Positions 1 to 64,000 of a stretch of DNA of 64,000 nucleotides are shown one piece after another (the first letter of the stretch is position 1; every line of letters begins with the position of its first letter). This DNA is from Prevotellaceae bacterium MN60 (GTDB taxonomy: Bacteria > Bacteroidota > Bacteroidia > Bacteroidales > Bacteroidaceae): contig FZQZ01000002.1 in assembly GCA_900199555.1 (NCBI GenBank), forward strand, positions 186,001 to 250,000, written 5' to 3'. The position numbers and the translations under genes were made by a program. The notes under the pieces were generated by a model. That model was not told the origin of the DNA. It saw only the letters and a list, made by a program, of their open reading frames with translations, and did no database searches.

Positions 1-134
1 CCATACAGCGTTGAGTCTACAGCATAATCTGTTGAGTCACCATTATCAAATGGCACCTGTTGTGATTTATTGCCACAGCTACCCATCATCAAGACTACGG
101 CAGCCACTATCATACAAATGCAAATCTTCTTCAT
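1..134 (-). CDS. Putative lipoprotein, C-terminal part beyond the window
   Basis: Only the first 44 codons are inside the window. The reading frame opens with MKKICICMIVAAVVLMMGSC, a short basic start, a hydrophobic core and a lipobox-like MGSC with the cysteine at residue 20, so the product should be a lipoprotein exported by Sec and lipidated. The rest visible is polar (NKSQQVPFDNGDS). The start lies 26 nt after the mazG stop on the same strand, so the two are probably co-transcribed. I do not recognise the family from this fragment. Confidence 0.7.
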   Translation of the reverse strand, partial: MKKICICMIVAAVVLMMGSCGNKSQQVPFDNGDSTDYAVDSTLY

Positions 135-160
135 ATCTTAGTCTTAGTTTTCAGTTTTAA

Positions 161-1021
161 TTATTTTTCCAAGCTTTTCGCTTCGTTCCAGAGCGCATCC
201 ATCTCTTCCAGCGACATCTCGGTTAGTGGGCGTCCCACCTTGATGCTATGCTGCTCTATATAGTTGAATCGGCGAATAAACTTCTGATTGGTATGCTCCA
301 ACGCATTGTCTGGATTCAGTTTATACAGACGGGCAGCATTGATTACAGAGAACAGGAAGTCACCCAACTCCTCTTCCGAGTGTTGCTTATCCTCGCGCTG
401 CAACTCAGCCTCCAGTTCGCTCAATTCTTCGCGGACCTTTGTCCATACATCCTCACGATCTTTCCAGTCAAACCCCACATGGCGGGCCTTGTCTTGTATG
501 CGATAAGCCTTTATCAGTGAGGGCAATGATAATGGAACACCTGCCAACACTGTCTTATTACCGTCCTTCTCTTTCTGCTTAATCTGCTCCCAATTATCCA
601 GCACCTGTTCTACGTTGTTAACCTTAGAAAATTCGCGACCTTCATCCTCTTCACCATAAGGCAACGGGCGTGGATTAGGGGCACCAATTTGTGAAGGATG
701 ATATACGTGTGGATGTCTGAATATCAATTTATCCACCAGCTTATTACAAACATCTGCTATATCAAATTGCGATTTTTCTTCTCCAATACGAGCATAAAAG
801 GCAATGTGCAACAACACATCACCTAATTCTTTACAGATGTCTGCCACATCATTTTTCATGAGCGCATCACACAGCTCATAAGTTTCCTCTATCGTATTAG
901 GGCGCAAGCTCTCGTTCGTCTGCTTCTTATCCCACGGACATTTCTCTCGCAACGCATCCAATACGTCGAGCATTCTGCCAAAGGCAGCCATCTTCTCTTC
1001 ACGGGTATGTTTTTGTTCCAT
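161..1021 (-). CDS. mazG: Nucleoside triphosphate pyrophosphohydrolase MazG
   Basis: MazG hydrolyses (d)NTPs to the monophosphate and pyrophosphate and cleans the nucleotide pool. The 286-residue length fits two tandem MazG domains. The N-terminal one has the EETYEL helix (about residue 45) and KELGDVLLHI (about 64); the C-terminal one has EELSELEAEL (about 197) and EEELGDFLFS (about 216), which supply the acidic Mg-binding residues. CPWDKKQT near residue 28 is the usual family signature. The start at 1021 keeps the conserved HTREEK N-terminus. A TAnnTTTG promoter ends only 8 nt upstream, so the leader should be very short. A lipoprotein gene follows closely. Confidence 0.95.
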   Translation of the reverse strand: MEQKHTREEKMAAFGRMLDVLDALREKCPWDKKQTNESLRPNTIEETYELCDALMKNDVADICKELGDVLLHIAFYARIGEEKSQFDIADVCNKLVDKLIFRHPHVYHPSQIGAPNPRPLPYGEEDEGREFSKVNNVEQVLDNWEQIKQKEKDGNKTVLAGVPLSLPSLIKAYRIQDKARHVGFDWKDREDVWTKVREELSELEAELQREDKQHSEEELGDFLFSVINAARLYKLNPDNALEHTNQKFIRRFNYIEQHSIKVGRPLTEMSLEEMDALWNEAKSLEK

Positions 1022-1029
1022 AGCAATTG

Positions 1030-1037
1030 CAAAAGTA
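1030..1037 (-). promoter_or_regulatory. Promoter -7 element (TACTTTTG) of mazG
   Basis: Matches the Bacteroidetes TAnnTTTG consensus on the minus strand. Its last G is 8 nt from the mazG ATG, leaving only a few nucleotides of leader. Confidence 0.6.
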
Positions 1038-1156
1038 CGAACTTTTTTGCAATATTCCGATGGCCATAATGTTAATGTTCCCTAACAAACAGCGCTTAGC
1101 ATTTGACATTTGCCATGTCTCTGCGTCATAAAAATCAAAATGTTTATTAAACCTAA

Positions 1157-2404
<1,248 letters not shown>

Positions 2405-2442
2405 AAAGAAAATCGGATAACGAATTCTCAGGATAACAATGC

Positions 2443-2483
2443 GAAGGTGAAGTCTATACAAGGCTTCACCTTCTTTCTTTTAT
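2443..2483 (+). terminator. Rho-independent terminator after the esterase gene
   Basis: A perfect 10-bp stem (GAAGGTGAAG, 2443-2452, with 2464-2473), an 11-nt loop, then TTTCTTTTAT. It lies 38 nt after the esterase stop and overlaps the end of the converging permease gene. Confidence 0.8.
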
Positions 2484-3487
2484 CGTCTCGCTATCACATA
2501 GATGATGACAGGAGCACCTATAAGAGGGGTAATGGCGTTAAGAGGGATTACCCCACTCTCGCCTGGCAACACACACAGAAGATTGCACAAGAGGGCAATC
2601 AAACTGCCCATAAGGATGGTGGCAGGCAGGAGGAAACGGTGGTTATCGGTCTGTAACAACAGGCGAGCGATATGGGGCACAGCCAAGCCGATAAAGGCTA
2701 CAGGACCGCAGAAGGCAGTAACGATGGCAGTGAGCACACCAGTGACTATAAGTAGCCAGTTGCGTGTACGCACAATATTGACACCAAGATTTTCAGCATA
2801 GCGATCACCTAGCAGCAAGGCATTAAGAGGCTTGATGAGCAAAACAGCCCCCAAGAGGCCTAACAGAGTAATGGTAGAGAAAATGGGCATCATCTTCATT
2901 GTGACACCACCAAAGGAGCCCATACCCCATACCATATAGGACTTGACGCCCTCATCGGTGGCAAAGAAGTTGAGCAGCGAGATGGCCGAATTACTGATAT
3001 AGCCTATCATAATACCAATGATAAGCAGCATCACGTTATTACGTACCAAAGTGGAGAAAAGGAAGATGAGTGCCATCACGATCATGGCTCCAACAAAGGC
3101 TGCTAGTAAGACGGCAACAAAGCCAGAGATGGAGACAGAACCAGTAGAGATACTGCCACCCAACAACAGCATGACTAAGGCCACACCAAGACCAGCTCCA
3201 CTATTGATACCAAAAATACTAGGACCAGCCAAGGGATTGCGAAAGGCTGTTTGCAACATCAAACCGCTCACAGCCAAGGCACCACCAGCCAACAGGGCCG
3301 TGAGGGCTTGCGGCAGTCGCGACTCGAGGATGATATATTGCCAAGAAGGTTTGACATCTTCTCCACCCCATAAGATATGCCAAACATCGCTCGTAGGAAT
3401 GGATACGGAACCTACGAGGATGTTGAGGGCGAAGAGTACTACGATGAGTAGTATCATCAGCCATATCGTGATCTTCTCTTTAATCAT
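2480..3487 (-). CDS. btuC: FecCD/BtuC-type ABC transporter permease
   Basis: A 335-residue inner membrane permease of the iron-chelate/cobalamin type, with about ten hydrophobic segments and the family sequence LAGGALAVSGLMLQT near residue 70 and GPVAFIGLAVPHIAR near 265. It would move corrinoid from the periplasm to the cytoplasm. Its start overlaps the end of the binding-protein gene by 8 nt, so the two are translationally coupled. It is the last gene of the riboswitch operon; the partner ATPase (BtuD) is not encoded here. The substrate is inferred from the upstream cobalamin riboswitch. The sequence alone would also allow a heme or siderophore permease. Confidence 0.85.
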   Translation of the reverse strand: MIKEKITIWLMILLIVVLFALNILVGSVSIPTSDVWHILWGGEDVKPSWQYIILESRLPQALTALLAGGALAVSGLMLQTAFRNPLAGPSIFGINSGAGLGVALVMLLLGGSISTGSVSISGFVAVLLAAFVGAMIVMALIFLFSTLVRNNVMLLIIGIMIGYISNSAISLLNFFATDEGVKSYMVWGMGSFGGVTMKMMPIFSTITLLGLLGAVLLIKPLNALLLGDRYAENLGVNIVRTRNWLLIVTGVLTAIVTAFCGPVAFIGLAVPHIARLLLQTDNHRFLLPATILMGSLIALLCNLLCVLPGESGVIPLNAITPLIGAPVIIYVIARR

Positions 3488-4607
3488 ATAACTGATGATA
3501 ATAACGCAAAGGTGGCAGATTTGTTATGTCGGGATGTAACATTTGTATAAAATCGCTCAACAGCCAGTCGGGACGGAAGGGTGTCTCCTCGTAAAAAAGG
3601 GAGAGCTCTACATTACAACCATAGACATGATGCTGGCGTAGAGCCTTGAACTGGTAGTAGCCTGCATGCTCGTTGTACAGTTCATGGAAGCAAAGGGGAT
3701 GACTATTGCTATAGCGAAAGAGCCAGATGTCGCTCTCACCAGCCTTCTCTAGCACCGTCTCGAAGGGTAAGGGTACGGAACCGCTATGGGTATCTTCAGA
3801 CCATGGATAATAACAAACGGCATCACGCAGCATCTGACCAATAGTGCTTCGTCCACCAGGCACATACCACACGCTACCCGTGACCTTGTCGAGTAATACC
3901 GAACGGGTAACCTTCGATGTCTTTGCCAACTGCTGGAGAGCATGATAGTTCTTATCAACCTCAGCAAACAGACTGTCAGCTTCTTGTTCGCAACCAAATA
4001 GCATACCATAGAAGCGCATCCACTCAGCACGAGCCAGAGGTGACACCTCCATATACTCAGCACACTCTATCAATGGGATATCAATCTCTTCTACCTTGCC
4101 ATAGCCTCCAGAATTTTCAAAGGGCGAAAGGAAAATGGCATCGGGATGCTGATCGATAATCTTCTCTATCACAGGGCTCATTCCGTCACCACAATCGGCA
4201 ATACGGCCTTTAGACACCTGCTCGTGGATATAGGGAATCTTAATATACTTCAGGTCGGCCACACCAGCGATATGCTGCTCTTGATGCAACATCTGAAGCA
4301 GGGAACAGTGAACGGTGGTGAATACTACACTACGGCGCAACGGGGTGCGCACAACAGTGCCCTTTGGAAGATTCGTGGGCACAGCCTGCTTGCTAGGCAC
4401 CAACAGATAGCGATGCAGCAGTTTGCCTTCCTTCCAAGGATTAGCCAGCGACACCTCGGTATACTCTTTATGCTTGACAATGGTAATGCGCTGAGCATAA
4501 CGAAAAGCCACCGTATCGCCGCCCTCCTGCTGGTGGGCACTCTGCCCACCACAGGAAGTCAGCCATACGATGACCGTGCATAGTAATAGATAAGGATATT
4601 GTTTCAT
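3480..4607 (-). CDS. btuF: Periplasmic corrinoid-binding lipoprotein (BtuF/FepB-like)
   Basis: A 375-residue solute-binding protein of the FepB/BtuF class. MKQYPYLLLCTVIVWLTSC has a lipobox with Cys near residue 19, so it should be a lipoprotein. The two-lobed fold is suggested by HIAGVADLKYI (about 110), DAIFLSPFEN (about 150), VLLDKVTGSVWYVPGGRSTIGQML (about 235-260) and SDIWLFR. It should deliver corrinoid to the permease, whose start it overlaps by 8 nt. Its own start shares one base with the stop of the preceding giant gene, another sign of coupling. Cobalamin as ligand is inferred from the operon riboswitch. Confidence 0.8.
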   Translation of the reverse strand: MKQYPYLLLCTVIVWLTSCGGQSAHQQEGGDTVAFRYAQRITIVKHKEYTEVSLANPWKEGKLLHRYLLVPSKQAVPTNLPKGTVVRTPLRRSVVFTTVHCSLLQMLHQEQHIAGVADLKYIKIPYIHEQVSKGRIADCGDGMSPVIEKIIDQHPDAIFLSPFENSGGYGKVEEIDIPLIECAEYMEVSPLARAEWMRFYGMLFGCEQEADSLFAEVDKNYHALQQLAKTSKVTRSVLLDKVTGSVWYVPGGRSTIGQMLRDAVCYYPWSEDTHSGSVPLPFETVLEKAGESDIWLFRYSNSHPLCFHELYNEHAGYYQFKALRQHHVYGCNVELSLFYEETPFRPDWLLSDFIQMLHPDITNLPPLRYYHQLYD

Positions 4608-7600
4608 TACTTCACAACAACCTTACGTACAGTACCATCAGCCATACGGATAATGTTCAGACCACGATGCAGTGACTGTCTGTTGACACCATTCAGGTCG
4701 TAAACAGCACGCTGCGTATTCTCGGTGTTCGCATTCTGAATACCGGTGAGGACAACATTATTCTCAGGCAATACCTCCTCGCCCTCGGCACCAAAGTTGT
4801 CGAAGCAGAAGTAGGCAGGAGTATTCATACCCCAGTCGCCATTGTCGCTACTTGAGAGTGCAAAGCCGAGTTTCTTTACCTTGCCCAGACCAGAGAGGTC
4901 AACATAGCGCCAATCGTTGATGATATAGGCCTTATCGTCGCGCAAGTCAGCGAGATAGAAGTCCTTAGTACCTGTCACCTCTCCATCAGCATCATAACCG
5001 GTAATGGTGAGCTTAAACCAGTCGTCCTTTCCAAACTTCTTGGCATAGGCATCGCCATTGGTCATAGAACTGTGTGCATAGGCCGAGTTGGTGATATAGA
5101 AGCCAGGAACCTCAATACCATCGGCATGATTGAGAACAGTTACGTTGCAAGGACCATAATAAGAAGAGGCGTAAGCAACACCATAGTTGGCTGAGCCATC
5201 GTATCCACCACCCACAATGTTGTTCCATTGATCATCGAGTGTCTCATACTTCGTATCGGTGCTATTAGCATAGCCGAAGAACCACCATGAAGCATAGTCA
5301 ACCATACAACCGGTAGCAAACTCAAAGTCGCCGCTAGTAAACTCGGTGCGATCTTCATCATCCTCAGTAGCTACGCTCATGTGTCCATCGGCAGGAACCT
5401 CGATATCTTCAAAAGTAGCCACCTCAAGGGCAAACTCTACGTTCTTTTCAGGCAATACCTCCTCGCCCTCGGCACCAAAGTTGTCGAAGCAGAAGTAAGC
5501 AGGCGTATTCATACCATAGTCACCACTATCGCTACTTGAAAGTTCGAAACCAAGTTTCTTCACCTTACCCAGGCCACTCAGGTCAACATAGCGCCAATCG
5601 TTGATGATATAAGCCTTATTAGGATCACGCAGGTCAGCAAGGTAGTAATCCTTAGTGCCAGTAACCTGGTCATTAGCATCATAACCGGTAACAGTCAGCT
5701 TAAACCAGTCACCCTTATCAAACTTCTTGGCAAAGCCGTCACCATTGGTCATAGAGCTATAAGCATAAGAAGAGTTGGTGATATAGAAGCCAGGAACTAC
5801 AGCACCCGTTCCGTGATTATTAACAGCAACATAACAAGGACCATTGAAGGCAGCTGCGTAAGCCACACCATAGTTGGCAGAGTTATCATAACCACCACCT
5901 ACAATGTTGTTCCACTGGTCATCGAGTGTTTCATACTTTGTATCAGTACGATTAGCATAACCAAACCAATACCAGTAATCCCATTCGTGCATGCAACCAG
6001 TAGCAAACTCGAAGTCGCCACTAGTAAACTCGGTACGCTCGTCATCCTCTTCAGTAGTTACACTCATGTGGCCATCGGCAGGAACCTCCAGATTCTCGAA
6101 GTCGGCAACAACGAGTGGGAACTCTACGTTCTTCTCTGGCAATACTTCCTCGCCCTCGGCACCGAAGTTATCGAAGCAGAAGTAGGCAGGCGTATTCATA
6201 CCATAGTCACCACTATCGCTACTTGAAAGTTCGAAGCCAAGTTTCTTCACCTTACCCAGGCCACTCAGGTCAACATAGCGCCAGTCATTGATAATATAAG
6301 CCTTGCTTGGATCACGCAGGTCAGCCAGATAGTAATCCTTAGTACCAGTTTCATTGCCATCAACATCGTAACCAGTGATGGTCAGCTTAAACCAGTCACC
6401 CTTCTCAAACTTCTTGGCAAAGCCATCGCCATTGAGCATTGAGCTGTATGCATAAGAAGAGTTGGTGATATAGAAGCCAGGAACCACAGCACCTGTTGAA
6501 TTATGCATCACATCAACATAGCATGGACCATTGAAGGCAGCAGCATAAGCAACACCATAGTTGGCAGAGTTATTATAACCACCACCTACAATATTGTTCC
6601 ACTGGTCATCGAGAGTCTCATACTTTGTATCAGTACGATTAGCATAACCAAACCAATACCAGTAATCCCAATCGTGCATACAACCGGTAGCAAACTTATA
6701 GGTACCACTGGCAAAGTCGGTGCGTTCGTCATCCTCAGCAGTAGTCACGCTCATGTGACCATCTGCAGGAACCTCGATATCTTCGAAGTCTGCCACCTTT
6801 GCATCTACAACGACAGCTGCATAATTAAGATACAGTGTAGCATCCTCTGTAATCTCGCTGACAGGTTCACCATCTATAGCAGTAAGCCATGTAGGATACA
6901 AACCGCTTACAGCATCCAACTCAGGTAACGTGCCATTGGTATAGAGAGATGCTGTTTCTTCAGAGAGATTGCTGGTATAATCAACCTTATATACTTTATC
7001 ACCGCCAATCACAGGATGAGAATCTGTTCCCAGTTTCTGTCCGAATGCCTCACCCAACAGATAAGCCACCTCACCAGACTTCATCTGCTCACTGGTAACA
7101 GTGGTCTGAGCAGTAGTGATGTTATACTCGGCAGTAGCGAAGGCATTCTTCACATTATCCTTCTTGGTAGTTCCACCTACGCAGGCAGCAACGGTAGTAC
7201 CTTCTACATTACCCAGATTAAAGATATTCTCGATAACGGCTGTAGCATTATTTGAACCAGCAACACCACCACAGTTAGTAGAACCCTTTACCTGACCAAG
7301 GTTGTAGCTATTGGTCAACTTAGCTGTTGCAACAGCCACATAGCCAGTGATACCACCAACATAGGTGCTTGTACCGCTAACATAAGCTTTGTTTACACAA
7401 CGATCAACAATAGCGTTTGCGTTCATCTGACCAGCAATACCACCTACATACTGCTTAGCAGATACCACGCCATCTACAGTGACACCGCTTACCGTGGCAT
7501 CCTTCAGATAAGCAAACAGACCTTGATTGGTTGCAGTAGCATTGTTGATATAGAGACCGCCAACAGTATGGTTCTGACCATCAAACGTGCCCTGATAAGC

Positions 7601-10054
7601 CTTAGTAGTGGTTGCACCACCAATAGGAATCCAAGCATAATCACCCAAATCGATATCGGCAGTGAGCACAGCCTTTGCCTTATAATCTCCGCCATTAACA
7701 TGATTAGCGAACCAAGCCAGTTCGGCACCCGTACCAATCTGGTAAACGCTTTCTATTGCAGTAGGCTCAGTCTGTGTATGACCATCCCATCCAGTGGCAT
7801 CCATAGCAGTCAGTGTTACAGCAAAATCCTGCTCACCTTCCGCATTGTCTGCAATAAGATAGGCATTACGATAGCAGCGATAGCCGTCCTTTGAGGCTGT
7901 CAACTCATATACGCCATAGGTACCAGTATAGGTACCATCTGTATTGGCAGCAATCTCCTCGCCATAGCGTGTCAGTGTGTAGTTAACACCCTCCTCTTCG
8001 CACAATAGACGAATGATAAACTGCTTAGCCTCAGCAATAGGAATATGTACTTCCGGAATAGCACCGAAGTATGTTTTGTGGGCAATAGCTGTAAAGTTGG
8101 GAGAACGACCAGCTATACGACTGGTATGACGATGGTTACCGATAGGATCACCATAACCATTCACCTGAATAACGCCCTCGTTCATCACGATCTCATTGTT
8201 AGCATCATTAGGTACAGTAATGGTAACAGCCTGAGCCGAAGCAGCAGAGCCAAAGGTATATTGACCACTACCCAGAATCAGCGAAGTACCATTAGGTATT
8301 CCGTTGTAGGTAACATAGGCCGACATATTATAGATACCAGCCATCTTATTAGCAGGATGACGCAGTCCAGAATACTGAATCTTCACCTGGTCGCCAGGGA
8401 TAAACGTCTTACTACCTGTACGTGTAGCATTCGTAATCTCACGATGACATTTCTTGGCTGTCAGTACCTGATATACCGCATTACCTGCAGCATCGATCAG
8501 ACGGACAATCTGTCGTCCTTCCTTTAAGAATACGGTATAAGAATCATCGTCGTTCTTTGTCACGCCTGTAGTTCCGAAGCCGTTATAGGTAGCCATTTGC
8601 TCACCAATAACAGGATAAGCTATCTCTACATTCTCTACGCCCGTAGGCTTGAAGGTATAGGCATATCCTTCTTCTGTATCAAGATAGTAGAATACGTCGT
8701 GTTCAGCATCCACAAATTTACCTGCCAGTTTCTTGGCATCTTCGTTATAACCCTCGTTGATAATCATATTGGGGTCGATAGTAGTAGCGCCACCACCTAC
8801 TGTTACCACATAGGCAGCAGTATTCTCTGGCCATATAGCACTCCAATATTCGCCACCCATATAGGGGTTCTTTGTGGTACCACTATAGTAGTTCAGACCG
8901 ATAGCATCATAGGTAACCAGTACGATAGCAGTACCATTGCCTACGGCCTTGATAGTTGCCCATGGGTCTGTTACCTCTTTCTCTATTTCAATAACGCCTG
9001 TGCTGGGAGTGCCATCAAGATTAATCACTGTATAGTGGAAATCTGGCTCGATAAAATAGTTGTTGGTAGAGTTATCGGTCAACTCCCATGAGCGCAAAGC
9101 AAGAGCATCATAAGTATCACCTACGTTTAGTTTCAGGTGTCCACGTTCGTTGATATTCACAAAAATGTCACCAGTCTCATAACCACCATTCCACTGCACA
9201 TCGTGCTTGATAGTCTTAGCACCAAAGGCCTCATAATCGGCGTTAGTGAAAGCAAGTGCTGGGCGTGTAGCCTCTTCCAGTGTCATCTTAAAGTAGCCAC
9301 CCTGTGTCAGGCCTCCGCTCTTCCAAGTACGATAGTTATATACTTGGTTGTTGGCCAAGTGATAGGTCAGCACTTTGTTGCCACCTTCGTTTACTACATT
9401 CTTTGGCTCTATCTTGGTAAATGCCACATAATGGCTAAACTTCATACCCAAGAAGAACTCTGCATCAACAGGCACCGTTACAGTGTAATCGGCTCCCTGT
9501 GGGATAGCTCCCGTCACATTGATACCACCAGTAAGCGTACCCTGCTTGTAGAACGTCATGTAGCCCTCAGCCTGATGCGCCTCACTAGGAATCAGTTGTA
9601 CATAATAGCTGTTACCATTTAGAGCCAGGAACGTCTTACGATTGGCAGTAACGCTGTTGCCGACGGTAATGTCCTGCTTTACACCTTCTCGTGTATTCAC
9701 AGTCACCTCAACGGTGTAGTCTGTATCAACCACCCAACCACTATTAGTTGCATAGGCAGTACAGGTAAGCACCGTAAACTCTTGGTCAGCCTCGCTGGTA
9801 ACATGGATGTCAATTGTTCCATTAACGACATCGGCATTGGTTCCATAGGCCGTAAGAACATAAACTCCTTCGGGAACGTCAAACGAATAGACGCGTGAGG
9901 CAGGCTCACCAACATCAATAACATCACCCGTTACTTTGTTCACCAGACTCATGGTAGGCGATGTACTATTCATCGTCACCTTTACGCTGGCCGCATCAGC
10001 AATGTTTATCGAAAACATTACCAATGCCATGATACTTAGTAATAGTTTTTTCAT
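4607..10054 (-). CDS. Giant surface protein with GLUG motifs and three tandem DUF4465 domains
   Basis: A protein of about 1815 residues in the B12 operon. I chose the start at 10054 because MKKLLLSIMALVMFSINIADA is a clean signal peptide; the frame is open for 13 further codons upstream. The N-terminal 800 residues are Ig-like beta segments. Residues about 820-985 carry GLUG-type repeats (VGGIAG, VGGITG, CGGVAG). Residues about 1085-1760 are three near-identical DUF4465 domains, each with PADGHMSV, PGFYITNS, YYLADLRD and NTPAYFCFDNFG. The C-terminus (AVYDLNGVNRQ to VRKVVVK) resembles a type IX secretion sorting domain, so it should sit on the outer surface. DUF4465 is, to my memory, linked to surface corrinoid capture (BtuH-like); this link should be verified. 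Confidence 0.85.
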   Translation of the reverse strand: MKKLLLSIMALVMFSINIADAASVKVTMNSTSPTMSLVNKVTGDVIDVGEPASRVYSFDVPEGVYVLTAYGTNADVVNGTIDIHVTSEADQEFTVLTCTAYATNSGWVVDTDYTVEVTVNTREGVKQDITVGNSVTANRKTFLALNGNSYYVQLIPSEAHQAEGYMTFYKQGTLTGGINVTGAIPQGADYTVTVPVDAEFFLGMKFSHYVAFTKIEPKNVVNEGGNKVLTYHLANNQVYNYRTWKSGGLTQGGYFKMTLEEATRPALAFTNADYEAFGAKTIKHDVQWNGGYETGDIFVNINERGHLKLNVGDTYDALALRSWELTDNSTNNYFIEPDFHYTVINLDGTPSTGVIEIEKEVTDPWATIKAVGNGTAIVLVTYDAIGLNYYSGTTKNPYMGGEYWSAIWPENTAAYVVTVGGGATTIDPNMIINEGYNEDAKKLAGKFVDAEHDVFYYLDTEEGYAYTFKPTGVENVEIAYPVIGEQMATYNGFGTTGVTKNDDDSYTVFLKEGRQIVRLIDAAGNAVYQVLTAKKCHREITNATRTGSKTFIPGDQVKIQYSGLRHPANKMAGIYNMSAYVTYNGIPNGTSLILGSGQYTFGSAASAQAVTITVPNDANNEIVMNEGVIQVNGYGDPIGNHRHTSRIAGRSPNFTAIAHKTYFGAIPEVHIPIAEAKQFIIRLLCEEEGVNYTLTRYGEEIAANTDGTYTGTYGVYELTASKDGYRCYRNAYLIADNAEGEQDFAVTLTAMDATGWDGHTQTEPTAIESVYQIGTGAELAWFANHVNGGDYKAKAVLTADIDLGDYAWIPIGGATTTKAYQGTFDGQNHTVGGLYINNATATNQGLFAYLKDATVSGVTVDGVVSAKQYVGGIAGQMNANAIVDRCVNKAYVSGTSTYVGGITGYVAVATAKLTNSYNLGQVKGSTNCGGVAGSNNATAVIENIFNLGNVEGTTVAACVGGTTKKDNVKNAFATAEYNITTAQTTVTSEQMKSGEVAYLLGEAFGQKLGTDSHPVIGGDKVYKVDYTSNLSEETASLYTNGTLPELDAVSGLYPTWLTAIDGEPVSEITEDATLYLNYAAVVVDAKVADFEDIEVPADGHMSVTTAEDDERTDFASGTYKFATGCMHDWDYWYWFGYANRTDTKYETLDDQWNNIVGGGYNNSANYGVAYAAAFNGPCYVDVMHNSTGAVVPGFYITNSSYAYSSMLNGDGFAKKFEKGDWFKLTITGYDVDGNETGTKDYYLADLRDPSKAYIINDWRYVDLSGLGKVKKLGFELSSSDSGDYGMNTPAYFCFDNFGAEGEEVLPEKNVEFPLVVADFENLEVPADGHMSVTTEEDDERTEFTSGDFEFATGCMHEWDYWYWFGYANRTDTKYETLDDQWNNIVGGGYDNSANYGVAYAAAFNGPCYVAVNNHGTGAVVPGFYITNSSYAYSSMTNGDGFAKKFDKGDWFKLTVTGYDANDQVTGTKDYYLADLRDPNKAYIINDWRYVDLSGLGKVKKLGFELSSSDSGDYGMNTPAYFCFDNFGAEGEEVLPEKNVEFALEVATFEDIEVPADGHMSVATEDDEDRTEFTSGDFEFATGCMVDYASWWFFGYANSTDTKYETLDDQWNNIVGGGYDGSANYGVAYASSYYGPCNVTVLNHADGIEVPGFYITNSAYAHSSMTNGDAYAKKFGKDDWFKLTITGYDADGEVTGTKDFYLADLRDDKAYIINDWRYVDLSGLGKVKKLGFALSSSDNGDWGMNTPAYFCFDNFGAEGEEVLPENNVVLTGIQNANTENTQRAVYDLNGVNRQSLHRGLNIIRMADGTVRKVVVK
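4770..6800 (-). repeat. Three in-frame direct repeats encoding the DUF4465 domains
   Basis: The copies lie at about 6141-6800, 5455-6114 and 4770-5425. Matching anchors (the codons for GEEVLPE) are 684 and 687 nt apart. Long stretches are nearly identical at the DNA level, so unequal recombination could change the domain number. Confidence 0.9.
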
Positions 10055-10094
10055 GTTTTTATTTTTATTGATAAAAGATATAATTATACACAAG

Positions 10095-11366
10095 TTACTT
10101 CACGATGTATTTCTGACCATCGCTGATATAGAGGGTACCACGCTGAGTAGCTTTCACACGCTGCCCCTGTAGATTATACTGTTGGTGGTTCGGCTGATGA
10201 GCAACTTCATTGTTCTGGATACCTGTGAAATGTCCATCGGGTGGAAGTGCAAGGAAATGCCCTGGGTTGATATATACCTTATGTGTACCCAGCAATTCAC
10301 CCTCTGGCGACCATTGATATAATCTGCCTGCAGAAGCAAACGAGGAAGCATCCGTAGCATAAATATAGCCGGTATAGGGATTCACATAGATACCATAAGG
10401 TGCTCCCATCTGTTTAATATCATTCATCAGGGTACCAGGCAACTGTTCTTCTATACCACTACCGCCCATACTGGCCATCACCTCCTCAGGGTCTATCGTC
10501 ACATAATTAAATTCATACTCGTTTGTATAGTATGAGAAACGCGAGCCGATGGCTATAAATTTTCCATCTAAAGTAGTACAACTATAGGTAGAGGCATAGT
10601 CCAATCTTACATAACATTCTTCTACTCCCTGTAGTGCTTGTTCACAGTCCAGAATGATGCATGCTGCAGGGATATCGTAGTAGTCGCCAGGCGAATTGAT
10701 ACAGAGGTAGCGCCCACTCTGCGACAACTTGCCATAGAGGTTGATTTGTTGGGTATCTATCGTCTTCTCTACCTGCATAGTTTCTGCATTCAGGATGCTC
10801 ACCGTGGTCTCATATTCGTGGTCTTCTTCAAACGCATAGCCACCCGTATTAGCCACAAACAGTCTGCCCTTATATAGGGCGATACCCTCGGGTTCATAGC
10901 CTACCTCCGTAGCTGCCACCACCGTAAAGGTTGTAAGGTCTATCTTTGCCACATAGCCCTTATTGAAATACTTCATACCACTTACCGTGCCACACTCGTG
11001 TCCATAGCTGGTGACATAGACATAACGCCCATCTGAACAGAGTTTGCGATTGTTGGGAATATCCTCGATGGCGACTACCTCCCTACCCTCGGGCGTGATA
11101 AACTGTACGATGTTCGACCAGTTGATGGCAATGGCTATCAGGTTGTCATTTACCTGAATGATATCGTTTGGTGTGTCGCCAATCTTCTTACCGTTCACAT
11201 CGCGAAACCACTGATTGCTTACCACATGATCATCCTCAAAATAGGTCAGTTTACCATTATCTGACTGCCAATTACCCTCGTTCACCACAATCAGCTTCTC
11301 TTGTGCTACGATGGCTATAGCCAGCAGCAGTGACAGGGATAGTAGTATGTATTTTTTCGTCATCAT
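10095..11366 (-). CDS. DUF5074/YncE-like beta-propeller protein, BtuG-like
   Basis: A 423-residue secreted protein. A signal peptide ends at AIVAQ (about residue 22). The body is a beta-propeller of the DUF5074/YncE type: LIVVNEGNWQSDNG near residue 25, GDTPNDIIQV near 62, YVTSYGHECGTVSG near 115, GYEPEGIALYKGRLFVANTG near 155. Bacteroides BtuG, a surface corrinoid-binding propeller that works with BtuB, belongs to this general class, and the position next to the TonB receptor fits. Unlike BtuG there is no lipobox. The C-terminus (YNLQGQRVKATQ to GQKYIVK) instead looks like a type IX sorting domain. Its ATG overlaps the receptor stop codon by one base. Confidence 0.85.
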   Translation of the reverse strand: MMTKKYILLSLSLLLAIAIVAQEKLIVVNEGNWQSDNGKLTYFEDDHVVSNQWFRDVNGKKIGDTPNDIIQVNDNLIAIAINWSNIVQFITPEGREVVAIEDIPNNRKLCSDGRYVYVTSYGHECGTVSGMKYFNKGYVAKIDLTTFTVVAATEVGYEPEGIALYKGRLFVANTGGYAFEEDHEYETTVSILNAETMQVEKTIDTQQINLYGKLSQSGRYLCINSPGDYYDIPAACIILDCEQALQGVEECYVRLDYASTYSCTTLDGKFIAIGSRFSYYTNEYEFNYVTIDPEEVMASMGGSGIEEQLPGTLMNDIKQMGAPYGIYVNPYTGYIYATDASSFASAGRLYQWSPEGELLGTHKVYINPGHFLALPPDGHFTGIQNNEVAHQPNHQQYNLQGQRVKATQRGTLYISDGQKYIVK

Positions 11367-13348
11367 TATATTCCGAATGATAGGGTTAGTTTATAGTTTT
11401 TTCCCGGCATGGGATAGCGAGGGATATGCTCATACTGCTCGTCCAACAGATCTATCACCTCCAGACAAGCGCCTACCATGGTCTTGCCCACAGTGGTGCT
11501 ATATGATAGTTTGGCATCGATATTATGATAGGGCTCCAACATATCTTCGGGGTCGGCATAGCTCCACATACGCTCACCCACATAGAGGTGGGAAACGGTG
11601 AGCGAAGCGCCCTTCCACATAGCCATGGCCGTGATGCTATGCGACAATGTTGGCGAATAGCAGATGGGCTTATCGTAGGTATCTTCATCATTGGGATCTG
11701 TGCGATTTACGTCACGCTGCCACGTCAGTGAACCCAACAGCGAGAACTGCCAGTCGCCAATAGCGTAGCGAGCCGTAGCCGTAGCATTCAGTCCCTGACA
11801 GAAGGTATAGCCATAGTTCATCATCGTCCACGTATAGGTGCCCTTCAGTGGCAGACAAACTATTCGGTTTTCTATCTTGTTCTGATAGATGTCGGCTTGG
11901 AGCGATATGGTGAGTGGTGAATGGTGAGTGACGAGGAGTGTGGAGTGATACTCTATGCCCAGATTCCACTGCTTGGTATATTCAGGTTGCAGGTTGCGGT
12001 TGCCCACTTGCGTATAATAGAGGTCGTTGAGCGTAGGTGCGCGGAATATCTTCTTATACCATGCGCGCAGTGTCAGCTCATGCTTCGACCTATTGGGGTT
12101 GATGGTATATGCCAGCGATACGGCAGGTGTCCATCGGTCTAAGGGGTCAGCAGCACCAGCATGCACAAAGGTAAAGTCGTGCAGGTGCTGATGTAGCATG
12201 GATACAGCAGCTTGTATGCCGTTCAGATTCATCTGTGCCGCCAACACCTCTTTTTGGTCTAAGCGGAACACATGGTCAAAGCGCTTCAGGTCGGCACGCA
12301 ACTTGCTATAGCGCACGTCATAACTTGTAGAGAGCGAGAGCCACGACCACGGCATATAACCATAGCACAGTGCGCCATAGACATCCTCCTGACGATAGTG
12401 GTTGTTGACGCGTGCCGTATTCTGATTTTCGGGATAGTCGGTACAATAGCGCAGATATTCGTTGGTATATTTCGCATTAGCCTTCACGCGATGGTGGCCC
12501 CAGAACTCTTGCTGATAACTGGCTTGCACGAAGAAGTCGCGATCCCACTCGCGCCCCACATTGATATACTTGTCGCTCAGTCGCCTCACGATACCACCCG
12601 GGCATCCTCTTTCCGAGTCATAATAATATAAGTGTGACGAAAAGCCACCTTTAAACAAGGCACCCTCTATGCGACCATAGCGGATATCGCTATTGGCTCG
12701 TCGGCCAATCGTATCCTCGTATTCTGAATGATAACGAAACGGATAATCCCCCTCCGACTTACACCATTCGCCATCCACAAATCCGCTCCAGCCGCGCCAA
12801 GCAAACTGGGCGTTGGCCTTAGCCATATAGGTAGAAAAAGAGGCTCGTCGAAGTTGCACGGAAAGAGAGTCGTGAGTGGGTCTTTTGGTTCGCATATATA
12901 CTGTAGCGCCCGACGCGTATTCGCTGGCCGACTGACAGTTATCAAGTTTATTGGCATTGTATAGCGATACACTTTCCATCGACGAGAGCGAGAATTTTCC
13001 AAGGTCAACAGTACCATTCTGAGCGTTGGTGATACGTATGCCATCCACATAGACGCCCACATGCTGGGCACCCATCGAGCGCACATTGATGGTCTTTAGT
13101 CCACCAAGTCCGCCATAGTCTTTTATCTGTACGCCAGAGAAATACTTCAGCGCATCAGCCACCGATGTAGTGGACAATGCCTGCAGGTCTGCTCCGCGCA
13201 AGGTTTGTGATGTAGCCAACGGTCTCCTTCCATACACCTCTATCTCCTCCACCTGTTGTAGTGAGTCTAGACGTGATGGTTGTTGCGAAAAGGCCGCAGC
13301 AAACGGAACGAGGATGCACAATAATAGCACCGCGTGACGTTTATTCAT
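11366..13348 (-). CDS. btuB: TonB-dependent outer membrane receptor, cobalamin type
   Basis: A 660-residue outer membrane transporter and the first gene after the cobalamin riboswitch. A signal peptide (ending AAAFSQ) is followed by the plug: EIEVYGRRPLATS (about residue 35), DALKYFSGVQIKDYGG (about 65-80), INVRSMGAQHVGVYVDGIRI (about 87). The barrel follows and ends in an aromatic-rich strand finishing LTLSFGI. It should import corrinoids across the outer membrane using TonB energy. There is no N-terminal carboxypeptidase-like or SusC-type extension, which agrees with a BtuB-like receptor. Codons near residue 475 (LVTHHSPL) come from a 7-bp tandem repeat. Confidence 0.9.
   Translation of the reverse strand: MNKRHAVLLLCILVPFAAAFSQQPSRLDSLQQVEEIEVYGRRPLATSQTLRGADLQALSTTSVADALKYFSGVQIKDYGGLGGLKTINVRSMGAQHVGVYVDGIRITNAQNGTVDLGKFSLSSMESVSLYNANKLDNCQSASEYASGATVYMRTKRPTHDSLSVQLRRASFSTYMAKANAQFAWRGWSGFVDGEWCKSEGDYPFRYHSEYEDTIGRRANSDIRYGRIEGALFKGGFSSHLYYYDSERGCPGGIVRRLSDKYINVGREWDRDFFVQASYQQEFWGHHRVKANAKYTNEYLRYCTDYPENQNTARVNNHYRQEDVYGALCYGYMPWSWLSLSTSYDVRYSKLRADLKRFDHVFRLDQKEVLAAQMNLNGIQAAVSMLHQHLHDFTFVHAGAADPLDRWTPAVSLAYTINPNRSKHELTLRAWYKKIFRAPTLNDLYYTQVGNRNLQPEYTKQWNLGIEYHSTLLVTHHSPLTISLQADIYQNKIENRIVCLPLKGTYTWTMMNYGYTFCQGLNATATARYAIGDWQFSLLGSLTWQRDVNRTDPNDEDTYDKPICYSPTLSHSITAMAMWKGASLTVSHLYVGERMWSYADPEDMLEPYHNIDAKLSYSTTVGKTMVGACLEVIDLLDEQYEHIPRYPMPGKNYKLTLSFGI
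11910..11930. repeat. Heptanucleotide micro-array inside the TonB receptor gene
   Basis: Three units of GTGARTG in tandem, read in frame by the receptor gene. The same unit occurs at 21350-21370. Confidence 0.7.
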
Positions 13349-13442
13349 ATCGTTTTCACCTTCTAAGTTTAATAAAAAGGGGGAGACCGACCTGTCTCAC
13401 GACAACAGTCTCCACGAGACTTATATAATAATACACGTATTC

Positions 13443-13479
13443 CGCTGTGGGCCCTAACCCCAGAGGGCGTCAACAGCGA
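13443..13479 (-). promoter_or_regulatory. Hairpin downstream of the riboswitch aptamer
   Basis: An outer stem CGCTGT/ACAGCG encloses GCCCT/AGGGC. It follows the aptamer by a few bases and may be part of the expression platform. It has no T tract and lies about 100 nt before the receptor start. Confidence 0.5.
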
Positions 13480-13481
13480 TT

Positions 13482-13628
13482 GATGCACAAGCAGGTCTTC
13501 TGACTTTACAACTTAAGGAGCAAACGTCTTCCCAATAATATCAGTGACTTCGTGTTCACCCCGTATTTAGTTGCTTACAGCTGCGGGACAGTTGGGGATT
13601 CTCACCCCATTCCCTTACTCTTGTGCGC
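13482..13628 (-). promoter_or_regulatory. Cobalamin (B12) riboswitch aptamer
   Basis: Read on the minus strand, the leader contains GGTGAGAATCCCC, then CTGTCCCGCAGCTGTAA, and near the 3' side AAGTCAGAAGACCTGC, the B12 box. These are the conserved core elements of cobalamin riboswitches in the right order and spacing. It lies between a promoter at 13631-13638 and the TonB receptor start at 13348, so adenosylcobalamin or another corrinoid should repress the uptake operon. Confidence 0.95.
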
Positions 13629-13630
13629 TG

Positions 13631-13638
13631 CAAAGATA
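13631..13638 (-). promoter_or_regulatory. Promoter -7 element (TATCTTTG) of the B12 operon
   Basis: A TAnnTTTG match just upstream of the aptamer on the minus strand. It is divergent from the prfA promoter 44 nt away. Confidence 0.75.
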
Positions 13639-13681
13639 CAAATTATTTTTAATATCTTGTATTTTTCTCTCAAATTTTTCG

Positions 13682-13689
13682 TAATTTTG
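13682..13689 (+). promoter_or_regulatory. Promoter -7 element (TAATTTTG) of prfA
   Basis: A TAnnTTTG match ending 9 nt before the prfA ATG, leaving room for only a few leader nucleotides. Confidence 0.7.
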
Positions 13690-13698
13690 CACCCGATT

Positions 13699-14808
13699 AT
13701 GGAGAATAACAGTATTTTACAGAAACTGGATGGTTTGGAAGCACGCTTCGAAGAGGTATCAACACTGATTACCGACCCAAGTGTGATTGCCGACCAGCAG
13801 CGCTTTGTCAAGTTGACAAAGGAATACAAGGACCTGGGCGACATCATGGATGCTCGCAAGCGTTATATTGCCTGTCTTAACAGCATTCGTGAGGCAAAGG
13901 ATATTCTTGCCAATGAAGACGACCCAGAGATGAAGGAGATGGCTCGCGAGGAGCTGTCGGAGAACGAGGCTCTGCAGCCTAAACTGGAGGAGGAAATAAA
14001 GATTGCATTGATTCCAAAAGACCCCGAGGATGCCAAGAATGTGCAGATGGAGATTCGCGCCGGAACAGGTGGCGATGAGGCTGCGCTGTTTGCTGGCGAC
14101 CTCTTTAAAATGTACAAGAGCTACTGCGACTCTAAGGGATGGCAGCTTTCTATCACCAGTGTCAGCGAGGGTGCAGTGGGTGGTTTCAAGGAGATCGACT
14201 TTGCCGTATCTGGTGCCGATGTCTATGGCACGCTGAAATATGAGTCGGGCGTTCACCGTGTACAGCGCGTTCCTGCCACCGAGACGCAGGGCCGCATGCA
14301 CACCTCTGCTGCCACCGTTGCCGTATTGCCTGAGGCCGACAAGTTTGAGGTACACGTCAACGAGGGTGAAATCAAGTGGGACACCTTCCGCTCTAGTGGT
14401 GCTGGTGGTCAGAATGTAAACAAGGTAGAATCGGGTGTGCGCCTGCGCTATATGTGGAAAAACCCCAATACGGGCGAGACCGAAGAGATTCTGATTGAGT
14501 GTACCGAGACGCGCGACCAGCCCAAGAACAAGGAGCGTGCCCTCTCGCGCCTCTATACCTTTATCTATGATAAGGAGCACCAGAAGTATATGGACGACAT
14601 CGCCTCTCGCCGTAAGAGCCTCGTCTCTACGGGCGACCGCTCAGCCAAGATTCGCACCTACAACTTCCCACAGGGCCGTGTTACCGACCACCGTATCGGC
14701 TACACCACCCACGACCTGCAAGGATTCCTCGGTGGCGACATCCAACCCATGATTGATGCCCTCACTGTAGCGGAGAATGCAGAGCGCATGAAAGAAACGG
14801 AGCTATAA
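13699..14808 (+). CDS. prfA: Peptide chain release factor 1
   Basis: RF1 releases the nascent chain at UAG and UAA. The 369-residue product shows the PxT codon-recognition motif in QRVPATETQGR (about residue 190), which separates it from RF2 (SPF), and the catalytic GGQ in SGAGGQNVNKVESG (about 235). The N-terminal part is the helical bundle. The frame is open further upstream, but ATG 13699 (MENNSILQKLDG) is the natural start: it matches the family length and follows the promoter. A terminator follows. Confidence 0.97.
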   Translation: MENNSILQKLDGLEARFEEVSTLITDPSVIADQQRFVKLTKEYKDLGDIMDARKRYIACLNSIREAKDILANEDDPEMKEMAREELSENEALQPKLEEEIKIALIPKDPEDAKNVQMEIRAGTGGDEAALFAGDLFKMYKSYCDSKGWQLSITSVSEGAVGGFKEIDFAVSGADVYGTLKYESGVHRVQRVPATETQGRMHTSAATVAVLPEADKFEVHVNEGEIKWDTFRSSGAGGQNVNKVESGVRLRYMWKNPNTGETEEILIECTETRDQPKNKERALSRLYTFIYDKEHQKYMDDIASRRKSLVSTGDRSAKIRTYNFPQGRVTDHRIGYTTHDLQGFLGGDIQPMIDALTVAENAERMKETEL

Positions 14809-14821
14809 AAGCCTACCCCCA

Positions 14822-14850
14822 TCCCCTCCCCATAGGAGGGGAGTTTTTAT
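14822..14850 (+). terminator. Rho-independent terminator after prfA
   Basis: An 8-bp stem (TCCCCTCC/GGAGGGGA) with a 5-nt loop, followed by GTTTTTAT. Confidence 0.8.
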
Positions 14851-14882
14851 AAGATAGTTTAAGCATTCAAGAACTAGACAAC

Positions 14883-15134
14883 ATGGAATTCTGGAAAGAA
14901 GTTAAAAAGCAATGGACAAAAGAAGGTTTTAAGAAATCCCTCCAGGATATTGGATGGAAAGGCTTTCTTTGCATCTTTATAGCAGTGTTTACTGCAGAAG
15001 TTGCTGTCGATTATTTCAATGTAAGAGAGAATGTGTGGCTAAATTTAGCAGTATTCTTTCCTGCCTGGATTATCGGCTACATCATCTCATATTTTATGAT
15101 TAATCTCATTCAGAAATGGAAAGAAAAGAACTAA
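14883..15134 (+). CDS. Small membrane protein of unknown function
   Basis: An 83-residue protein with a basic amphipathic N-terminus ([11 protein letters not shown]) and two hydrophobic segments, about residues 28-45 and 54-76. The loop between them is NVRENVW. I do not recognise a named family. The 3' end overlaps the pyrF start by 19 nt in another frame, so the two should be translated from one mRNA. The overlap and compact layout argue that it is a real gene. Confidence 0.7.
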
Positions 15135-15985
15135 TCAAGCAAATTCGCGACAAGCGCACCTTCCTCTGCGTTGGTCTCGACCCCGACATCAAGAAGATTC
15201 CACAGTGTGTCATTGACGAGTGTAAAGCCGACTTGGAAGACGGTGAAGAGTATGACGACTCATTGGCACTGATGCTCTTCAATCAGTATATCATCGACGC
15301 CACAGCACCCTACTGTGTGGCCTATAAGCCCAACCTGGCCTTCTACGAGTCGCTGGGTGCCAACGGTATGGTTGCCTACGAGGAGACGGTGGCATATATC
15401 CGCGAGAACTACCCTAACCACTTCATCATTGCCGATGCCAAGCGCGGTGACATTGGCAACACCTCTGCCATGTATGCCCGCAGCTTCTTTGAGGGCAGTT
15501 CACAGGTAGATGCCCTCACCGTAGCCCCCTATATGGGTGAAGACAGCGTTACGCCCTTCCTCGGTTATAAGGACAAGTGGGTAATCCTCTTGGCGCTGAC
15601 CTCCAACAAGGGTTCTCACGACTTTCAGCTGATGCAGGATGCCGATGGCGAGCGCCTGTTTGAGAAGGTATTGAAAACCTCTCAGCAGTGGGGCACAAAA
15701 GACAACATGATGTATGTGGTAGGAGCCACACAGGGCAAGATGTTTGAAGACATCCGCAAGATTGTTCCCGACCACTTCCTCCTTGTTCCAGGCGTTGGAG
15801 CACAGGGCGGCAGTCTCGAAGAAGTATGTCAGTATGGTATGAATGCTGACTGCGGTCTTCTCGTCAACTCCTCTCGTGGCATCATCTTCGCCTCCAACGG
15901 TACCGACTTCGCCGATGTCGCTGCCCAGAAGGCCCGCGAGCTGCAGGAGCAGATGGACGTAGAACTCCAAAAGAAAGGAATCTAA
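15116..15985 (+). CDS. pyrF: Orotidine 5'-phosphate decarboxylase
   Basis: Converts OMP to UMP, the last step of de novo pyrimidine synthesis. The 289-residue protein belongs to the longer subfamily common in Bacteroidetes. It shows [12 protein letters not shown] near residue 17, the catalytic [12 protein letters not shown] near 105, and the phosphate-binding VPGVGAQGG near 222. The start is inside the end of the preceding membrane-protein gene. A strong terminator follows. Confidence 0.96.
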
Positions 15986-16008
15986 ATAAGCATTATAGAT
16001 TAAACACT

Positions 16009-16050
16009 AAAGAGCCGCCTCACTACTGAGAACGGCTCTTTCTTTTTTAT
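16009..16050 (+). terminator. Rho-independent terminator after pyrF
   Basis: A 9-bp stem (AAAGAGCCG, 16009-16017, with 16033-16041) followed by TCTTTTTTATT. Confidence 0.85.
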
Positions 16051-16092
16051 TCACTATTGTCTATTCACTAGCAAAGCGAAATGCGAAGCGCC

Positions 16093-17928
16093 TTATTCGC
16101 TTAGCTTCTTCAGCACTACTTTTTGTGTGTAGGCATTACTAATGGTTTTGATAAAGTCAATGAGTTCAGGATACAAAGACTTATCATACTGTCCAGACTT
16201 CATGACTAAACGATTGATAACCTTGATACTATCTTCGCCAGGCAATACCAACAACGAGAAGGATGCGAAAGGCTTTTCTATCATTAAGTTTTTGGGCATT
16301 GCCTCCACCTCATATCCTTCTGGGATAGCGATGGTGATATTATCCTCGTCTACATAACCTTCCTCCACCCACACATCCTCTTTTCTGTTAGCGATGGCAT
16401 TGGGGGCGCTATATCCTCGGTGAATAGGACACACAGGAACGAAGAGACGCTGACCTGTGACAGAGGCATACATCTGACTATTTACCTCAGCATCCAATAT
16501 AACAGTAGCGCCGTCTTCTCGAACATCAATCTTACCAATCTCCGCCTGTGGCACGCGAACGATACGCTGCAACACCTTCTGACGCTCTTTCTCATCCATA
16601 CGCAACAAGGGCATTTGGTTTTCATACTGACCATTGTTTGTTTCCTGATGGAGTGTGACATTGGCAGCTCCCTTGTTCTCTAGTTCTATACGGATAGTAC
16701 TGCGCATCAGGTTAACGGTATCAGGATATACGGGCAGCGTCACGAGTTCTCCTCCTGCCTCATTAACCACTATAGCGTCATGTCCGGCAATATCCTCGTG
16801 CACAAAGCCCAATGGCAGTTGTGGATTGGTACACTCCAGCCATAGCGTATCGCCTTTTAGTGGCACCTGTAGAATGACGTGGTTCATCTGTCCTACACTG
16901 GCAAAGTCTTTGAGTAGTCGGCGGTTGTTGGTACTGATGGTGGTATAGTTGGAGGGGATGCCCACCTCTTTCAACATCGCACGCATATAGTTTGACAAGC
17001 CCTTACAGTCGCCAAAGCCACTCTTGCATACATTTGCTGCCGGCGCCGGCTGTTGTCCACCAATGCCCAACAAGATAGCCACATAGCGTGTGGTCTTTCC
17101 CAGATACTTGTATAGTGCCTCCACCTTCTCTCTATCGGTGGCAAGATGGTCGGTCATCTGGTGTATTTCCAGTTTGACATCGTCGGGCAGTGTCTCTCGC
17201 CCATTAATCAGACTATACTCCCACTTGCCGTAATCCTGCCAACTCTTAAAGCAGCCTTTCTTACCATAATAAGTAAAGTCTTCCGGAGCGAAATAAGCCA
17301 TAGGTATGCGCTCGCGCAGTGGTCTGGAATACGGCTCATATTTCAGGGCAGGCAGGTTATCCAGCTCCAGTGTAAGTGTCTTCCCGTCTGCCGATACGGT
17401 GGGAGTCTTATCTATGTTCAGTAGTGCATGACGGATGGTGATATCCTTGGGAGCCGTCAGCCTATAGGTGGCCTTCTTCACACTGATGTCGTAACCTGTC
17501 TGCGGACAGAATCTCGGAAACTCAATCAAATTATCGCGGCTCTCCATGGTCCACTCGTAAGTGATGGTGATAGGATATACGGGTGGAGTATATTCTAAGA
17601 ACATCTTATAGTCATCGACAGCCAGATACTGGGAGTATTCGGTTTGTTTCAGCTCACCTTCTCTAAACTTACGCAGCACACGTCCCGTGGCATCCGTTGC
17701 CACTCCTTTGAAGTTGGTCAGCTTGTCGTGCTTGCTACACCAACATACAAACGTAGCGAGGTCGGCTCCATGCTCGTTGAGAATGGTGGTCACCTCTTTA
17801 TAATGCACCACAGCATTCGTGCTGCTATAGCAGTCTACCTGTGTTGTCGATTCCTCTACGATAGCCACCTGTGCTGTAGCCTGTATCACTGCGGCAAACA
17901 GCACTGTCAGAAGTGTTTCTCCTCTCAT
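16093..17928 (-). CDS. DUF3857 and transglutaminase-like secreted protein, catalytic residues present
   Basis: A 611-residue exported protein. A signal peptide ends near residue 20 (QATAQ). Residues about 30-220 are DUF3857 (YSSTNAVVHYKEVTTILNEHG). The transglutaminase-like core follows, with Cys in SGFGDCKGLSN (about 310) and His in GQMNHVILQV (about 350); WLECTNP (about 366) gives the acidic position as Glu. The C-terminal part is beta-rich. The role is unknown; such proteins are secreted or periplasmic and could be cysteine proteases or crosslinkers. It lies 9 nt downstream of a related gene that lacks the catalytic residues. Confidence 0.85.
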   Translation of the reverse strand: MRGETLLTVLFAAVIQATAQVAIVEESTTQVDCYSSTNAVVHYKEVTTILNEHGADLATFVCWCSKHDKLTNFKGVATDATGRVLRKFREGELKQTEYSQYLAVDDYKMFLEYTPPVYPITITYEWTMESRDNLIEFPRFCPQTGYDISVKKATYRLTAPKDITIRHALLNIDKTPTVSADGKTLTLELDNLPALKYEPYSRPLRERIPMAYFAPEDFTYYGKKGCFKSWQDYGKWEYSLINGRETLPDDVKLEIHQMTDHLATDREKVEALYKYLGKTTRYVAILLGIGGQQPAPAANVCKSGFGDCKGLSNYMRAMLKEVGIPSNYTTISTNNRRLLKDFASVGQMNHVILQVPLKGDTLWLECTNPQLPLGFVHEDIAGHDAIVVNEAGGELVTLPVYPDTVNLMRSTIRIELENKGAANVTLHQETNNGQYENQMPLLRMDEKERQKVLQRIVRVPQAEIGKIDVREDGATVILDAEVNSQMYASVTGQRLFVPVCPIHRGYSAPNAIANRKEDVWVEEGYVDEDNITIAIPEGYEVEAMPKNLMIEKPFASFSLLVLPGEDSIKVINRLVMKSGQYDKSLYPELIDFIKTISNAYTQKVVLKKLSE

Positions 17929-17937
17929 GCTATCGGT

Positions 17938-19935
17938 TTATTTCTTCTTCAGCACCAGCATATCCTTGCTGCGACTAGCCAGTTGGTCAAACATCTCGCG
18001 CAGCGTCTTATACTTATTGGCTGCATAGATCACATTACCCAAACGGAACTGCACCTGAACAGACAGCTGGTCCTCGCTTGCTAGATTATATGTAATTTGT
18101 CCGCTCATGCTCTTGTCTTCGCTGGTGATTCTGGTACTCTTAGGCAGTTCTTCCAGCGCCCATCCTTCAGGCAGTTTCAGGCGCATCGTCAGGCTGAACG
18201 ACTGTCTGCAGGGAAATTCTATAGGCAGCACGCGCTCCGTCTCCAAGAATGGATTAGTGCGAATGGGGTATGCCGTAAATGGATTGATATAGATGTGGTC
18301 TGAGGCCACCTCGCCCTGCTTGCTAAACTTGACAACCTCGTTAACTGCAGGTGCAAAGCCCTTATGACCGGTTATCTCACAACTGCTAATCTCAACGCCA
18401 TATCCTTCAGCCTTCTTAGCCACGAAGGTAGCACTATCGCCAGCCTCGCGGAAAGCCTTGCGCTCACTGAGAGCAGCATTACCCGTATAGATGGTGGTCT
18501 GTTCGCCACTCAACACGCCTGTAGCCGAAATGGCACCATCTACCACTACCTGTGTTCTCGCCTCGCCCACTTTCTGCAGGTTCACCCATTGACTGGGTTT
18601 GCCTTTCTGAATCAGACGAGCCTGCTCTACGTACAGGTTGGGGTCTAGCACATTCACATAACCATCGGGAGCAGTAGCATCTACATAGAGCCATGATGCA
18701 CCATTGGGCACAGCCACGACAAAGGTGTTCAACTTGTCTAAGCTAGGATAAGTCTGTGGCAGTCTGCCATGACGGCGTGTGCTCAGCACCATCGGACAAG
18801 CCTGTACGCCCGCATCATTCAGCATATTGAGCAATATCATGTTCAGGTCGCCACTCGTACCATTGCCCTTCTTTATCACCTCTGATGCCGAGTGAGCCAT
18901 CACATCGTAGTCGCCATTCCATGCTAGCTTCTTTCGCAGCATTGTCAGCGTGGCAGCCACCTTTTCTTTTACATCCGTCATGGCGGGGATGCCAGCAGCC
19001 ATCAGCTCATCACGATACTTGCTATGTTCGCTCAGTCGTGCGCCAAAATCCGAGTGCTTAGCCAGGATGTCGTCCACCTGCTCCCATGTCTTTCTCGTCT
19101 CGCGATAGTTGCCACTACCCGTAGCATAGCTCTTCAGCTCGGCAGTCACCTTCGTCAAGTAGTCGCGCTCACTCCACACATAGTCATCCTTCTTCAGTGC
19201 AGGCAAGTTACGACCTGTGCAGAGATACACGTTCGTCTTACAAGTCGCCGCTCTTGTCATGTTGTCGCTGCTGGGCTGGAAGGTCAGACTACCCACCGAG
19301 TGAGCTGCCTCCAACTTATAGATACCGCTTGTTTCTACGTTGAACACGAAATAAGCAGGAATCTCCAGTCTGTACTGAGCGAACACCACGGGAATCTCCT
19401 CCTGTGCCTCCCAGTCAAAGATATGAAAGAACACGTTGCTATGACGAGTGAACTCATATTCAATGATGGTACCAGCCTTAGCCTGTGGTATAGCCACCTT
19501 TGCACGCATGAAGTCCTCATTGATGCGCTCCTCATGGATAGCCTCTCTTCCTATCTTCGTCTTCACCACCTTGCCATTCACCACGTTGAATGCCGTAGCC
19601 TTGAAGTCCTCGATGCTCTCTAGCATATCCTCCTTACCATTAGAGATAAATGGTATGGTAATGTTAGCAAAGTCCTTACCGTCGTCAGCAAGAATCTTGA
19701 TACGTTTCTTCACCTGATAGTCTACTGTATAGTTATACAGATCCATCTTGTAGTTAACGGTAGTCAGATGACAGAGCACAACGGCTTTAGCCTCCTTGTC
19801 GGCAGCATATTCCGTCATATTCAGTTCTACATCAGTTGGTTTGCCCCATTTCAGGTTGGGAGTAGCTATCTGTGCTGATGCTGTGTGTAGGCAAAGAGCA
19901 GCAAATAGCAGTGCGGTTAAAAGTTTCTGTTTCAT
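17938..19935 (-). CDS. DUF3857 and transglutaminase-like protein without catalytic residues
   Basis: A protein of about 665 residues with a signal peptide (MKQKLLTALLFAALCLHTASA). I placed the start at 19935 because the promoter at 19969-19976 would start transcription after the longer in-frame ATG at 19971. The order is DUF3857, transglutaminase-like core, then a C-terminal beta domain (DHIYINPF, FPCRQSFSLTMRLKLPEGW). In the core the usual cysteine position reads GTSGDLN and the histidine position reads KLNTFVVAV, so both are replaced; only VDATAPDG keeps the acid. It is probably a binding or structural protein working with the catalytic neighbour. Confidence 0.85.
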   Translation of the reverse strand: MKQKLLTALLFAALCLHTASAQIATPNLKWGKPTDVELNMTEYAADKEAKAVVLCHLTTVNYKMDLYNYTVDYQVKKRIKILADDGKDFANITIPFISNGKEDMLESIEDFKATAFNVVNGKVVKTKIGREAIHEERINEDFMRAKVAIPQAKAGTIIEYEFTRHSNVFFHIFDWEAQEEIPVVFAQYRLEIPAYFVFNVETSGIYKLEAAHSVGSLTFQPSSDNMTRAATCKTNVYLCTGRNLPALKKDDYVWSERDYLTKVTAELKSYATGSGNYRETRKTWEQVDDILAKHSDFGARLSEHSKYRDELMAAGIPAMTDVKEKVAATLTMLRKKLAWNGDYDVMAHSASEVIKKGNGTSGDLNMILLNMLNDAGVQACPMVLSTRRHGRLPQTYPSLDKLNTFVVAVPNGASWLYVDATAPDGYVNVLDPNLYVEQARLIQKGKPSQWVNLQKVGEARTQVVVDGAISATGVLSGEQTTIYTGNAALSERKAFREAGDSATFVAKKAEGYGVEISSCEITGHKGFAPAVNEVVKFSKQGEVASDHIYINPFTAYPIRTNPFLETERVLPIEFPCRQSFSLTMRLKLPEGWALEELPKSTRITSEDKSMSGQITYNLASEDQLSVQVQFRLGNVIYAANKYKTLREMFDQLASRSKDMLVLKKK

Positions 19936-19968
19936 TGTTATGTGTGTATAGGTTATATGTTTATGGTG

Positions 19969-19976
19969 CAAAGGTA
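19969..19976 (-). promoter_or_regulatory. Promoter -7 element (TACCTTTG) of the DUF3857 pair
   Basis: A TAnnTTTG match 33 nt upstream of the chosen start at 19935. Confidence 0.65.
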
Positions 19977-20034
19977 TAAATAATTTTTCATAGTTCCAAA
20001 GAAAAACGTAAATTTTCTTACTTTCAAGTCTTCA

Positions 20035-20055
20035 AGCAAAAATTTTCTGTAAGGC
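20035..20055. repeat. Dispersed 21-bp motif, copy 1
   Basis: AGCAAAAATTTTCTGTAAGG plus one base, identical to 51480-51500 at the right edge of the palindromic island. On the minus strand it lies about 70 nt after the M23 gene stop. The rest of the 19977-20126 gap is AT-rich with only a weak hairpin. Confidence 0.75.
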
Positions 20056-20126
20056 ACTTCTTGTCATAAGATTGTACCTGTATATTTTCTATACATATAG
20101 CCTAATATGGCTTACGATTCTTTGAC

Positions 20127-21293
20127 CTAAAGATGCTGGAAGCTGTAGCGTGGCCAGAGGCACTGATACCAGAGGAGGTATTTGTTGAGGAGCTGACGGC
20201 GAGGACGAGCCTTGATGCCTGGGAAACGCTCACCACGTACATGGAACGTATAGCGCGACTCGTTGCCGTAATAGTCGGTAAGGATATAGGTAAGCTCGTA
20301 GAGGCGCTCTTGGTCGAAACAGACAACGCCTTGCTCGAAATTGGTGTGTAACACGGGTAGACGGACACCGCGCTCACGGAAAGACTTCATATACCATATG
20401 TGGGTGCGACGCCAATGGTCGTAGTCGCCCCAATGATTGACCTCTGGCTGACAACTAACGGGGATGCTATCGACAACAGAGCGAAAAACCTCGCATCCAT
20501 CTACCAAGAGGCGGGTTTGACGAATGCCATAGTGGTTGTAGGTTTTCTCGCTATAGTCGTCTGCCCACAGAGCAAAGCCAACCCTGCCCCATACGGTAAA
20601 TTGACGTTGAACAGTAAATGTTGAATGTTGTACTTTGATGTCGGGTGCGCCAAAGCCGAAGGTCTGTTTAGAAAAGCCTCCATTAAACACGCCTTCGCCA
20701 TCCATGGGATAGGCCATGAAGGAGTGAGCCTGTGGAGCTACGGTATCGCTAATAACGGATGCTAGTTTGTCTAAGGGGTCGCGCATGGCCCATGTACGGG
20801 TGTCGTGGAGCTCGAGGTGGAGGTGTGGGCCCGTAGAATGACCGGTATTGCCACTAATGGCGATGAGGTCGCCAGCATGGACGGGATACTTATCGGCAGG
20901 GAAAACTATTGATAGCGTATCACCTCTACCCGTACGATGCAGGAGGGCTTCGTACTGGTCGGCAAAGCGTTTGAGGTGACAATAGACACTAGTATTACCA
21001 TCAGGATGAGCTACATAGATAGCATTGCCAAAACCGTACATATTGACGGTGAGGCGCGAGACATAGCCATCGGCAATAGAATAGATGAGCTTGCCCTCTC
21101 GGTTCTCGGTCTTCACATCAATACCTCCATGAAAATGGAATGGGCGCGGCTCACCAAAGTTGCCGGCAAGGACAATATCGTAGTCTACCGGAGAGCGATA
21201 GTCACATTGAACGTTGAACGATGAACGTTGAACATTATCATCGCCACAGGAGTAAAGAATAACAGAAATAAATAATATCCAGGAATACTTCAT
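20127..21293 (-). CDS. M23-family metallopeptidase lipoprotein
   Basis: A 388-residue LytM-type endopeptidase expected to cut peptidoglycan cross-links in the periplasm. The N-terminus MKYSWILFISVILYSC has a lipobox-like YSC, so it is probably a lipoprotein. The zinc site is complete: HFHGGIDV (about residue 54) and HLHLELHD (about 165), with GNTGHSTG in front. Residues 21-30 (NVQRSSFNVQ) and a second stretch near 223 (KVQHSTFTVQ) are translations of a 7-bp tandem repeat and look like insertions. The start lies about 130 nt after the nadC stop on the same strand. Confidence 0.9.
   Translation of the reverse strand: MKYSWILFISVILYSCGDDNVQRSSFNVQCDYRSPVDYDIVLAGNFGEPRPFHFHGGIDVKTENREGKLIYSIADGYVSRLTVNMYGFGNAIYVAHPDGNTSVYCHLKRFADQYEALLHRTGRGDTLSIVFPADKYPVHAGDLIAISGNTGHSTGPHLHLELHDTRTWAMRDPLDKLASVISDTVAPQAHSFMAYPMDGEGVFNGGFSKQTFGFGAPDIKVQHSTFTVQRQFTVWGRVGFALWADDYSEKTYNHYGIRQTRLLVDGCEVFRSVVDSIPVSCQPEVNHWGDYDHWRRTHIWYMKSFRERGVRLPVLHTNFEQGVVCFDQERLYELTYILTDYYGNESRYTFHVRGERFPGIKARPRRQLLNKYLLWYQCLWPRYSFQHL
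20599..20631. repeat. Degenerate heptanucleotide micro-array in the M23 gene
   Basis: Degenerate units related to RTTGAAC, read in frame by the peptidase gene as VQHSTFTVQ. Confidence 0.5.
21205..21232. repeat. Heptanucleotide micro-array in the M23 gene
   Basis: Four units of the form CRTTGAA (third unit CGATGAA). It is translated just after the lipobox cysteine of the M23 protein. Confidence 0.75.
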
Positions 21294-21349
21294 GTTAATG
21301 CCTAATTATCGGCGGAAAAAGCGCCGAACACAACCAGCGTTGGACATTG

Positions 21350-21370
21350 ATGAGTGGTGAAAGGTGAGTG
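21350..21370. repeat. Heptanucleotide micro-array between nadC and the M23 gene
   Basis: Three units related to GTGARTG. GGTGAGTGG (21363-21371) can pair with CCACTCACC at 21407-21415, giving a loose hairpin after nadC. Confidence 0.6.
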
Positions 21371-21423
21371 GAGAAATGCTTCTGAGCTTAGACTATTCTC
21401 CAAATACCACTCACCAAACGTAA

Positions 21424-22305
21424 TCAGCATGCTTTAAAGCTCATATCGAGACCCTTGACAGAGTGTGTAAGGGCACCAACAGAGATAAAGTCAACCCCCT
21501 GCTCGGCATAGTCGCGGATGGTATCAAAGGTGATGCCACCAGACGACTCGGTCTCATAGCGACCTGCAATGATGTCAACAGCCTTCTTGGTGTCGGCTAC
21601 AGAGAAGTTGTCGAGCATGATGCGATCTACGCCACCATGGTCGAGTACCTGCTGCAACTCGTCGAACGAGCGTACCTCAATCTCAATCTTCAGGTCTAGT
21701 CCTTTTTCCTTGAGATAGGCATGACAGCGATCGATAGCATTGACGATGCCACCAGCAAAATCTACGTGGTTATCCTTGAGCAGAATCATATCGAAGAGTC
21801 CGATGCGATGGTTGCAACCACCACCAATCTTTACAGCCTGTTTCTCGAGCATACGCATGCCAGGAGTAGTCTTACGGGTGTCAAGCACACGGGTCTTGGT
21901 GCCCTTCAGGTGCTGCACATACTTATCGGTCATGGTAGCGATACCACTCATGCGCTGCATAATGTTGAGCATCAGGCGCTCTGTTTGCAGCAGTGAGCGT
22001 GTCTTACCAGTAACAATCATAGCGATGTCGCCCTTCTTGACGCGAGTACCATCCTGCATCAGCACCTCTACCTGCATGGTGGGATCGAAACGATGGAACA
22101 CCTCTTTAGCTACCTCTACACCTGCCAAGATGCCGTCTTCCTTAATCAGCAGATGGCTCTTGCCCATCGCATCCTCAGGAATACAACACAAGGTAGTATG
22201 GTCGCCATCACCAATATCCTCTGCAAATGAGAGGTCAATCAACTTATCGACTAGTTCTTTAACGTCCATGTCGTAGTTTGGTCTGTAAAAATCAATGCTT
22301 AACAT
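21424..22305 (-). CDS. nadC: Nicotinate-nucleotide pyrophosphorylase (carboxylating)
   Basis: Converts quinolinate and PRPP to nicotinate mononucleotide in NAD synthesis. Seen are EDIGDGDHTT near residue 30, LLIKEDGILAGVEVA near 53, RVLDTRKTTPGMRMLEKQAV near 140, KIGGGCNHRIGLFDMILLKDNH near 160 and ISVGALTHSVKGLDMSFK at the end. This is a full-length enzyme of about 281-293 residues. The start may be 22305 or the internal ATG at 22269 (MDVKELVDKL), which fits the family better. It follows cstA by 12 nt and is probably co-transcribed with it. Confidence 0.95.
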   Translation of the reverse strand: MLSIDFYRPNYDMDVKELVDKLIDLSFAEDIGDGDHTTLCCIPEDAMGKSHLLIKEDGILAGVEVAKEVFHRFDPTMQVEVLMQDGTRVKKGDIAMIVTGKTRSLLQTERLMLNIMQRMSGIATMTDKYVQHLKGTKTRVLDTRKTTPGMRMLEKQAVKIGGGCNHRIGLFDMILLKDNHVDFAGGIVNAIDRCHAYLKEKGLDLKIEIEVRSFDELQQVLDHGGVDRIMLDNFSVADTKKAVDIIAGRYETESSGGITFDTIRDYAEQGVDFISVGALTHSVKGLDMSFKAC

Positions 22306-22317
22306 AAGATACTATAT

Positions 22318-23781
22318 TTATTTGTTTGTTTTATTTTCGTTACGATACCAAAGGGAGAACCACACGACTGCTATCACCAAGCATGCGGCACCAAGCGGAT
22401 AAGCAATGTCTGCAGAAAGCGCGAAGGCCTGCTTAGAAACAAAGAGGAAGGTGGTGCAGACGGTGGTCATAAAGAGTGCGGGAACAAGGGTAAACCAGAA
22501 GGGCTTCTTGTTGCGCACAAGATAGACGGTGAGCGTCCATAGGGTGAAGACGGACAGCACCTGATTGCTCCAACCGAAATACTGCCAGACGGTATTAAAG
22601 CCATCGTGATTCTCAATCTGCCACACAAGCATCAGGATAGAACTGATAAACATGGGAATACAGATATAGAGGCGCTTGCGGATGGGGCGCTGGTCGAGCT
22701 TCAGCCACTCAGAAACAACGAGGCGAGCAGAGCGGAAGGCTGTGTCACCACTGGTAATAGGAGCTGCCACAACACCCAGCATAGCTAAGACGGCACCTAC
22801 CACACCAAGCCAGTCATTGCAAACAAGATTAACCACAGCAGGTGCAGAGGTGTAGAAGCCCTTGTCGGCACCAACAATCAGCTCATAGCCTGGTGTGGGG
22901 TCGGCATAGAAGAACCATGAGGCAACAGTAGCCCAGATGAGTGCTACCATACCCTCGGTAATCATAGCACCATAGAACACGGGGCGTCCCATCTTCTCAC
23001 TCTTCAGACAGCGCGCCATCAAAGGGCTCTGAGTGGCGTGGAAACCAGAGATAGCTCCACAGGCAATGGTGATAAACAGGGCTGGGAAGATGGCATCAGT
23101 CCACTTGTCGGGTTGTGCCTCCTTACCCATATTATATAGGTGAGTCCACAACTCAGGCAGCTGCGGCATCTTGATTAGCAATACGACCATCAGAGCTGCA
23201 GCCATAAAGAGAAGCGAAAAGGCAAAGATGGGATAGAACTTACCGATAATCTTATCGATAGGCAGCATGGTGGCAATGATATAGTAGAAGAAGATAATAG
23301 CTACCCACATCATAGTTTCACCACCCATGGTATGCAGTACCTCGGCAGGCGAATAGACAAACACGGTGCCCACCATGATAAGCAGTAATACGGTGAAAAC
23401 GAGCATCACCGACTTGGTGGTCTTACCCAAATACTTACCAATAAGCTCAGGCAGACCCACGCCACCATGGCGCATAGAAAGCATACCCGATAAATAGTCG
23501 TGAACAGCACCTGCAAAGATGCATCCAAGCACAATCCAGAGATAGGCAGCAGGACCAAACTTGGCACCCATAATGGCACCAAAGATAGGACCCGTACCGG
23601 CAATGTTCAGAAACTGAATCATGAACACCTCCCAGTTGGGAAGGGCAATGTAATCTAGTCCGTCGGCTTTAGCTACAGCTGGCGTCACACGGTCATCGGG
23701 ACCGAATACCTTGGCAATGTATCGGCCATAAAAGAGATAACCCAGCAAAAGAGCCACAAGGCTCAACAAAAATGAAATCAT
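22318..23781 (-). CDS. cstA: Carbon starvation protein A family transporter
   Basis: An inner membrane protein of 487 residues with many hydrophobic segments. The start MISFLLSLVALLLGYLFYGRY at 23781 is the family N-terminus; an upstream open frame covers the promoter region and is not used. NIAGTGPIFGAIMGA (about residue 57), VFVYSPAEVL (about 155), GFHATQSPLMARCL (about 245) and SGDTAFRSARLVVSE (about 345) are CstA signatures. In other bacteria such proteins import peptides or pyruvate. The substrate here is unknown. nadC follows directly. Confidence 0.92.
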   Translation of the reverse strand: MISFLLSLVALLLGYLFYGRYIAKVFGPDDRVTPAVAKADGLDYIALPNWEVFMIQFLNIAGTGPIFGAIMGAKFGPAAYLWIVLGCIFAGAVHDYLSGMLSMRHGGVGLPELIGKYLGKTTKSVMLVFTVLLLIMVGTVFVYSPAEVLHTMGGETMMWVAIIFFYYIIATMLPIDKIIGKFYPIFAFSLLFMAAALMVVLLIKMPQLPELWTHLYNMGKEAQPDKWTDAIFPALFITIACGAISGFHATQSPLMARCLKSEKMGRPVFYGAMITEGMVALIWATVASWFFYADPTPGYELIVGADKGFYTSAPAVVNLVCNDWLGVVGAVLAMLGVVAAPITSGDTAFRSARLVVSEWLKLDQRPIRKRLYICIPMFISSILMLVWQIENHDGFNTVWQYFGWSNQVLSVFTLWTLTVYLVRNKKPFWFTLVPALFMTTVCTTFLFVSKQAFALSADIAYPLGAACLVIAVVWFSLWYRNENKTNK

Positions 23782-23811
23782 TTTTTCGGTGTTAGTTTTA
23801 TAAAACTCGTG

Positions 23812-23819
23812 CAAAGATA
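23812..23819 (-). promoter_or_regulatory. Promoter -7 element (TATCTTTG) of cstA-nadC
   Basis: A TAnnTTTG match on the minus strand, 31 nt before the cstA ATG. Confidence 0.7.
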
Positions 23820-23825
23820 CGAAAT

Positions 23826-23860
23826 AATTGAGAATTGGCAATTGATAATGGATAATTATT
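23826..23860. repeat. Heptanucleotide micro-array between divergent promoters
   Basis: Five consecutive 7-bp units (AATTGAG, AATTGGC, AATTGAT, AATGGAT, AATTATT). They fill the interval between the -7 elements of cstA and the GHL10 gene, so the -33 regions of both promoters fall inside it. Confidence 0.75.
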
Positions 23861-23862
23861 TG

Positions 23863-23870
23863 TATCTTTG
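23863..23870 (+). promoter_or_regulatory. Promoter -7 element (TATCTTTG) of the GHL10 gene
   Basis: A TAnnTTTG match ending 8 nt before the ATG at 23879, which predicts a nearly leaderless mRNA. Confidence 0.7.
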
Positions 23871-23878
23871 CAAACAAA

Positions 23879-25528
23879 ATGATAAAAAATTTGAAACGAT
23901 ATACATTATTCATACTACTTTGTTGTTGGCTCACCGTCCTCTCAGCGCAACCTAAATACGAAGTACGTGCCGTCTGGCTGACCACACTCGGTGGGCTTGA
24001 CTGGCCTAAGAACTATGCCCACGACGGTATGGGCATAGAGCGACAGAAGGAAGACCTGTGCCGCATACTAGACCAACTGAAAGCCATCAACGTGAATACG
24101 GTATTATTTCAGACTCGTGTGCGCGCCACTACGACATATCCTTCTGACTTAGAACCATGGGAAGGCAGTCTATCGGGTGTACCCGGAAAGACGCCATGTT
24201 ACGACCCACTACAGTTTGCCATCGACGAATGTCACCGTCGCGGCATGGAGATTCATGCATGGGTGGTGGCTATCCCCATAGGCAAGTGGAACACAACGGG
24301 ATGTAAATGGGTGCGAAGCAGATATCCCTCTCTGGTTAAGCGCATTGGAGAGGAAGGTTACATGAACCCTGAAGCATACGGAACAGCCAATTACATCGCC
24401 AACATCTGCGAGGAGATAACCACTCGCTACGACATTGACGGCATTCATCTGGACTATATCCGCTACCCCGAGACATGGAAGGGAAGCATGAACCACGAGA
24501 ATATTACTCGCATCGTTAGACGAGTGAACGAGCGCGTAAAGATACACAAGCCGTGGGTAAAGATGAGTTGTTCGCCAATAGGAAAATCGGGCGACCTGTC
24601 GCGCTATCGCTCTAACGGATGGAATGCCTATAGTCGTGTAAGACAGGACGCACAGGGATGGTTGCGCGAAGGACTGATGGATCAGCTCTACCCCATGATG
24701 TATTTCTCGGGCAACAACTTCTACCCCTTTGCCATCGACTGGCAGGAACAGAGCTATGGACGCATGATAATCTCAGGACTGGGCACCTATATGTTGCATC
24801 CACGCGAGCGCAACTGGCCACTAAACGAGGTGAAGCGCCAACTGAGCGTAACACGCGACTTAGGCATCGGCCACTGTCACTTCCGCACCAAGTTCTTACT
24901 GGACAATGTGAAAGGCATCTACGACCATATGCTGAAAAACGATCGTTATCCGGCACTCATTCCGCCTATGACATGGGCACAGAGTATAGCGCCAACGGCA
25001 CCCACTCAACTACAGATAGAACGCACCTCAAAGGGCGACAACCTGAGATGGAGCGGAGCAACAGATCGTAGCGACGGGCCCTACCTATTATATAATGTCT
25101 ATGCCTCAACAGAGGAGCAGGTGGACATCACAAAGGCCGAAAACCTGATAGCTACACGCTATTTCAAGCAGCAGCTAAGCATCCGTCGCCATCAGCAACA
25201 ACGCCCGTTACACTACGCCATCACGGCGATAGACCGCTATGGCAACGAGAGTGCGCCTATCTATTCGGACACCAAGAAGCCGATAGTGATGGCAGCCTCA
25301 TCAGAATTGCTGACTAATAACGGAAAACTGCTGACTGTGCCTCAGCGTAACCTCTTCGACGCAGACCTCTTGGTGGTATGCGATATGCAGGGACGCACGG
25401 TGAAGACATTCACCAATCGCCCACAGCTCAACATCAGTCAGTTACCGGAAGGTATGTACCAACTGAAGTCGCTGCACAAGAAGGGATATAGCCACAGGCT
25501 GGGAACATTCAGCATCAAAAGGAAGTAA
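23879..25528 (+). CDS. Secreted glycosyl hydrolase-like 10 (GHL10) protein
   Basis: A 549-residue exported protein. A signal peptide (MIKNLKRYTLFILLCCWLTV) ends at SAQ. The GHL10 (PF02638) TIM-barrel follows: EVRAVWLTTLGGLDWP near residue 28, NVNTVLFQTRVRA near 70, IHAWVVAIPIGKW near 122, DIDGIHLDYIRYPE near 185 and LYPMMYFSGNNFYP near 270. A fibronectin-III-like segment comes after residue 370. The C-terminus (LVVCDMQGRTVKTF) looks like a type IX sorting domain. The substrate is not known for the family. ruvC starts 6 nt after the stop. Confidence 0.9.
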   Translation: MIKNLKRYTLFILLCCWLTVLSAQPKYEVRAVWLTTLGGLDWPKNYAHDGMGIERQKEDLCRILDQLKAINVNTVLFQTRVRATTTYPSDLEPWEGSLSGVPGKTPCYDPLQFAIDECHRRGMEIHAWVVAIPIGKWNTTGCKWVRSRYPSLVKRIGEEGYMNPEAYGTANYIANICEEITTRYDIDGIHLDYIRYPETWKGSMNHENITRIVRRVNERVKIHKPWVKMSCSPIGKSGDLSRYRSNGWNAYSRVRQDAQGWLREGLMDQLYPMMYFSGNNFYPFAIDWQEQSYGRMIISGLGTYMLHPRERNWPLNEVKRQLSVTRDLGIGHCHFRTKFLLDNVKGIYDHMLKNDRYPALIPPMTWAQSIAPTAPTQLQIERTSKGDNLRWSGATDRSDGPYLLYNVYASTEEQVDITKAENLIATRYFKQQLSIRRHQQQRPLHYAITAIDRYGNESAPIYSDTKKPIVMAASSELLTNNGKLLTVPQRNLFDADLLVVCDMQGRTVKTFTNRPQLNISQLPEGMYQLKSLHKKGYSHRLGTFSIKRK

Positions 25529-25534
25529 AAAAGA

Positions 25535-26089
25535 ATGGAGAAAGTGATACTGGGCATTGACCCTGGAACAAATATCATGGGATATGGCGTCATCAAGGTG
25601 AAAGACAATAAGGCCGAGATGGTGACTATGGGTGTTATCGACCTGCGTAAGTTTGGCGATGGCTACCTGAAGTTGGGACATATCTATGAGCGCGTGACAG
25701 GTATCATCGAGAGCTTTCTGCCCGACGAGATGGCTATCGAGGCGCCCTTCCTCAACAAGAACGTACAGACCACGCTGAAACTGGGACGCGCACAGGGTAC
25801 AGCCATCGCAGCAGCTATCCAACGAGGAGTGCCTGTACATGAGTATGCGCCCATGAAAATCAAGATGGCGATAACGGGTAATGGTGCTGCATCGAAAGAG
25901 CAGGTGGCTGGTATGCTGCAACGTATGCTAAACTTCGACAAGGATGCCCTATCCAAGTTTATGGATGCTACCGACGCGCTGGGTGCTGCCTACTGCCATT
26001 TCATGCAGATGAATCGCCCTGAGTCGCAGGCTCACTACAAGGGCTGGAAAGACTTTATCACCAAGAATAAAGAAAGAGTAAAGAAATAA
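25535..26089 (+). CDS. ruvC: Crossover junction endodeoxyribonuclease RuvC
   Basis: Resolves Holliday junctions together with RuvAB. The 184-residue protein shows the first catalytic Asp in LGIDPGTNIMGYG, Glu in MAIEAPFLNKNVQT (about residue 70), and the C-terminal acids in FMDATDALGAAYCH (about 145). The length is normal with a small basic C-terminal tail. It starts 6 nt after the GHL10 gene and is followed by the tandem ABC ATPase gene. Confidence 0.96.
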   Translation: MEKVILGIDPGTNIMGYGVIKVKDNKAEMVTMGVIDLRKFGDGYLKLGHIYERVTGIIESFLPDEMAIEAPFLNKNVQTTLKLGRAQGTAIAAAIQRGVPVHEYAPMKIKMAITGNGAASKEQVAGMLQRMLNFDKDALSKFMDATDALGAAYCHFMQMNRPESQAHYKGWKDFITKNKERVKK

Positions 26090-26090
26090 A

Positions 26091-26104
26091 CGTCAAACGT
26101 CAAA
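26091..26104. repeat. Two heptanucleotide units before the ABC ATPase gene
   Basis: CGTCAAA twice, in the 17-nt gap between ruvC and the next ATG. Confidence 0.5.
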
Positions 26105-26106
26105 AC

Positions 26107-27405
26107 ATGAAGATTACCGCCATAGCAGGAAGAAACGGTAGCGGAAAGACGCTATACATAGACCAGTTGAGAAAACAATTGGCCTCTGACAAGGTGCGCT
26201 ATATCGCCTTTACCGATTCGTATGGCGTAAACGTGGACGGACAATACTACCTGCAGCTGCGTTGGAACCAGCACGACATCGACCACGAGACACCCACCGT
26301 GGGGGAGCTGTTGCAGAATGCCTACCTACTGACGGGTGAAGATACAGCAGAACGCCGTGAGCTACAGAAACATCTTTACGACCTCTTCTGCATGGAGCCA
26401 TTGCTCGACAAGTATATCATCACGCTTTCGAGCGGTGAACTGCGCAAGTTTCAACTGACAAAGACACTCTTTGCCAACCCCAAGTTGCTCATCATGGACA
26501 ATCCGTTTATCGGACTGGATGCTGAGACACGCGATCAACTGAAAGCACTATTGCTGCAATTGGCAGAGGAGCGCGACATAGAAATCATGCTCGTAATGTC
26601 GAAGACGGACGATATCCCATCATTTGTGAGCGAAGTAAAGTGGTTTGGCACGCAAGAGCCTGTGCCTGCTCATGTCTTGTCGCCCGCTCAGCAAGAAGCG
26701 ATATTATCCCTCCCCTACGCCGATCATGATTACGACTGCCAGCATGTCATCGACATGAAGAAGGTAACAATACGCTATGGCGAGCGCACCATCCTGAAAG
26801 ACCTTGACTGGACCGTAATGAATGGAGAGCGCTGGGCACTGTCAGGACAGAATGGCAGTGGCAAATCTACCTTATTATCATTAGTATGTGCCGACAATCC
26901 CCAGAGTTATGCTTGCGACATCACCCTCTTTGATCGTCCTCGTGGTTCAGGTGAGAGCATCTGGGACATCAAGAAGCACATTGGATACGTGTCACCAGAG
27001 ATGCATCGCTCGTATAAGCGCAACCTGCCTGCCATCCGCATCGTTGCTAGCGGACTGATGGATTCTATCGGACTGTATGCCATTCCCAATCCAAAGGATT
27101 ATGAAAAGTGCCATTGGTGGCTCAACATATTCGGTATCGGACACTTGGCAGACAAACCTTTCCTACAACTATCGAGTGGAGAGCAACGACTGGTACTACT
27201 GGCACGCGCCTTCGTCAAAGACCCACAGTTGCTAATTCTCGACGAGCCCCTGCATGGGTTAGACCTATGGAACAGGCGACTGGCAAAAGACGTCATCGAG
27301 ACATTCTGTCAACGAAAAGGCAAGACGATGATTATGGTGACTCACTATCAAGAAGAACTACCTAACGTAATTACAAACTCATTATACTTAAAGAAACTGA
27401 TATGA
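26107..27405 (+). CDS. Tandem ABC ATPase, ModF-like
   Basis: A 432-residue protein with two ABC cassettes and no membrane segments. Cassette 1 has Walker A GRNGSGKT (residue 8), signature LSSGELRKF (about 109) and Walker B LLIMDNPFIGLD (about 128). Cassette 2 has GQNGSGKSTLL (about 245), LSSGEQRLV (about 355) and LLILDEPLHGLD (about 375). The arrangement resembles ModF/PhrA. In cassette 1 the residue after the Walker B aspartate is Asn rather than Glu (MDNP against LDEP), so it may be weak in hydrolysis. No permease is nearby, so a transport role is doubtful. It overlaps the next gene by 4 nt. Confidence 0.85.
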   Translation: MKITAIAGRNGSGKTLYIDQLRKQLASDKVRYIAFTDSYGVNVDGQYYLQLRWNQHDIDHETPTVGELLQNAYLLTGEDTAERRELQKHLYDLFCMEPLLDKYIITLSSGELRKFQLTKTLFANPKLLIMDNPFIGLDAETRDQLKALLLQLAEERDIEIMLVMSKTDDIPSFVSEVKWFGTQEPVPAHVLSPAQQEAILSLPYADHDYDCQHVIDMKKVTIRYGERTILKDLDWTVMNGERWALSGQNGSGKSTLLSLVCADNPQSYACDITLFDRPRGSGESIWDIKKHIGYVSPEMHRSYKRNLPAIRIVASGLMDSIGLYAIPNPKDYEKCHWWLNIFGIGHLADKPFLQLSSGEQRLVLLARAFVKDPQLLILDEPLHGLDLWNRRLAKDVIETFCQRKGKTMIMVTHYQEELPNVITNSLYLKKLI

Positions 27406-27884
27406 AAAAACTAATATTACTTGCACTACTGGCTATTGCCACCACTGCACAAGGTCAAGAGGCATATAACGAACTGCGTCAGAAGGCTAAGACAACAATT
27501 AGCAACCCTAATGCGAATGCTGTAGTAAAACAGATTAGCCAGTTTAAGTTGGATGCACTGAACTATATGGCTATGAAAATGCGCGAGGTAATGCCCGACT
27601 CTAGCGCTACCTTCCTCGACAAACAGGCAATAGCAATGGACAACTTCGTAAACTTCTATATAGAGAAGCTTATCGAATCGACCAAGCAGCCCAACGTAGA
27701 GCAGGTAAAGATGATTAAGATGTTTATGGATGCCAGCTACTCTAACCCCTTGTTCGAAGACAAGGATACAGAGTTAGTGCTAAGCTACTACAATAGCGCT
27801 GACAGCATGACACGCTTCTCGCTAGACACCGATTGGCGCAAAGCTGTGGCAGCTATAGCCTATCTCTACAACAAGAAAGAATAG
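27402..27884 (+). CDS. Secreted protein of unknown function
   Basis: A 160-residue protein with a signal peptide (MKKLILLALLAIATTAQGQ). The mature part is mostly helical and polar, with KQISQFKLDALNYMAMKMRE near residue 45 and DTDWRKAVAAIAYLYNKKE at the C-terminus. The ATGA overlap with the ABC ATPase gene indicates coupled translation. I do not recognise a named family with certainty. Confidence 0.8.
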   Translation: MKKLILLALLAIATTAQGQEAYNELRQKAKTTISNPNANAVVKQISQFKLDALNYMAMKMREVMPDSSATFLDKQAIAMDNFVNFYIEKLIESTKQPNVEQVKMIKMFMDASYSNPLFEDKDTELVLSYYNSADSMTRFSLDTDWRKAVAAIAYLYNKKE

Positions 27885-27903
27885 CATTGGCACGATGTTT
27901 GCA

Positions 27904-27911
27904 AAAGGAGG
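27904..27911 (+). promoter_or_regulatory. Strong Shine-Dalgarno of clpC
   Basis: AAGGAGGT sits 5 nt before ATG 27917. Such a complete match to the 16S 3' end is rare in this window and decides the clpC start over the longer open frame from 27833. Confidence 0.8.
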
Positions 27912-27916
27912 TGTGT

Positions 27917-30454
27917 ATGACAAGTCAATTTTCACCCAAGGTATCCGAGGTTCTAGCCTATTCACGTGAAGAGGCAGCCCGTCTGGCCAGCCGTAGCGTA
28001 GGTCCTGAGCACCTATTGCTAGGGTTGATGCGCATGAAGACTGGTGCAGTCATCAACGTGTTTTACCGACTGGACATCAATCTGCAGTTGGTAAAGACGG
28101 AGTTGGAGACTCGTGTGCGCAACGATGAACTCGGCATGCCCATCAGCACTAGTGAACTGGTGCTGAACGAACAAGCAAGCAACATTCTGAAACTGGCTGT
28201 ACTAGAGGCCCGTATACAGCGAGCCACCAAGGTGGAAGAGCAACATCTGTTGCTAGCCATCCTACACGACCAGATGGAGAATGGTGCGAAAATCGTATTA
28301 GAACAAAACAACATGAATTACGAAGACGTACTGACACTGCTCAGCGTAAAAGATAGCGTAAAGAACGGTATCGGTCTGCCTGAAGAGGACTACGATGAGG
28401 AAGAAAGCACTGCGGGTGGCGAGAATGTATCCAACGGTTCTCCAGTTGGTAAAACTACTACGCAGCAGCAGAAGACCAAATCAAAGACTCCTGTGCTGGA
28501 TAACTTCGGCACCGACCTGACGGAGAGCGCTGCCCTCGGCAAGCTCGACCCATGTATCGGTCGTGAAAACGAGATACAGCGTGTTATCGAAATCCTGGGA
28601 CGCCGCAAGAAGAACAACCCTATCCTGATAGGCGAACCCGGTGTAGGTAAGAGTGCTATCGTAGAAGGACTGGCAGAGATGATTGTGATGCATCGCTGCT
28701 CACCTACATTATTTAATAAGCGTATCTATACGCTCGACATGACGGGCGTAGTTGCAGGAACGAAATATCGTGGCCAGTTTGAAGAGCGCATGAAGATGCT
28801 CGTAAAAGAACTGGAGCAGAATCCCGACATCATCGTGTTTATCGACGAGATACATACACTCATCGGTGCTGGTTCTACACCCGGAAGCATGGATGCTGCC
28901 AACATTCTGAAGCCTGCATTGGCTCGTGGCACCATCCAGTGTATCGGTGCTACCACACTGGATGAATATCGCAACTCGATAGAGAAAGATGGTGCTTTGG
29001 AGCGCCGATTCCAGAAGGTACAGGTAGAGCCTACCACCAACGAGCAAACACTCGAAATTCTGCGTAACATTCGTGGACGCTATGAGTATTTTCACCACGT
29101 CAACTATACCGATGAGGCATTAGCTGCCTGTGTCAAGTTGACAGACCGATATGTATCAGACCGCTTTATGCCTGATAAGGCTATTGACGCATTGGACGAA
29201 GTAGGTTCACGCGTACACCTGCGCACAGCCAATATTCCGCCTGAAATCACTGAAAAGGAAGGCGAAATCAAGGAGGTGAAAGAGAAGAAACAGGAAGCCG
29301 TTGGCAACCAAGACTTTGAATTGGCTGCTAGCTATCGCGATCGTCAGACCGAGTTGGAGCATGAGCTACAAGAGCTGAATCGCAAATGGCAAGAAGGCGA
29401 GGTAGATGTGCGTCAGACCATCACCGATAAAGAGGTGGCTGAGGTAGTAAGCATGATGACCGGAATACCCGTACAGCGTATGGCTCAGGAGGAAGGTGTT
29501 CGCCTGAAGGGTATGGCTCAAGAGCTGAAGACGCACGTCATCGCACAAGATAAGGCTATCGACAAGATGGTACACGCCATCCAGCGCAACCGTGTAGGAC
29601 TGAAAGAGCCTAATCACCCCATCGGTGTATTTATGTTCTTAGGACCTACGGGTGTGGGAAAAACCTACCTTGCCAAGAAACTGGCAGAGTTTATGTTTGG
29701 CTCATCAGAAGCGCTGATACGTGTAGATATGAGCGAATATACTGAGGCCTTCAACGTATCAAGACTGATTGGTGCGCCTCCTGGATATGTCGGATATGAA
29801 GAGGGTGGCCAGTTAACAGAACGTGTACGCCGCCATCCCTACTCTATTGTCCTGCTCGACGAGATCGAGAAAGCACATGGTAATGTCTTCAACCTTTTGT
29901 TACAGGTATTGGACGAAGGAAGACTGACTGATGGCAACGGACGCTTTGTAGATTTCCGCAATACGGTAATCATTATGACCTCTAATGCTGGTACACGTCA
30001 GCTGAAAGACTTCGGAAGAGGTGTTGGCTTTAATGCAGGCTCTTCGTCAGCACTGATGCTCAACGAGCAAGACAAGGAGCACGCTCGCCAGATAGTACAG
30101 AAAGCACTATCTAAGCAGTTCTCACCAGAGTTCTTGAATCGTCTGGACGAGATTATCACCTTCGACCAGCTCGACATTGATGCCATCAAACAGATTATTG
30201 AAGTCGAGCTGAAGGGACTCTACAAGCGTATTGCCGATATTGGTTATACAATGGAGCTCACCGACGATGCAAAAGCATTTGTGGCAGAGAAGGGCTATGA
30301 TGTACAGTTTGGTGCACGCCCTCTGAAACGAGCCATCCAAACGTATATCGAAGACGGTATATCCGATTTGATAGTCAACGGAGACTTGCCCGACAAGGCA
30401 GTCATCCATATCGATAAGATTAAAGATCAAGATAAGTTGTCGTTCACCGTGTGA
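27917..30454 (+). CDS. clpC: ATP-dependent Clp protease ATP-binding subunit ClpC
   Basis: A Hsp100 unfoldase that feeds substrates to ClpP. The 845-residue protein starts [13 protein letters not shown] at 27917. Two Clp-N repeats occupy residues 1-150. After an acidic, Gln-rich linker (about 155-195) the D1 module has Walker A GEPGVGKS (about 238) and [16 protein letters not shown]-type coiled segment ([18 protein letters not shown], about 470) marks ClpC rather than ClpA. The D2 module has GPTGVGKT (about 577) and LLDEIEKAH. The end overlaps the left arm of a terminator. Confidence 0.96.
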
Positions 30455-30475
30455 GCGGCAACTTATCTTTTTGTT
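30429..30475 (+). terminator. Rho-independent terminator overlapping the clpC end
   Basis: A perfect 11-bp stem (AAGATAAGTTG, 30429-30439, with 30459-30469) followed by TTTG. The left arm lies inside the last clpC codons. Confidence 0.85.
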
Positions 30476-30572
30476 CTCGTACACACTTTATTGTTCGTTT
30501 TGTCATATTCGCTTGATTTATATCAATTAAGTTGCAAAACGCAAGCAATTTTATTAAAAAACCGACAAAATG

Positions 30573-30604
30573 TTTGGTGTTTATCTGATTTTCGTTTAAT
30601 TTTG
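30573..30604 (+). promoter_or_regulatory. Complete Bacteroidetes promoter of gdhA
   Basis: TTTG at 30573-30576, a 20-nt spacer, then TAATTTTG at 30597-30604, an exact fit to TTTG-N19/21-TAnnTTTG. The gdhA ATG is 67 nt downstream. Confidence 0.85.
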
Positions 30605-30671
30605 CAATCGTTTTCGAAAGAATACGTGTTTCAATAGTATATAGTAAATAACTAAAAAAAGTAAAAAGATT

Positions 30672-32009
30672 ATGAATGCAGCTAAAGTTGTAGAGGATCT
30701 GAAACAGAGATTCCCCAACGAGCCGGAGTACATCCAGGCAGTCAGTCAGGTGCTTCCTACTATCGAGGAAGAGTACAACAAACATCCTGAGTTTGAAAAG
30801 GCCAATCTGATTGAGCGCCTGTGTATCCCCGATCGCGTTTGCGAGTTCCGTGTAACATGGGTTGACGACAAGGGTAATGTACAGACCAACATGGGTTACC
30901 GTATTCAGCACAACAATGCTATCGGCCCATACAAAGGTGGTCTCCGTTATCACAAGAGCGTAAACCTGGGTATCCTGAAGTTCCTCGCATTCGAGCAGAC
31001 CTTTAAGAACTCGCTGACCACACTGCCTATGGGTGGTGCAAAGGGTGGATCAGACTTCTCACCCCGTGGTAAGAGCGACGCTGAGGTAATGCGCTTCTGC
31101 CAGGCATTCATGAACGAGCTGTATCGTGTAATTGGTCCCGATGAGGACGTTCCCGCTGGTGACATCGGTGTAGGTGGCCGTGAGGTTGGTTATCTCTTCG
31201 GTCAGTACAAGAAGTTGACTCATCAGTTCCAGGGCGTACTGACAGGTAAGGGTATCCCCTTCGGTGGTTCACTCATCCGTCCTGAGGCTACCGGTTATGG
31301 TACAGTATATTTCCTGACTTCTATGCTTGCTACTCGCGGCATCGACCTGAAGGGTAAGAAGGTACTGATTTCTGGTTCTGGTAACGTAGCACAGTATGCT
31401 ACTGAGAAGTGTCTGCAGCTGGGTGCTATCCCCTTGACTCTGTCTGACTCTGATGGTTACATCTACGACCCAGATGGTATCACATTCGAGAAGCTCGAAT
31501 ATGTTAAGGAGCTAAAGAATGTTGAGCGTGGACGTATCAAGGAGTATGCTGAGGAATATCCCAATGCAGTATATCACGCTGGTGAGCGTCCTTGGCATGA
31601 GAAGGCCGATATCGCTCTGCCTTGCGCTACACAGAACGAGATTAACGGAGAGCAGGCTCAGGCTCTGATTGACAACGGTGTTATCGCTGTTGCTGAGGGT
31701 GCCAACATGCCTTCACTGCCCGAGGCTATCAAGATTTTCCAGGATGCCAAGATTCTCTATGCTCCTGGTAAGGCTTCTAACGCTGGTGGTGTATCAGTAT
31801 CAGGTCTTGAGATGTCACAGAACTCTGAGCGTCTGAGCTGGACTGCCAAGGAGGTTGACGACTACCTGAAGCGTATCATGAACGACATTCACGAGAACTG
31901 CGTGAAGTATGGTACCGAAAAGGATGGTTACATCAACTATGTAAAGGGTGCTAACGTAGCCGGATTCATGAAGGTAGCATCAGCCATGATGGCACAGGGT
32001 ATTGTTTAA
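30672..32009 (+). CDS. gdhA: NADP-specific glutamate dehydrogenase
   Basis: Interconverts 2-oxoglutarate plus ammonium and glutamate. The 445-residue hexameric-type enzyme shows GPYKGGLRYH (about residue 87), PMGGAKGGSDF (about 118) with the catalytic Lys, PAGDIGVGGREVGY (about 160), and the Rossmann segment VLISGSGNVAQYA (about 232). It is a single gene with its own well-formed promoter and a terminator downstream, so it is probably regulated on its own according to nitrogen state. Confidence 0.97.
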   Translation: MNAAKVVEDLKQRFPNEPEYIQAVSQVLPTIEEEYNKHPEFEKANLIERLCIPDRVCEFRVTWVDDKGNVQTNMGYRIQHNNAIGPYKGGLRYHKSVNLGILKFLAFEQTFKNSLTTLPMGGAKGGSDFSPRGKSDAEVMRFCQAFMNELYRVIGPDEDVPAGDIGVGGREVGYLFGQYKKLTHQFQGVLTGKGIPFGGSLIRPEATGYGTVYFLTSMLATRGIDLKGKKVLISGSGNVAQYATEKCLQLGAIPLTLSDSDGYIYDPDGITFEKLEYVKELKNVERGRIKEYAEEYPNAVYHAGERPWHEKADIALPCATQNEINGEQAQALIDNGVIAVAEGANMPSLPEAIKIFQDAKILYAPGKASNAGGVSVSGLEMSQNSERLSWTAKEVDDYLKRIMNDIHENCVKYGTEKDGYINYVKGANVAGFMKVASAMMAQGIV

Positions 32010-32042
32010 GCCACACAACACAAAAACTTCTTTTTATATTTC

Positions 32043-32085
32043 AAGGTGCGATTTTCTTCGGATTATCGCACCTTTCCTTTCACCT
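32043..32085 (+). terminator. Rho-independent terminator after gdhA
   Basis: A perfect 10-bp stem (AAGGTGCGAT, 32043-32052, with 32065-32074) followed by TCCTTTC. Confidence 0.8.
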
Positions 32086-32176
32086 TTTGCAGCCTTTGAG
32101 ACAATATCTCGAAAGCAGTTCCACTCGAAAAAGAAAAGAAAAGCACTTTTTCTTTTGCTTTTTGCTCGTTTATTCG

Positions 32177-32184
32177 TACCTTTG
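32177..32184 (+). promoter_or_regulatory. Promoter -7 element (TACCTTTG) of serS
   Basis: A TAnnTTTG match 40 nt before the serS ATG. Confidence 0.7.
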
Positions 32185-32200
32185 CAATCTGTAAATAATA

Positions 32201-32221
32201 AATTGTCAAATAGTAAATTGC
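32201..32221. repeat. Heptanucleotide micro-array in the serS leader
   Basis: Three 7-bp units (AATTGTC, AAATAGT, AAATTGC) directly before the serS start codon. Confidence 0.5.
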
Positions 32222-32224
32222 ATT

Positions 32225-33544
32225 ATGCTTACACTAAAGCTTATTACTGAAGAAACAGACCGCGTAATTCGTGGCTTGGAGAAGAAACATTTCAAGGGTG
32301 CGAAAGAAGCCATCGACGAAGTCCTGGCTGTAGACAAGCGCCGCCGTGAGGCCCAGCAGCAGTTGGACAAGAATCTGGCAGAAGCCAAGAAGATGGCTGC
32401 ACAGATTGGCGGACTGATGAAAGAAGGCAAGAAAGACGAAGCAGAAGCCATCAAGTCGCAGGTTGCTCAGATGAAGGAAACCAATAAGCAACTGGAAGAT
32501 ACGATGAACCAAGCACAGGAGGAGATGACTCGCCTGCTCTGTCAGATTCCTAATATTCCCTACGACGAAGTACCCGAAGGTGCTGCTGCCGAAGATAACC
32601 ACGTAGTAAAGAGCAACCTCAAGGAGTGCACTGCTACTGATACTGTAGGCAACTGGGACGTGAATCCTAAGTTGGGTATTGAGAATCCTCTGCCCCACTG
32701 GGAGCTCGCTAAGAAGTACAACCTTATCGACTTCGATCTGGGTGTGAAGATTACTGGCGCAGGATTCCCCGTATATATCGGCAAGGGTGCTCGCCTGCAG
32801 CGTGCCCTCATCAACTTCTTCCTCGACGAAGCTCGCAAGAGTGGCTATACTGAGGTTATGCCCCCTACGGTAGTTAATGCTGCCTCAGGTTATGGCACAG
32901 GTCAGTTGCCCGACAAGGAAGGTCAGATGTACCACTGTGAGGTTGACGATTTCTATCTCATCCCCACTGCTGAGGTTCCTGTAACCAATATCTATCGTGA
33001 TGTTATTCTCGACGAGAAGGATCTGCCTATCAAGAACTGTGCTTACACCGAGTGCTTCCGTCGCGAGGCTGGTAGCTATGGTAAGGACGTTCGTGGTCTG
33101 AATCGTCTTCACGAATTCTCAAAGATAGAGATTGTCCGCATCGACAAGCCTGAGCACTCTAAGGAAAGCCACAAAGAGATGTTAGAGCACGTAGAAGGTC
33201 TGCTGAAGAAGTTAGAGCTTCCCTACCGCATATTTCTGTTATGTGGTGGCGATCAGAGCTTTACGAGTTCTATTTGCTACGACTTTGAGGTATATTCTGA
33301 GGCTCAAGGTCGCTGGCTCGAGGTATCATCAGTATCTAACTTCGACAACTATCAGGCCAATCGTTTGAAGTGTCGTTATCGCAATGCTGAGACCAAGAAG
33401 ACTGAGCTCTGTCACACACTGAATGGTTCAGCTCTTGCTCTGCCACGTATTGTGGCTGCCCTGTTGGAGAACAACCAGACGGAGAACGGTATCCGTATTC
33501 CTCGTGCGCTTGTCCCCTACACAGGATTCGAGATCATTGACTAA
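32225..33544 (+). CDS. serS: Seryl-tRNA synthetase
   Basis: Charges tRNA-Ser. The 439-residue class II enzyme has the N-terminal coiled-coil arm (residues about 30-105, rich in EAKKMAAQ and KDEAEAIKSQ), motif 2 FRREAGSYGKDVRGLNRLHE (about 277) and motif 3 with LNGSALALPRIVAALLENNQ (about 400). The end has the expected PRALVPYTGFEII. The next gene, the Nfn-like fusion, follows after 14 nt and may be read from the same promoter. Confidence 0.97.
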   Translation: MLTLKLITEETDRVIRGLEKKHFKGAKEAIDEVLAVDKRRREAQQQLDKNLAEAKKMAAQIGGLMKEGKKDEAEAIKSQVAQMKETNKQLEDTMNQAQEEMTRLLCQIPNIPYDEVPEGAAAEDNHVVKSNLKECTATDTVGNWDVNPKLGIENPLPHWELAKKYNLIDFDLGVKITGAGFPVYIGKGARLQRALINFFLDEARKSGYTEVMPPTVVNAASGYGTGQLPDKEGQMYHCEVDDFYLIPTAEVPVTNIYRDVILDEKDLPIKNCAYTECFRREAGSYGKDVRGLNRLHEFSKIEIVRIDKPEHSKESHKEMLEHVEGLLKKLELPYRIFLLCGGDQSFTSSICYDFEVYSEAQGRWLEVSSVSNFDNYQANRLKCRYRNAETKKTELCHTLNGSALALPRIVAALLENNQTENGIRIPRALVPYTGFEIID

Positions 33545-33558
33545 ACTAAACATAACAA

Positions 33559-35916
33559 ATGAACAAAATCATTCGCAAGGAGCAATTCTCCGAGAAGGTG
33601 TTTCTCTTCGAGATTGAGGCTCCACTGATTGCTAAAAGCCGTAAGGCAGGCAACTTTGTCATTGTCCGCGTCGACAAGAAAGGTGAGCGTATGCCACTGA
33701 CTATTGCTGGTGCCGACATTGAGAAGGGAACTATCACACTGGTTGTGCAGATGGTGGGACTAAGCTCTAAGAAGCTTTGTGCGCTGAACGAGGGCGACTA
33801 TGTTGCTGACATTGTCGGACCTTTGGGCAATCCCACACACATTGAGAATTTCGGTACTGTAGTATGTGCTGGTGGTGGTCTGGGTGTAGCACCCATGTTG
33901 CCCATCATCCAGGCATTAAAGGCTGCAGGCAACCGTGTACTCTCAGTGATGGCTGGTCGTTCTAAAGACCTCATCATCTTGGAAGACAAGGTTCGTGAGA
34001 GCTCTGATGAGGTGATTATTATGACTGACGATGGTAGCTATGGCGAGAAAGGCGTAGTCACCGTAGGAATCGAGAAGTTTGTTGAGCAGGAGCACGTTGA
34101 CAAGGTATTTGCCATCGGCCCTCCTATCATGATGAAGTTCTCTAACCTCACAGCCCAGAAGCACAATATTCCTTGCGAAGTCAGCCTGAACACCATCATG
34201 GTGGATGGTACAGGTATGTGTGGTGCTTGTCGCCTCACTATCGGTGGTAAGACCAAGTTTGTCTGCATCGATGGTCCTGAGTTCGACGGAGCACTGGTTG
34301 ACTGGGATGAGATGTTCAAGCGTATGGGTACCTTCAAGCGTGCCGAGCAGGAAGAGCTGGAGCACTACGAGGAGCACCTCATGGGCGCACAAGATACCGA
34401 AGCTTCTACTTCGGGCAAGAACGCTTCTGTCACTATGGACACCACTCCTACTGATGCTTCTATCGAGGAACTCACCGATCGCGATGCCGAGTGGCGTAAG
34501 GAGTTGCGCGCTTCTATGAAGCCCAAGGAGCGTACAGCCATTGAGCGTGTCGTGATGCCTGAGCTCGATCCCGTTTATCGTGCCACCACTCGCACCGAAG
34601 AGGTTAACATCGGACTCACCAAAGAGATGGCTATGACTGAGGCCAAGCGTTGTCTCGACTGCGCTAAGCCCAGCTGTGTAGAAGGTTGTCCGGTGAATAT
34701 CAATATCCCTTCATTTGTCAAGAACATCGAGCGTGGTCAGTTCCTTGCTGCTGCTAAGGTACTGAAGAACACCTCTGCCCTCCCCGCTGTCTGCGGACGT
34801 GTTTGTCCTCAGGAGAAGCAGTGTGAGAGCAAGTGTATCCACCTGAAGATGAACGAGCCTGCTGTAGCTATCGGCTACTTGGAGCGTTTCGCTGCCGACT
34901 ACGAGCGTGAGAGCGGAAATATCTCTTTGCCCGAGATTGCTCCTGCCAATGGTATTAAGATTGCTGTTGTAGGTTCTGGTCCTGCAGGCCTGTCGTTTGC
35001 TGGCGATATGGTGAAGAAGGGTTACGATGTCTATGTCTTCGAGGCACTCCACGAGATTGGTGGTGTATTGAAGTATGGTATCCCCGAGTTCCGTCTGCCC
35101 AACAAGATTGTGGATGTAGAAATCGAGAACCTCGCCAAGATGGGTGTTCACTTCCAGACCGACGTCATTGTGGGTAAGACTATCAGCGTAGAACAGTTGG
35201 AGGCTCAAGGCTTCAAGGGCATCTTTGTGGGCTCTGGTGCCGGTCTGCCCAACTTCATGAATATCCCAGGTGAGAACGCCATCAACATCATGTCAAGTAA
35301 CGAGTACCTCACTCGTGTCAACCTGATGGACGCTGCCAACCCCACCACAGATACTCCGTTGAATCCAGCCAAGAGCGTATTGGTTGTAGGTGGTGGTAAC
35401 ACCGCTATGGACTCTTGTCGTACAGCTAAGCGCCTCGGTGCTGATGTCACATTGGTTTATCGTCGTTCTGAGGTCGAGATGCCTGCCCGTCTTGAAGAGG
35501 TGAAGCACGCAAAGGAAGAAGGAATCAAGTTCCTGACCCTTCACAACCCCATCGAGTATCTTGCCGATGAGAATGGCGCTGTCAAGGCTGCTGTTCTTCA
35601 GGTGATGGAACTTGGCGAGCCCGATGCTTCCGGTCGTCGCAGTCCAGTACCCGTTGAGGGCAAGACTGTCACCCTTGACGTCGACCAGGTTATTGTGGCA
35701 GTAGGTGTATCTCCCAACCCATTGGTACCTAAGTCTATCGAAGGTCTCGAACTCGGACGCAAGAATACTATTGTCGTATCAGAGGAGATGCAGTCATCAC
35801 GCTCAGAAATCTTCGCAGGTGGCGACATCGTACGCGGAGGTGCAACAGTTATTCTCGCTATGGGTGATGGTCGTCGTGCTGCCAAGAACATGGACGAATA
35901 CTTACAGAAAAAATAG
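33559..35916 (+). CDS. Fused Nfn/SudBA-like NAD(P)H oxidoreductase with GltD-like domain
   Basis: A 785-residue fusion. Residues 1-275 resemble the ferredoxin-NADP reductase alpha-type subunit (SudB/NfnA/PyrK): RMPLTIAG, an NAD segment GGGLGVAPMLPII (about 113), and a [2Fe-2S] site DGTGMCGACRL with FVCIDG (about 215-235). Residues about 325-785 resemble GltD/NfnB: CLDCAKPSCVEGCPVNI and CGRVCPQEKQCESKC supply two [4Fe-4S] clusters, GSGPAGLS (about 471) binds FAD, and GGGNTAMDSC (about 613) binds NADPH. Database names for such fusions (dihydroorotate dehydrogenase B subunit / glutamate synthase) are probably wrong. Transhydrogenase or electron-bifurcating ferredoxin chemistry is more likely. 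Confidence 0.88.
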   Translation: MNKIIRKEQFSEKVFLFEIEAPLIAKSRKAGNFVIVRVDKKGERMPLTIAGADIEKGTITLVVQMVGLSSKKLCALNEGDYVADIVGPLGNPTHIENFGTVVCAGGGLGVAPMLPIIQALKAAGNRVLSVMAGRSKDLIILEDKVRESSDEVIIMTDDGSYGEKGVVTVGIEKFVEQEHVDKVFAIGPPIMMKFSNLTAQKHNIPCEVSLNTIMVDGTGMCGACRLTIGGKTKFVCIDGPEFDGALVDWDEMFKRMGTFKRAEQEELEHYEEHLMGAQDTEASTSGKNASVTMDTTPTDASIEELTDRDAEWRKELRASMKPKERTAIERVVMPELDPVYRATTRTEEVNIGLTKEMAMTEAKRCLDCAKPSCVEGCPVNINIPSFVKNIERGQFLAAAKVLKNTSALPAVCGRVCPQEKQCESKCIHLKMNEPAVAIGYLERFAADYERESGNISLPEIAPANGIKIAVVGSGPAGLSFAGDMVKKGYDVYVFEALHEIGGVLKYGIPEFRLPNKIVDVEIENLAKMGVHFQTDVIVGKTISVEQLEAQGFKGIFVGSGAGLPNFMNIPGENAINIMSSNEYLTRVNLMDAANPTTDTPLNPAKSVLVVGGGNTAMDSCRTAKRLGADVTLVYRRSEVEMPARLEEVKHAKEEGIKFLTLHNPIEYLADENGAVKAAVLQVMELGEPDASGRRSPVPVEGKTVTLDVDQVIVAVGVSPNPLVPKSIEGLELGRKNTIVVSEEMQSSRSEIFAGGDIVRGGATVILAMGDGRRAAKNMDEYLQKK

Positions 35917-35920
35917 TCTG

Positions 35921-35941
35921 AATTGTGGTTCTTCCACAATT
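35921..35941 (+). other. Hairpin between the Nfn-like gene and the DUF486 gene
   Basis: An 8-bp perfect stem AATTGTGG/CCACAATT with loop TTCTT. There is no T tract, so it may be an mRNA stabiliser or partial terminator. Confidence 0.5.
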
Positions 35942-35952
35942 ATCGAAATATT

Positions 35953-36321
35953 ATGAACGGACTTTATACTATCATACTGCTCATACTAAGCAACGTCTTC
36001 ATGACGCTCGCTTGGTATGGGCATTTGAAATTACAAGAGACAGGCACATCCAGCCATTGGCCTCTTATCGGCGTCATCGCCTTCTCGTGGTGCATCGCCT
36101 TCTTTGAATATTGTTGTCAGGTACCAGCCAATCGCATTGGTTTCGTTGAGAATGGTGGTCCTTTCAACCTCATCCAGCTGAAGGTTATCCAGGAGTGTAT
36201 CTCGCTGGCAGTCTTCTGCATCATTGCCAACATCATGTTCCAAGGCACCCATCTGCATTGGAATCATATTCTGGCATTCCTGCTGATTATCTGTGCCGTC
36301 TATCTGGTATTTATGAAATGA
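35953..36321 (+). CDS. DMT-family membrane protein (DUF486)
   Basis: A 122-residue protein with four hydrophobic segments. The start is ATG 35953 (MNGLYTIILLILSNVFMTLAW). The centre AFFEYCCQVPANRIGF and FNLIQLKVIQE (about residues 55-85) are typical of PF04342. The substrate is unknown for the family. The stop codon overlaps the start of the TtcA-like gene (ATGA), so the two are coupled. Confidence 0.85.
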   Translation: MNGLYTIILLILSNVFMTLAWYGHLKLQETGTSSHWPLIGVIAFSWCIAFFEYCCQVPANRIGFVENGGPFNLIQLKVIQECISLAVFCIIANIMFQGTHLHWNHILAFLLIICAVYLVFMK

Positions 36322-37145
36322 CGCTCGAGGAGAAACTTTGGAAGACATTCAACAAGGCGCTGGGACAATACCAGCTGATAGACGAGGACGATAAAATCCT
36401 CGTCGGTTTGTCTGGTGGCAAAGACTCGCTATTCCTTTTAGAGATGCTGGCGCGACGCCAACACATCCTCAAGCCCCGCTTCACCTTAGAAGCGCTCCAT
36501 GTTCGTATGACGAATGTGCAGTACGAGACCGACACCACCTATCTCCAATCCTTCTGCGACCACCTCGGCGTACCTCTCCACATCATCACCACCAGTTTCT
36601 CTCCTACCCCCACCGCAGAGGCCTCCGTTTCTGCTGACGCTGCCGTCCCCTCAGGTGCCCCTTCTTCTGCCCCCGTTCCCGCTTCTGCCCCCGTTCCCGC
36701 AGTTTCTACTGCGGGTGCTATTGCTGGTAGCAAAAAGCCCGCCTGCTTTCTCTGCTCTTGGCAGCGCCGCAAGCAGCTTTTCAATCTGGCGCAAGAGCTC
36801 AACTGCACGAAGATAGCCTTTGGCCATCATCAAGACGACATCATCCATACCGCCTTGATGAATCTCACCTTTCAAGGCCACTTCTCTACGATGCCTGCCA
36901 AGCTCAAGATGAGAAAGATGCCCCTCACCATCATCCGCCCTTTGTGCCTCTGTCAAGAAGACGACATACGCCAATATGCCGAGGAGCATCACTACGAGAA
37001 ACAAATCCAGCTCTGCCCCTACGAGCACGACACCAATCGCACCACGGCGCAAACCCTCTTCCAGCACATGCAACAGCTCAGCAAAGAGGCCCGATACTCT
37101 ATCTGGCACGCACTGGAGAGCGACGAAAAGCTCGTTGAGTATTAA
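36318..37145 (+). CDS. TtcA-like PP-loop ATPase with a low-complexity insertion
   Basis: A 275-residue adenylating enzyme of the TtcA/TilS type, which probably thiolates a tRNA base. The PP-loop LVGLSGGKDSLFLLEML is near residue 28. The FGHHQDDIIHTALMNL segment (about 169) and the cysteine pair CFLC (about 147) match TtcA, which uses such cysteines for an iron-sulfur cluster. Between the PP-loop half and CFLC lie about 45 residues of Ala/Pro/Ser/Val repeats (residues about 93-140) that are not part of TtcA. The frame stays open and the downstream motifs are intact, so the gene is probably functional. Confidence 0.82.
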   Translation: MTLEEKLWKTFNKALGQYQLIDEDDKILVGLSGGKDSLFLLEMLARRQHILKPRFTLEALHVRMTNVQYETDTTYLQSFCDHLGVPLHIITTSFSPTPTAEASVSADAAVPSGAPSSAPVPASAPVPAVSTAGAIAGSKKPACFLCSWQRRKQLFNLAQELNCTKIAFGHHQDDIIHTALMNLTFQGHFSTMPAKLKMRKMPLTIIRPLCLCQEDDIRQYAEEHHYEKQIQLCPYEHDTNRTTAQTLFQHMQQLSKEARYSIWHALESDEKLVEY

Positions 37146-37194
37146 ATATCCTTAATTGTCAACAAGCATTTGCTTGTTATCTCCCGTTTCTTTG

Positions 37195-37202
37195 TATCTT
37201 TG
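37195..37202 (+). promoter_or_regulatory. Promoter -7 element (TATCTTTG) of the PD40-like gene
   Basis: A TAnnTTTG match 20 nt before ATG 37223. A hairpin AACAAGC/GCTTGTT (37161-37178) lies upstream and may end the preceding transcript. Confidence 0.65.
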
Positions 37203-37222
37203 CCTATTATTGTAAACACGCA

Positions 37223-38395
37223 ATGTTCATGAATATACGAGTTATCATAACTGTCCTTATCCTCTTGCTGACCATTCCTGCACAAGCACAGCGCAGAAAA
37301 GTCCAGCGCCCCAAGATTTCTCCTGAAGAGCAAAAGCGCATGGAGAAGTTGGAGCGTATGAGAGCTGCCACAGAGAAGGTGATGATTATCGACAGTATGG
37401 TAGTCAACAAGGAAGATTTCTTAAAACACTATAAGCTGAGTCAGGAGACGGGTAGCATCAAGGATGGCGACGACTTCTTTCACAGCAAGAATAACGATGG
37501 TCTTTTTGTCTATCTCAACGAGTTAGGCAACAAGTGCTACTTCTCTTTGCAAGAGACCGACTCTACCAGCAACCTCTACTATGCCGAGGCCATCAATACC
37601 GAATGGTCGCAACCCGTCAAGCTGGAGGGTATCAACGATGAACAACAGTTCCAGAAGGTCAACTACCCCTACATGATGGGCGATGGCTCTACCTTCTACT
37701 TTGCTGCTACGGGCGACGAAGAGGGATTAGGTGGCTACGACATCTATATGACCACCTACGACAGCGAGGAGAATCGCTTCCTGCGCCCTGTCAATATCGG
37801 TATGCCCTTCAACTCTGAGGCCAACGACTACCTCTATGTCATCGACGAGTATGCCAACCTCGGTTGGTTTGCCACCGATCGTAATCAGGAAGAAGGCAAG
37901 GTGTGCATCTATGTCTTTGTCCCCTCTGCCACTCGCCACAACTACGATAGCGAGGAATATACCCCCGAGGAGATTAGCAGCTTTGCACGCATCGACTGCA
38001 TCGCCAACACGTGGGACGACGAAGATGCCTATCATCAGGCACTCCAGCGACTGGAAGAGGTCAAGATGCAGAAGCCTCAACAGGCTAATCGCAACGCCAT
38101 CACCTTTGTCATCAACGATGATATCACCTATCATCAGCTGAGCGACTTCAAAGAGCCTCACAACGTAATGCGCTATCAGCAACTCGTCAATCTCCGCAAG
38201 CGCCAAACCAATCTCAATCAGGCGCTCGACAAGATACGTGAGGTCTATGCCTCAGCCAGCAGCAAGGAGCGCGAGGCCATGAATCAGGAGATACTCTCTG
38301 GCGAACAAGAGGCACTACTCCTGGCTCGCGAGGCCCACGATCTGGAGAAAGCTATCAGAAATGCAGAAAACTTATTTCTAACTAAATACAAGTAA
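37223..38395 (+). CDS. Secreted PD40-like protein of unknown function
   Basis: A 390-residue exported protein. A signal peptide runs to PAQAQ (about residue 22), and ATG 37229 is an alternative start. A basic stretch RRKVQRPK follows. The middle has PD40-type beta segments: NNDGLFVYLNELGNKCYFS (about 90), YMMGDGSTFYFAATGDEEGLGGYDIYMTTYD (about 150) and GWFATDRNQEEGKVCIYVF (about 215). The C-terminal 110 residues are helical, probably coiled coil (EREAMNQEILSGEQEALLLA). Such propellers are often linked to the envelope. The next gene starts 4 nt after the stop. Confidence 0.78.
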   Translation: MFMNIRVIITVLILLLTIPAQAQRRKVQRPKISPEEQKRMEKLERMRAATEKVMIIDSMVVNKEDFLKHYKLSQETGSIKDGDDFFHSKNNDGLFVYLNELGNKCYFSLQETDSTSNLYYAEAINTEWSQPVKLEGINDEQQFQKVNYPYMMGDGSTFYFAATGDEEGLGGYDIYMTTYDSEENRFLRPVNIGMPFNSEANDYLYVIDEYANLGWFATDRNQEEGKVCIYVFVPSATRHNYDSEEYTPEEISSFARIDCIANTWDDEDAYHQALQRLEEVKMQKPQQANRNAITFVINDDITYHQLSDFKEPHNVMRYQQLVNLRKRQTNLNQALDKIREVYASASSKEREAMNQEILSGEQEALLLAREAHDLEKAIRNAENLFLTKYK

Positions 38396-38399
38396 TACT

Positions 38400-39275
38400 A
38401 TGACTAAGAAACATTTTCCTGAATCAGAGCTTATCATCAATGGTGATGGTTCATGTTTCCATCTTCATCTGAAGCCTGAATTCTTAGCAGACAAGGTCAT
38501 CCTCGTTGGCGACCCTGCACGTGTGAATACCGTTGCTGCCCACTTCGACAGCATCGAGCATGAAGTATCTTCTCGTGAGTTCCATACCATCACAGGTACG
38601 TATAAAGGCAAGCGCATCACCTGCCAGAGCCACGGTATCGGATGCGACAATATCGACATCGTGGTCAACGAGCTCGACACGTTGGCCAACATCGACTACA
38701 ATACCCGCGAAGAGAAAGACGAGCATCGCACGCTCACGATGGTGCGCATCGGCACCTGCGGTGGTTTGCAGCCCTTCACGCCCACTGGCGCCTTCATTGC
38801 CTCTGTCAAGAGCATTGGTTTCGACGGACTGCTCAACTACTATGCTGGTCGTAATGTAGTATGCGATGTTCCTATGGAGAAAGCCTTCTGCCAGCACATG
38901 CAGTGGGACCCCATCAAGGGAGCGCCCTATGTAGCTGTAGCTGACGAAGACCTTATCAATCAGATTGCCGGCGACGACATGGTCAAGGGATATACTGTTG
39001 CCTGCGGTGGCTTCTATGGTCCACAAGGACGCCAGCTGCGTGCCGAGATTGCCGACCCCGACCAGAACAAGAAAATTGAGTCGTTCGAGTACGAAGGCAT
39101 GAAGATATGCAACTTCGAGATGGAGTCATCAGCCCTCGCTGGTCTTGCCTCTCTCTTGGGCCATCGCGCCATGACCTGCTGTATGGTCATTGCCAATCGC
39201 TATGCCCAGAAGATGAATACCGACTACAAGAATTCTATCGATACCCTTATCGAAAAAGTACTCGACCGCATCTAA
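38400..39275 (+). CDS. Nucleoside phosphorylase, uridine phosphorylase-like
   Basis: A 291-residue enzyme of the PNP/UDP family that splits a nucleoside with phosphate to base and ribose-1-phosphate. Seen are VILVGDPARVNTVAAHF near residue 33 (phosphate site), CQSHGIGCDNIDIVVNEL near 77, VRIGTCGGLQPFTPTGAFIA near 117 and CNFEMESSALAGLASLLGH near 240, the ribose-binding ME motif. Uridine is the most likely substrate, but the exact specificity cannot be read from the sequence. mnmE begins at the next base after the stop. Confidence 0.88.
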   Translation: MTKKHFPESELIINGDGSCFHLHLKPEFLADKVILVGDPARVNTVAAHFDSIEHEVSSREFHTITGTYKGKRITCQSHGIGCDNIDIVVNELDTLANIDYNTREEKDEHRTLTMVRIGTCGGLQPFTPTGAFIASVKSIGFDGLLNYYAGRNVVCDVPMEKAFCQHMQWDPIKGAPYVAVADEDLINQIAGDDMVKGYTVACGGFYGPQGRQLRAEIADPDQNKKIESFEYEGMKICNFEMESSALAGLASLLGHRAMTCCMVIANRYAQKMNTDYKNSIDTLIEKVLDRI

Positions 39276-40583
39276 ATGAACGAAACTATCTGCGCACTAG
39301 CCACCGCCTCAGGTGGTGCTATAGGAATTATCAGAATCTCAGGAGCACAAACTCTTGAGATTCTTTCTCGTATCTTTAGCAAAGACCTCACCGATGCTCA
39401 GCCCAACACCATCCACTATGGCCACATCGTGGAGCCTGTTGCTGCATCACAGCAACAGCAACAACCACGCATCATCGACGAGGTACTCGTCTCCGTCTTC
39501 CGTGCTCCCCATAGCTACACTGGCGAAGACAGCGCAGAAATCAGTTGTCACGGCTCTGCCTATATTTTAAATAAGGTATTAGAGCTCTTGATACACCACG
39601 GTTGTCGTATGGCGAACCCTGGCGAATATACCCAGCGAGCCTATCTCAATGGTAAGATGGACCTCGCTCAGGCAGAAGCTGTAGCCGACCTTATCGCCTC
39701 GTCCAACAAGGCCACCCACCAGATGGCTATGCGCCAGTTGCGAGGAGGCATCTCTACCGAACTCGGTGTGCTGAGAGACCAGCTGCTGAAGCTCACCTCC
39801 CTACTCGAGTTAGAGCTCGACTTCTCCGACCACGAAGACCTTGAGTTTGCCGACCGTACAGAGCTGTTGGCACTCGTCCAGAAGATAGACAGCCACATCA
39901 CTCGCCTTGCCGACTCCTTCCATACTGGCAATGCCCTCAAAAACGGCATCCCCGTAGCCATTGTCGGAGCCCCCAACGTAGGTAAGAGCACCCTGCTCAA
40001 TGCCCTCTTAGGCGAGGAGCGTGCCATCGTCAGCGACATACAAGGCACCACGCGCGACTCTATCGAAGACACCATTCAGCTGGGTGGCATCACCTTCCGC
40101 TTTATCGACACCGCAGGCATCCGCCACACCGACGACCAGATAGAGCAGTTAGGCATCGAGCGCTCTATTGCTGCTGCTCAGCGTGCCCAGATTATCCTGA
40201 TGATGTCGATGCCCGGCACTCCCTACCCCGACATCCCCGTTCGCGACGACCAGACCGTCATCCGCATTGAGAACAAGACCGACTCCTTCCAAGCCAAATT
40301 CGGCGTAGGTCTCGACGCTCTGCGCCAGCAACTCGTCGATGCAGCGCCCAAGGCCGAAGACAACGACATCATCATCACCAATGCCCGCCACTACGAAGCC
40401 CTCGTCCGTGCCCAGTCTCACCTGCAGCGCGTAGTCGATGGCATGCATAATATGGTCAGTGGCGACCTCCTTTCCGAAGACCTCCGCGACGTTCTCTCCA
40501 CCCTCTCAGAGATTACCGGTGGCCAGATTACTACCAACGAAGTCCTCGGCAACATCTTCCAACACTTCTGCGTGGGAAAGTAG
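39276..40583 (+). CDS. mnmE: tRNA modification GTPase MnmE
   Basis: With MnmG it installs the cmnm5 group on U34 of certain tRNAs. The 435-residue protein has the N-terminal tetrahydrofolate-binding domain (TICALATASGGAIGIIRISG), a helical domain, the inserted G domain (GAPNVGKSTLLNALLGEERA near residue 230, GTTRDSIED, DTAGIR near 278), and the C-terminal CVGK that supplies the reactive cysteine. It is somewhat shorter than the usual 450-460 residues. The start is abutted to the preceding stop. Confidence 0.96.
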   Translation: MNETICALATASGGAIGIIRISGAQTLEILSRIFSKDLTDAQPNTIHYGHIVEPVAASQQQQQPRIIDEVLVSVFRAPHSYTGEDSAEISCHGSAYILNKVLELLIHHGCRMANPGEYTQRAYLNGKMDLAQAEAVADLIASSNKATHQMAMRQLRGGISTELGVLRDQLLKLTSLLELELDFSDHEDLEFADRTELLALVQKIDSHITRLADSFHTGNALKNGIPVAIVGAPNVGKSTLLNALLGEERAIVSDIQGTTRDSIEDTIQLGGITFRFIDTAGIRHTDDQIEQLGIERSIAAAQRAQIILMMSMPGTPYPDIPVRDDQTVIRIENKTDSFQAKFGVGLDALRQQLVDAAPKAEDNDIIITNARHYEALVRAQSHLQRVVDGMHNMVSGDLLSEDLRDVLSTLSEITGGQITTNEVLGNIFQHFCVGK

Positions 40584-40619
40584 TTCGTCTGCCTATGGTT
40601 AGGCGGTGGCAGGTATGAT

Positions 40620-40865
40620 ATGAAGGACGGAGTTTCAAGAATCGCCTTGAAGTTACCTCCAGACAGGAATATCGAACTTAGAGAACAATTCTCTACTGTG
40701 ACACCTGCCTATCATTGGAACAAGACGCACTGGAGCGACGTTTATTACGAAGAAATGGACGAAGCAATAGTAAAGGGGTTGATTAAAGAGTCATATCGGC
40801 TTATTATCTCCAAACTCCCAAAGTCTATTCGGGCGAAGTACATAGATTTAGAAGTAGCAAAATGA
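40620..40865 (+). pseudogene. MmcQ/YjbR-like fragment lacking the N-terminus
   Basis: Eighty-one codons that match only the C-terminal two thirds of a YjbR/CyaY-like protein (LPPDRNIELREQF, YHWNKTHWSDVYYE, SYRLIISKLPKSIRAKY). The usual first 40 or so residues are missing, and the frame upstream runs straight into the mnmE stop codon. It may be a remnant joined here by a deletion or insertion, or a shortened protein still translated from ATG 40620. It overlaps the next small gene by 4 nt. Confidence 0.65.
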
Positions 40866-41065
40866 TATTAAAGAAAAGAAAAATCAAATATGCAGCCATC
40901 TTCTTTCTCTGCTGGTTTGCCCTCCTGGTCTTCCTTGTAGATGGAGTTTTGAAATTCCAGACACTGATTGCCTTCTTTGGGTCATACATTTTGGTGGAGA
41001 TAGCCTTATTACTATTGGTCATTCTACCCACATGGACAGTTTACAAATTCACAGAAGAACAATAA
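40862..41065 (+). CDS. Small membrane protein of unknown function
   Basis: A 67-residue protein with a basic start (MILKKRKIKY) and two hydrophobic segments (about residues 10-26 and 34-58) that end in TWTVYKFTEEQ. The start overlaps the YjbR fragment by ATGA, and an acetyltransferase gene follows after 10 nt. No family recognised. Confidence 0.6.
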   Translation: MILKKRKIKYAAIFFLCWFALLVFLVDGVLKFQTLIAFFGSYILVEIALLLLVILPTWTVYKFTEEQ

Positions 41066-41075
41066 ATCGGAATTT

Positions 41076-41717
41076 ATGGAAATCAAAAACAGACCCAATC
41101 CGAATGAGGTTTTTCCGAATCCTAAGATTCCAAGCCTCTGCTTCATCAAGAACGTGGTGAAGAACCCGCATATCATCATCGGCGACTATACCTACTACGA
41201 TGATGTGGATGGTGCTGACCAGTTCGAGAAGCATGTCACTCATTTCTACGACTTCATAGGTGACCGGCTGATTATAGGCAAATTCTGCGCCATTGCCAAG
41301 GGTGTGGAGTTTGTCATGAATGGAGCCAATCATAGGATGGACGGTGTGACAACCTATCCGTTTTATGTCATTGGTGGCGACTGGGGAAGTGCCATTGCTC
41401 CAGTGAAAGATGAATTGCCTCTGAAGGGTGATACCGTTGTGGGCAATGACGTCTGGATTGGCCAGCATGTTACCATCATGGCAGGCGTTCACATAGGTGA
41501 CGGAGCAATTATCGGAGCCAACTCTGTTGTTGCCTCAGACATTCCTCCATACGCTGTTGCTGTGGGTAATCCGTGCCGAGTGGTCAGGATGCGTTTTGAC
41601 GACGAATTCATCGCCTTTCTGCTACAACTGAAATGGTGGGATTGGGACATTGAGAAAATTGAACGCAATTTCAAAGCTTTGTCAAGTGGTGATTTATCAT
41701 TGATCAGAAACCTATAA
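41076..41717 (+). CDS. Vat/CatB-like xenobiotic O-acetyltransferase
   Basis: A 213-residue left-handed beta-helix (hexapeptide) acetyltransferase. It carries the streptogramin/chloramphenicol acetyltransferase landmarks: IIIGDYTYYDDVDG near residue 33, IGKFCAIAKGVEFVMNGANH (about 68-87, His of NGANH catalytic), the P-loop-like KGDTVVGNDVWIGQHVTIM (about 118), and KWWDWDIEKI near 188. The overall pattern matches Vat enzymes closely, but many chromosomal relatives have unknown substrates, so resistance should not be assumed. It lies in the accessory cluster after mnmE. Confidence 0.85.
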   Translation: MEIKNRPNPNEVFPNPKIPSLCFIKNVVKNPHIIIGDYTYYDDVDGADQFEKHVTHFYDFIGDRLIIGKFCAIAKGVEFVMNGANHRMDGVTTYPFYVIGGDWGSAIAPVKDELPLKGDTVVGNDVWIGQHVTIMAGVHIGDGAIIGANSVVASDIPPYAVAVGNPCRVVRMRFDDEFIAFLLQLKWWDWDIEKIERNFKALSSGDLSLIRNL

Positions 41718-41764
41718 ATTCCAATTTAACGAATCAAAGAATCAGAACTAAAATAATTATAATA

Positions 41765-42166
41765 ATGGCGAAGAAAATAGCAATTCCAACACGTGAAGGT
41801 ATGATTGATGACCACTTCGGTCACTGTGCCTATTATACAGTTTTTACGCTCGATGAACAGAATCAGGTTATTTACCAGGAACGTCTGGACTCTCCTGAAG
41901 GTTGCGGTTGCAAGTCGAATATTGCATCTGTCATGCAGGAGATGGGGATTGCCCTGATGCTTGCTGGTAACATGGGCATGGGTGCCTACAACAAGCTGTC
42001 AGCCCACGGCATCACCGTCATCAGAGGCTGTCACGGAAAGGTGGATGATGTACTCAGAGCTTATCAAAACGGAGAACTACAGGATTCTTTGGAATCTTGC
42101 GACCATCATGATTGTACTCACCATGAAGAGAAGCCTGTATATGTAATTTCATCGTTCAAGAAGTAA
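41765..42166 (+). CDS. NifX/NifB-type iron-molybdenum cofactor family protein
   Basis: A 133-residue protein of the dinitrogenase cofactor family (PF02579): AIPTREGMIDDHFGHCAYYTVF at the start, GCGCKSNIASVMQEMGIALML near residue 50, GITVIRGCHGKVDDVLRAY near 84. The C-terminal tail is rich in His and Cys (CDHHDCTHHEEK), which suggests metal binding. No nitrogenase genes are present, so a general metal-cluster carrier role is more likely. It heads a run of four closely spaced genes. Confidence 0.85.
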   Translation: MAKKIAIPTREGMIDDHFGHCAYYTVFTLDEQNQVIYQERLDSPEGCGCKSNIASVMQEMGIALMLAGNMGMGAYNKLSAHGITVIRGCHGKVDDVLRAYQNGELQDSLESCDHHDCTHHEEKPVYVISSFKK

Positions 42167-42170
42167 AGAG

Positions 42171-42686
42171 ATGAGAAAAGCAAGCAGAGAGATGGATGCC
42201 GCCTTCGCATTGGAGGTTTTCGATAAGGCTCCATACGTGACTGTCAGCATGACCAAGCCAGATGGGAGTCCATACGGATTACCCTTGTCGTTGGCTCGGA
42301 CTGATGAGAGGACGTTCTATTTCCATTGTGCCTTGGAGGGTGACAAGCTGGACTGCATAGCACATAATCCGACGGTGTTTCTGTCGGCTGTTACCAAATG
42401 TGCGCCTACGGTTGGCCCGAAAGACGGCAGTTTTACGCTACAGTACAAATCGGCAACAGCCGTTGGTAAAGCAGAGATTGTGACAGACCGAGAAGAGAAG
42501 ATTGCAGGTCTGAGAGCTATCTGCCAGCGTTTTCTCCCTCACCACATGGATGCTTTCGATGATGCTATTGCCAGAAGTCTCGAACGGACTGCAGTGGTTA
42601 GGATTACTCTGACTGAACCTCCCGTTGGCAAGCGCAAGCAGTATGACAAAGAGGGCGAGGAAATGAAATACGGAAGAATGGAATGA
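42171..42686 (+). CDS. Pyridoxamine 5'-phosphate oxidase-like flavoprotein (Nim-like)
   Basis: A 171-residue FMN-binding split-barrel protein: FDKAPYVTVSMTKPDGSPYGLPLSLARTDERTFYFHCALEGDKLDC covers residues about 18-63, followed by YKSATAVGKAEIVTDREEK near 92. The PYGLPLS and YFHCALEGDKLD pattern is shared with 5-nitroimidazole reductases (NimA type) and with many PPOX-family proteins of unknown role. The start is 4 nt after the preceding stop and the end overlaps the next gene by 4 nt. Confidence 0.82.
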   Translation: MRKASREMDAAFALEVFDKAPYVTVSMTKPDGSPYGLPLSLARTDERTFYFHCALEGDKLDCIAHNPTVFLSAVTKCAPTVGPKDGSFTLQYKSATAVGKAEIVTDREEKIAGLRAICQRFLPHHMDAFDDAIARSLERTAVVRITLTEPPVGKRKQYDKEGEEMKYGRME

Positions 42687-42976
42687 GCAGGATTGAGCGA
42701 GAGAAACAAACTATACGAAAGATGATAGAGCTATATTGTCATCATCATCTTCATCAGGACACAATGCCGGATGAGTATCAGCATCTGGCAGATTACGCTT
42801 GTCGCCGTCTGGATCATTGCAAGTATGGTGAACAGAAGACTGCATGCAAGGATTGCCCCACTCATTGTTATGCACCGAAAGAGCGCAAAGTCATCCGTGA
42901 GGTAATGCGCTGGACAGGACCAAGAATGGTGTGGTATGCCCCAAAGGATGCCATCTTGCATATATTAAAAAAGTGA
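42683..42976 (+). CDS. Nitrous oxide-stimulated promoter family protein
   Basis: A 97-residue cysteine- and histidine-rich protein of PF11756: ELYCHHHLHQD near residue 17, YACRRLDHCKYGEQKTACKDCPTHCYAP near 38-66, then MRWTGPRMVWYAPKDAI. The cysteine spacing suggests a metal or iron-sulfur site. The ATGA overlap with the PPOX gene shows coupled translation. The function is unknown. Confidence 0.85.
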   Translation: MSRIEREKQTIRKMIELYCHHHLHQDTMPDEYQHLADYACRRLDHCKYGEQKTACKDCPTHCYAPKERKVIREVMRWTGPRMVWYAPKDAILHILKK

Positions 42977-42983
42977 ATTGAAC

Positions 42984-43379
42984 ATGGAAACGAGAAAACA
43001 TATAGCAGCTGAAAAGAAGGGATGCGGAAGTCACAACTGCGCCCAGGCGATTCTTCACACCTATGCAGATATAGCAGGGATTGATGAAGAGACGGCCATG
43101 AATATTGCCAATTCCTTCGGTGCAGGAATGGGCAATATGGAAGGAACCTGTGGAGGTCTGGTTGGTGCCGGACTCGTGTTGGGACTGGTCAACAAGGATA
43201 AGGCTAAGTCTATGAAGCAGATGCGCCATATAATGACCAAGTTCCAAGAAAGAAACGGAGCCACACAATGTAAACTTCTGAAAGGTGTCGATACAAAGGT
43301 TGTACTCCGTGAGTGTTCTGACTGTGTAGCTGATGCTGCTGAATTTTTGGAAGAGTATATCCCTTCATCAATGGAATAA
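42984..43379 (+). CDS. C-GCAxxG-C-C family protein
   Basis: A 131-residue protein of the redox/metal family named for its cysteine pattern (PF09719): GCGSHNCAQAILHTY near residue 12, SFGAGMGNMEGTCGGLVGAG near 43, and CKLLKG and CSDCVADAAEF near 95 and 114. I use ATG 42984; the frame is open from a TTG two codons upstream. It closes the metal/redox run 41765-43379. Four such genes together suggest a shared role in metal or electron handling. Confidence 0.87.
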   Translation: METRKHIAAEKKGCGSHNCAQAILHTYADIAGIDEETAMNIANSFGAGMGNMEGTCGGLVGAGLVLGLVNKDKAKSMKQMRHIMTKFQERNGATQCKLLKGVDTKVVLRECSDCVADAAEFLEEYIPSSME

Positions 43380-43385
43380 GAACAT

Positions 43386-43792
43386 ATGAACATACAGCTT
43401 TTGCCTCTCAGGGAAGAAGAGACTATCGCATTCAAGGAGGAGATACAGGAGGCATTTCAGCAGGGATTTCAAGCGCATTTCCCAAATGAAGAAGGAAATA
43501 ACCTGTGGCAGGTTTTGCCCGATAAGGACTTTTACCAGTCATTGAATGCCGTTGGTGCAGAAGCCTACGAAGCCTTAGCCGCTGACGGTCAGCGTGTGGG
43601 GCCATTATTGTCATTAAAGCTGATGAGCATAGAGGCAAACTGGCATTTCTCTATGTGAAGGATGGTGTTCAGAGTAAGGGCATCGGACAGACCATTTGGA
43701 GGGCTATCGAGGCAATGCATCCAGAGACGGATGTCTGGAAAACCTGCACGCCGTATTTTGATCGACGAAACATCCTTTATGATTATTGTTAG
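43386..43792 (+). pseudogene. GNAT acetyltransferase, frameshifted and truncated
   Basis: The first frame (43386 onward) encodes the N-terminal half up to DGQRVG near 43596. From there the GNAT sequence continues in another frame as AIIVIKADEHRGKLAFLYVK, then QSKGIGQTIWRAIEAMH, ending YFDRRNILYDYC and a stop at 43790-43792. One extra G in the run GTGGGGCC would restore the frame, so a one-base loss in a G tract is likely. The C-terminal strand of the fold also appears missing. It is 6 nt after the C-GCAxxG gene. Confidence 0.75.
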
Positions 43793-43854
43793 GCATATTC
43801 TTACGTTACAATTTACACTCTTACCAAAGAGGGTTTAAGTGAAAAGAAAGCAAG

Positions 43855-45516
43855 ATGAAGAAACTATTATTCACAATCTCTATCGCTGTTATAGCGTCTT
43901 TGAACATTCTGGCTCAGGGCTATCGCAACCCTGTGCTTCCCGGCTTTCATGCCGACCCAAGTGTGTGTACAAACGGAAAGGACTTCTACCTTGTCAACAG
44001 CACATTCCAGTATTTTCCAGGAGTACCTGTGTTTCACAGCAAAGACCTGATACATTGGGAGCAGGTAGGTAATTGCCTCTCGCGCAAATCGCAGCTTGAC
44101 CTCTCGGGGCTTTACACACAAAACCAGCCGGAACTGGGTTGGACTAATGCGGGCATCTATGCTCCAACCATCCGCTATCATGAGGGGCGCTATTACATGG
44201 TGACCACCATTTTCCCATCACGTCGCCATTTCTACGTCTGGACAGACGACCCATCTAAAGAATGGTCCGACCCCATATTCATTGACTTTGCCCTCGGCAG
44301 TTGCGACCCTACCCTCTTTTGGGACGAAGGGAAGTGCTATTTCTTATGGAAAGCAGCAGCAGACGAAACACGCCCAGGAATCAAGCCGGGTGAAATCAAC
44401 ATCTGCGAAATTGACATTCATACTGGTCGGCGTATAGGCGATGTTCATCACTTGGGAACGGGACTCGGCGGACGTTATCCTGAAGGTCCACACATATACA
44501 AGAAAGACGGCTATTATTACATGATGCTTGCCGAAGGGGGTACGGAACATGGTCACCACGTCAACATCTTGCGAAGCCGTTCTCTGTTCGGGCCGTATGA
44601 ATCGAATCCTGCCAACCCCATTCTCACGCATTTCAGCATGAAGATGCAGAACAGCAATATTCAAGGGCTCGGACATGCTGACCTCATACAAGCGCCCGAC
44701 TCCTCATGGTGGATGATTTGCCTGGGTTATCGCACAAGCGGTTACCTCCTGCATGTGATGGGGCGCGAGACGATGCTTGCACCTGTACGTTGGGACAAGA
44801 ATGCTTGGCCTGTGGTCAATGGTGACGGCACTTTGGCCATCAATATGAAATGTCAGACCTTACCTCAAGTTCCAGTGCCCCTTGCCCCTGTTCGCGAAGA
44901 GTTCAATTTCGTCAAGCGCGATGTACCAGCCGACAGCTACAGCAATATTGGATTGCCTTGGGGATGGATGAGTATCGGTAATCCCGATTATTCCCGCTAC
45001 TCTCTTACTGAGCGGGAGGGCTGGTTGCGTCTGCGTCCCACTTCTACGCCTCTCGATGCAGCCACGTCGCCCACTTTCGTGGCAAAACGTCAGACCGAGC
45101 TACGTTTCAACGCCACCGCACTCATTGACGCATCCCATCTGGCAGAAGGCTCTCAGGCAGGAATCACGGCCTATGCAGCACCTCTGAACCATTATGATGT
45201 GATAATAGAACGAAAGGACGGAAAGCTTTTGGCTAAGTCAAATATCCGTGTGGGAGCACTCAGCCATGACGGCCAACCCGTTGAACTGAAAGACTCCCAG
45301 GCTTACATACGCATCAGTTCCGACAAGGACTATTACTACATGCAAGTTTCCGCCGATGGCAATTCATTCACCACACTCAGCAAGATGGACTACCGCTACC
45401 TATCCACCGAGGTGATAGGCGGGTTCACAGGCGTGATGCTTGGCTTGTTTGCCCAGGGTGATGATGGATATGCAGATTTTGATTGGTTTGAAATTAGCTT
45501 TATAGCGCAGCAATAG
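43855..45516 (+). CDS. Glycoside hydrolase family 43, xylosidase/arabinofuranosidase type
   Basis: A 553-residue secreted enzyme. A signal peptide ends at ILAQ (about residue 21). The five-bladed propeller shows the general base in PGFHADPSVC (about 32), the pKa-modulating Asp in GSCDPTLFW (about 145) and the acid in RYPEGPHIYKK (about 205). After residue 340 comes a beta-sandwich domain of the beta-xylosidase C-terminal type (EEFNF, LPWGWMSIGNP, DWFEISF). It should release xylose or arabinose from hemicellulose chains. It faces a minus-strand glycosidase across a decayed gene, which suggests a former polysaccharide-use locus. Confidence 0.9.
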   Translation: MKKLLFTISIAVIASLNILAQGYRNPVLPGFHADPSVCTNGKDFYLVNSTFQYFPGVPVFHSKDLIHWEQVGNCLSRKSQLDLSGLYTQNQPELGWTNAGIYAPTIRYHEGRYYMVTTIFPSRRHFYVWTDDPSKEWSDPIFIDFALGSCDPTLFWDEGKCYFLWKAAADETRPGIKPGEINICEIDIHTGRRIGDVHHLGTGLGGRYPEGPHIYKKDGYYYMMLAEGGTEHGHHVNILRSRSLFGPYESNPANPILTHFSMKMQNSNIQGLGHADLIQAPDSSWWMICLGYRTSGYLLHVMGRETMLAPVRWDKNAWPVVNGDGTLAINMKCQTLPQVPVPLAPVREEFNFVKRDVPADSYSNIGLPWGWMSIGNPDYSRYSLTEREGWLRLRPTSTPLDAATSPTFVAKRQTELRFNATALIDASHLAEGSQAGITAYAAPLNHYDVIIERKDGKLLAKSNIRVGALSHDGQPVELKDSQAYIRISSDKDYYYMQVSADGNSFTTLSKMDYRYLSTEVIGGFTGVMLGLFAQGDDGYADFDWFEISFIAQQ

Positions 45517-45541
45517 CCAATTTAGTTAAATTTCAAATTCG

Positions 45542-45726
45542 TCATTCTGTCGGTTTGATGATGACTCTGCGATAAGCGGGCAAGGCGTACTTGCTTTGGT
45601 CGTGTACCTCGCAGATGATGTGAATCTCCAAATATGATAACCGCCCCAACCCACCTGCATCGGTTCTTCAGGATTGTGCAGACCATTGGGAATTACGTTC
45701 AGAAACGAAGGTGTAGTTCTTTCTCA
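45542..45726 (-). pseudogene. Relic of a DUF1593-type (nucleoside hydrolase-like) secreted protein
   Basis: On the minus strand one frame reads TPSFLNVIPNGLHNPEEP, then MQVGWGGYHIW. A second frame then reads IHIICEVHDQSKYALPAYRR, then VIIKPTE and a stop at 45542-45544. These resemble two separated parts of DUF1593 proteins, joined out of frame, as expected after an internal deletion. No start or full domain remains. The family assignment rests on my memory of the motif and is moderate. Confidence 0.55.
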
Positions 45727-47406
45727 TCAGTATCTGTATAATTTGAAATGTTGAATCTGGAATGCTCCTACGGGTATGCGCACATGACGACCTTGATGCG
45801 TCTGGTCGCCATTCAGATGACGGATGATGTGCTGCTTGCCATCAACAATCTCCACCTCCTCGCATTTCGCTAACCCGATGCGCTGCTGAAAGGTAACCAC
45901 CACCCCACTGCCTATCACCAGGTAATCCTCTTTACCCAGTCTTAGGATGATGCAAGCCGTCTCTGGCCATTCCGCCCCCTTTGCACCTGGTTCCCAACCC
46001 AGCGAATAACTATGCCTGATGGTGAAGCGGAAACCATCAGCAGTGACGATCTCAGCCTCTCGCTGTTCGTTGTCGAGCAGCACAGCATCCATATCTTTCG
46101 TGCCCTGACGCTCAAGAATCAACGGTTCTGCCTGTCGCAACAGCTGGTAGGCAGCCACAAGCGGCGACCGCGATGTGCCTACGGCAGAGAAGGCATTGAG
46201 CTGATCGTCCTGCGAGAAATCCATCTGCTTCCAGTCGTTGGCATTGGAAGTCGTTGTGAGTGGATAGTCCTCGATGCTGAACGGACAGAACCCCATCGCC
46301 CCATGATGCCCGAAGGCGTAGAGAGCATACATCGCGTCTTTATCCTCCAGGCGTATCTCAGGCACGAAGAGCGGATTGTTGGGTAGGTGATATTTCGCCA
46401 GCCACGACTTGATGCCCTTGTCGTAGATATCCACCCCCAGCACATCGATAGATGGAGCCCCACAATGCCACAGGTCAATAAGATGAGCCAACGGACCGCC
46501 CGACGGATATTGCCCAGGCTTCCGGTCGCGGCTGTTGAGTGCCACATTAACGTACATTGGCAGATTGTAGATTTCACGTCCCGCCTTGGCTATCTGCTCC
46601 ACATAGGTGGCGTAGGTCCACGTCTGGAAGATCTCCTCCGTATAGATGTCATCCCCAAACAGCTGCGCCCAGTTGGCACCTGCTTTAGCCTGCGGTTGCA
46701 GTTTCTCTTTCAGATAAGGGTGCAGCGACTTCTGATGCCTCTTCAGATAGTCGGTCAGCTGCTTGGGCACAGCGCTCTGGTACAACCGCGTCGCATTCGC
46801 CGAATAGTCGCGCGGCACCTCAATCATACCGATCTCATTCTCCACCTGCACCATAATCACCGTCTGCTCCAGAGCATCATGATCACGTAGATACGCCATC
46901 ACATGACAGAAGGCACGCTTGTCGGCCTCCAGCACATTCTTACTCAGCGAAGAAGCCTCCTCAACGGGCACCCCTTCAGACGTATGGGCACGAGGGAAGC
47001 GCTTCACGTCTCGCTTAAACCACTCTGGCGCATAGCAACTCATTGAGTTTTTCCAAGCCCCAAACCACAACAGCACCACTTTCAGTTCGTTATGCCTTGC
47101 TTCGCTCAGAATCACGTCAAGCGTCCCCATGTCGAACTCACCTTCTTGGGGCTCAATCAACTCCCACGACACGGGAACGAGCACAGTGTTGAGTCCCATC
47201 TTGTGGAGATGCGAAAACGTACGCTTCATGTCCTCTGGCGTCGAGGCCGACGAGTTACCCAACTCACCACCAATCATCAGCATAGGCCTGTCGTTGACAA
47301 CAATCCTAGCCGTACTATTATCACGATGCTCCAGGCGAGGCTGCCGTTGTGCCTGTGCTCCCATTGCCAGGATACAGAGCAGCAGGGAAATAAGCAAATT
47401 CTTCAT
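45727..47406 (-). CDS. Secreted DUF5597 glycosidase (GH35/42-like barrel)
   Basis: A 559-residue enzyme. The start is ATG 47406 (MKNLLISLLLCILAMGAQAQ), a clean signal peptide. The barrel shows PMLMIGGELGNSSAS near residue 38, GLNTVLVPVSWELIEPQEG near 68, the acid/base Glu in VQVENEIGM near 195 and the probable nucleophile in LFVPEIRLED near 355. The C-terminal beta domain (after about 420) is DUF5597. Relatives are beta-galactosidase-like enzymes in polysaccharide-use loci. A promoter lies just upstream; the downstream relic lies directly after its stop. Confidence 0.87.
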   Translation of the reverse strand: MKNLLISLLLCILAMGAQAQRQPRLEHRDNSTARIVVNDRPMLMIGGELGNSSASTPEDMKRTFSHLHKMGLNTVLVPVSWELIEPQEGEFDMGTLDVILSEARHNELKVVLLWFGAWKNSMSCYAPEWFKRDVKRFPRAHTSEGVPVEEASSLSKNVLEADKRAFCHVMAYLRDHDALEQTVIMVQVENEIGMIEVPRDYSANATRLYQSAVPKQLTDYLKRHQKSLHPYLKEKLQPQAKAGANWAQLFGDDIYTEEIFQTWTYATYVEQIAKAGREIYNLPMYVNVALNSRDRKPGQYPSGGPLAHLIDLWHCGAPSIDVLGVDIYDKGIKSWLAKYHLPNNPLFVPEIRLEDKDAMYALYAFGHHGAMGFCPFSIEDYPLTTTSNANDWKQMDFSQDDQLNAFSAVGTSRSPLVAAYQLLRQAEPLILERQGTKDMDAVLLDNEQREAEIVTADGFRFTIRHSYSLGWEPGAKGAEWPETACIILRLGKEDYLVIGSGVVVTFQQRIGLAKCEEVEIVDGKQHIIRHLNGDQTHQGRHVRIPVGAFQIQHFKLYRY

Positions 47407-47439
47407 ATCATCTAAAAGTCTGCTGATTATTTTATGCCA

Positions 47440-47447
47440 CAAAAATA
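47440..47447 (-). promoter_or_regulatory. Promoter -7 element (TATTTTTG) of the DUF5597 gene
   Basis: A TAnnTTTG match on the minus strand, 34 nt before ATG 47406. Confidence 0.55.
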
Positions 47448-47451
47448 ACAA

Positions 47452-47838
47452 TTATTTTTCGAATGACATTGGATTTTTTGCGATTTTCACATTATTATTG
47501 CTTCTTTCCACCTTCCCTGCATGCGTAATTTTGAATTTATACATATTATCAACTATATTATAGAAAAAGAGATTCATATATTTGTGCATGAAAACAATTT
47601 TAAAAATATCCATAACCTAAACTAAACCTTATATCTTCTGACGTTGAAACCTTGTCATCAAATGCGTTCCTTGCTCGCTTCACAGCGATTGCAAGAATCT
47701 GCAAAAATCTGCGTAAAAAAGTGTAAACGTGCAAAGAACTGGAAAATCGATTTTGCAGATGTTTGCATTTTCTTTTTTTGACGGCAGTCATAATTGCAGA
47801 ATTATTAGAAAAACGAGTACCATTCGGAGAAAAATGAG
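47452..47838. other. Non-coding AT-rich stretch with possible gene remnants
   Basis: No convincing gene. A minus-strand frame ending near 47600 reads SEDIRFSLGYGYF, which looks like the last strand of an outer-membrane barrel, but nothing in front of it is protein-like. TATATTTG at about 47576 precedes a 10-codon frame (MKTILKISIT). At 47807-47847 two 20-nt direct repeats (GAGTACC core, 21-nt period) lead into the promoter of the next feature. Confidence 0.5.
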
Positions 47839-47846
47839 TACCTTTG
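47839..47846 (+). promoter_or_regulatory. Promoter -7 element (TACCTTTG) before a structured region
   Basis: A TAnnTTTG match at the end of a 20-nt direct repeat. The sequence after it folds well but has no convincing gene for about 390 nt. Confidence 0.6.
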
Positions 47847-47849
47847 CAA

Positions 47850-48180
47850 CGCTAACTCATGCCGAGCCGACTTCGCAAGAGGTCGGAGCGGCTGCGAGGA
47901 GGGAGCACTACATTTTGAAATGCGTCGCTGACGCTTTGTTTTTGGCTATTCGAAACTACCACAATCGAATTGGTTGTCAAGAACTTAGCAGAGGTTGGTG
48001 CTGCGGGTAGGTATATACCGTTCCCGTTGGTGTGCCGATGGCTAACCTTGCCATCAAGCACACCTTTAGGGGCGTACTATATATACCAACGGCGTGGGTA
48101 TCACTCTGTCTGTTTACAACCAAGGCTGTGGTAGGCCGCGAATAGCAAACAGACAGAAGCCAGATACCCCGCTTTTCGTT
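47850..48180 (+). ncRNA. Candidate structured RNA, about 330 nt
   Basis: Three self-contained folds follow the promoter. Fold 1: CCGAC/GTCGG inside GCCG/CGGC (47861-47892). Fold 2: GGTATATA (48010-48017) with TATATACC (48080-48087), enclosing GGTGTGC/GCACACC (48029-48064) and GATGGC/GCCATC. Fold 3: GGGTATC (48096-48102) with GATACCC (48163-48169), enclosing a 10-bp stem CTGTCTGTTT/AAACAGACAG. A T-rich stretch (CTTTTCGTTT) follows fold 3. I do not recognise it as tmRNA, 6S, RNase P, SRP RNA or a known riboswitch. A 58-codon frame (MSTFATLTHAEP) overlaps part of it but is not protein-like. Confidence 0.5.
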
Positions 48181-48203
48181 TGTAGGTAGTTACTTCTTAT
48201 AAA

Positions 48204-48232
48204 TTGTCCGATTATGGGTGTCTAGCGGACAA
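48204..48232 (+). promoter_or_regulatory. Palindrome directly before the acyltransferase gene
   Basis: TTGTCCG (48204-48210) pairs with CGGACAA (48226-48232), 15-nt loop, ending 11 nt before ATG 48244. It could be an operator or a hairpin that affects translation. Confidence 0.5.
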
Positions 48233-48243
48233 CAAACATTCGT

Positions 48244-49230
48244 ATGACAGATAAGCCAGCATCGTCAAGAGCCACTAGAATAGCCTACATAGACGCAGCT
48301 AAAACAATTTGCATCTTCCTTATGGTTGTGGGGCATTGGACTGACAATAAATTATTGATCACATATATTTATTCTTTCCACATGCCAGCTTTGTTCGTCG
48401 TTTCTGGTATACTTTACAAACCACATCCATGGACTAAAACTATTATAGCATTCTCTGTCCCTTTAGTATGTTTTTCTTTACTAAATCTCGCTGTTCAAAT
48501 CATACTCAAAGAAGTAAGTCTATACTCTATTTCTTTCCCCAAGATTTTCTTTCAAATATTTCATTACAAATATGGTTTGGGAGAAAGCCTTATGATTGGC
48601 GATTGGTTTCTATGGGCTCTTGTATTCATTCGATTCTTATTTGGTGATATCACAGGTTTGAATTGGTTAAGAAAATACTACATTTTAATAGCAGTTATCG
48701 CTATTATATACATGTCTTTTGAAAACTCCCTAATAAGTATCGATACCATTTTTAGAGGTTACCTTTTTGGTAGAGCCATACCAAGTCTACCATTCTTCTG
48801 CGTTGGTATTATTATTAAAGAGAAGGGGTGGAATCCACAAAATCAACCTCTTCCAGTCATTGTGCTTTCTTTGATAGCATTTATTATTGTACCATTAGTT
48901 AATCAGGCAACTGGTATTATTGATAACGGATATGGATATTCATATATTATCTTTTTTGTGTGTGCCATTTTTTCAACACTTCTTATATTTTGGCTATCAG
49001 ACAAAATCCCATCCTCAAGATTTACTGAGACAATTTCCAAAGGGACGTTGGTTGTTTTAGGAACACATATACCATTATTAACTATTCTTCGTCATATGCT
49101 TTCCAATGAATTTGAATTTTTATTTCCAATTATAACTATCATCACATGTTACTATATAATTATAGGATGCGAAAGGTATTGCCCCATACTTTTGGGCAAG
49201 ATAAAAAGACAGCCAAAAATATCACAATAA
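48244..49230 (+). CDS. Acyltransferase family 3 membrane protein
   Basis: A 328-residue integral membrane protein with about ten hydrophobic segments. The N-terminus has the family pattern YIDAAKTICIFLMVVGHW (about residues 14-31, catalytic His in VGHW), followed by SFHMPALFVVSGILYKP. Such enzymes acetylate or acylate cell-surface sugars. The gene is clearly richer in A and T than its neighbours, with many ATA, TTA and AAA codons, which suggests acquisition from elsewhere. A structured region with its own promoter lies upstream; the downstream side is a gene remnant. Confidence 0.88.
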   Translation: MTDKPASSRATRIAYIDAAKTICIFLMVVGHWTDNKLLITYIYSFHMPALFVVSGILYKPHPWTKTIIAFSVPLVCFSLLNLAVQIILKEVSLYSISFPKIFFQIFHYKYGLGESLMIGDWFLWALVFIRFLFGDITGLNWLRKYYILIAVIAIIYMSFENSLISIDTIFRGYLFGRAIPSLPFFCVGIIIKEKGWNPQNQPLPVIVLSLIAFIIVPLVNQATGIIDNGYGYSYIIFFVCAIFSTLLIFWLSDKIPSSRFTETISKGTLVVLGTHIPLLTILRHMLSNEFEFLFPIITIITCYYIIIGCERYCPILLGKIKRQPKISQ

Positions 49231-49269
49231 AAGCATATATTTAAATATTGAAGCCGACAGTTGCAATAG

Positions 49270-49458
49270 CTGATTGATATAATCCACCACGGTACGCTCT
49301 CCCGACACTTGGCGAACCACACGCGAGAGATAGGTGGCGAGGTAAAGGTAGAGAAGCACGAGGCTCGCGCACTCTGCTACGACCCCATTGAGTATATCAA
49401 GGAAGACCTGAAGATTCAGGAGCCTGGCGGAGGCGGTCCCGGTGGTGGACCATGGTAA
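49270..49458 (+). pseudogene. C-terminal remnant of an unrecognised protein
   Basis: A 62-codon frame after an in-frame TAG reads LIDIIHHGTLSRHLANHTRE, later VEKHEARALCYDPIEYIKED, and ends in a glycine-rich tail EPGGGGPGGGPW. The composition and the regular terminator after it look like the real 3' end of a gene. There is no start codon in this frame, and the upstream bases carry stops. I do not recognise the family. Confidence 0.45.
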
Positions 49459-49473
49459 CCCCATAAAAACATA

Positions 49474-49512
49474 AATCCCAAGGCAAAAACATTGTTGCTT
49501 TGGGATTTTTTG
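49474..49512 (+). terminator. Rho-independent terminator after the remnant gene
   Basis: A 13-bp stem with one G-T pair (AATCCCAAGGCAA, 49474-49486, with 49495-49507), then TTTTT. Confidence 0.85.
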
Positions 49513-49533
49513 TGTACCTTCAGGTCAAAGAAC

Positions 49534-49561
49534 GTTCAACGTTCAATGTTCAACGTTCAAA
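49534..49561. repeat. Heptanucleotide micro-array, intergenic
   Basis: Four units of GTTCAAY/GTTCAAA, the reverse complement of the RTTGAAC family, between the terminator and the methyltransferase promoter. Confidence 0.75.
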
Positions 49562-49601
49562 ACACTCATTTTTAGGTATTGCCCACCTTACTTATTTACC
49601 G

Positions 49602-49609
49602 TACCTTTG
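49602..49609 (+). promoter_or_regulatory. Promoter -7 element (TACCTTTG) of the methyltransferase gene
   Basis: A TAnnTTTG match about 90 nt before ATG 49702. Confidence 0.65.
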
Positions 49610-49633
49610 CCCCCATCAACTTACTAGAGTTAC

Positions 49634-49654
49634 GGAGTTAAGGAAGTTAACTCC
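49634..49654 (+). promoter_or_regulatory. Leader hairpin of the methyltransferase gene
   Basis: A perfect 8-bp stem GGAGTTAA/TTAACTCC with loop GGAAG in the 5' leader. It is made of 8-bp near-repeats (AGTTACGG, AGTTAAGG, AAGTTAAC). Confidence 0.5.
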
Positions 49655-49701
49655 TGAAAAACCAAACAAAATGCGAAACTTAAATTAAATGATAAACAAC
49701 G

Positions 49702-50313
49702 ATGGGATTATTAAAGTCTTTTTTTAGTCAATGCGCACGCCCCCAAGGCTCTCTCGGACGCGCCATGCTCTGTTTTATGAACTACACCCATGCCCCTCTC
49801 ACCCGTTGGGGACTAAACCTAGTAGATGTGCAAGATGGATGGACCATGCTCGATATAGGCTGTGGTGGAGGCTTCACCATTCGCCGACTGCTACAGCGCA
49901 GCAAGGGCGCCAAGGTCTATGGCATCGACATCTCTGAGGACAGCGTGGCCAAGGCCCAGAAGGTCAATGCCGCAGTGCTCAATCAGCAAGCCTTCATCTG
50001 TCAAGGCTCTGCCGAGCAGTTACCCTACGACGATGACATGTTCCACCTTGTCACGGCAGTAGAAACCGTCTATTTCTGGCCCCGTCTTTCCCACTGTCTG
50101 CAAGAGGTGCACCGCGTGCTGAAGCCCGGAGGCAAGTTCGCCATCATGGTAGAGGTGGTAGATAGCGACTCCAAGTGGACCAACGTGGTAGAAGGCATGA
50201 CAGCCTATACCCCCGAAGACCTCAAAGCCCTTCTCGACAATGCCGGTTTCATCCATACTGAGATCCATCGCAAACGCCCCACCTACGCCACCATTATCGG
50301 CGTGAAAGCATAA
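49702..50313 (+). CDS. Class I SAM-dependent methyltransferase
   Basis: A 203-residue protein with the Rossmann-type SAM fold. Motif I is MLDIGCGGGFTIRRLLQ near residue 48, motif II the acidic GIDIS near 72, and motif post-I CQGSAEQLPYDDDMFHLVTAVETVYFW near 98-123. HRVLKPGGKFAIMVEV (about 140) is the usual strand 5 region. The substrate is unknown; the UbiE/COQ5-like pattern suggests a small molecule. A short truncated frame follows with a good ribosome site. Confidence 0.87.
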   Translation: MGLLKSFFSQCARPQGSLGRAMLCFMNYTHAPLTRWGLNLVDVQDGWTMLDIGCGGGFTIRRLLQRSKGAKVYGIDISEDSVAKAQKVNAAVLNQQAFICQGSAEQLPYDDDMFHLVTAVETVYFWPRLSHCLQEVHRVLKPGGKFAIMVEVVDSDSKWTNVVEGMTAYTPEDLKALLDNAGFIHTEIHRKRPTYATIIGVKA

Positions 50314-50325
50314 GAAGGAAAAAAG

Positions 50326-50415
50326 ATGGCAGACAAGATTAAGATCTCATACAAATTCAGCAAGAGCTTCCACGTAGAGGGAGCCATGCTTTATTTCAGA
50401 GCGAGAAAAAGATAG
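50326..50415 (+). pseudogene. Short frame after the methyltransferase, possibly a truncated gene
   Basis: Twenty-nine codons from ATG 50326 (MADKIKISYKFSKSFHVEGA) end at TAG 50413-50415, 29 nt before the inverted repeat of the palindromic island. A purine-rich ribosome site lies in front. It looks like the start of a gene cut off where the island begins, but a short peptide cannot be excluded. Confidence 0.45.
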
Positions 50416-50444
50416 AGCTGTTACAGACTAGTAGAAAGGAAGAA

Positions 50445-50484
50445 AGAAAATTTTGCTTAAAAAAAGTCTTCACATTCACGCGTA
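50445..50484 (+). repeat. Left inverted repeat of the island
   Basis: AGAAAATTTTGCTTAAAAAA, then GTCTTCACATTCACGCGTA. It matches the complement of 51453-51493 with three mismatches and one gap. Confidence 0.85.
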
Positions 50485-50516
50485 AATCTATGTTATATAG
50501 AGTGTTAAGCGTGAAT
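50474..50516 (+). other. Hairpin in the left end
   Basis: Outer stem ATTCACGC/GCGTGAAT, inner stem TCTAT/ATAGA with loop GTTAT. Confidence 0.7.
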
Positions 50517-50677
50517 AGTTGTTCTGCGATATTTTTCTTTTAATTCCGAAAAAAACTAAAAAAACTAAAAGAACGAAAATCTTAGTTTTTGTATTTTTCG
50601 ATATTTTCGTGTACTTTCAGGATCAAAATATAGGTTTTCGTGTTTTCGGAATCCAAAAACATAGATTTTCGGAATGA

Positions 50678-50787
50678 CCGTGAACGGAGCCACTTTTGCA
50701 CTGGAATAGTGCCTATTTTGGACGTCAATAGTGCCACTTTTGCCATGCTAGATAGCTACTTTTCCGATGCTAGATAGCCTCTATCTG
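50678..50787. repeat. 22-bp tandem array A, five units
   Basis: Units begin at 50678, 50700, 50722, 50744 and 50766, all exactly 22 bp. The shared core is ATAGTGCCACTTTT, drifting to AGATAGCTACTTTT. Neighbouring units are most alike. Confidence 0.75.
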
Positions 50788-50814
50788 CCTCTACGAAAAG
50801 TTTATTTCAAAAAT

Positions 50815-51004
50815 CATCTAACCTTCTAACCCAACAGGGCTGAAACATCGATGTACAGGGGATTTGAGCTGGGTTAGATGTTGCTAAACATCTAACCTAC
50901 ATCTAACCCTGGTTAGTAGAGGGTTAGATGTCTGGAAACATCTAACCCGTCTGAAACTCAATACAGATAGGCATTTGAAGGGCGTTGGGTTAGAAGGTTA
51001 GATG
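50815..51004. repeat. Nested palindrome: perfect 21-bp inverted repeat with inner hairpins
   Basis: Arms 50815-50835 and 50984-51004 (core CTAACCTTCTAACCC) are perfect complements. Inside are stems 50872-50882/50887-50897 (11 bp), 50899-50910/50920-50931 (12 bp) and 50921-50931/50938-50948 (11 bp). The last two share an arm and cannot form together. Confidence 0.85.
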
Positions 51005-51029
51005 TTTTTGCGAATTAGCCCCTACCTAG

Positions 51030-51047
51030 CCTCCCCCAAGGGGGAGG
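51030..51047. other. C/G-rich hairpin in the island
   Basis: CCTCCCCC/GGGGGAGG with a 2-nt spacer; a common type of Bacteroidetes intergenic palindrome. Confidence 0.6.
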
Positions 51048-51073
51048 AATATACGCACTAGTCATATCCAAAT

Positions 51074-51183
51074 AGTTTGACGACATTATTCGAGGAGTTT
51101 GACGACACTTTACGGATAGTTTGGCGGCATAATTCTCCGAGTATTTACGCACAATTCAAGAAGCATTTACGCATAATACTCTT
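51074..51183. repeat. 22-bp tandem array B, five units
   Basis: Units start at 51074, 51096, 51118, 51140 and 51162, each 22 bp. The first two share AGTTTGACGACA, the third has AGTTTGGCGGCATAATTC, the last two AGYATTTACGCAYAAT. The sequence drifts stepwise along the array. Confidence 0.8.
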
Positions 51184-51205
51184 GGCTCTCTATCTAGCAG
51201 AAATC

Positions 51206-51231
51206 CCTTCCCCCAGTGGGGGAAGGTTTTT
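51206..51231 (+). terminator. Terminator-like hairpin in the island
   Basis: CCTTCCCCC/GGGGGAAGG with loop AGT, followed by TTTTTAG. It would end plus-strand transcripts running through the island. Confidence 0.6.
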
Positions 51232-51238
51232 AGTGGGC

Positions 51239-51415
51239 TACATTCAACTCTGAATACAACTATTTCGAGGTGCAATACAATAACTATTGAGGGGCGAAAG
51301 TAACTGATTGGGCGCTGAATGTAGCTAGTTACGAGCTGAGTGTAGCTAATTCAGAGCAGAGACAGCCTAGTACAGAATGAAGACAGCTTGGTATGATTGC
51401 CGAGACAGGCTAAAA
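51239..51415. repeat. 21-23 bp tandem array C, about eight degenerate units
   Basis: Units start near 51239, 51255, 51276, 51299, 51320, 51341, 51362, 51383 and 51405. The core moves from TACAACTATT through TGTAGCTAGTT and TGTAGCTAATT to ACAGCCTAGT and ACAGCTTGGT. Confidence 0.65.
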
Positions 51416-51420
51416 ACACT

Positions 51421-51462
51421 ATTCACGCATATTGCACTATGAGATAGTACGATACGCGTGAA
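51421..51462 (-). other. Hairpin in the right end
   Basis: Outer stem TTCACGC/GCGTGAA as in the left end. The inner stem is ACTAT/ATAGT with loop GAG, so inner pairing is kept though the bases differ. Confidence 0.7.
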
Positions 51463-51493
51463 GGTGAAGACTTTTTTCTAGCAAAAATTTTCT
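51453..51493 (-). repeat. Right inverted repeat of the island
   Basis: Complement of the left end. Its outer part overlaps 51480-51500, the second copy of the 21-bp motif found at 20035-20055. Confidence 0.85.
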
Positions 51494-51547
51494 GTAAGGC
51501 TTCCTTCAACACCAACACATTAAATACTCCGCAGTTATATTCCTAAT

Positions 51548-52039
51548 TTACAATATTTCTCTTGCTATCCAAGCACATGCTTCTGCATCTGCCAAAGCAT
51601 TGTGATGATTCTCCAAACAATAGCCACATTCAGCGGCAACTGTATGTAGTTGATGATTCTCCAGATAACGCAAAGCTCTACGTGAAGCTGCAAGTGTGTC
51701 GTAAAACTCATAGTCAGGATAATCCATCTGATAGACACGGAATACGGCTTTCAGGCAACCTTCATCAAATGGTTTGTTATGAGCTACGAGTGGCAGACCC
51801 TCTATCAAAGGTTCTATTTGAGCCCAAACTTTAGGGAATACAGGTGCATCTTCTGTATCTTCCTGACAAAGACCGTGTACCTGTGAACACCAGTAATTAT
51901 AATAGTTCGGCTCTGGCTGGATGAGAGAATAGAACGAATCTACTATCTCACCATTACGAACAATGACGATGCCAACAGAGCAAACTGAGCTACGCTCATT
52001 GTTGGCTGTCTCAAAATCTATAGCAGCAAAATTCTCCAT
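51548..52039 (-). CDS. DnaQ-like 3'-5' exonuclease
   Basis: A 163-residue DEDDh exonuclease. Exo I is FAAIDFETANNERSS (Asp and Glu near residues 8-10), Exo II LVAHNKPFDEGCLK (about 85) and Exo III HHNALADAEACAW (His and Asp near 148). It is a stand-alone domain without a polymerase or helicase part. The family includes proofreading subunits and RNA-trimming enzymes, so the substrate is open. The 3' end lies about 50 nt from the palindromic island. Confidence 0.9.
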   Translation of the reverse strand: MENFAAIDFETANNERSSVCSVGIVIVRNGEIVDSFYSLIQPEPNYYNYWCSQVHGLCQEDTEDAPVFPKVWAQIEPLIEGLPLVAHNKPFDEGCLKAVFRVYQMDYPDYEFYDTLAASRRALRYLENHQLHTVAAECGYCLENHHNALADAEACAWIAREIL

Positions 52040-52078
52040 TATCTCTCTTTACTATATTTGTTCACGTTGATTTTTCTG

Positions 52079-52086
52079 CAAAAGTA
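52079..52086 (-). promoter_or_regulatory. Promoter -7 element (TACTTTTG) of the exonuclease gene
   Basis: A TAnnTTTG match 40 nt before ATG 52039. Confidence 0.55.
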
Positions 52087-52156
52087 TGACAAGGGTATGC
52101 CAAACTGTGGCAGAGGATTAAGGAAAATACAGAATAAATTAGTCAATTGGTGCATG

Positions 52157-52164
52157 CAAAGATA
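52157..52164 (-). promoter_or_regulatory. Second promoter-like element (TATCTTTG) upstream of the exonuclease gene
   Basis: Another TAnnTTTG match on the minus strand, just after the terminator of the preceding operon. Confidence 0.5.
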
Positions 52165-52171
52165 CAAAATA

Positions 52172-52211
52172 ATATGAAAAAAGGTTGCAAATCTGCAACC
52201 TTTTTTCATAT
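52172..52211 (-). terminator. Strong symmetric terminator of the fur-purA-hisS run
   Basis: A perfect 17-bp stem (52172-52188 with 52195-52211), loop AAATCT. It contains A6 and T6 in the arms, so it can act in both directions. It lies 20 nt after the GNAT gene stop. Confidence 0.85.
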
Positions 52212-52230
52212 TTTCTTAATCGTTTATCGA

Positions 52231-52794
52231 TTATAATACCAAATGCTTCATGGGATGCCCACCCCAATGGCTATCGTTGAGATAGCGGAAGCCTACGGAG
52301 GCATAGAGGCGCTCGCCAGCAGGATTGCCCTGATCTACCAGGAGGCCTACACAGGGCAGACGGAGCTGGGTGGCCTTCGCCTTGGTGGCTCGCAAGAGCT
52401 GACGGGCGATGCCTTGACGGCGATAGGCGGGAAGGACTGCAAGGGAGTCGAGATAGAGCTCGCCAGCCTGCGTCTCGTCGGCCATAGCGGAATGGTCTTT
52501 GCCTAGGGAGGTCTTAGCAGCCTCAACAAAGGCGCGGCGCAACGTGTGGAGCTGGGCACCGTCGTAGCTGACAGCAATGCCTACCACCTGATCGGCATGC
52601 ATCGCCACAAGGGTATTGAGGTAGCTGTATTGCGAATCGGTGCGCGCTACAAGCTGTGTCATCATGTGGCGAAAGTGGTCGAGGGTGTAGCCCTCACCAC
52701 AGAAATGCAGACAGCACTCGTCGGTCATAGCCATCATGATGAGATGGGCTATCTCGGGGGCTTGAGCAGGGGTTGCGGGCTGGATGACAATCAT
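52231..52794 (-). CDS. GNAT-family N-acetyltransferase
   Basis: A 187-residue acetyltransferase; I use ATG 52794 (MIVIQPATPAQAPEIAHL) because it is the usual GNAT start and lies 19 nt after the Nudix stop. The acetyl-CoA site is YLDSLAVLPAYRRQGIARQL near residue 120, followed by VDQGNPAGERLYASVGF near 158. The substrate cannot be told. It is the last gene of the run that begins with the Fur-family regulator and is followed by a strong terminator. Confidence 0.87.
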   Translation of the reverse strand: MIVIQPATPAQAPEIAHLIMMAMTDECCLHFCGEGYTLDHFRHMMTQLVARTDSQYSYLNTLVAMHADQVVGIAVSYDGAQLHTLRRAFVEAAKTSLGKDHSAMADETQAGELYLDSLAVLPAYRRQGIARQLLRATKAKATQLRLPCVGLLVDQGNPAGERLYASVGFRYLNDSHWGGHPMKHLVL

Positions 52795-52813
52795 CGCACA
52801 AGGAGCTTTTGAC

Positions 52814-53314
52814 CTAGAGGAAGAAGCGCTGAAACTCGCTCTCAAAGTTGGGAGTGAGGATGCCTTTACCGATGGCGTCTTTAATCTCTTGTAGTGTCCA
52901 GAAGCGGCCTCCATCAAGCTCGTCGGTAGAGGGCGTGATGGGACCGTTATATATTGTCTTATTGACATATACGAGTTCGCGCTCGCGTAATCCTTCGAAC
53001 ACATAAATACCCATAGCCTCAGGCTGGAAATCGGTGATGCCGAGCTCCTCGCCTACTTCGCGGCGCAGGGCATCGGCGGGATTCTCACCATAGTCGATAT
53101 GGCCTCCTACTGCGGTGTCCCACTTGCCGGGCTGTATGTCTTTCCACTCGGGGCGCTTCTGCAGATAGACGTCGCCATTGGAGTTGAAGACATGCAGATG
53201 GACCACGGGATGGAGCAGGCGTGAACCACTATGACACTCGCCACGGGTGGCGCTGCCTATCACCCTACCCGTCTCGTCAACGAGTGGGAATATCTCTTGC
53301 GCATTATCCTTCAT
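52814..53314 (-). CDS. Nudix hydrolase
   Basis: A 166-residue Nudix protein. The Nudix box GHIDYGENPADALRREVGEE (about residues 70-90) is complete. The N-terminus FPLVDETGRVIGSATRGECH and HLHVFNSNGDVYLQKR resemble the YfcD/IDI-like branch, which hydrolyses small diphosphates. The substrate is open. It starts 21 nt after the hisS stop and is co-oriented with it. Confidence 0.9.
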   Translation of the reverse strand: MKDNAQEIFPLVDETGRVIGSATRGECHSGSRLLHPVVHLHVFNSNGDVYLQKRPEWKDIQPGKWDTAVGGHIDYGENPADALRREVGEELGITDFQPEAMGIYVFEGLRERELVYVNKTIYNGPITPSTDELDGGRFWTLQEIKDAIGKGILTPNFESEFQRFFL

Positions 53315-53335
53315 AAAGGGTGGAGATAGAGCTAT

Positions 53336-54721
53336 TTACTTAACCTTCTCGATGAGCTCGTCGGGGGTAACGAGGAGCTGCTCGCCAGTCTCCATATTCT
53401 TGAGGGTAACCTTCTGGGCTGCTATCTCGTTGTCGCCAGCAAGAACAACGAAGGGGATGTGCTTAGCATTGGCATAAGACATCTGCTTCTTCATCTTGGC
53501 AGCGTCGGGATAGAGCTCTGAACGGATGCCACTGGCACGTACCTTACTCAATATGGGCAGGCAGTACTCGGTTTCCTTCTCACCAAAGTTGATGAACAGC
53601 AGCTGGGTAGCGCTGACAGAGTCTTTGGGATAGAGGTCGAGGGCATTGAGCACGTCGTAGATGCGGTCAACACCGAACGAGATGCCGACACCAGAGAGGC
53701 CTGGCATACCGAAGATGCCGGTGAGGTTGTCGTAACGACCACCACCCGAGATGCTACCCATAGGGGTATCGAGGGCCTTGACCTCGAAGATGGCACCGGT
53801 ATAGTAGCTCAAGCCACGAGCGAGGGTGAGGTCGAGCTGAATTTCATTGACCATTGAACATTGACCATTGACCATTGAACATTGACCATTGAGCATTGAA
53901 AGAATGTACTTGGTCTCCTCTACTCCCTTCAGGCCAGTCTCGCTAGAGGCGAGTACCTGAGCGATGGTTTCGAGCTTCTGCTCGTTGGTGCCCTCAAGCA
54001 TGATGATGGGCTGGAGCTTCTGAATCTGCTCGTCGGAAAGGCCGTCTTCGCGGAGCTCGGCATTGACATTGTCGATACCTATCTTGTCGAGCTTGTCGAT
54101 AGCCACGGTGATATCTACAATCTTATCGGCAGCACCAATGACCTCGGCAATACCGGTAAGTATCTTGCGATTGTTAATCTTAATCTGTACGCGCACACCG
54201 AAACGGGTGAACACGGTGTCGACAATCTGCATGAGCTCTACCTCGTTGAGCAGTGAGTCGGAACCCACCACGTCGCCATCGAACTGGTAGAACTCGCGAT
54301 AGCGTCCTTTCTGTGGGCGGTCGGCACGCCATACGGGTTGCATCTGGTAGCGCTTGAAGGGCAACTGCAACTCCTCGCGGTGCATCACCACATAGCGGGC
54401 AAAGGGCACGGTGAGGTCGTAGCGCAGACCTTTTTCGCAAATCTTTGATGCCAGGCGCAGCGTGTTGCGCTCTGATAGTTCCTCGTCAGTAATCTTGTTC
54501 AGATAGTCGCCACTATTCAGAATCTTAAAGAGCAGCTTGTCGCCCTCCTCGCCATACTTACCCATCAGTGTCTGGAGGGTTTCTTGTGCGGGAGTCTCAA
54601 TCTGCTGGAATCCGTAAAGCTCATATACGCTACGGATGGTGTTGAAAATATAATTGCGCTTGGCCATCTCTACTGGGCCGAAGTCGCGGGTACCTTTTGG
54701 AATACTTGGCTTTTGTGCCAT
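53336..54721 (-). CDS. hisS: Histidyl-tRNA synthetase
   Basis: Charges tRNA-His. The 461-residue class II enzyme has [17 protein letters not shown] at the start (motif 1 region), motif 2 [20 protein letters not shown] (about residue 127), the histidine-specific [17 protein letters not shown] (about 299) and motif 3 [12 protein letters not shown] (about 340). Directly before LTLARG lies an insertion, [18 protein letters not shown], encoded by eight 7-bp repeats. As the gene should be essential, the insertion must be tolerated. purA lies 22 nt upstream. Confidence 0.96.
53844..53899. repeat. Eight-unit heptanucleotide array inside hisS
   Basis: Eight consecutive units of CATTGAM/CATTGAG, read in frame as a 7-residue repeat (SMVNGQC). 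Confidence 0.9.
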
Positions 54722-54743
54722 CTTCTTTACTTTTAGATTTATA

Positions 54744-56015
54744 TTACTTTCTCACGATAGTTTGTGCACGGTCGGGACCGATGCTGATAATCTTAATAGG
54801 TGTCTCGAGTTCTTTCTCCAAGAACTTGATATAGTCGCTGAACTCCTTGGGGAACTGGTCTTCAGAGGTGAACTGTGTCATGTCTGTCTTCCATCCGGGG
54901 AGTTCCTGATAGATGGGCTCAATGCCCTTCTCTATGTCGTAGGGGAAATCGCGGGTCTCTACACCGTTTACCTTATAGGCGGTGCAGGCCTTGATGGTAT
55001 CGAAGCCATCGAGCACGTCGCTCTTCATCATGATGAGCTGGGTAACGCCATTGACCATGATGCTATAGCGCAGGGCAACGAGGTCGATCCAACCACAACG
55101 GCGCTCACGACCGGTAACAGCACCGTACTCGTGGCCGAGGTCGCGAATGAGCTTGCCCGTCTCGTCGAACAGCTCTGTGGGGAAGGGACCAGCACCGACG
55201 CGTGTGCAGTAAGCCTTCATGATACCATATACCTCGCCAATCTTGTTGGGACCAATACCAAGACCGGTGCAGGCACCAGCACAGATGGTATTGCTAGAGG
55301 TAACGAAGGGATATGAACCGAAATCTACGTCGAGCATGGTGCCCTGAGCGCCCTCGCAGAGAATGCTCTTGCCAGCACGGAGGGTCTTGTTGATTTCGTG
55401 TTCTGAATCAACGAGGTGGAACTGACGGAGATACTCGATGCCCTCCAGCCAATGTTTCTCTACCTCAGTGATGTCGTATTCGAAGTTGAGCGACTTGAGG
55501 ATGGCCTCATGACGAGCCTTGGCAGCAGCGTACTTAGCCTCGAAATTGTCGAGGATATCGCCTACACGCAGACCGGTACGGCTCACCTTGTCGGTATAAG
55601 TAGGACCAATGCCCTTGCCAGTGGTGCCAACCTTGTTCTTACCCTTCTGAGCCTCGTAGGCTGCATCGAGCACACGGTGGGTAGGCATAATGAGGTGGGC
55701 CTTCTTAGAGATATGCAGGCGCTCCTTCAGCTCATGACCACTGGCCTCGAGTGCCTTGGCCTCTTCCATAAACAGGTCGGGAGCAAGCACTACACCATTA
55801 CCAATGATATTCACCTTACCTCCCTGGAAGATACCAGAGGGGATAGAACGGAGCACATACTTCTGGCCTTCGAACTCCAGCGTATGACCGGCATTAGGAC
55901 CACCCTGAAAACGGGCAACCACATCGTACTGGGGAGTCAACACGTCGACTACCTTTCCCTTACCTTCGTCGCCCCACTGCAAACCGAGCAGGACATCAAC
56001 TTTACCTTGATTCAT
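54744..56015 (-). CDS. purA: Adenylosuccinate synthetase
   Basis: Joins IMP and aspartate with GTP to adenylosuccinate, the first step to AMP. The 423-residue enzyme shows [18 protein letters not shown] near residue 10 (GTP loop), [11 protein letters not shown] near 38, and [21 protein letters not shown] near 128. The [18 protein letters not shown] segment is near 305. The start overlaps the Fur-family gene by 4 nt, so translation is coupled to that regulator. Confidence 0.97.
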
Positions 56016-56515
56016 TGTTTCTTATTTGGTTTCTGAATTACTTTCTTATTTTTGTTATCAGCATGACGTCGCAACTTGGCCTGACAACTGCTACAGATGC
56101 CATAGACATAGAGCGTGAAGCCATCCTTGCGGAAACGGCGCGTGGGCATGCTGTCGATAGCCTCGATAACCTGGGGCGACTTGACCTCGGTAACCTTACC
56201 ACACATGGTACATATCTGGTGGCAATGGCTATTGTTATCATAGCAGGCCTCATACTTGGTGGTAGATTGAAAGCGATGACGCACCACTAAACGCAGCTCG
56301 ACAAAGAGTCGCAGCGTATTGTAAAGGGTAGCACGACTCACTGGGAAATTGTACTCGATGCTAAGCTTATCACTTAGCTCCTCCAATGAGAAATGCCCGC
56401 TAAAACTATACACCGCATCAAGGATGGTGAAGCGCTCGGGCGTCTTTCTGTGCTTGTTCAATTCTAAATAGCCGGTCAGGATATTCTTGACCGTTGCCTT
56501 GACATTTTCTCTCAT
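56012..56515 (-). CDS. Fur-family transcriptional regulator
   Basis: A 167-residue metal-dependent repressor of the Fur/PerR/Zur family. The winged helix occupies residues about 20-85 (FTILDAVYSFSGHFSLEEL, VSRATLYNTLRLFVE). A structural zinc site is formed by CTMCGKV (about 101) and CSSCQAK (about 141), and HCHQ (about 97) belongs to a regulatory metal site. The C-terminus is strongly basic ([14 protein letters not shown]). Which metal or stress it senses cannot be read. It heads the purA-hisS-Nudix-GNAT run and overlaps purA by 4 nt. Confidence 0.9.
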   Translation of the reverse strand: MRENVKATVKNILTGYLELNKHRKTPERFTILDAVYSFSGHFSLEELSDKLSIEYNFPVSRATLYNTLRLFVELRLVVRHRFQSTTKYEACYDNNSHCHQICTMCGKVTEVKSPQVIEAIDSMPTRRFRKDGFTLYVYGICSSCQAKLRRHADNKNKKVIQKPNKKQ

Positions 56516-56545
56516 TTTATGTGGTTATAGTGGTTAAAAACCGCA

Positions 56546-56553
56546 CAAAATTA
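56546..56553 (-). promoter_or_regulatory. Promoter -7 element (TAATTTTG) of the fur-purA-hisS run
   Basis: A TAnnTTTG match about 30 nt before ATG 56515. GTGGTT and AACCGC around 56521-56544 form a small inverted repeat that could bind the regulator. Confidence 0.65.
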
Positions 56554-56585
56554 CTATTTTTTTGTGAGAAACGGGCAATAATTAT

Positions 56586-57266
56586 TTAAAAAAGTTCTAA
56601 ATTGATGCTTTTCAATGCACTTTTAGCCATTCGCTCATAAACGAGTCCGAGTTCGGCAAAGCGATAGGCGCTCTGCATAGCAGCCTTGCGCACAGAGGCA
56701 TAGTCTCCTTGCAGGGCAGCAAGCATCTGGTCGAGATACTCGTTGATGCCTCGCTCGTTGGGCTCCTGATGGTTCATAAATAATCGGCTAAGTACATGGA
56801 AACCACACACTTGGTCATACTCCTTATCCGAAGCAATCCACTGATAGGCCTTCTCGGGGGCATAGGGCAGATACTGCCACAGGTTGAAGGATGCTTGTTC
56901 GGCAATCTCTAACGAGGGTATCTGCTCCATCCAGATATCTACCACCTCGGGCAATATCTCGTCAGCAGGCATCAGGAGCGTGGCCAATATCTTGCACTCG
57001 CGCACATTTTCTTTCCACAAAGCGATGGAAAGGTCGTACAATGTAAACATTGAACATTGAACATTGAACATTGAACATTGAACATTGAACATTGGACTAT
57101 CTTTTATCTCCTTTGCCTTATCTTGCAGACGAGGGAGGGTGGCACCCCAATTGAGGTGATAGTTCAGTCCCTTGTCGCGCATAGACTGCGCCACAGAACC
57201 ATCCATCATCTGACGGAACGATTGTTTTAACTCCTTAATATATTGTTGTAATTCGGGATTCATCAT
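56586..57266 (-). CDS. AlkD-like HEAT-repeat protein
   Basis: A 226-residue all-helical protein resembling DNA alkylation repair (AlkD-type) HEAT proteins: LNYHLNWGATLPRLQDKAKE near residue 35, YDLSIALWKENVRECKILAT near 72, EQASFNLWQYLPYAP near 120. Whether it has glycosylase activity is not clear from the sequence. Between the first and second helical segments lies MFNVQCSMFNVQCSMF, encoded by a 7-bp repeat array. The start overlaps the M49 peptidase gene by 4 nt. Confidence 0.75.
   Translation of the reverse strand: MMNPELQQYIKELKQSFRQMMDGSVAQSMRDKGLNYHLNWGATLPRLQDKAKEIKDSPMFNVQCSMFNVQCSMFTLYDLSIALWKENVRECKILATLLMPADEILPEVVDIWMEQIPSLEIAEQASFNLWQYLPYAPEKAYQWIASDKEYDQVCGFHVLSRLFMNHQEPNERGINEYLDQMLAALQGDYASVRKAAMQSAYRFAELGLVYERMAKSALKSINLELF
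57048..57096. repeat. Seven-unit heptanucleotide array inside the AlkD-like gene
   Basis: Six exact units of CATTGAA plus one variant (CATTGGA), read in frame as a 7-residue repeat (MFNVQCS). Confidence 0.9.
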
Positions 57267-59209
57267 ATCAGTGTAGCATATTCAGAGCTATAGCGCAGCA
57301 TCTGGTGGGCATAGCTCTCTGAGTAGGTCAGCAAGATATCTTTCACCTTGCCACCATCATCGTAAACGGGGGTCATCTGGGGATTGATAAAGCCCTTATA
57401 GGGGGCCAGATTCAGCTTCTTATAGCGCTCCAGCACCTCGGCATGAAGATTGGCATCCACCTTCACCGCATAGCGCTCTACCAACTGGCGAGCTGCCTCG
57501 TAGTCGCCCTCACTCTTGATGCGCTGTATCTCAGCCAGCAAGCGGGCAAAGAGCTGACGCAAAGCCTGATAGTCGGTGATGCGCACATAGGTCTTGCCCT
57601 CGCGCTGCTCCATACGGATAACGTCACCACCGTGCTCATAGCACCAGTGGGCTATCAGGGCGCGATTGCGCATGTGGGCTTCCTCAATCTGATTGCCGGG
57701 AGTGATGCGTATCAGCTGTGTCATCAGTCCATTCATGATGTAGCTATAATACTGCGACTTATAGGCTTCGCCATCGGGCACCAAGCCCAGCTCTATCAGC
57801 TTGTCATCGGCAATATAATAGAGGCCGAAGAGGTCGGCACGGGCTTCCTCGATGGTATTGCCATAGGCCTTCAGTGCATCGGGGTCGGTGCCAGGCAATA
57901 GTTGTCCGCTGCCATGTCCCAGACACTCGTGGAGGTCGGTATGCAGGTCGTCGCACACATCACCATATTTATCGATGAGTGCGAGCGTATCTTTATCAAT
58001 CACAAATTCTTCTTTGAAGCCATTGCCATGAGCAGCCTTGTTGTAGGCATCGGTGATATTGGATATCGTGATGCTCTTGCTGCCATGCTCGGCACGTATC
58101 CAGTCGGCATTAGGCAGATTGATACCTATCGCTGTGGAGGGGTATTCGTCGCCACCCAGCATAGCAGCACAGATAGCATTGGCAGTGACGCCCTTGACCT
58201 GTGGCTTGCGGAAGCGAGGATCTACAGGCGAATGGTCTTCAAACCACTGGGCATTCTGACTGATAGCCTGTGTGCGCTTGGTGGCTTCAAGGTCTTTATA
58301 CTCTACGATGCCTTCCCACGAGCCTTTCAGCGCTAAGGGGTCGCCATAGACCTCGATGAAACCATTGACGAAGTCCACCCTACCCTCGTGCTCACCAACC
58401 CACTCGATACAGTAGTCGTTGAACACCTGCAGGTCGCCCGTCTGGTAATACTTTATCAGCAACTCAAGGATGCGTTGCTGGTGAGGATTCTCAGCTACGG
58501 TCTTGGCCTTCTCCAACCAATAGATGATGTGGCGGATGGCATTGCCATAGCGACCATCGGCCTTCCAAACATCTTCTTGTACCACACCATCACGCTTGAC
58601 CAGCGTAGAGTTGAGTCCGTAGGATGCAGGAGCGGGATTGTTGGCATCGTCAGCCTTCATGCGGGCATAGAACGCCTCAGCCTCCTCTTGTGTCACTCCA
58701 TCGTAGAAGTTACAAGCGGAGGTCTGTATCAGGTCTTCACCATCGGCCTTATTCACACGCTTGGGTAGCACGGTGGGATCGAAGATGACGGGGAAGAGCT
58801 CGTCGCACATCTGTTCTATCGTCTCGCCAGAGCGCAAGGGCAACTTGCGAGCGTCAACCTGCATCAAGGCACGACGCAGATAGTCGGCACTGAATGCTGG
58901 CTGAAACTTCTCGGAACCATAATGATGATAGATGCCATTAGAGAACCAGATGCGCTTGAGATAGACTTCCAAAGCACGGAAGTCAGCACTATCGTGGTCA
59001 ATGGTAAAATCTGTGTACACCACCTCCAACATTTTACGAATGCGGAGGTTATATTTTCCAAACTGGTCGAAAGTAATATCGCGCCCATAAAGGGTGGCTT
59101 TCGACAAATAATAAACTAACTGCTTCTGTAACAAAGACAATTGCTCAAATCCGTTTAACCGGTATCTGAGCAATTGAATGTCCGCAAAACTTTCGTCCGA
59201 ATAGTTCAT
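57263..59209 (-). CDS. M49-family (dipeptidyl peptidase III-like) metallopeptidase
   Basis: A 648-residue zinc peptidase without a signal peptide. The M49 zinc motif reads HECLGHGSGQLLPG near residue 426, and the second site TIEEARADLFGLYY lies near 455. The N-terminus (YSDESFADIQLLRYRLNGFE) has the expected family start. DPP III removes dipeptides from oligopeptides. The gene lies 9 nt downstream of an AraC-like regulator gene and overlaps the AlkD-like gene by 4 nt, forming a three-gene run. Confidence 0.9.
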   Translation of the reverse strand: MNYSDESFADIQLLRYRLNGFEQLSLLQKQLVYYLSKATLYGRDITFDQFGKYNLRIRKMLEVVYTDFTIDHDSADFRALEVYLKRIWFSNGIYHHYGSEKFQPAFSADYLRRALMQVDARKLPLRSGETIEQMCDELFPVIFDPTVLPKRVNKADGEDLIQTSACNFYDGVTQEEAEAFYARMKADDANNPAPASYGLNSTLVKRDGVVQEDVWKADGRYGNAIRHIIYWLEKAKTVAENPHQQRILELLIKYYQTGDLQVFNDYCIEWVGEHEGRVDFVNGFIEVYGDPLALKGSWEGIVEYKDLEATKRTQAISQNAQWFEDHSPVDPRFRKPQVKGVTANAICAAMLGGDEYPSTAIGINLPNADWIRAEHGSKSITISNITDAYNKAAHGNGFKEEFVIDKDTLALIDKYGDVCDDLHTDLHECLGHGSGQLLPGTDPDALKAYGNTIEEARADLFGLYYIADDKLIELGLVPDGEAYKSQYYSYIMNGLMTQLIRITPGNQIEEAHMRNRALIAHWCYEHGGDVIRMEQREGKTYVRITDYQALRQLFARLLAEIQRIKSEGDYEAARQLVERYAVKVDANLHAEVLERYKKLNLAPYKGFINPQMTPVYDDGGKVKDILLTYSESYAHQMLRYSSEYATLI

Positions 59210-59218
59210 CTTGGAGGC

Positions 59219-59674
59219 TTAATGAGACTTTTTGTCTTGTTTAACCTTCTCAGCAGGATGCTGAGCCAGATGTTGCAAGCGATACTCACGCGGTGTCATA
59301 CGCATCAACTTGTAGAACGAAGCATAGAACGACTGGCGATTGGCAAAGCCAACCATGTCGCTTACTTCCTCCATACGAAGGTTCTGATACCTGCGATCTA
59401 CGAGAATCGCCATTGCTTCCTCAATTCGGAATTTGTTAATGAAAGAAGTATAATTCATGTGGAAGCGAACATTCACAACCGCAGAAATGTAACGAGTGTT
59501 AGTACCTAAATCCTCGGCGAGTTTCTTGGCAGAATAGTCCTTATCCTTGTACTTCTTTTGCATGACGATAATGTTAAGGATTTTCTCCTTCATTTCGTCC
59601 ATTAGCTTGGGGCTGACTAGACTACGATAAGCAGCCTCCTTCTCTTTTTTTTCTGTAATATTATACTTTGCCAT
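59219..59674 (-). CDS. AraC-type helix-turn-helix regulator without sensor domain
   Basis: A 151-residue protein consisting mainly of the AraC DNA-binding domain: KDYSAKKLAEDLGTNTRYIS near residue 45 (first helix-turn-helix) and EVSDMVGFANRQSFYASFYK near 103, then MTPREYR. The first 40 residues are helical (MKEKILNIIVMQKK). Such short forms in Bacteroidetes resemble the output domain of larger sensors. It heads the run with the M49 peptidase and AlkD-like genes. Confidence 0.88.
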   Translation of the reverse strand: MAKYNITEKKEKEAAYRSLVSPKLMDEMKEKILNIIVMQKKYKDKDYSAKKLAEDLGTNTRYISAVVNVRFHMNYTSFINKFRIEEAMAILVDRRYQNLRMEEVSDMVGFANRQSFYASFYKLMRMTPREYRLQHLAQHPAEKVKQDKKSH

Positions 59675-59700
59675 ACCCTTTGAACTATATAATTCACATG

Positions 59701-59708
59701 CAAATATA
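59701..59708 (-). promoter_or_regulatory. Promoter -7 element (TATATTTG) of the AraC-like gene
   Basis: A TAnnTTTG match 27 nt before ATG 59674, divergent from the EFR1 promoter. Confidence 0.6.
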
Positions 59709-59751
59709 CGAAAAAATTTATTATGTTGCTATTTTTTTCCGAAAAAAATTG

Positions 59752-59759
59752 TAATTTTG
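59752..59759 (+). promoter_or_regulatory. Promoter -7 element (TAATTTTG) of the EFR1 gene
   Basis: A TAnnTTTG match 17 nt before ATG 59776. Confidence 0.65.
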
Positions 59760-59775
59760 TAGAAAATTATGATTT

Positions 59776-60546
59776 ATGGTACTATATTTCTCTGGAACAG
59801 GCAACACTTTTTGGGTTGCAAAACAACTTTCTGAGGCTACAAACGAGGCAATATTGAGCATACCCGATGAACTTCGAGAGGGTACGCTTCACTATACACT
59901 GAAAGACGACGAGCGACTGGGCATCTGTTTTCCTACTCACGGGTGGCAGCCACCACGCATTGTAAGAGATTTTCTACATCGAGCTACCTTCGAAAACGTA
60001 CATTATATCTATGCCGTAACCACCTGTGGCGACGACATGGGGTATGCGATGCGCATACTGAGAAAAGAGCTGGGCAAGAAAGGGCTCTCTCTTTATGCTG
60101 CCTTTGCGGTGGTGATGCCTGAGTCGAACGTGTGTTTCTCATTCTTGCATCTAGACACACCGGAGTCGGAAGAGCGCAAGATAGAGGCAGCGCGCCAGCA
60201 GGTGCCACACATCTGTGAACTCGTAAAGCAAGAAGCCACGGGAGTGGAAGAACTGGTAAAGGGTCCGATACCGTTTACCTATACTTATATAATAGGTGCC
60301 TACTACAACAAACACCTGATAACAGACAAGAAGTTCTGGGTAGATACGGATGCCTGCATCCAGTGTGGACGCTGCATCAAGCGCTGTCCGGTGGGCGATA
60401 TAGAAGGACTGCCGCCACGCTGGAAGCATGACGGCAGTTGTACGAATTGTTTAGCCTGTTATCACTATTGTCCTACGCACGCTATCCATTGGGGTAACAT
60501 GCAGCGCGGACAGTATTACTTTAATAGACGCGGGGACCAAAAATAG
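59776..60546 (+). CDS. EFR1-family flavodoxin/ferredoxin fusion
   Basis: A 256-residue electron carrier. The N-terminal flavodoxin-like part has the FMN loop YFSGTGNTFWVAKQL (residues 4-18) and ICFPTHGWQPP near 50. The C-terminal part has two [4Fe-4S] motifs, CIQCGRCIKRCP (about 197) and CTNCLACYHYCP (about 222). Such proteins are thought to move electrons between ferredoxin and flavin enzymes. The 3' end overlaps the converging YggS gene by 26 nt, so the last codons of both genes use the same DNA. Confidence 0.9.
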   Translation: MVLYFSGTGNTFWVAKQLSEATNEAILSIPDELREGTLHYTLKDDERLGICFPTHGWQPPRIVRDFLHRATFENVHYIYAVTTCGDDMGYAMRILRKELGKKGLSLYAAFAVVMPESNVCFSFLHLDTPESEERKIEAARQQVPHICELVKQEATGVEELVKGPIPFTYTYIIGAYYNKHLITDKKFWVDTDACIQCGRCIKRCPVGDIEGLPPRWKHDGSCTNCLACYHYCPTHAIHWGNMQRGQYYFNRRGDQK

Positions 60547-61198
60547 TGGTTCCCACACGCACCATGGTAGAACCTTCTTCCACAGCAATGGGGAAGTCGT
60601 GGCTCATACCCCATGAGCGCTCGCAGAAATAGTCTTTGTCGGCAAAGTATTCAGCCTTTACCTCGTCGAAGAGGTTCTTGGCAAGGCGGAACTCACCGCG
60701 TATCTGCTCCATATCTTCTACATACGATGCCATCATCATCAAGCCACAGATGCGCACATGGCTGAGCGTGCGCCACTCACCATCGGCAAGCAGTTGGCGA
60801 CAGGCATCGGGGGTAAGACCGTATTTGGTTTCTTCCTCAGCAATATGCAACTCGAGCAGTACATCGATAACACGATTGCACTTGGCAGCCTGCTTATCGA
60901 TTTCCTTGAGTAGCTTCAGCGAGTCAACAGCCTCAATCATCGTGACATAAGGAGCGATATACTTCACCTTATTGGTCTGCAGATGTCCGATGAAGTGCCA
61001 CTGGATATCTGCGGGCAACGTCTCGTGCTTCAGGCGCAGCTCCTGCTCGTGGCTTTCACCAAAGATGCGCTGTCCCTCCTCATAAGCAGCCTCGATATAC
61101 TCGTTGGGGTGATACTTAGAGATAGCCACAAGGCGTACACCCTGTGGCAATTGGGATAACACCCCATGCAGTTGTCCTTTGATGTCGTAATTGATCAC
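60521..61198 (-). CDS. YggS-family pyridoxal phosphate homeostasis protein
   Basis: A 225-residue PLP-binding protein. The PLP lysine is in LVAISKYHPNEYI near residue 29; FGESHEQEL (about 46), WHFIGHLQTNK (about 68) and MGMSHDFPIAVEEGSTMVRVGTTIFG (about 197-220) are family signatures. It binds PLP without known catalysis and keeps vitamin B6 and amino acid pools in balance. It overlaps the DUF4494 gene by 4 nt at its start and the EFR1 gene by 26 nt at its end. Confidence 0.93.
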   Translation of the reverse strand: MINYDIKGQLHGVLSQLPQGVRLVAISKYHPNEYIEAAYEEGQRIFGESHEQELRLKHETLPADIQWHFIGHLQTNKVKYIAPYVTMIEAVDSLKLLKEIDKQAAKCNRVIDVLLELHIAEEETKYGLTPDACRQLLADGEWRTLSHVRICGLMMMASYVEDMEQIRGEFRLAKNLFDEVKAEYFADKDYFCERSWGMSHDFPIAVEEGSTMVRVGTTIFGPRVY

Positions 61199-61677
61199 TG
61201 CTGCTCGTATTCTGGTTTGTCGTCCTGCTTATTCTTGCCGTACTCGAAGACATCCATCAGCGTAGTCTCGGCAACAGAGGCAATCACGTAGTCAATCATC
61301 GTGCCACCCATCACCTCATCAACATTCTTCACGGCACCATTCAGCGTACCAGCCTGTACGAGATAGTTGACGTTAGAGCGCTTCTCCTTTTCAGTCTTCT
61401 CATCGATAGTGATAAACTGCAGCTTGCACTTATACCAGCGATCTGCCATCTCCTCGTCAGAGAAGAATATCTCACCATAAGGAGCAATCTTAATATCTTT
61501 TACAGTGAACTCGCCACTGATATAACTTGACATCTCTTCCATGATGCGCTTCTCGGCCTCGGTAAAGCTGAGGGCATCTACTACGTAGTTTTCTGTTACT
61601 TTCTTCTGCAAGCCGTCTTCCATGACTTTCTCATAGGCGATCTTGCACTCAAACCATGTTGCTGTTCTTGATCTCAT
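61195..61677 (-). CDS. DUF4494 protein
   Basis: A 160-residue cytoplasmic protein. ATWFECKIAYEKVMEDGLQK at the start, YVVDALSFTEAEKRIMEEM near residue 33 and RWYKCKLQFITIDEKTEKEK near 80 match DUF4494 of Bacteroidetes. It has two repeats of a beta-rich unit. The function is unknown. It sits between the pseudokinase gene (10 nt upstream) and yggS (4-nt overlap), an arrangement that suggests one transcript. Confidence 0.87.
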   Translation of the reverse strand: MRSRTATWFECKIAYEKVMEDGLQKKVTENYVVDALSFTEAEKRIMEEMSSYISGEFTVKDIKIAPYGEIFFSDEEMADRWYKCKLQFITIDEKTEKEKRSNVNYLVQAGTLNGAVKNVDEVMGGTMIDYVIASVAETTLMDVFEYGKNKQDDKPEYEQQ

Positions 61678-61687
61678 TGATAATATA

Positions 61688-62899
61688 TTATTTCTTTAAT
61701 TGTTGTTTTTTCTCGTTAGTGATTCGTTCGATAATCTCACTGGCTATCAGCTGAGCGCGCTCGGGCGTAAGACTGGCCTCCTCGCCCATCTTCTGCTGGG
61801 CCTTCATCAGCTCGTCAATCGTAGTCTGACTCTCAGACATAAAGCGCTTCTCGGAACTACTCATATAATCCTTATTATAAATCTTGGAGAGGATGCGGTC
61901 GGCCTCCTTCTCGTAGTTCTTGCGGAATATCTCTTCGGCCTTAGCCTGATAGGCACGGTGCGCCTCCAGGTCTTCCTCAGAAAGGGAGTCACTGCTGACC
62001 ACGCCCAAATCTTCTGGATAGAAGCCATCATCCAGCAGGTCGTCGGTGGCCTGACGGGGTGCAGGTTTCACATAATCCACCTCCAAAGATTGTGGCACCA
62101 ATTCCTGATAAACTTCAAAAACCACAAGCGCTAACACAATGGCAGCCAAGAAGATATAACCAGAGCGGACCAAATTTCGGCGAGCCTGTACTGCCTGCAA
62201 TAATGCCTTGGGCGTATCGTAGCGATCTTCGGGCATCTCACTGGTGGCACGCTGCAAGGCCTTCTTATATACCGACGTCATCTCAGTATGCTGGAAGATG
62301 CTCTCCATAAACTTAGCAATGGAATAGACATCGCAACGCTCATCGATAGTTCCGTGCTCTAACACCTCAGGGGCAACGAAAGCAGCATCCTCACCATAGA
62401 AGGCACGCTGGTCGTCCATCGAGAGATAGAAAGAGCCATGACTGAGCAGCATGATAGAATGGTCACCCTTGCGCACCAGCACACTCTTGGGCGAATAACA
62501 TACATGCTTGATACCCTTAGCATGCAGGTAGGTCGTGATATCGACCAGTGCTTTCAGCGTATCTTCTACGAAGTCTTTCTCAGCTACCACGGCAGGATTC
62601 TCGAGAAGTAGTTGCTCCATCGACATATAGACGCCTGGCTCCAGCTCCAACTGGCTTACCTCTCCATTCTCCATCACGGGCGAGAAATGCAACTGATGAC
62701 GATTCTGCAGTGTCTTGTTGCGCTCACACTCCGCCTTCATCGCCTCAGAGAACACGATACTCTCGTTCAACGCATGACGAATGGTAACATGACCACGATA
62801 TTTACCATCACGATGAATACAATAGTACTCACCAATGGGCAGACGGGTTCTATTCAGTTTCCCATCGTTCTTTGCTGCCAGCATTTCTTCGTAGTTCAT
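61688..62899 (-). CDS. Membrane-anchored protein kinase-like protein (pseudokinase)
   Basis: A 403-residue protein; the start is ATG 62899 (MNYEEMLAAKNDGKLN), and an upstream ATG overlaps the promoter. Residues about 15-230 follow the Ser/Thr kinase fold: YLHAKGIKHVCYSPKSVLV near 137, FVAPEVLEHGTIDERCDVYS near 180. The HRD motif is replaced by HVCYSP and no DFG is seen (SIMLLSHGSF), so it should be inactive. A transmembrane helix (GYIFLAAIVLALVVFEVY) is near 250, followed by an acidic, helical C-terminal part. It probably acts as a scaffold or sensor. Confidence 0.8.
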   Translation of the reverse strand: MNYEEMLAAKNDGKLNRTRLPIGEYYCIHRDGKYRGHVTIRHALNESIVFSEAMKAECERNKTLQNRHQLHFSPVMENGEVSQLELEPGVYMSMEQLLLENPAVVAEKDFVEDTLKALVDITTYLHAKGIKHVCYSPKSVLVRKGDHSIMLLSHGSFYLSMDDQRAFYGEDAAFVAPEVLEHGTIDERCDVYSIAKFMESIFQHTEMTSVYKKALQRATSEMPEDRYDTPKALLQAVQARRNLVRSGYIFLAAIVLALVVFEVYQELVPQSLEVDYVKPAPRQATDDLLDDGFYPEDLGVVSSDSLSEEDLEAHRAYQAKAEEIFRKNYEKEADRILSKIYNKDYMSSSEKRFMSESQTTIDELMKAQQKMGEEASLTPERAQLIASEIIERITNEKKQQLKK

Positions 62900-62924
62900 A
62901 CCTGCATATTTATTTATCAGCGCA

Positions 62925-62932
62925 CAAAAGTA
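62925..62932 (-). promoter_or_regulatory. Promoter -7 element (TACTTTTG) of the pseudokinase-DUF4494-yggS run
   Basis: A TAnnTTTG match 26 nt before ATG 62899. Confidence 0.65.
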
Positions 62933-62944
62933 CAAAAAAAATAT

Positions 62945-62972
62945 GAATTGTGCATTATTAATTATGAATTAT
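62945..62972. repeat. Heptanucleotide micro-array between divergent promoters
   Basis: Four 7-bp units (GAATTGT, GCATTAT, TAATTAT, GAATTAT) between the two -7 elements, as at 23826-23860. Confidence 0.6.
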
Positions 62973-62976
62973 TTCG

Positions 62977-62984
62977 TACCTTTG
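62977..62984 (+). promoter_or_regulatory. Promoter -7 element (TACCTTTG) of the aminotransferase gene
   Basis: A TAnnTTTG match 28 nt before ATG 63013. Confidence 0.7.
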
Positions 62985-63012
62985 CAACTGATTTACGTAA
63001 ATGTAGAAAAAG

Positions 63013-64000
63013 ATGCCAGAAATATCAGTACGCGGTCTGGAGATGCCGGAGTCACCTATTAGAAAACTCGCACCTCTGGCTGCAGCAGCAAAAAAACGCG
63101 GAACGCACGTCTATCATCTAAACATCGGACAGCCCGACCTGCCCACTCCACAGGTAGGTCTCGACGCACTGAAACAGATAGACCGTAGTATTCTCGAATA
63201 TTCTCCTTCGCAAGGCTATCTCAGCTATCGCGAAAAACTTGTCAGCTATTACGAGAAGTACAACATTCAAGTAACAGCCGACGATATCATCATCACCTCG
63301 GGTGGTTCTGAGGCGGTGCTCTTTGCCTTCTTGTCGTGTCTGAATCCAGGCGACGAGATTATCGTGCCAGAGCCTGCCTATGCTAACTACATGGCATTTG
63401 CCATCTCTGCTGGTGCCAAGATTCGCACCATCGCCACCACCATCGAGGAAGGCTTCTCACTGCCTAAGGTGGAGAAGTTTGAAGAGCTTATCAACGATCG
63501 CACGCGTGCTATCATGATTTGTAACCCCAACAACCCCACGGGTTATCTCTATACTCGACGTGAGATGAACCAGATTCGCGACCTCGTGAAGAAATACGAC
63601 TTGTATCTCTTCTCCGACGAGGTGTATCGCGAATATATCTATACGGGTTCGCCCTATATCTCTGCATGCCACTTGGAAGGTATCGAGCAGAACGTCATCC
63701 TGATTGACTCTGTATCTAAGCGTTATTCTGAGTGTGGTATCCGTATCGGTGCCCTTATCACGAAGAATGCTGAGGTACGCAAGGCAGTGATGAAGTTCTG
63801 TCAGGCTCGCCTCTCTCCTCCCCTTATCGGACAGATTGTTGCCGAGGCTTCGCTCGATGCGCCAGAGGACTACTATCGCGATGTATATGACGAGTATGTA
63901 GAGCGTCGTAAGTGCCTGATTGACGGACTGAACCGTATTCCCGGAGTTTATTCTCCTATTCCTATGGGTGCCTTCTATACGGTAGCCAAGCTGCCTGTAG
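63013..64000 (+). CDS. Class I/II PLP-dependent aminotransferase, 3' end beyond the window
   Basis: The first 329 codons are present from ATG 63013 (MPEISVRGLEMPESPIRKLA). The fold type I landmarks are seen: YHLNIGQPDLPTPQ near residue 34, ITSGGSEAVLFAF near 95, CNPNNPTGYLYTR near 170, SDEVYREYIY near 200 and the PLP lysine in DSVSKRYSECGIRIG near 235. It resembles aspartate-type aminotransferases, but SKRYSECGIR differs from the common SKTFSMTGWR, so the donor and acceptor are open. The gene runs off the right edge. Confidence 0.93.
   Translation, partial: MPEISVRGLEMPESPIRKLAPLAAAAKKRGTHVYHLNIGQPDLPTPQVGLDALKQIDRSILEYSPSQGYLSYREKLVSYYEKYNIQVTADDIIITSGGSEAVLFAFLSCLNPGDEIIVPEPAYANYMAFAISAGAKIRTIATTIEEGFSLPKVEKFEELINDRTRAIMICNPNNPTGYLYTRREMNQIRDLVKKYDLYLFSDEVYREYIYTGSPYISACHLEGIEQNVILIDSVSKRYSECGIRIGALITKNAEVRKAVMKFCQARLSPPLIGQIVAEASLDAPEDYYRDVYDEYVERRKCLIDGLNRIPGVYSPIPMGAFYTVAKLPV

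Follow-up and report, generated by a model that had tools for sequence, protein, structure and literature searches.

Operon organization and regulation

The 64,000-nucleotide stretch of DNA analyzed (the window), from a Prevotella-type gut bacterium, carries on its minus strand a cobalamin riboswitch followed by btuB-, btuG-, triple-DUF4465-, btuF- and btuC-like genes (Table 1). Adjacent genes overlap or are spaced by approximately 40 bp, which is compatible with a single operon. The first-pass annotation correctly described a riboswitch controlling a B12 operon but placed it at 4607-13628, a span that omits the very lipoprotein and permease that it named; the run ends at 2480 and occupies 2480-13658. 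Only one cobalamin riboswitch was found genome-wide at an E value of ≤0.001. The hairpin between the riboswitch and btuB is suggestive of a possible attenuation site: it appears in the minimum free energy fold, but the region folds no better than shuffled sequences (z = -1.15; 24 of 200 equally good).

Table 1. Features of the cobalamin riboswitch operon and its proteins
Feature	Position	Strand	Basis
BtuC-like permease, 335 aa	2480..3487	-	PF01032, 254.9 bits
BtuF-like binding lipoprotein, 375 aa	3480..4607	-	PF01497, 75.6 bits
1815-aa protein: signal, N-module, insert, three DUF4465 domains, tail	4607..10054	-	
C-terminal tail (aa 1756-1815), putative T9SS sorting signal	4610..4789	-	
DUF4465 copy 3 (aa 1545-1755)	4790..5422	-	PF14717; aligned to 9hmu and 9fct
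DUF4465 copy 2 (aa 1316-1527)	5474..6109	-	PF14717
DUF4465 copy 1 (aa 1087-1298)	6161..6796	-	PF14717
Insert (aa 677-1087), ~410 aa	6794..8026	-	No Pfam match
N-module (aa 22-676), undescribed ~655-aa beta-domain module	8027..9991	-	Relatives and B12-operon context
Mosaic segment: second half of btuG, N-module, insert	6794..10754	-	Whole-part and sliding identity
BtuG-like beta-propeller, 423 aa	10095..11366	-	phmmer to BtuG-type chains; signal peptide, no lipobox, T9SS-like tail
BtuB-like TonB-dependent receptor, 660 aa	11366..13348	-	PF00593 and PF07715 over cut-off
Terminator-like hairpin (GGAGAC...GTCTCC, T-run) between riboswitch and btuB	13374..13413	-	Sequence reading
Cobalamin riboswitch aptamer	13473..13658	-	RF00174, 77.2 bits (gathering 31.5), E 2.8e-17

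The best named relative of the receptor is TIGR01779 (E = 2.5e-27; 95.7 bits, far under the cut-off of 599.7), and that of the permease in NCBIfam is BtuC (184.3 bits, under the cut-off of 334). The BtuF-like protein has a lipobox, LTSC, read by eye, and no btuD lies within the run 2480-13658. The BtuG-like propeller, as originally assigned, is related to BtuG-type chains (8okv, 8p97, 3dsm, and others; phmmer E values of ~1e-15 to 1e-13) and falls slightly under the cut-off for PF16819 (24.3 versus 27.2 bits). Methylmalonyl-CoA mutase is encoded in the same genome. Among relatives, Palleniella muris (L208) also carries the operon. Cobalamin-repressed expression is documented in a neighboring genus, in Xylanibacter ruminicola KHP1 (PMC11575231, partial text).

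DUF4465 domains

The description of an approximately 1815-residue protein with three DUF4465 domains was borne out by PF14717, which matches in three stretches (553.2 bits; cut-off, 25). The copies are similar rather than near-identical, with pairwise protein identities of 88.7, 77.3, and 80.1%, and dN/dS ratios of 0.12 to 0.15 among them indicate purifying selection. An assembly artefact is unlikely, because the separate genome of a sister species (G055) also has three copies; among relatives, array length varies from one to four.

DUF4465 matches the B12-bound structures 9hmu, 9fct, and 9i2l. The corrinoid-contact residues described for BtuJ1, Tyr146, Asn241, Thr242, and Tyr245 (PMC12751083, partial text), have equivalents in all three copies, as a DE-loop Tyr and an HI-loop Asn-Thr and Tyr; in the alignment, AB-loop Tyr97 is apparently without a match in the window domains. 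DUF4465 is a published B12-binding fold of the BtuJ family and not of the BtuH family, to which it had been likened. Kinship with BtuH was ruled out by sequence (hhalign probability of 0.1%, with 12 BtuH-type domains from BtuG fusions as targets). A B12 role resting on the riboswitch alone is superseded by the binding of B12 by eight DUF4465 members (PMC13398666, partial text), and the three window copies may bind it too. Among the riboswitch matches listed, at least 70 of the 96 DUF4465 open reading frames (ORFs) of the genus lie on the same strand as a riboswitch and ≤16 kb downstream of it; the chance of an ORF doing so is approximately 0.005 each.

The N-module

The first ~1087 residues of the 1815-aa protein, on which the first-pass annotation was silent, comprise the signal, an N-module of ~655 aa, and an insert of ~410 aa. 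The insert occurs in relatives of the type of L157, L158, L159, and L201 and has no match in the sister genome. The N-module of the window protein matches no Pfam family over the cut-off, six of nine members weakly match PF21461 (best E = 0.0014), and a profile search of the PDB gave no match at E values up to 10. Its predicted structure (pLDDT of 86.2) resembles tandem Ig-like and S-layer domains, by generic matches (best Z of 8.6 over 76 residues); the last domain, folded alone (pLDDT of 75.4), has no fold match above Z 5.6. Such weak matches do not make the fold new. Kinship of the N-module was ruled out by sequence for BtuH (hhalign, 0.5%; 12 BtuH-type domains) and for DUF4465 (0.7%). Likeness to the N-terminal ~1800-aa region of other giant DUF4465 proteins was also rejected (no blastp match; hhalign, 1.6%; best hmmsearch E = 0.002, 6.9 bits).

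A riboswitch lies upstream of 66 of the 68 N-module ORFs that could be tested (>4 kb of sequence). Regular expressions gave 57 loci, of which two (L157 and L203) were checked with Rfam and both confirmed, and Rfam added 15 of the 23 regex-negative loci. DUF4465 is present in 30 of the 66 riboswitch-linked ORFs and absent from 36; overall, 47 of 81 N-module ORFs lack it, 6 of these being cut by a contig end. Independently of DUF4465, the N-module is a component of B12 loci, and it is probably a scaffold docking to BtuG/BtuB or a corrinoid binder itself. The resemblance of its model to Ig-like and S-layer domains, together with the many module ORFs in which DUF4465 was not seen, could also be read as a generic adhesin or S-layer-like scaffold for which DUF4465 and riboswitch control are secondary. 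This is improbable given that cobalamin riboswitches precede the module whether DUF4465 is present or not, that pocket residues and purifying selection are maintained in all three copies, and that the fold matches are generic.

Probable type IX export

As the first-pass annotation stated, neither surface candidate has a lipobox and both have T9SS-like C termini: our own scoring found a Sec signal and no lipobox in the BtuG-like and 1815-aa proteins, and inspection of the tails agrees. The genome encodes SprA (2572 bits) and PorU (1016.9 bits over two stretches). A tail profile built from 39 hand-picked tails of the protein set examined here matches 54 places in the genome, including the tails of the 1815-aa protein (73.9 bits; this tail is in the profile) and the BtuG-like protein (55.0 bits). 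All 13 tailed proteins whose N terminus is covered begin with a signal-like sequence and lack a lipobox.

Neither window protein matches TIGR04183 or PF18962, and at E values up to 1 the 39 tails yielded one match to PF18962 (E = 0.038) and two to TIGR04183 (best E = 0.0024); the window tails are therefore classed as T9SS-like and not as curated members. Since curated models miss these tails, co-occurrence with SprA was used as the test. SprA is present in 44 of 46 tail-positive and 6 of 34 tail-negative genomes (p = 1.6e-13), the sequences being related and the points not independent. The 80 genomes compared, out of 121, were the full set of 34 tail-less ones (14 of which were named by subtraction), every tailed genome with ≤9 tails (17), and 29 hand-picked others. 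The exceptions are two genomes with tails and no SprA match (G207, 54 tails; G254, 1 tail) and six tail-less genomes with SprA. Ten C termini of relatives, picked by eye, were compared with NCBIfam: five pass TIGR04183, one is just under, two match nothing, and two are dockerin-like. A type I dockerin replaces the tail in some relatives.

The tail and the lipobox replace one another in the DUF4465 proteins of relatives and in BtuG. By a crude regular expression, and leaving out three pieces of a frame-broken gene (L125), a lipobox is present in 1 of 64 tailed and 24 of 26 untailed DUF4465 ORFs, which again are related sequences and not independent points. The tail profile matches 60 of 70 tailed and none of 28 untailed ones. 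We take IPR026444 to be the T9SS sorting domain. For DUF4465 this alternation is already published at the family level: in the partial text of PMC12751083, IPR026444 occurs on 229 of 824 proteins and never with a lipoprotein signal, and C-terminal extracellular targeting domains occur in 38% of the 824, exclusive of lipoprotein signals. No published account of the equivalent switch in BtuG was found. T9SS and BtuG were found together only in PMC12578637, where BtuG is in the reference list, and type IX is absent from the accessible text of PMC10404256 and PMC8941943.

The tails might not be export signals, in which case B12 would be held between the membranes. Lipoproteins are predicted for more than 70% of the DUF4465 family, the remainder carrying periplasmic targeting signals (PMC13398666, partial text), 170 of 824 are counted as periplasmic in the available part of PMC12751083, and curated sorting-domain models miss the window tails. 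This is nevertheless the least probable of the readings considered, as the tails track SprA and occur in place of the lipobox in two families unrelated to each other, relatives exceed the TIGR04183 cut-off, the family was concluded to be mainly extracellular (PMC12751083, same text), and Bacteroides BtuG works outside the cell.

Lipidation and type IX export could alternatively be interchangeable modes of display without functional consequence, the system working as in Bacteroides. Both modes, for BtuG included, indeed occur within one genus. In N-module operons, however, BtuG is mostly tailed (the tail model matches 51 of 75, with 12 more extended without a lipobox and 7 lipobox forms without extension), which suggests coevolution rather than drift and renders interchangeability rather unlikely.

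Mosaic history

Identity to the sister genome is much higher in the flanks of the mosaic segment than in the segment itself. BtuB of the window is 96% identical to that of the sister and 74 to 79% identical to those of L157, L158, L159, and L201, whereas the N-module is 48% identical to that of the sister and 81 to 82% identical to those of the same four relatives. Because the sister is closer in BtuB yet distant in the N-module, selection-driven divergence was rejected as the cause and recombination was retained. Judged by identity, half of btuG and the N-module have been exchanged, while btuB and the DUF4465 array match the sister species. Neither the donor of the segment nor the lineage that changed was found among the relatives compared. 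The presence of the N-module under cobalamin riboswitches, the variation in array length, and the mosaic operon are new here.

Proposed corrinoid capture system

The sequence itself shows the gene order, the riboswitch, the homology and pocket residues of the DUF4465 copies, the T9SS genes, the lipobox-free tails, and the linkage of the N-module to riboswitches. These features make it likely that the locus is a riboswitch-controlled Btu-type corrinoid uptake operon whose capture layer would be exported by the T9SS and not lipid anchored. The earlier proposal of T9SS-delivered, multivalent corrinoid capture is supported by SprA and PorU, the 54 tail matches, and the SprA linkage, with export and binding as its predicted elements. 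A drop in intracellular cobalamin would release expression through the riboswitch. BtuB would act as the outer membrane transporter, the BtuG-like propeller as its capture lid, and BtuF/BtuC as the inner route. The BtuG-like and 1815-aa proteins may cross the inner membrane by Sec and signal peptidase I, after which the T9SS would recognize both tails and attach the proteins to the surface or release them. On a long beta-domain stalk, the 1815-aa protein could offer up to three corrinoid sites and hand corrinoid over to BtuG/BtuB. Export, corrinoid binding, hand-over, and anchoring are the predicted steps of this scheme.

The same parts could instead act in the medium, with the T9SS secreting the multivalent protein, and possibly the BtuG-like protein, as a siderophore-like corrinophore. 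Neither protein has a lipid anchor, tails of relatives include type A sorting domains, and B12-loaded vesicles of B. thetaiotaomicron with BtuJ were proposed to be analogous to siderophores (PMC12751083, partial text). T9SS cargo may equally be anchored at the surface (PMC10202324, partial text), and the stable BtuG lid on BtuB in Bacteroides (accessible text of PMC10404256) argues for retention near the receptor; release is a possible but doubtful outcome.

More tentatively, the N-module may represent a new type of module by which T9SS-bearing Bacteroidales handle cobamides, forming with T9SS-exported BtuG a lipid-free extracellular capture apparatus that accepts zero to four plug-in DUF4465 sites. 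In this view, lineages would exchange the exposed cassette, made up of the module and half of BtuG, and keep the transporter BtuB; such a pattern would fit an outer face that diverges under pressure from phages, immunity, or ligands.

Gut communities contend for corrinoids, and in Bacteroides the capture layer, which is well studied, consists of lipoproteins. If Prevotella-type bacteria export their capture layer, BtuG included, by the T9SS, then B12 scavenging is a T9SS function. In that case, some of the DUF4465 proteins considered periplasmic (170 of 824; PMC12751083, available part) may be surface proteins with short tails that curated models miss. With the N-module, a defined new family becomes available for testing, and valency can be tested directly on arrays of one to four binding domains.

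Comparison with known systems

The Btu loci of B. thetaiotaomicron (BtuB, BtuG, BtuH, BtuJ, BtuK, BtuL, and BtuFCD) are riboswitch regulated and share with the window the riboswitch, a TonB receptor, a BtuG-type propeller, a DUF4465 (BtuJ) binder, BtuF, and BtuC. BtuG, BtuH, BtuJ, and BtuK of B. thetaiotaomicron are predicted lipoproteins (PMC12751083, partial text), whereas the BtuG-like and DUF4465 proteins of the window are lipobox free with T9SS-like tails. In addition, the window has three tandem DUF4465 domains on an extension of ~1087 aa and no btuD in the run. Like BtuG2 and BtuG1, the window propeller is a homologue encoded beside btuB; it differs in lacking a lipobox, in beginning directly after the signal peptide (by eye), and in its C-terminal tail of ~50 residues.

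BtuJ1, BtuJ2, D5EK51, and the DUF4465 family (IPR027828) share PF14717 over the cut-off and the four contact residues with the window protein, which differs in its tandem copies, N-module, and a tail type that curated models miss. The words "tandem" and "fused" are absent from the accessible text of PMC13398666, as is "tandem" from that of PMC12751083. The window tails differ from T9SS type A cargo (TIGR04183/PF18962) in their short length and in scoring below the curated models. The Sec signal, a similar tail pattern, and a genome with SprA and PorU are shared with such cargo, and relatives carry the curated domain.

Operon Organization and Regulation

The cobalamin riboswitch proposed in the first-pass annotation is confirmed by RF00174 (score, 77.2 bits; gathering score, 31.5), and no second one was found elsewhere in the 2.74-Mb genome. 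It is followed, in minus-strand order, by genes for a TonB receptor, a BtuG-like propeller, the 1,815-residue protein, a BtuF-like lipoprotein, and a BtuC-like permease, with neighbors overlapping or ~40 bp apart and the run ending at position 2480; no BtuD gene was found within this run. The hairpin region between aptamer and btuB folds no better than shuffled sequences (z = -1.15). Methylmalonyl-CoA mutase is encoded in the genome (two matches), and a B12 demand of the organism is therefore plausible.

Features of the window and of loci of relatives (L numbers)
Sequence	Positions	Strand	Feature
Window	1172-2404		Convergent neighbor gene; exported esterase-like protein (by eye) with mid-protein low-complexity stretch rich in Pro, Gln, Gly, and Arg
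Window	4607-10054	minus	1,815-residue protein
Window	13374-13413		Terminator-like hairpin and T-run
Window	13473-13658	minus	Cobalamin riboswitch
L041	9417-11663		BtuG-BtuH fusion, no lipobox, T9SS-like tail at end
L100	6315-8456		As L041
L093	8941-9390		Ends in type I dockerin (PF00404 over cut-off)
L108	9512-9961		As L093
L158	13664-14113		As L093
L175	9977-15277		N-module profile match over nearly whole ORF
L177	9827-16345		As L175
L229	8136-14131		Riboswitch, 493-residue frame (T9SS-like end by eye), N-module plus DUF4465 protein

Putative Corrinoid-Binding Domains

The three DUF4465 copies match PF14717 (553.2 bits) and the B12-bound structures 9hmu, 9fct, and 9i2l. B12 binding is reported for eight DUF4465 members in PMC13398666, so the earlier doubt about a corrinoid role is largely settled; the likeness to BtuH drawn at the same time does not hold, BtuJ being the apt comparison. 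Hydrogen-bonding residues common to BtuJ1 and BtuJ2 are named in PMC12751083. Along the 9fct alignment, all three window copies retain Tyr146, Asn241, Thr242, and Tyr245, copy 3 retains Trp78, and the AB-loop Tyr97 apparently has no counterpart; in copy 3, His replaces a neighboring Tyr in the DE loop.

Pairwise identities among the copies are 88.7, 77.3, and 80.1%, with dN/dS of 0.12 to 0.15. The domain is present in 76 of 200 genomes of the genus sample. Arrays of one, two, and three domains occur among the 98 DUF4465 ORFs (from 91 loci and the window), and the metagenome-assembled genome L235 (isolate RUG062) has four copies. In an 80-domain tree, the last window copy clusters with the last copies of L088 (the sister species G055), L089, and L235, which indicates that array position predates these lineages; array length varies. 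Giant DUF4465 proteins of L103, L111, L116, L121, and 18 other loci carry another conserved N-terminal region of ~1,400 to 2,100 residues, unrelated to the N-module described below.

N-Terminal Module

Residues 22 to 676 of the 1,815-residue protein (the N-module) match no Pfam family over cut-off and no PDB sequence; PF21461 matches weakly in six of nine members (best E value, 0.0014). The structure model (pLDDT 86.2) is a string of beta domains with generic matches only, and the fold was no clearer when the last domain was folded by itself.

Scanning of genome contigs gave 166 relatives, of which the best 80 loci were used. Prevotellaceae, Muribaculaceae, Paludibacteraceae, and further Bacteroidales are represented, and titles place many of these loci in herbivore guts. 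The 80 loci hold 81 N-module ORFs (nine of the 81 cut by a contig end), 34 with and 47 without DUF4465. Within these best 80 of 166, a same-strand BtuG-like gene accompanies 78 of the 81 ORFs and a BtuB-like gene 72, and a riboswitch lies upstream of 72 (57 by regex, 15 by Rfam). Where >4 kb of upstream sequence was present, the riboswitch was found for 66 of 68 ORFs (30 with DUF4465, 36 without), the exceptions being L163, whose contig starts at btuB, and L230. This linkage, with or without DUF4465, identifies the N-module, at the sequence level, as a component of B12 loci independent of DUF4465.

At L229, a riboswitch is present but no btuB or btuG was found, so that capture would be encoded separately from the transporter. 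L175 and L177 hint at a second, partial N-module copy. The L162 contig carries a Prevotella-type operon under a Bacillota label, which seems to be a mistake in naming.

Probable Secretion and Display Route

Of the type IX secretion system (T9SS), SprA (2,572 bits) and PorU are both encoded in the genome. A profile made from 39 tails gave 54 matches in the MN60 genome, one within a 23-residue frame; among 30 examined, the N terminus was complete in 13, all with a signal-like start and no lipobox (crude regex). Tails occur in 87 of 121 family-level genomes, and in the 80 tested, SprA was found in 44 of 46 tail-positive versus 6 of 34 tail-negative genomes (P = 1.6e-13, uncorrected for phylogeny). 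G207 and G254 have tails but no SprA match, and G203, G204, G228, G287, G296, and G312 have SprA but no tails. All seven N-module-bearing genomes among 80 of the family have SprA (P = 0.04). The window tails match neither of the curated sorting-domain models TIGR04183 and PF18962. Of ten C termini of relatives, chosen by eye, five passed TIGR04183 (four from giant DUF4465 proteins, one from an N-module protein), another N-module protein fell just under it, two had no match, and two were dockerin-like. The tails are therefore named T9SS-like; T9SS export of the proteins bearing them is probable.

Among DUF4465 ORFs with a complete N terminus (L125 pieces dropped), a lipobox was found in one (a doubtful case) of the 64 whose last domain is followed by 45 residues or more, and in 24 of 26 lacking such an extension, these being related sequences and not independent points. 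The tail profile matches 60 of 70 tailed versus 0 of 28 untailed ORFs. We take IPR026444 to be the T9SS sorting domain. Section 8 of PMC12751083 counts among 824 DUF4465 sequences 229 with IPR026444, 88 with IPR013424, 275 with lipoprotein signals, and 170 with periplasmic signals, never together in one protein, and regards most of the family as extracellular. Given that family-level count, the alternation seen here confirms a published pattern and adds to it a kind of tail missed by the curated models.

The alternation also holds for the BtuG-like propellers; for these it was not found in print by a search that reached few subscription journals. At 54 genus loci, 12 have a tail without lipobox, 26 a lipobox without extension, 11 both lipobox and extension, 3 an extension outside the tail model without lipobox, and 2 neither; by eye, the regex overlooked a lipobox-like Cys in both of the last and in one of the three, and in L093, among the 11, the Cys lies inside the signal peptide and the end is tail-like. 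The corresponding numbers at 75 N-module loci are 51, 7, 2, 12, and 2, plus 1 with lipobox and tail. Some relatives of BtuG and the DUF4465 proteins end in a dockerin in place of the T9SS-like tail of others. The extension of the L041 fusion matches BtuH2 (7biz) at an E value of 3e-45.

Mosaic History

Identity to sister species G055 is 96% for BtuB, 92% for the DUF4465 array, 82% for the tail, 90% for BtuF, and 94% for BtuC, but 77% for BtuG and 48% for the N-module, with no match for the insert (residues 677 to 1087). Against L157, L158, L159, and L201, the N-module reaches 81 to 82%, the insert 71 to 76%, BtuG 76 to 81%, and BtuB only 74 to 79%. Identity to G055 falls inside btuG near residue 205 and rises again at the first DUF4465 domain. 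Either the window's lineage or that of G055 has exchanged a ~4-kb cassette.

Proposed Mechanism and Comparison with Known Systems

Most likely, low B12 would open the riboswitch, Sec and then T9SS would export the BtuG-like and 1,815-residue proteins, and a long stalk bearing up to three pockets would catch corrinoid outside the cell and hand it to BtuG/BtuB and then to BtuF/BtuC. Once outside, the two proteins would be either anchored or released. In Xylanibacter ruminicola, genes adjoining cobalamin riboswitches are reported to be among the most cobalamin responsive (PMC11575231). According to PMC10404256, BtuG forms a lid on BtuB, with accessory binders suggested as the source for loading. 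The operon type and binding domain are already known, and the display route has been noted before for the DUF4465 family, though not, in print that we found, for BtuG; new are the valency, one undescribed module, and the mosaic history.
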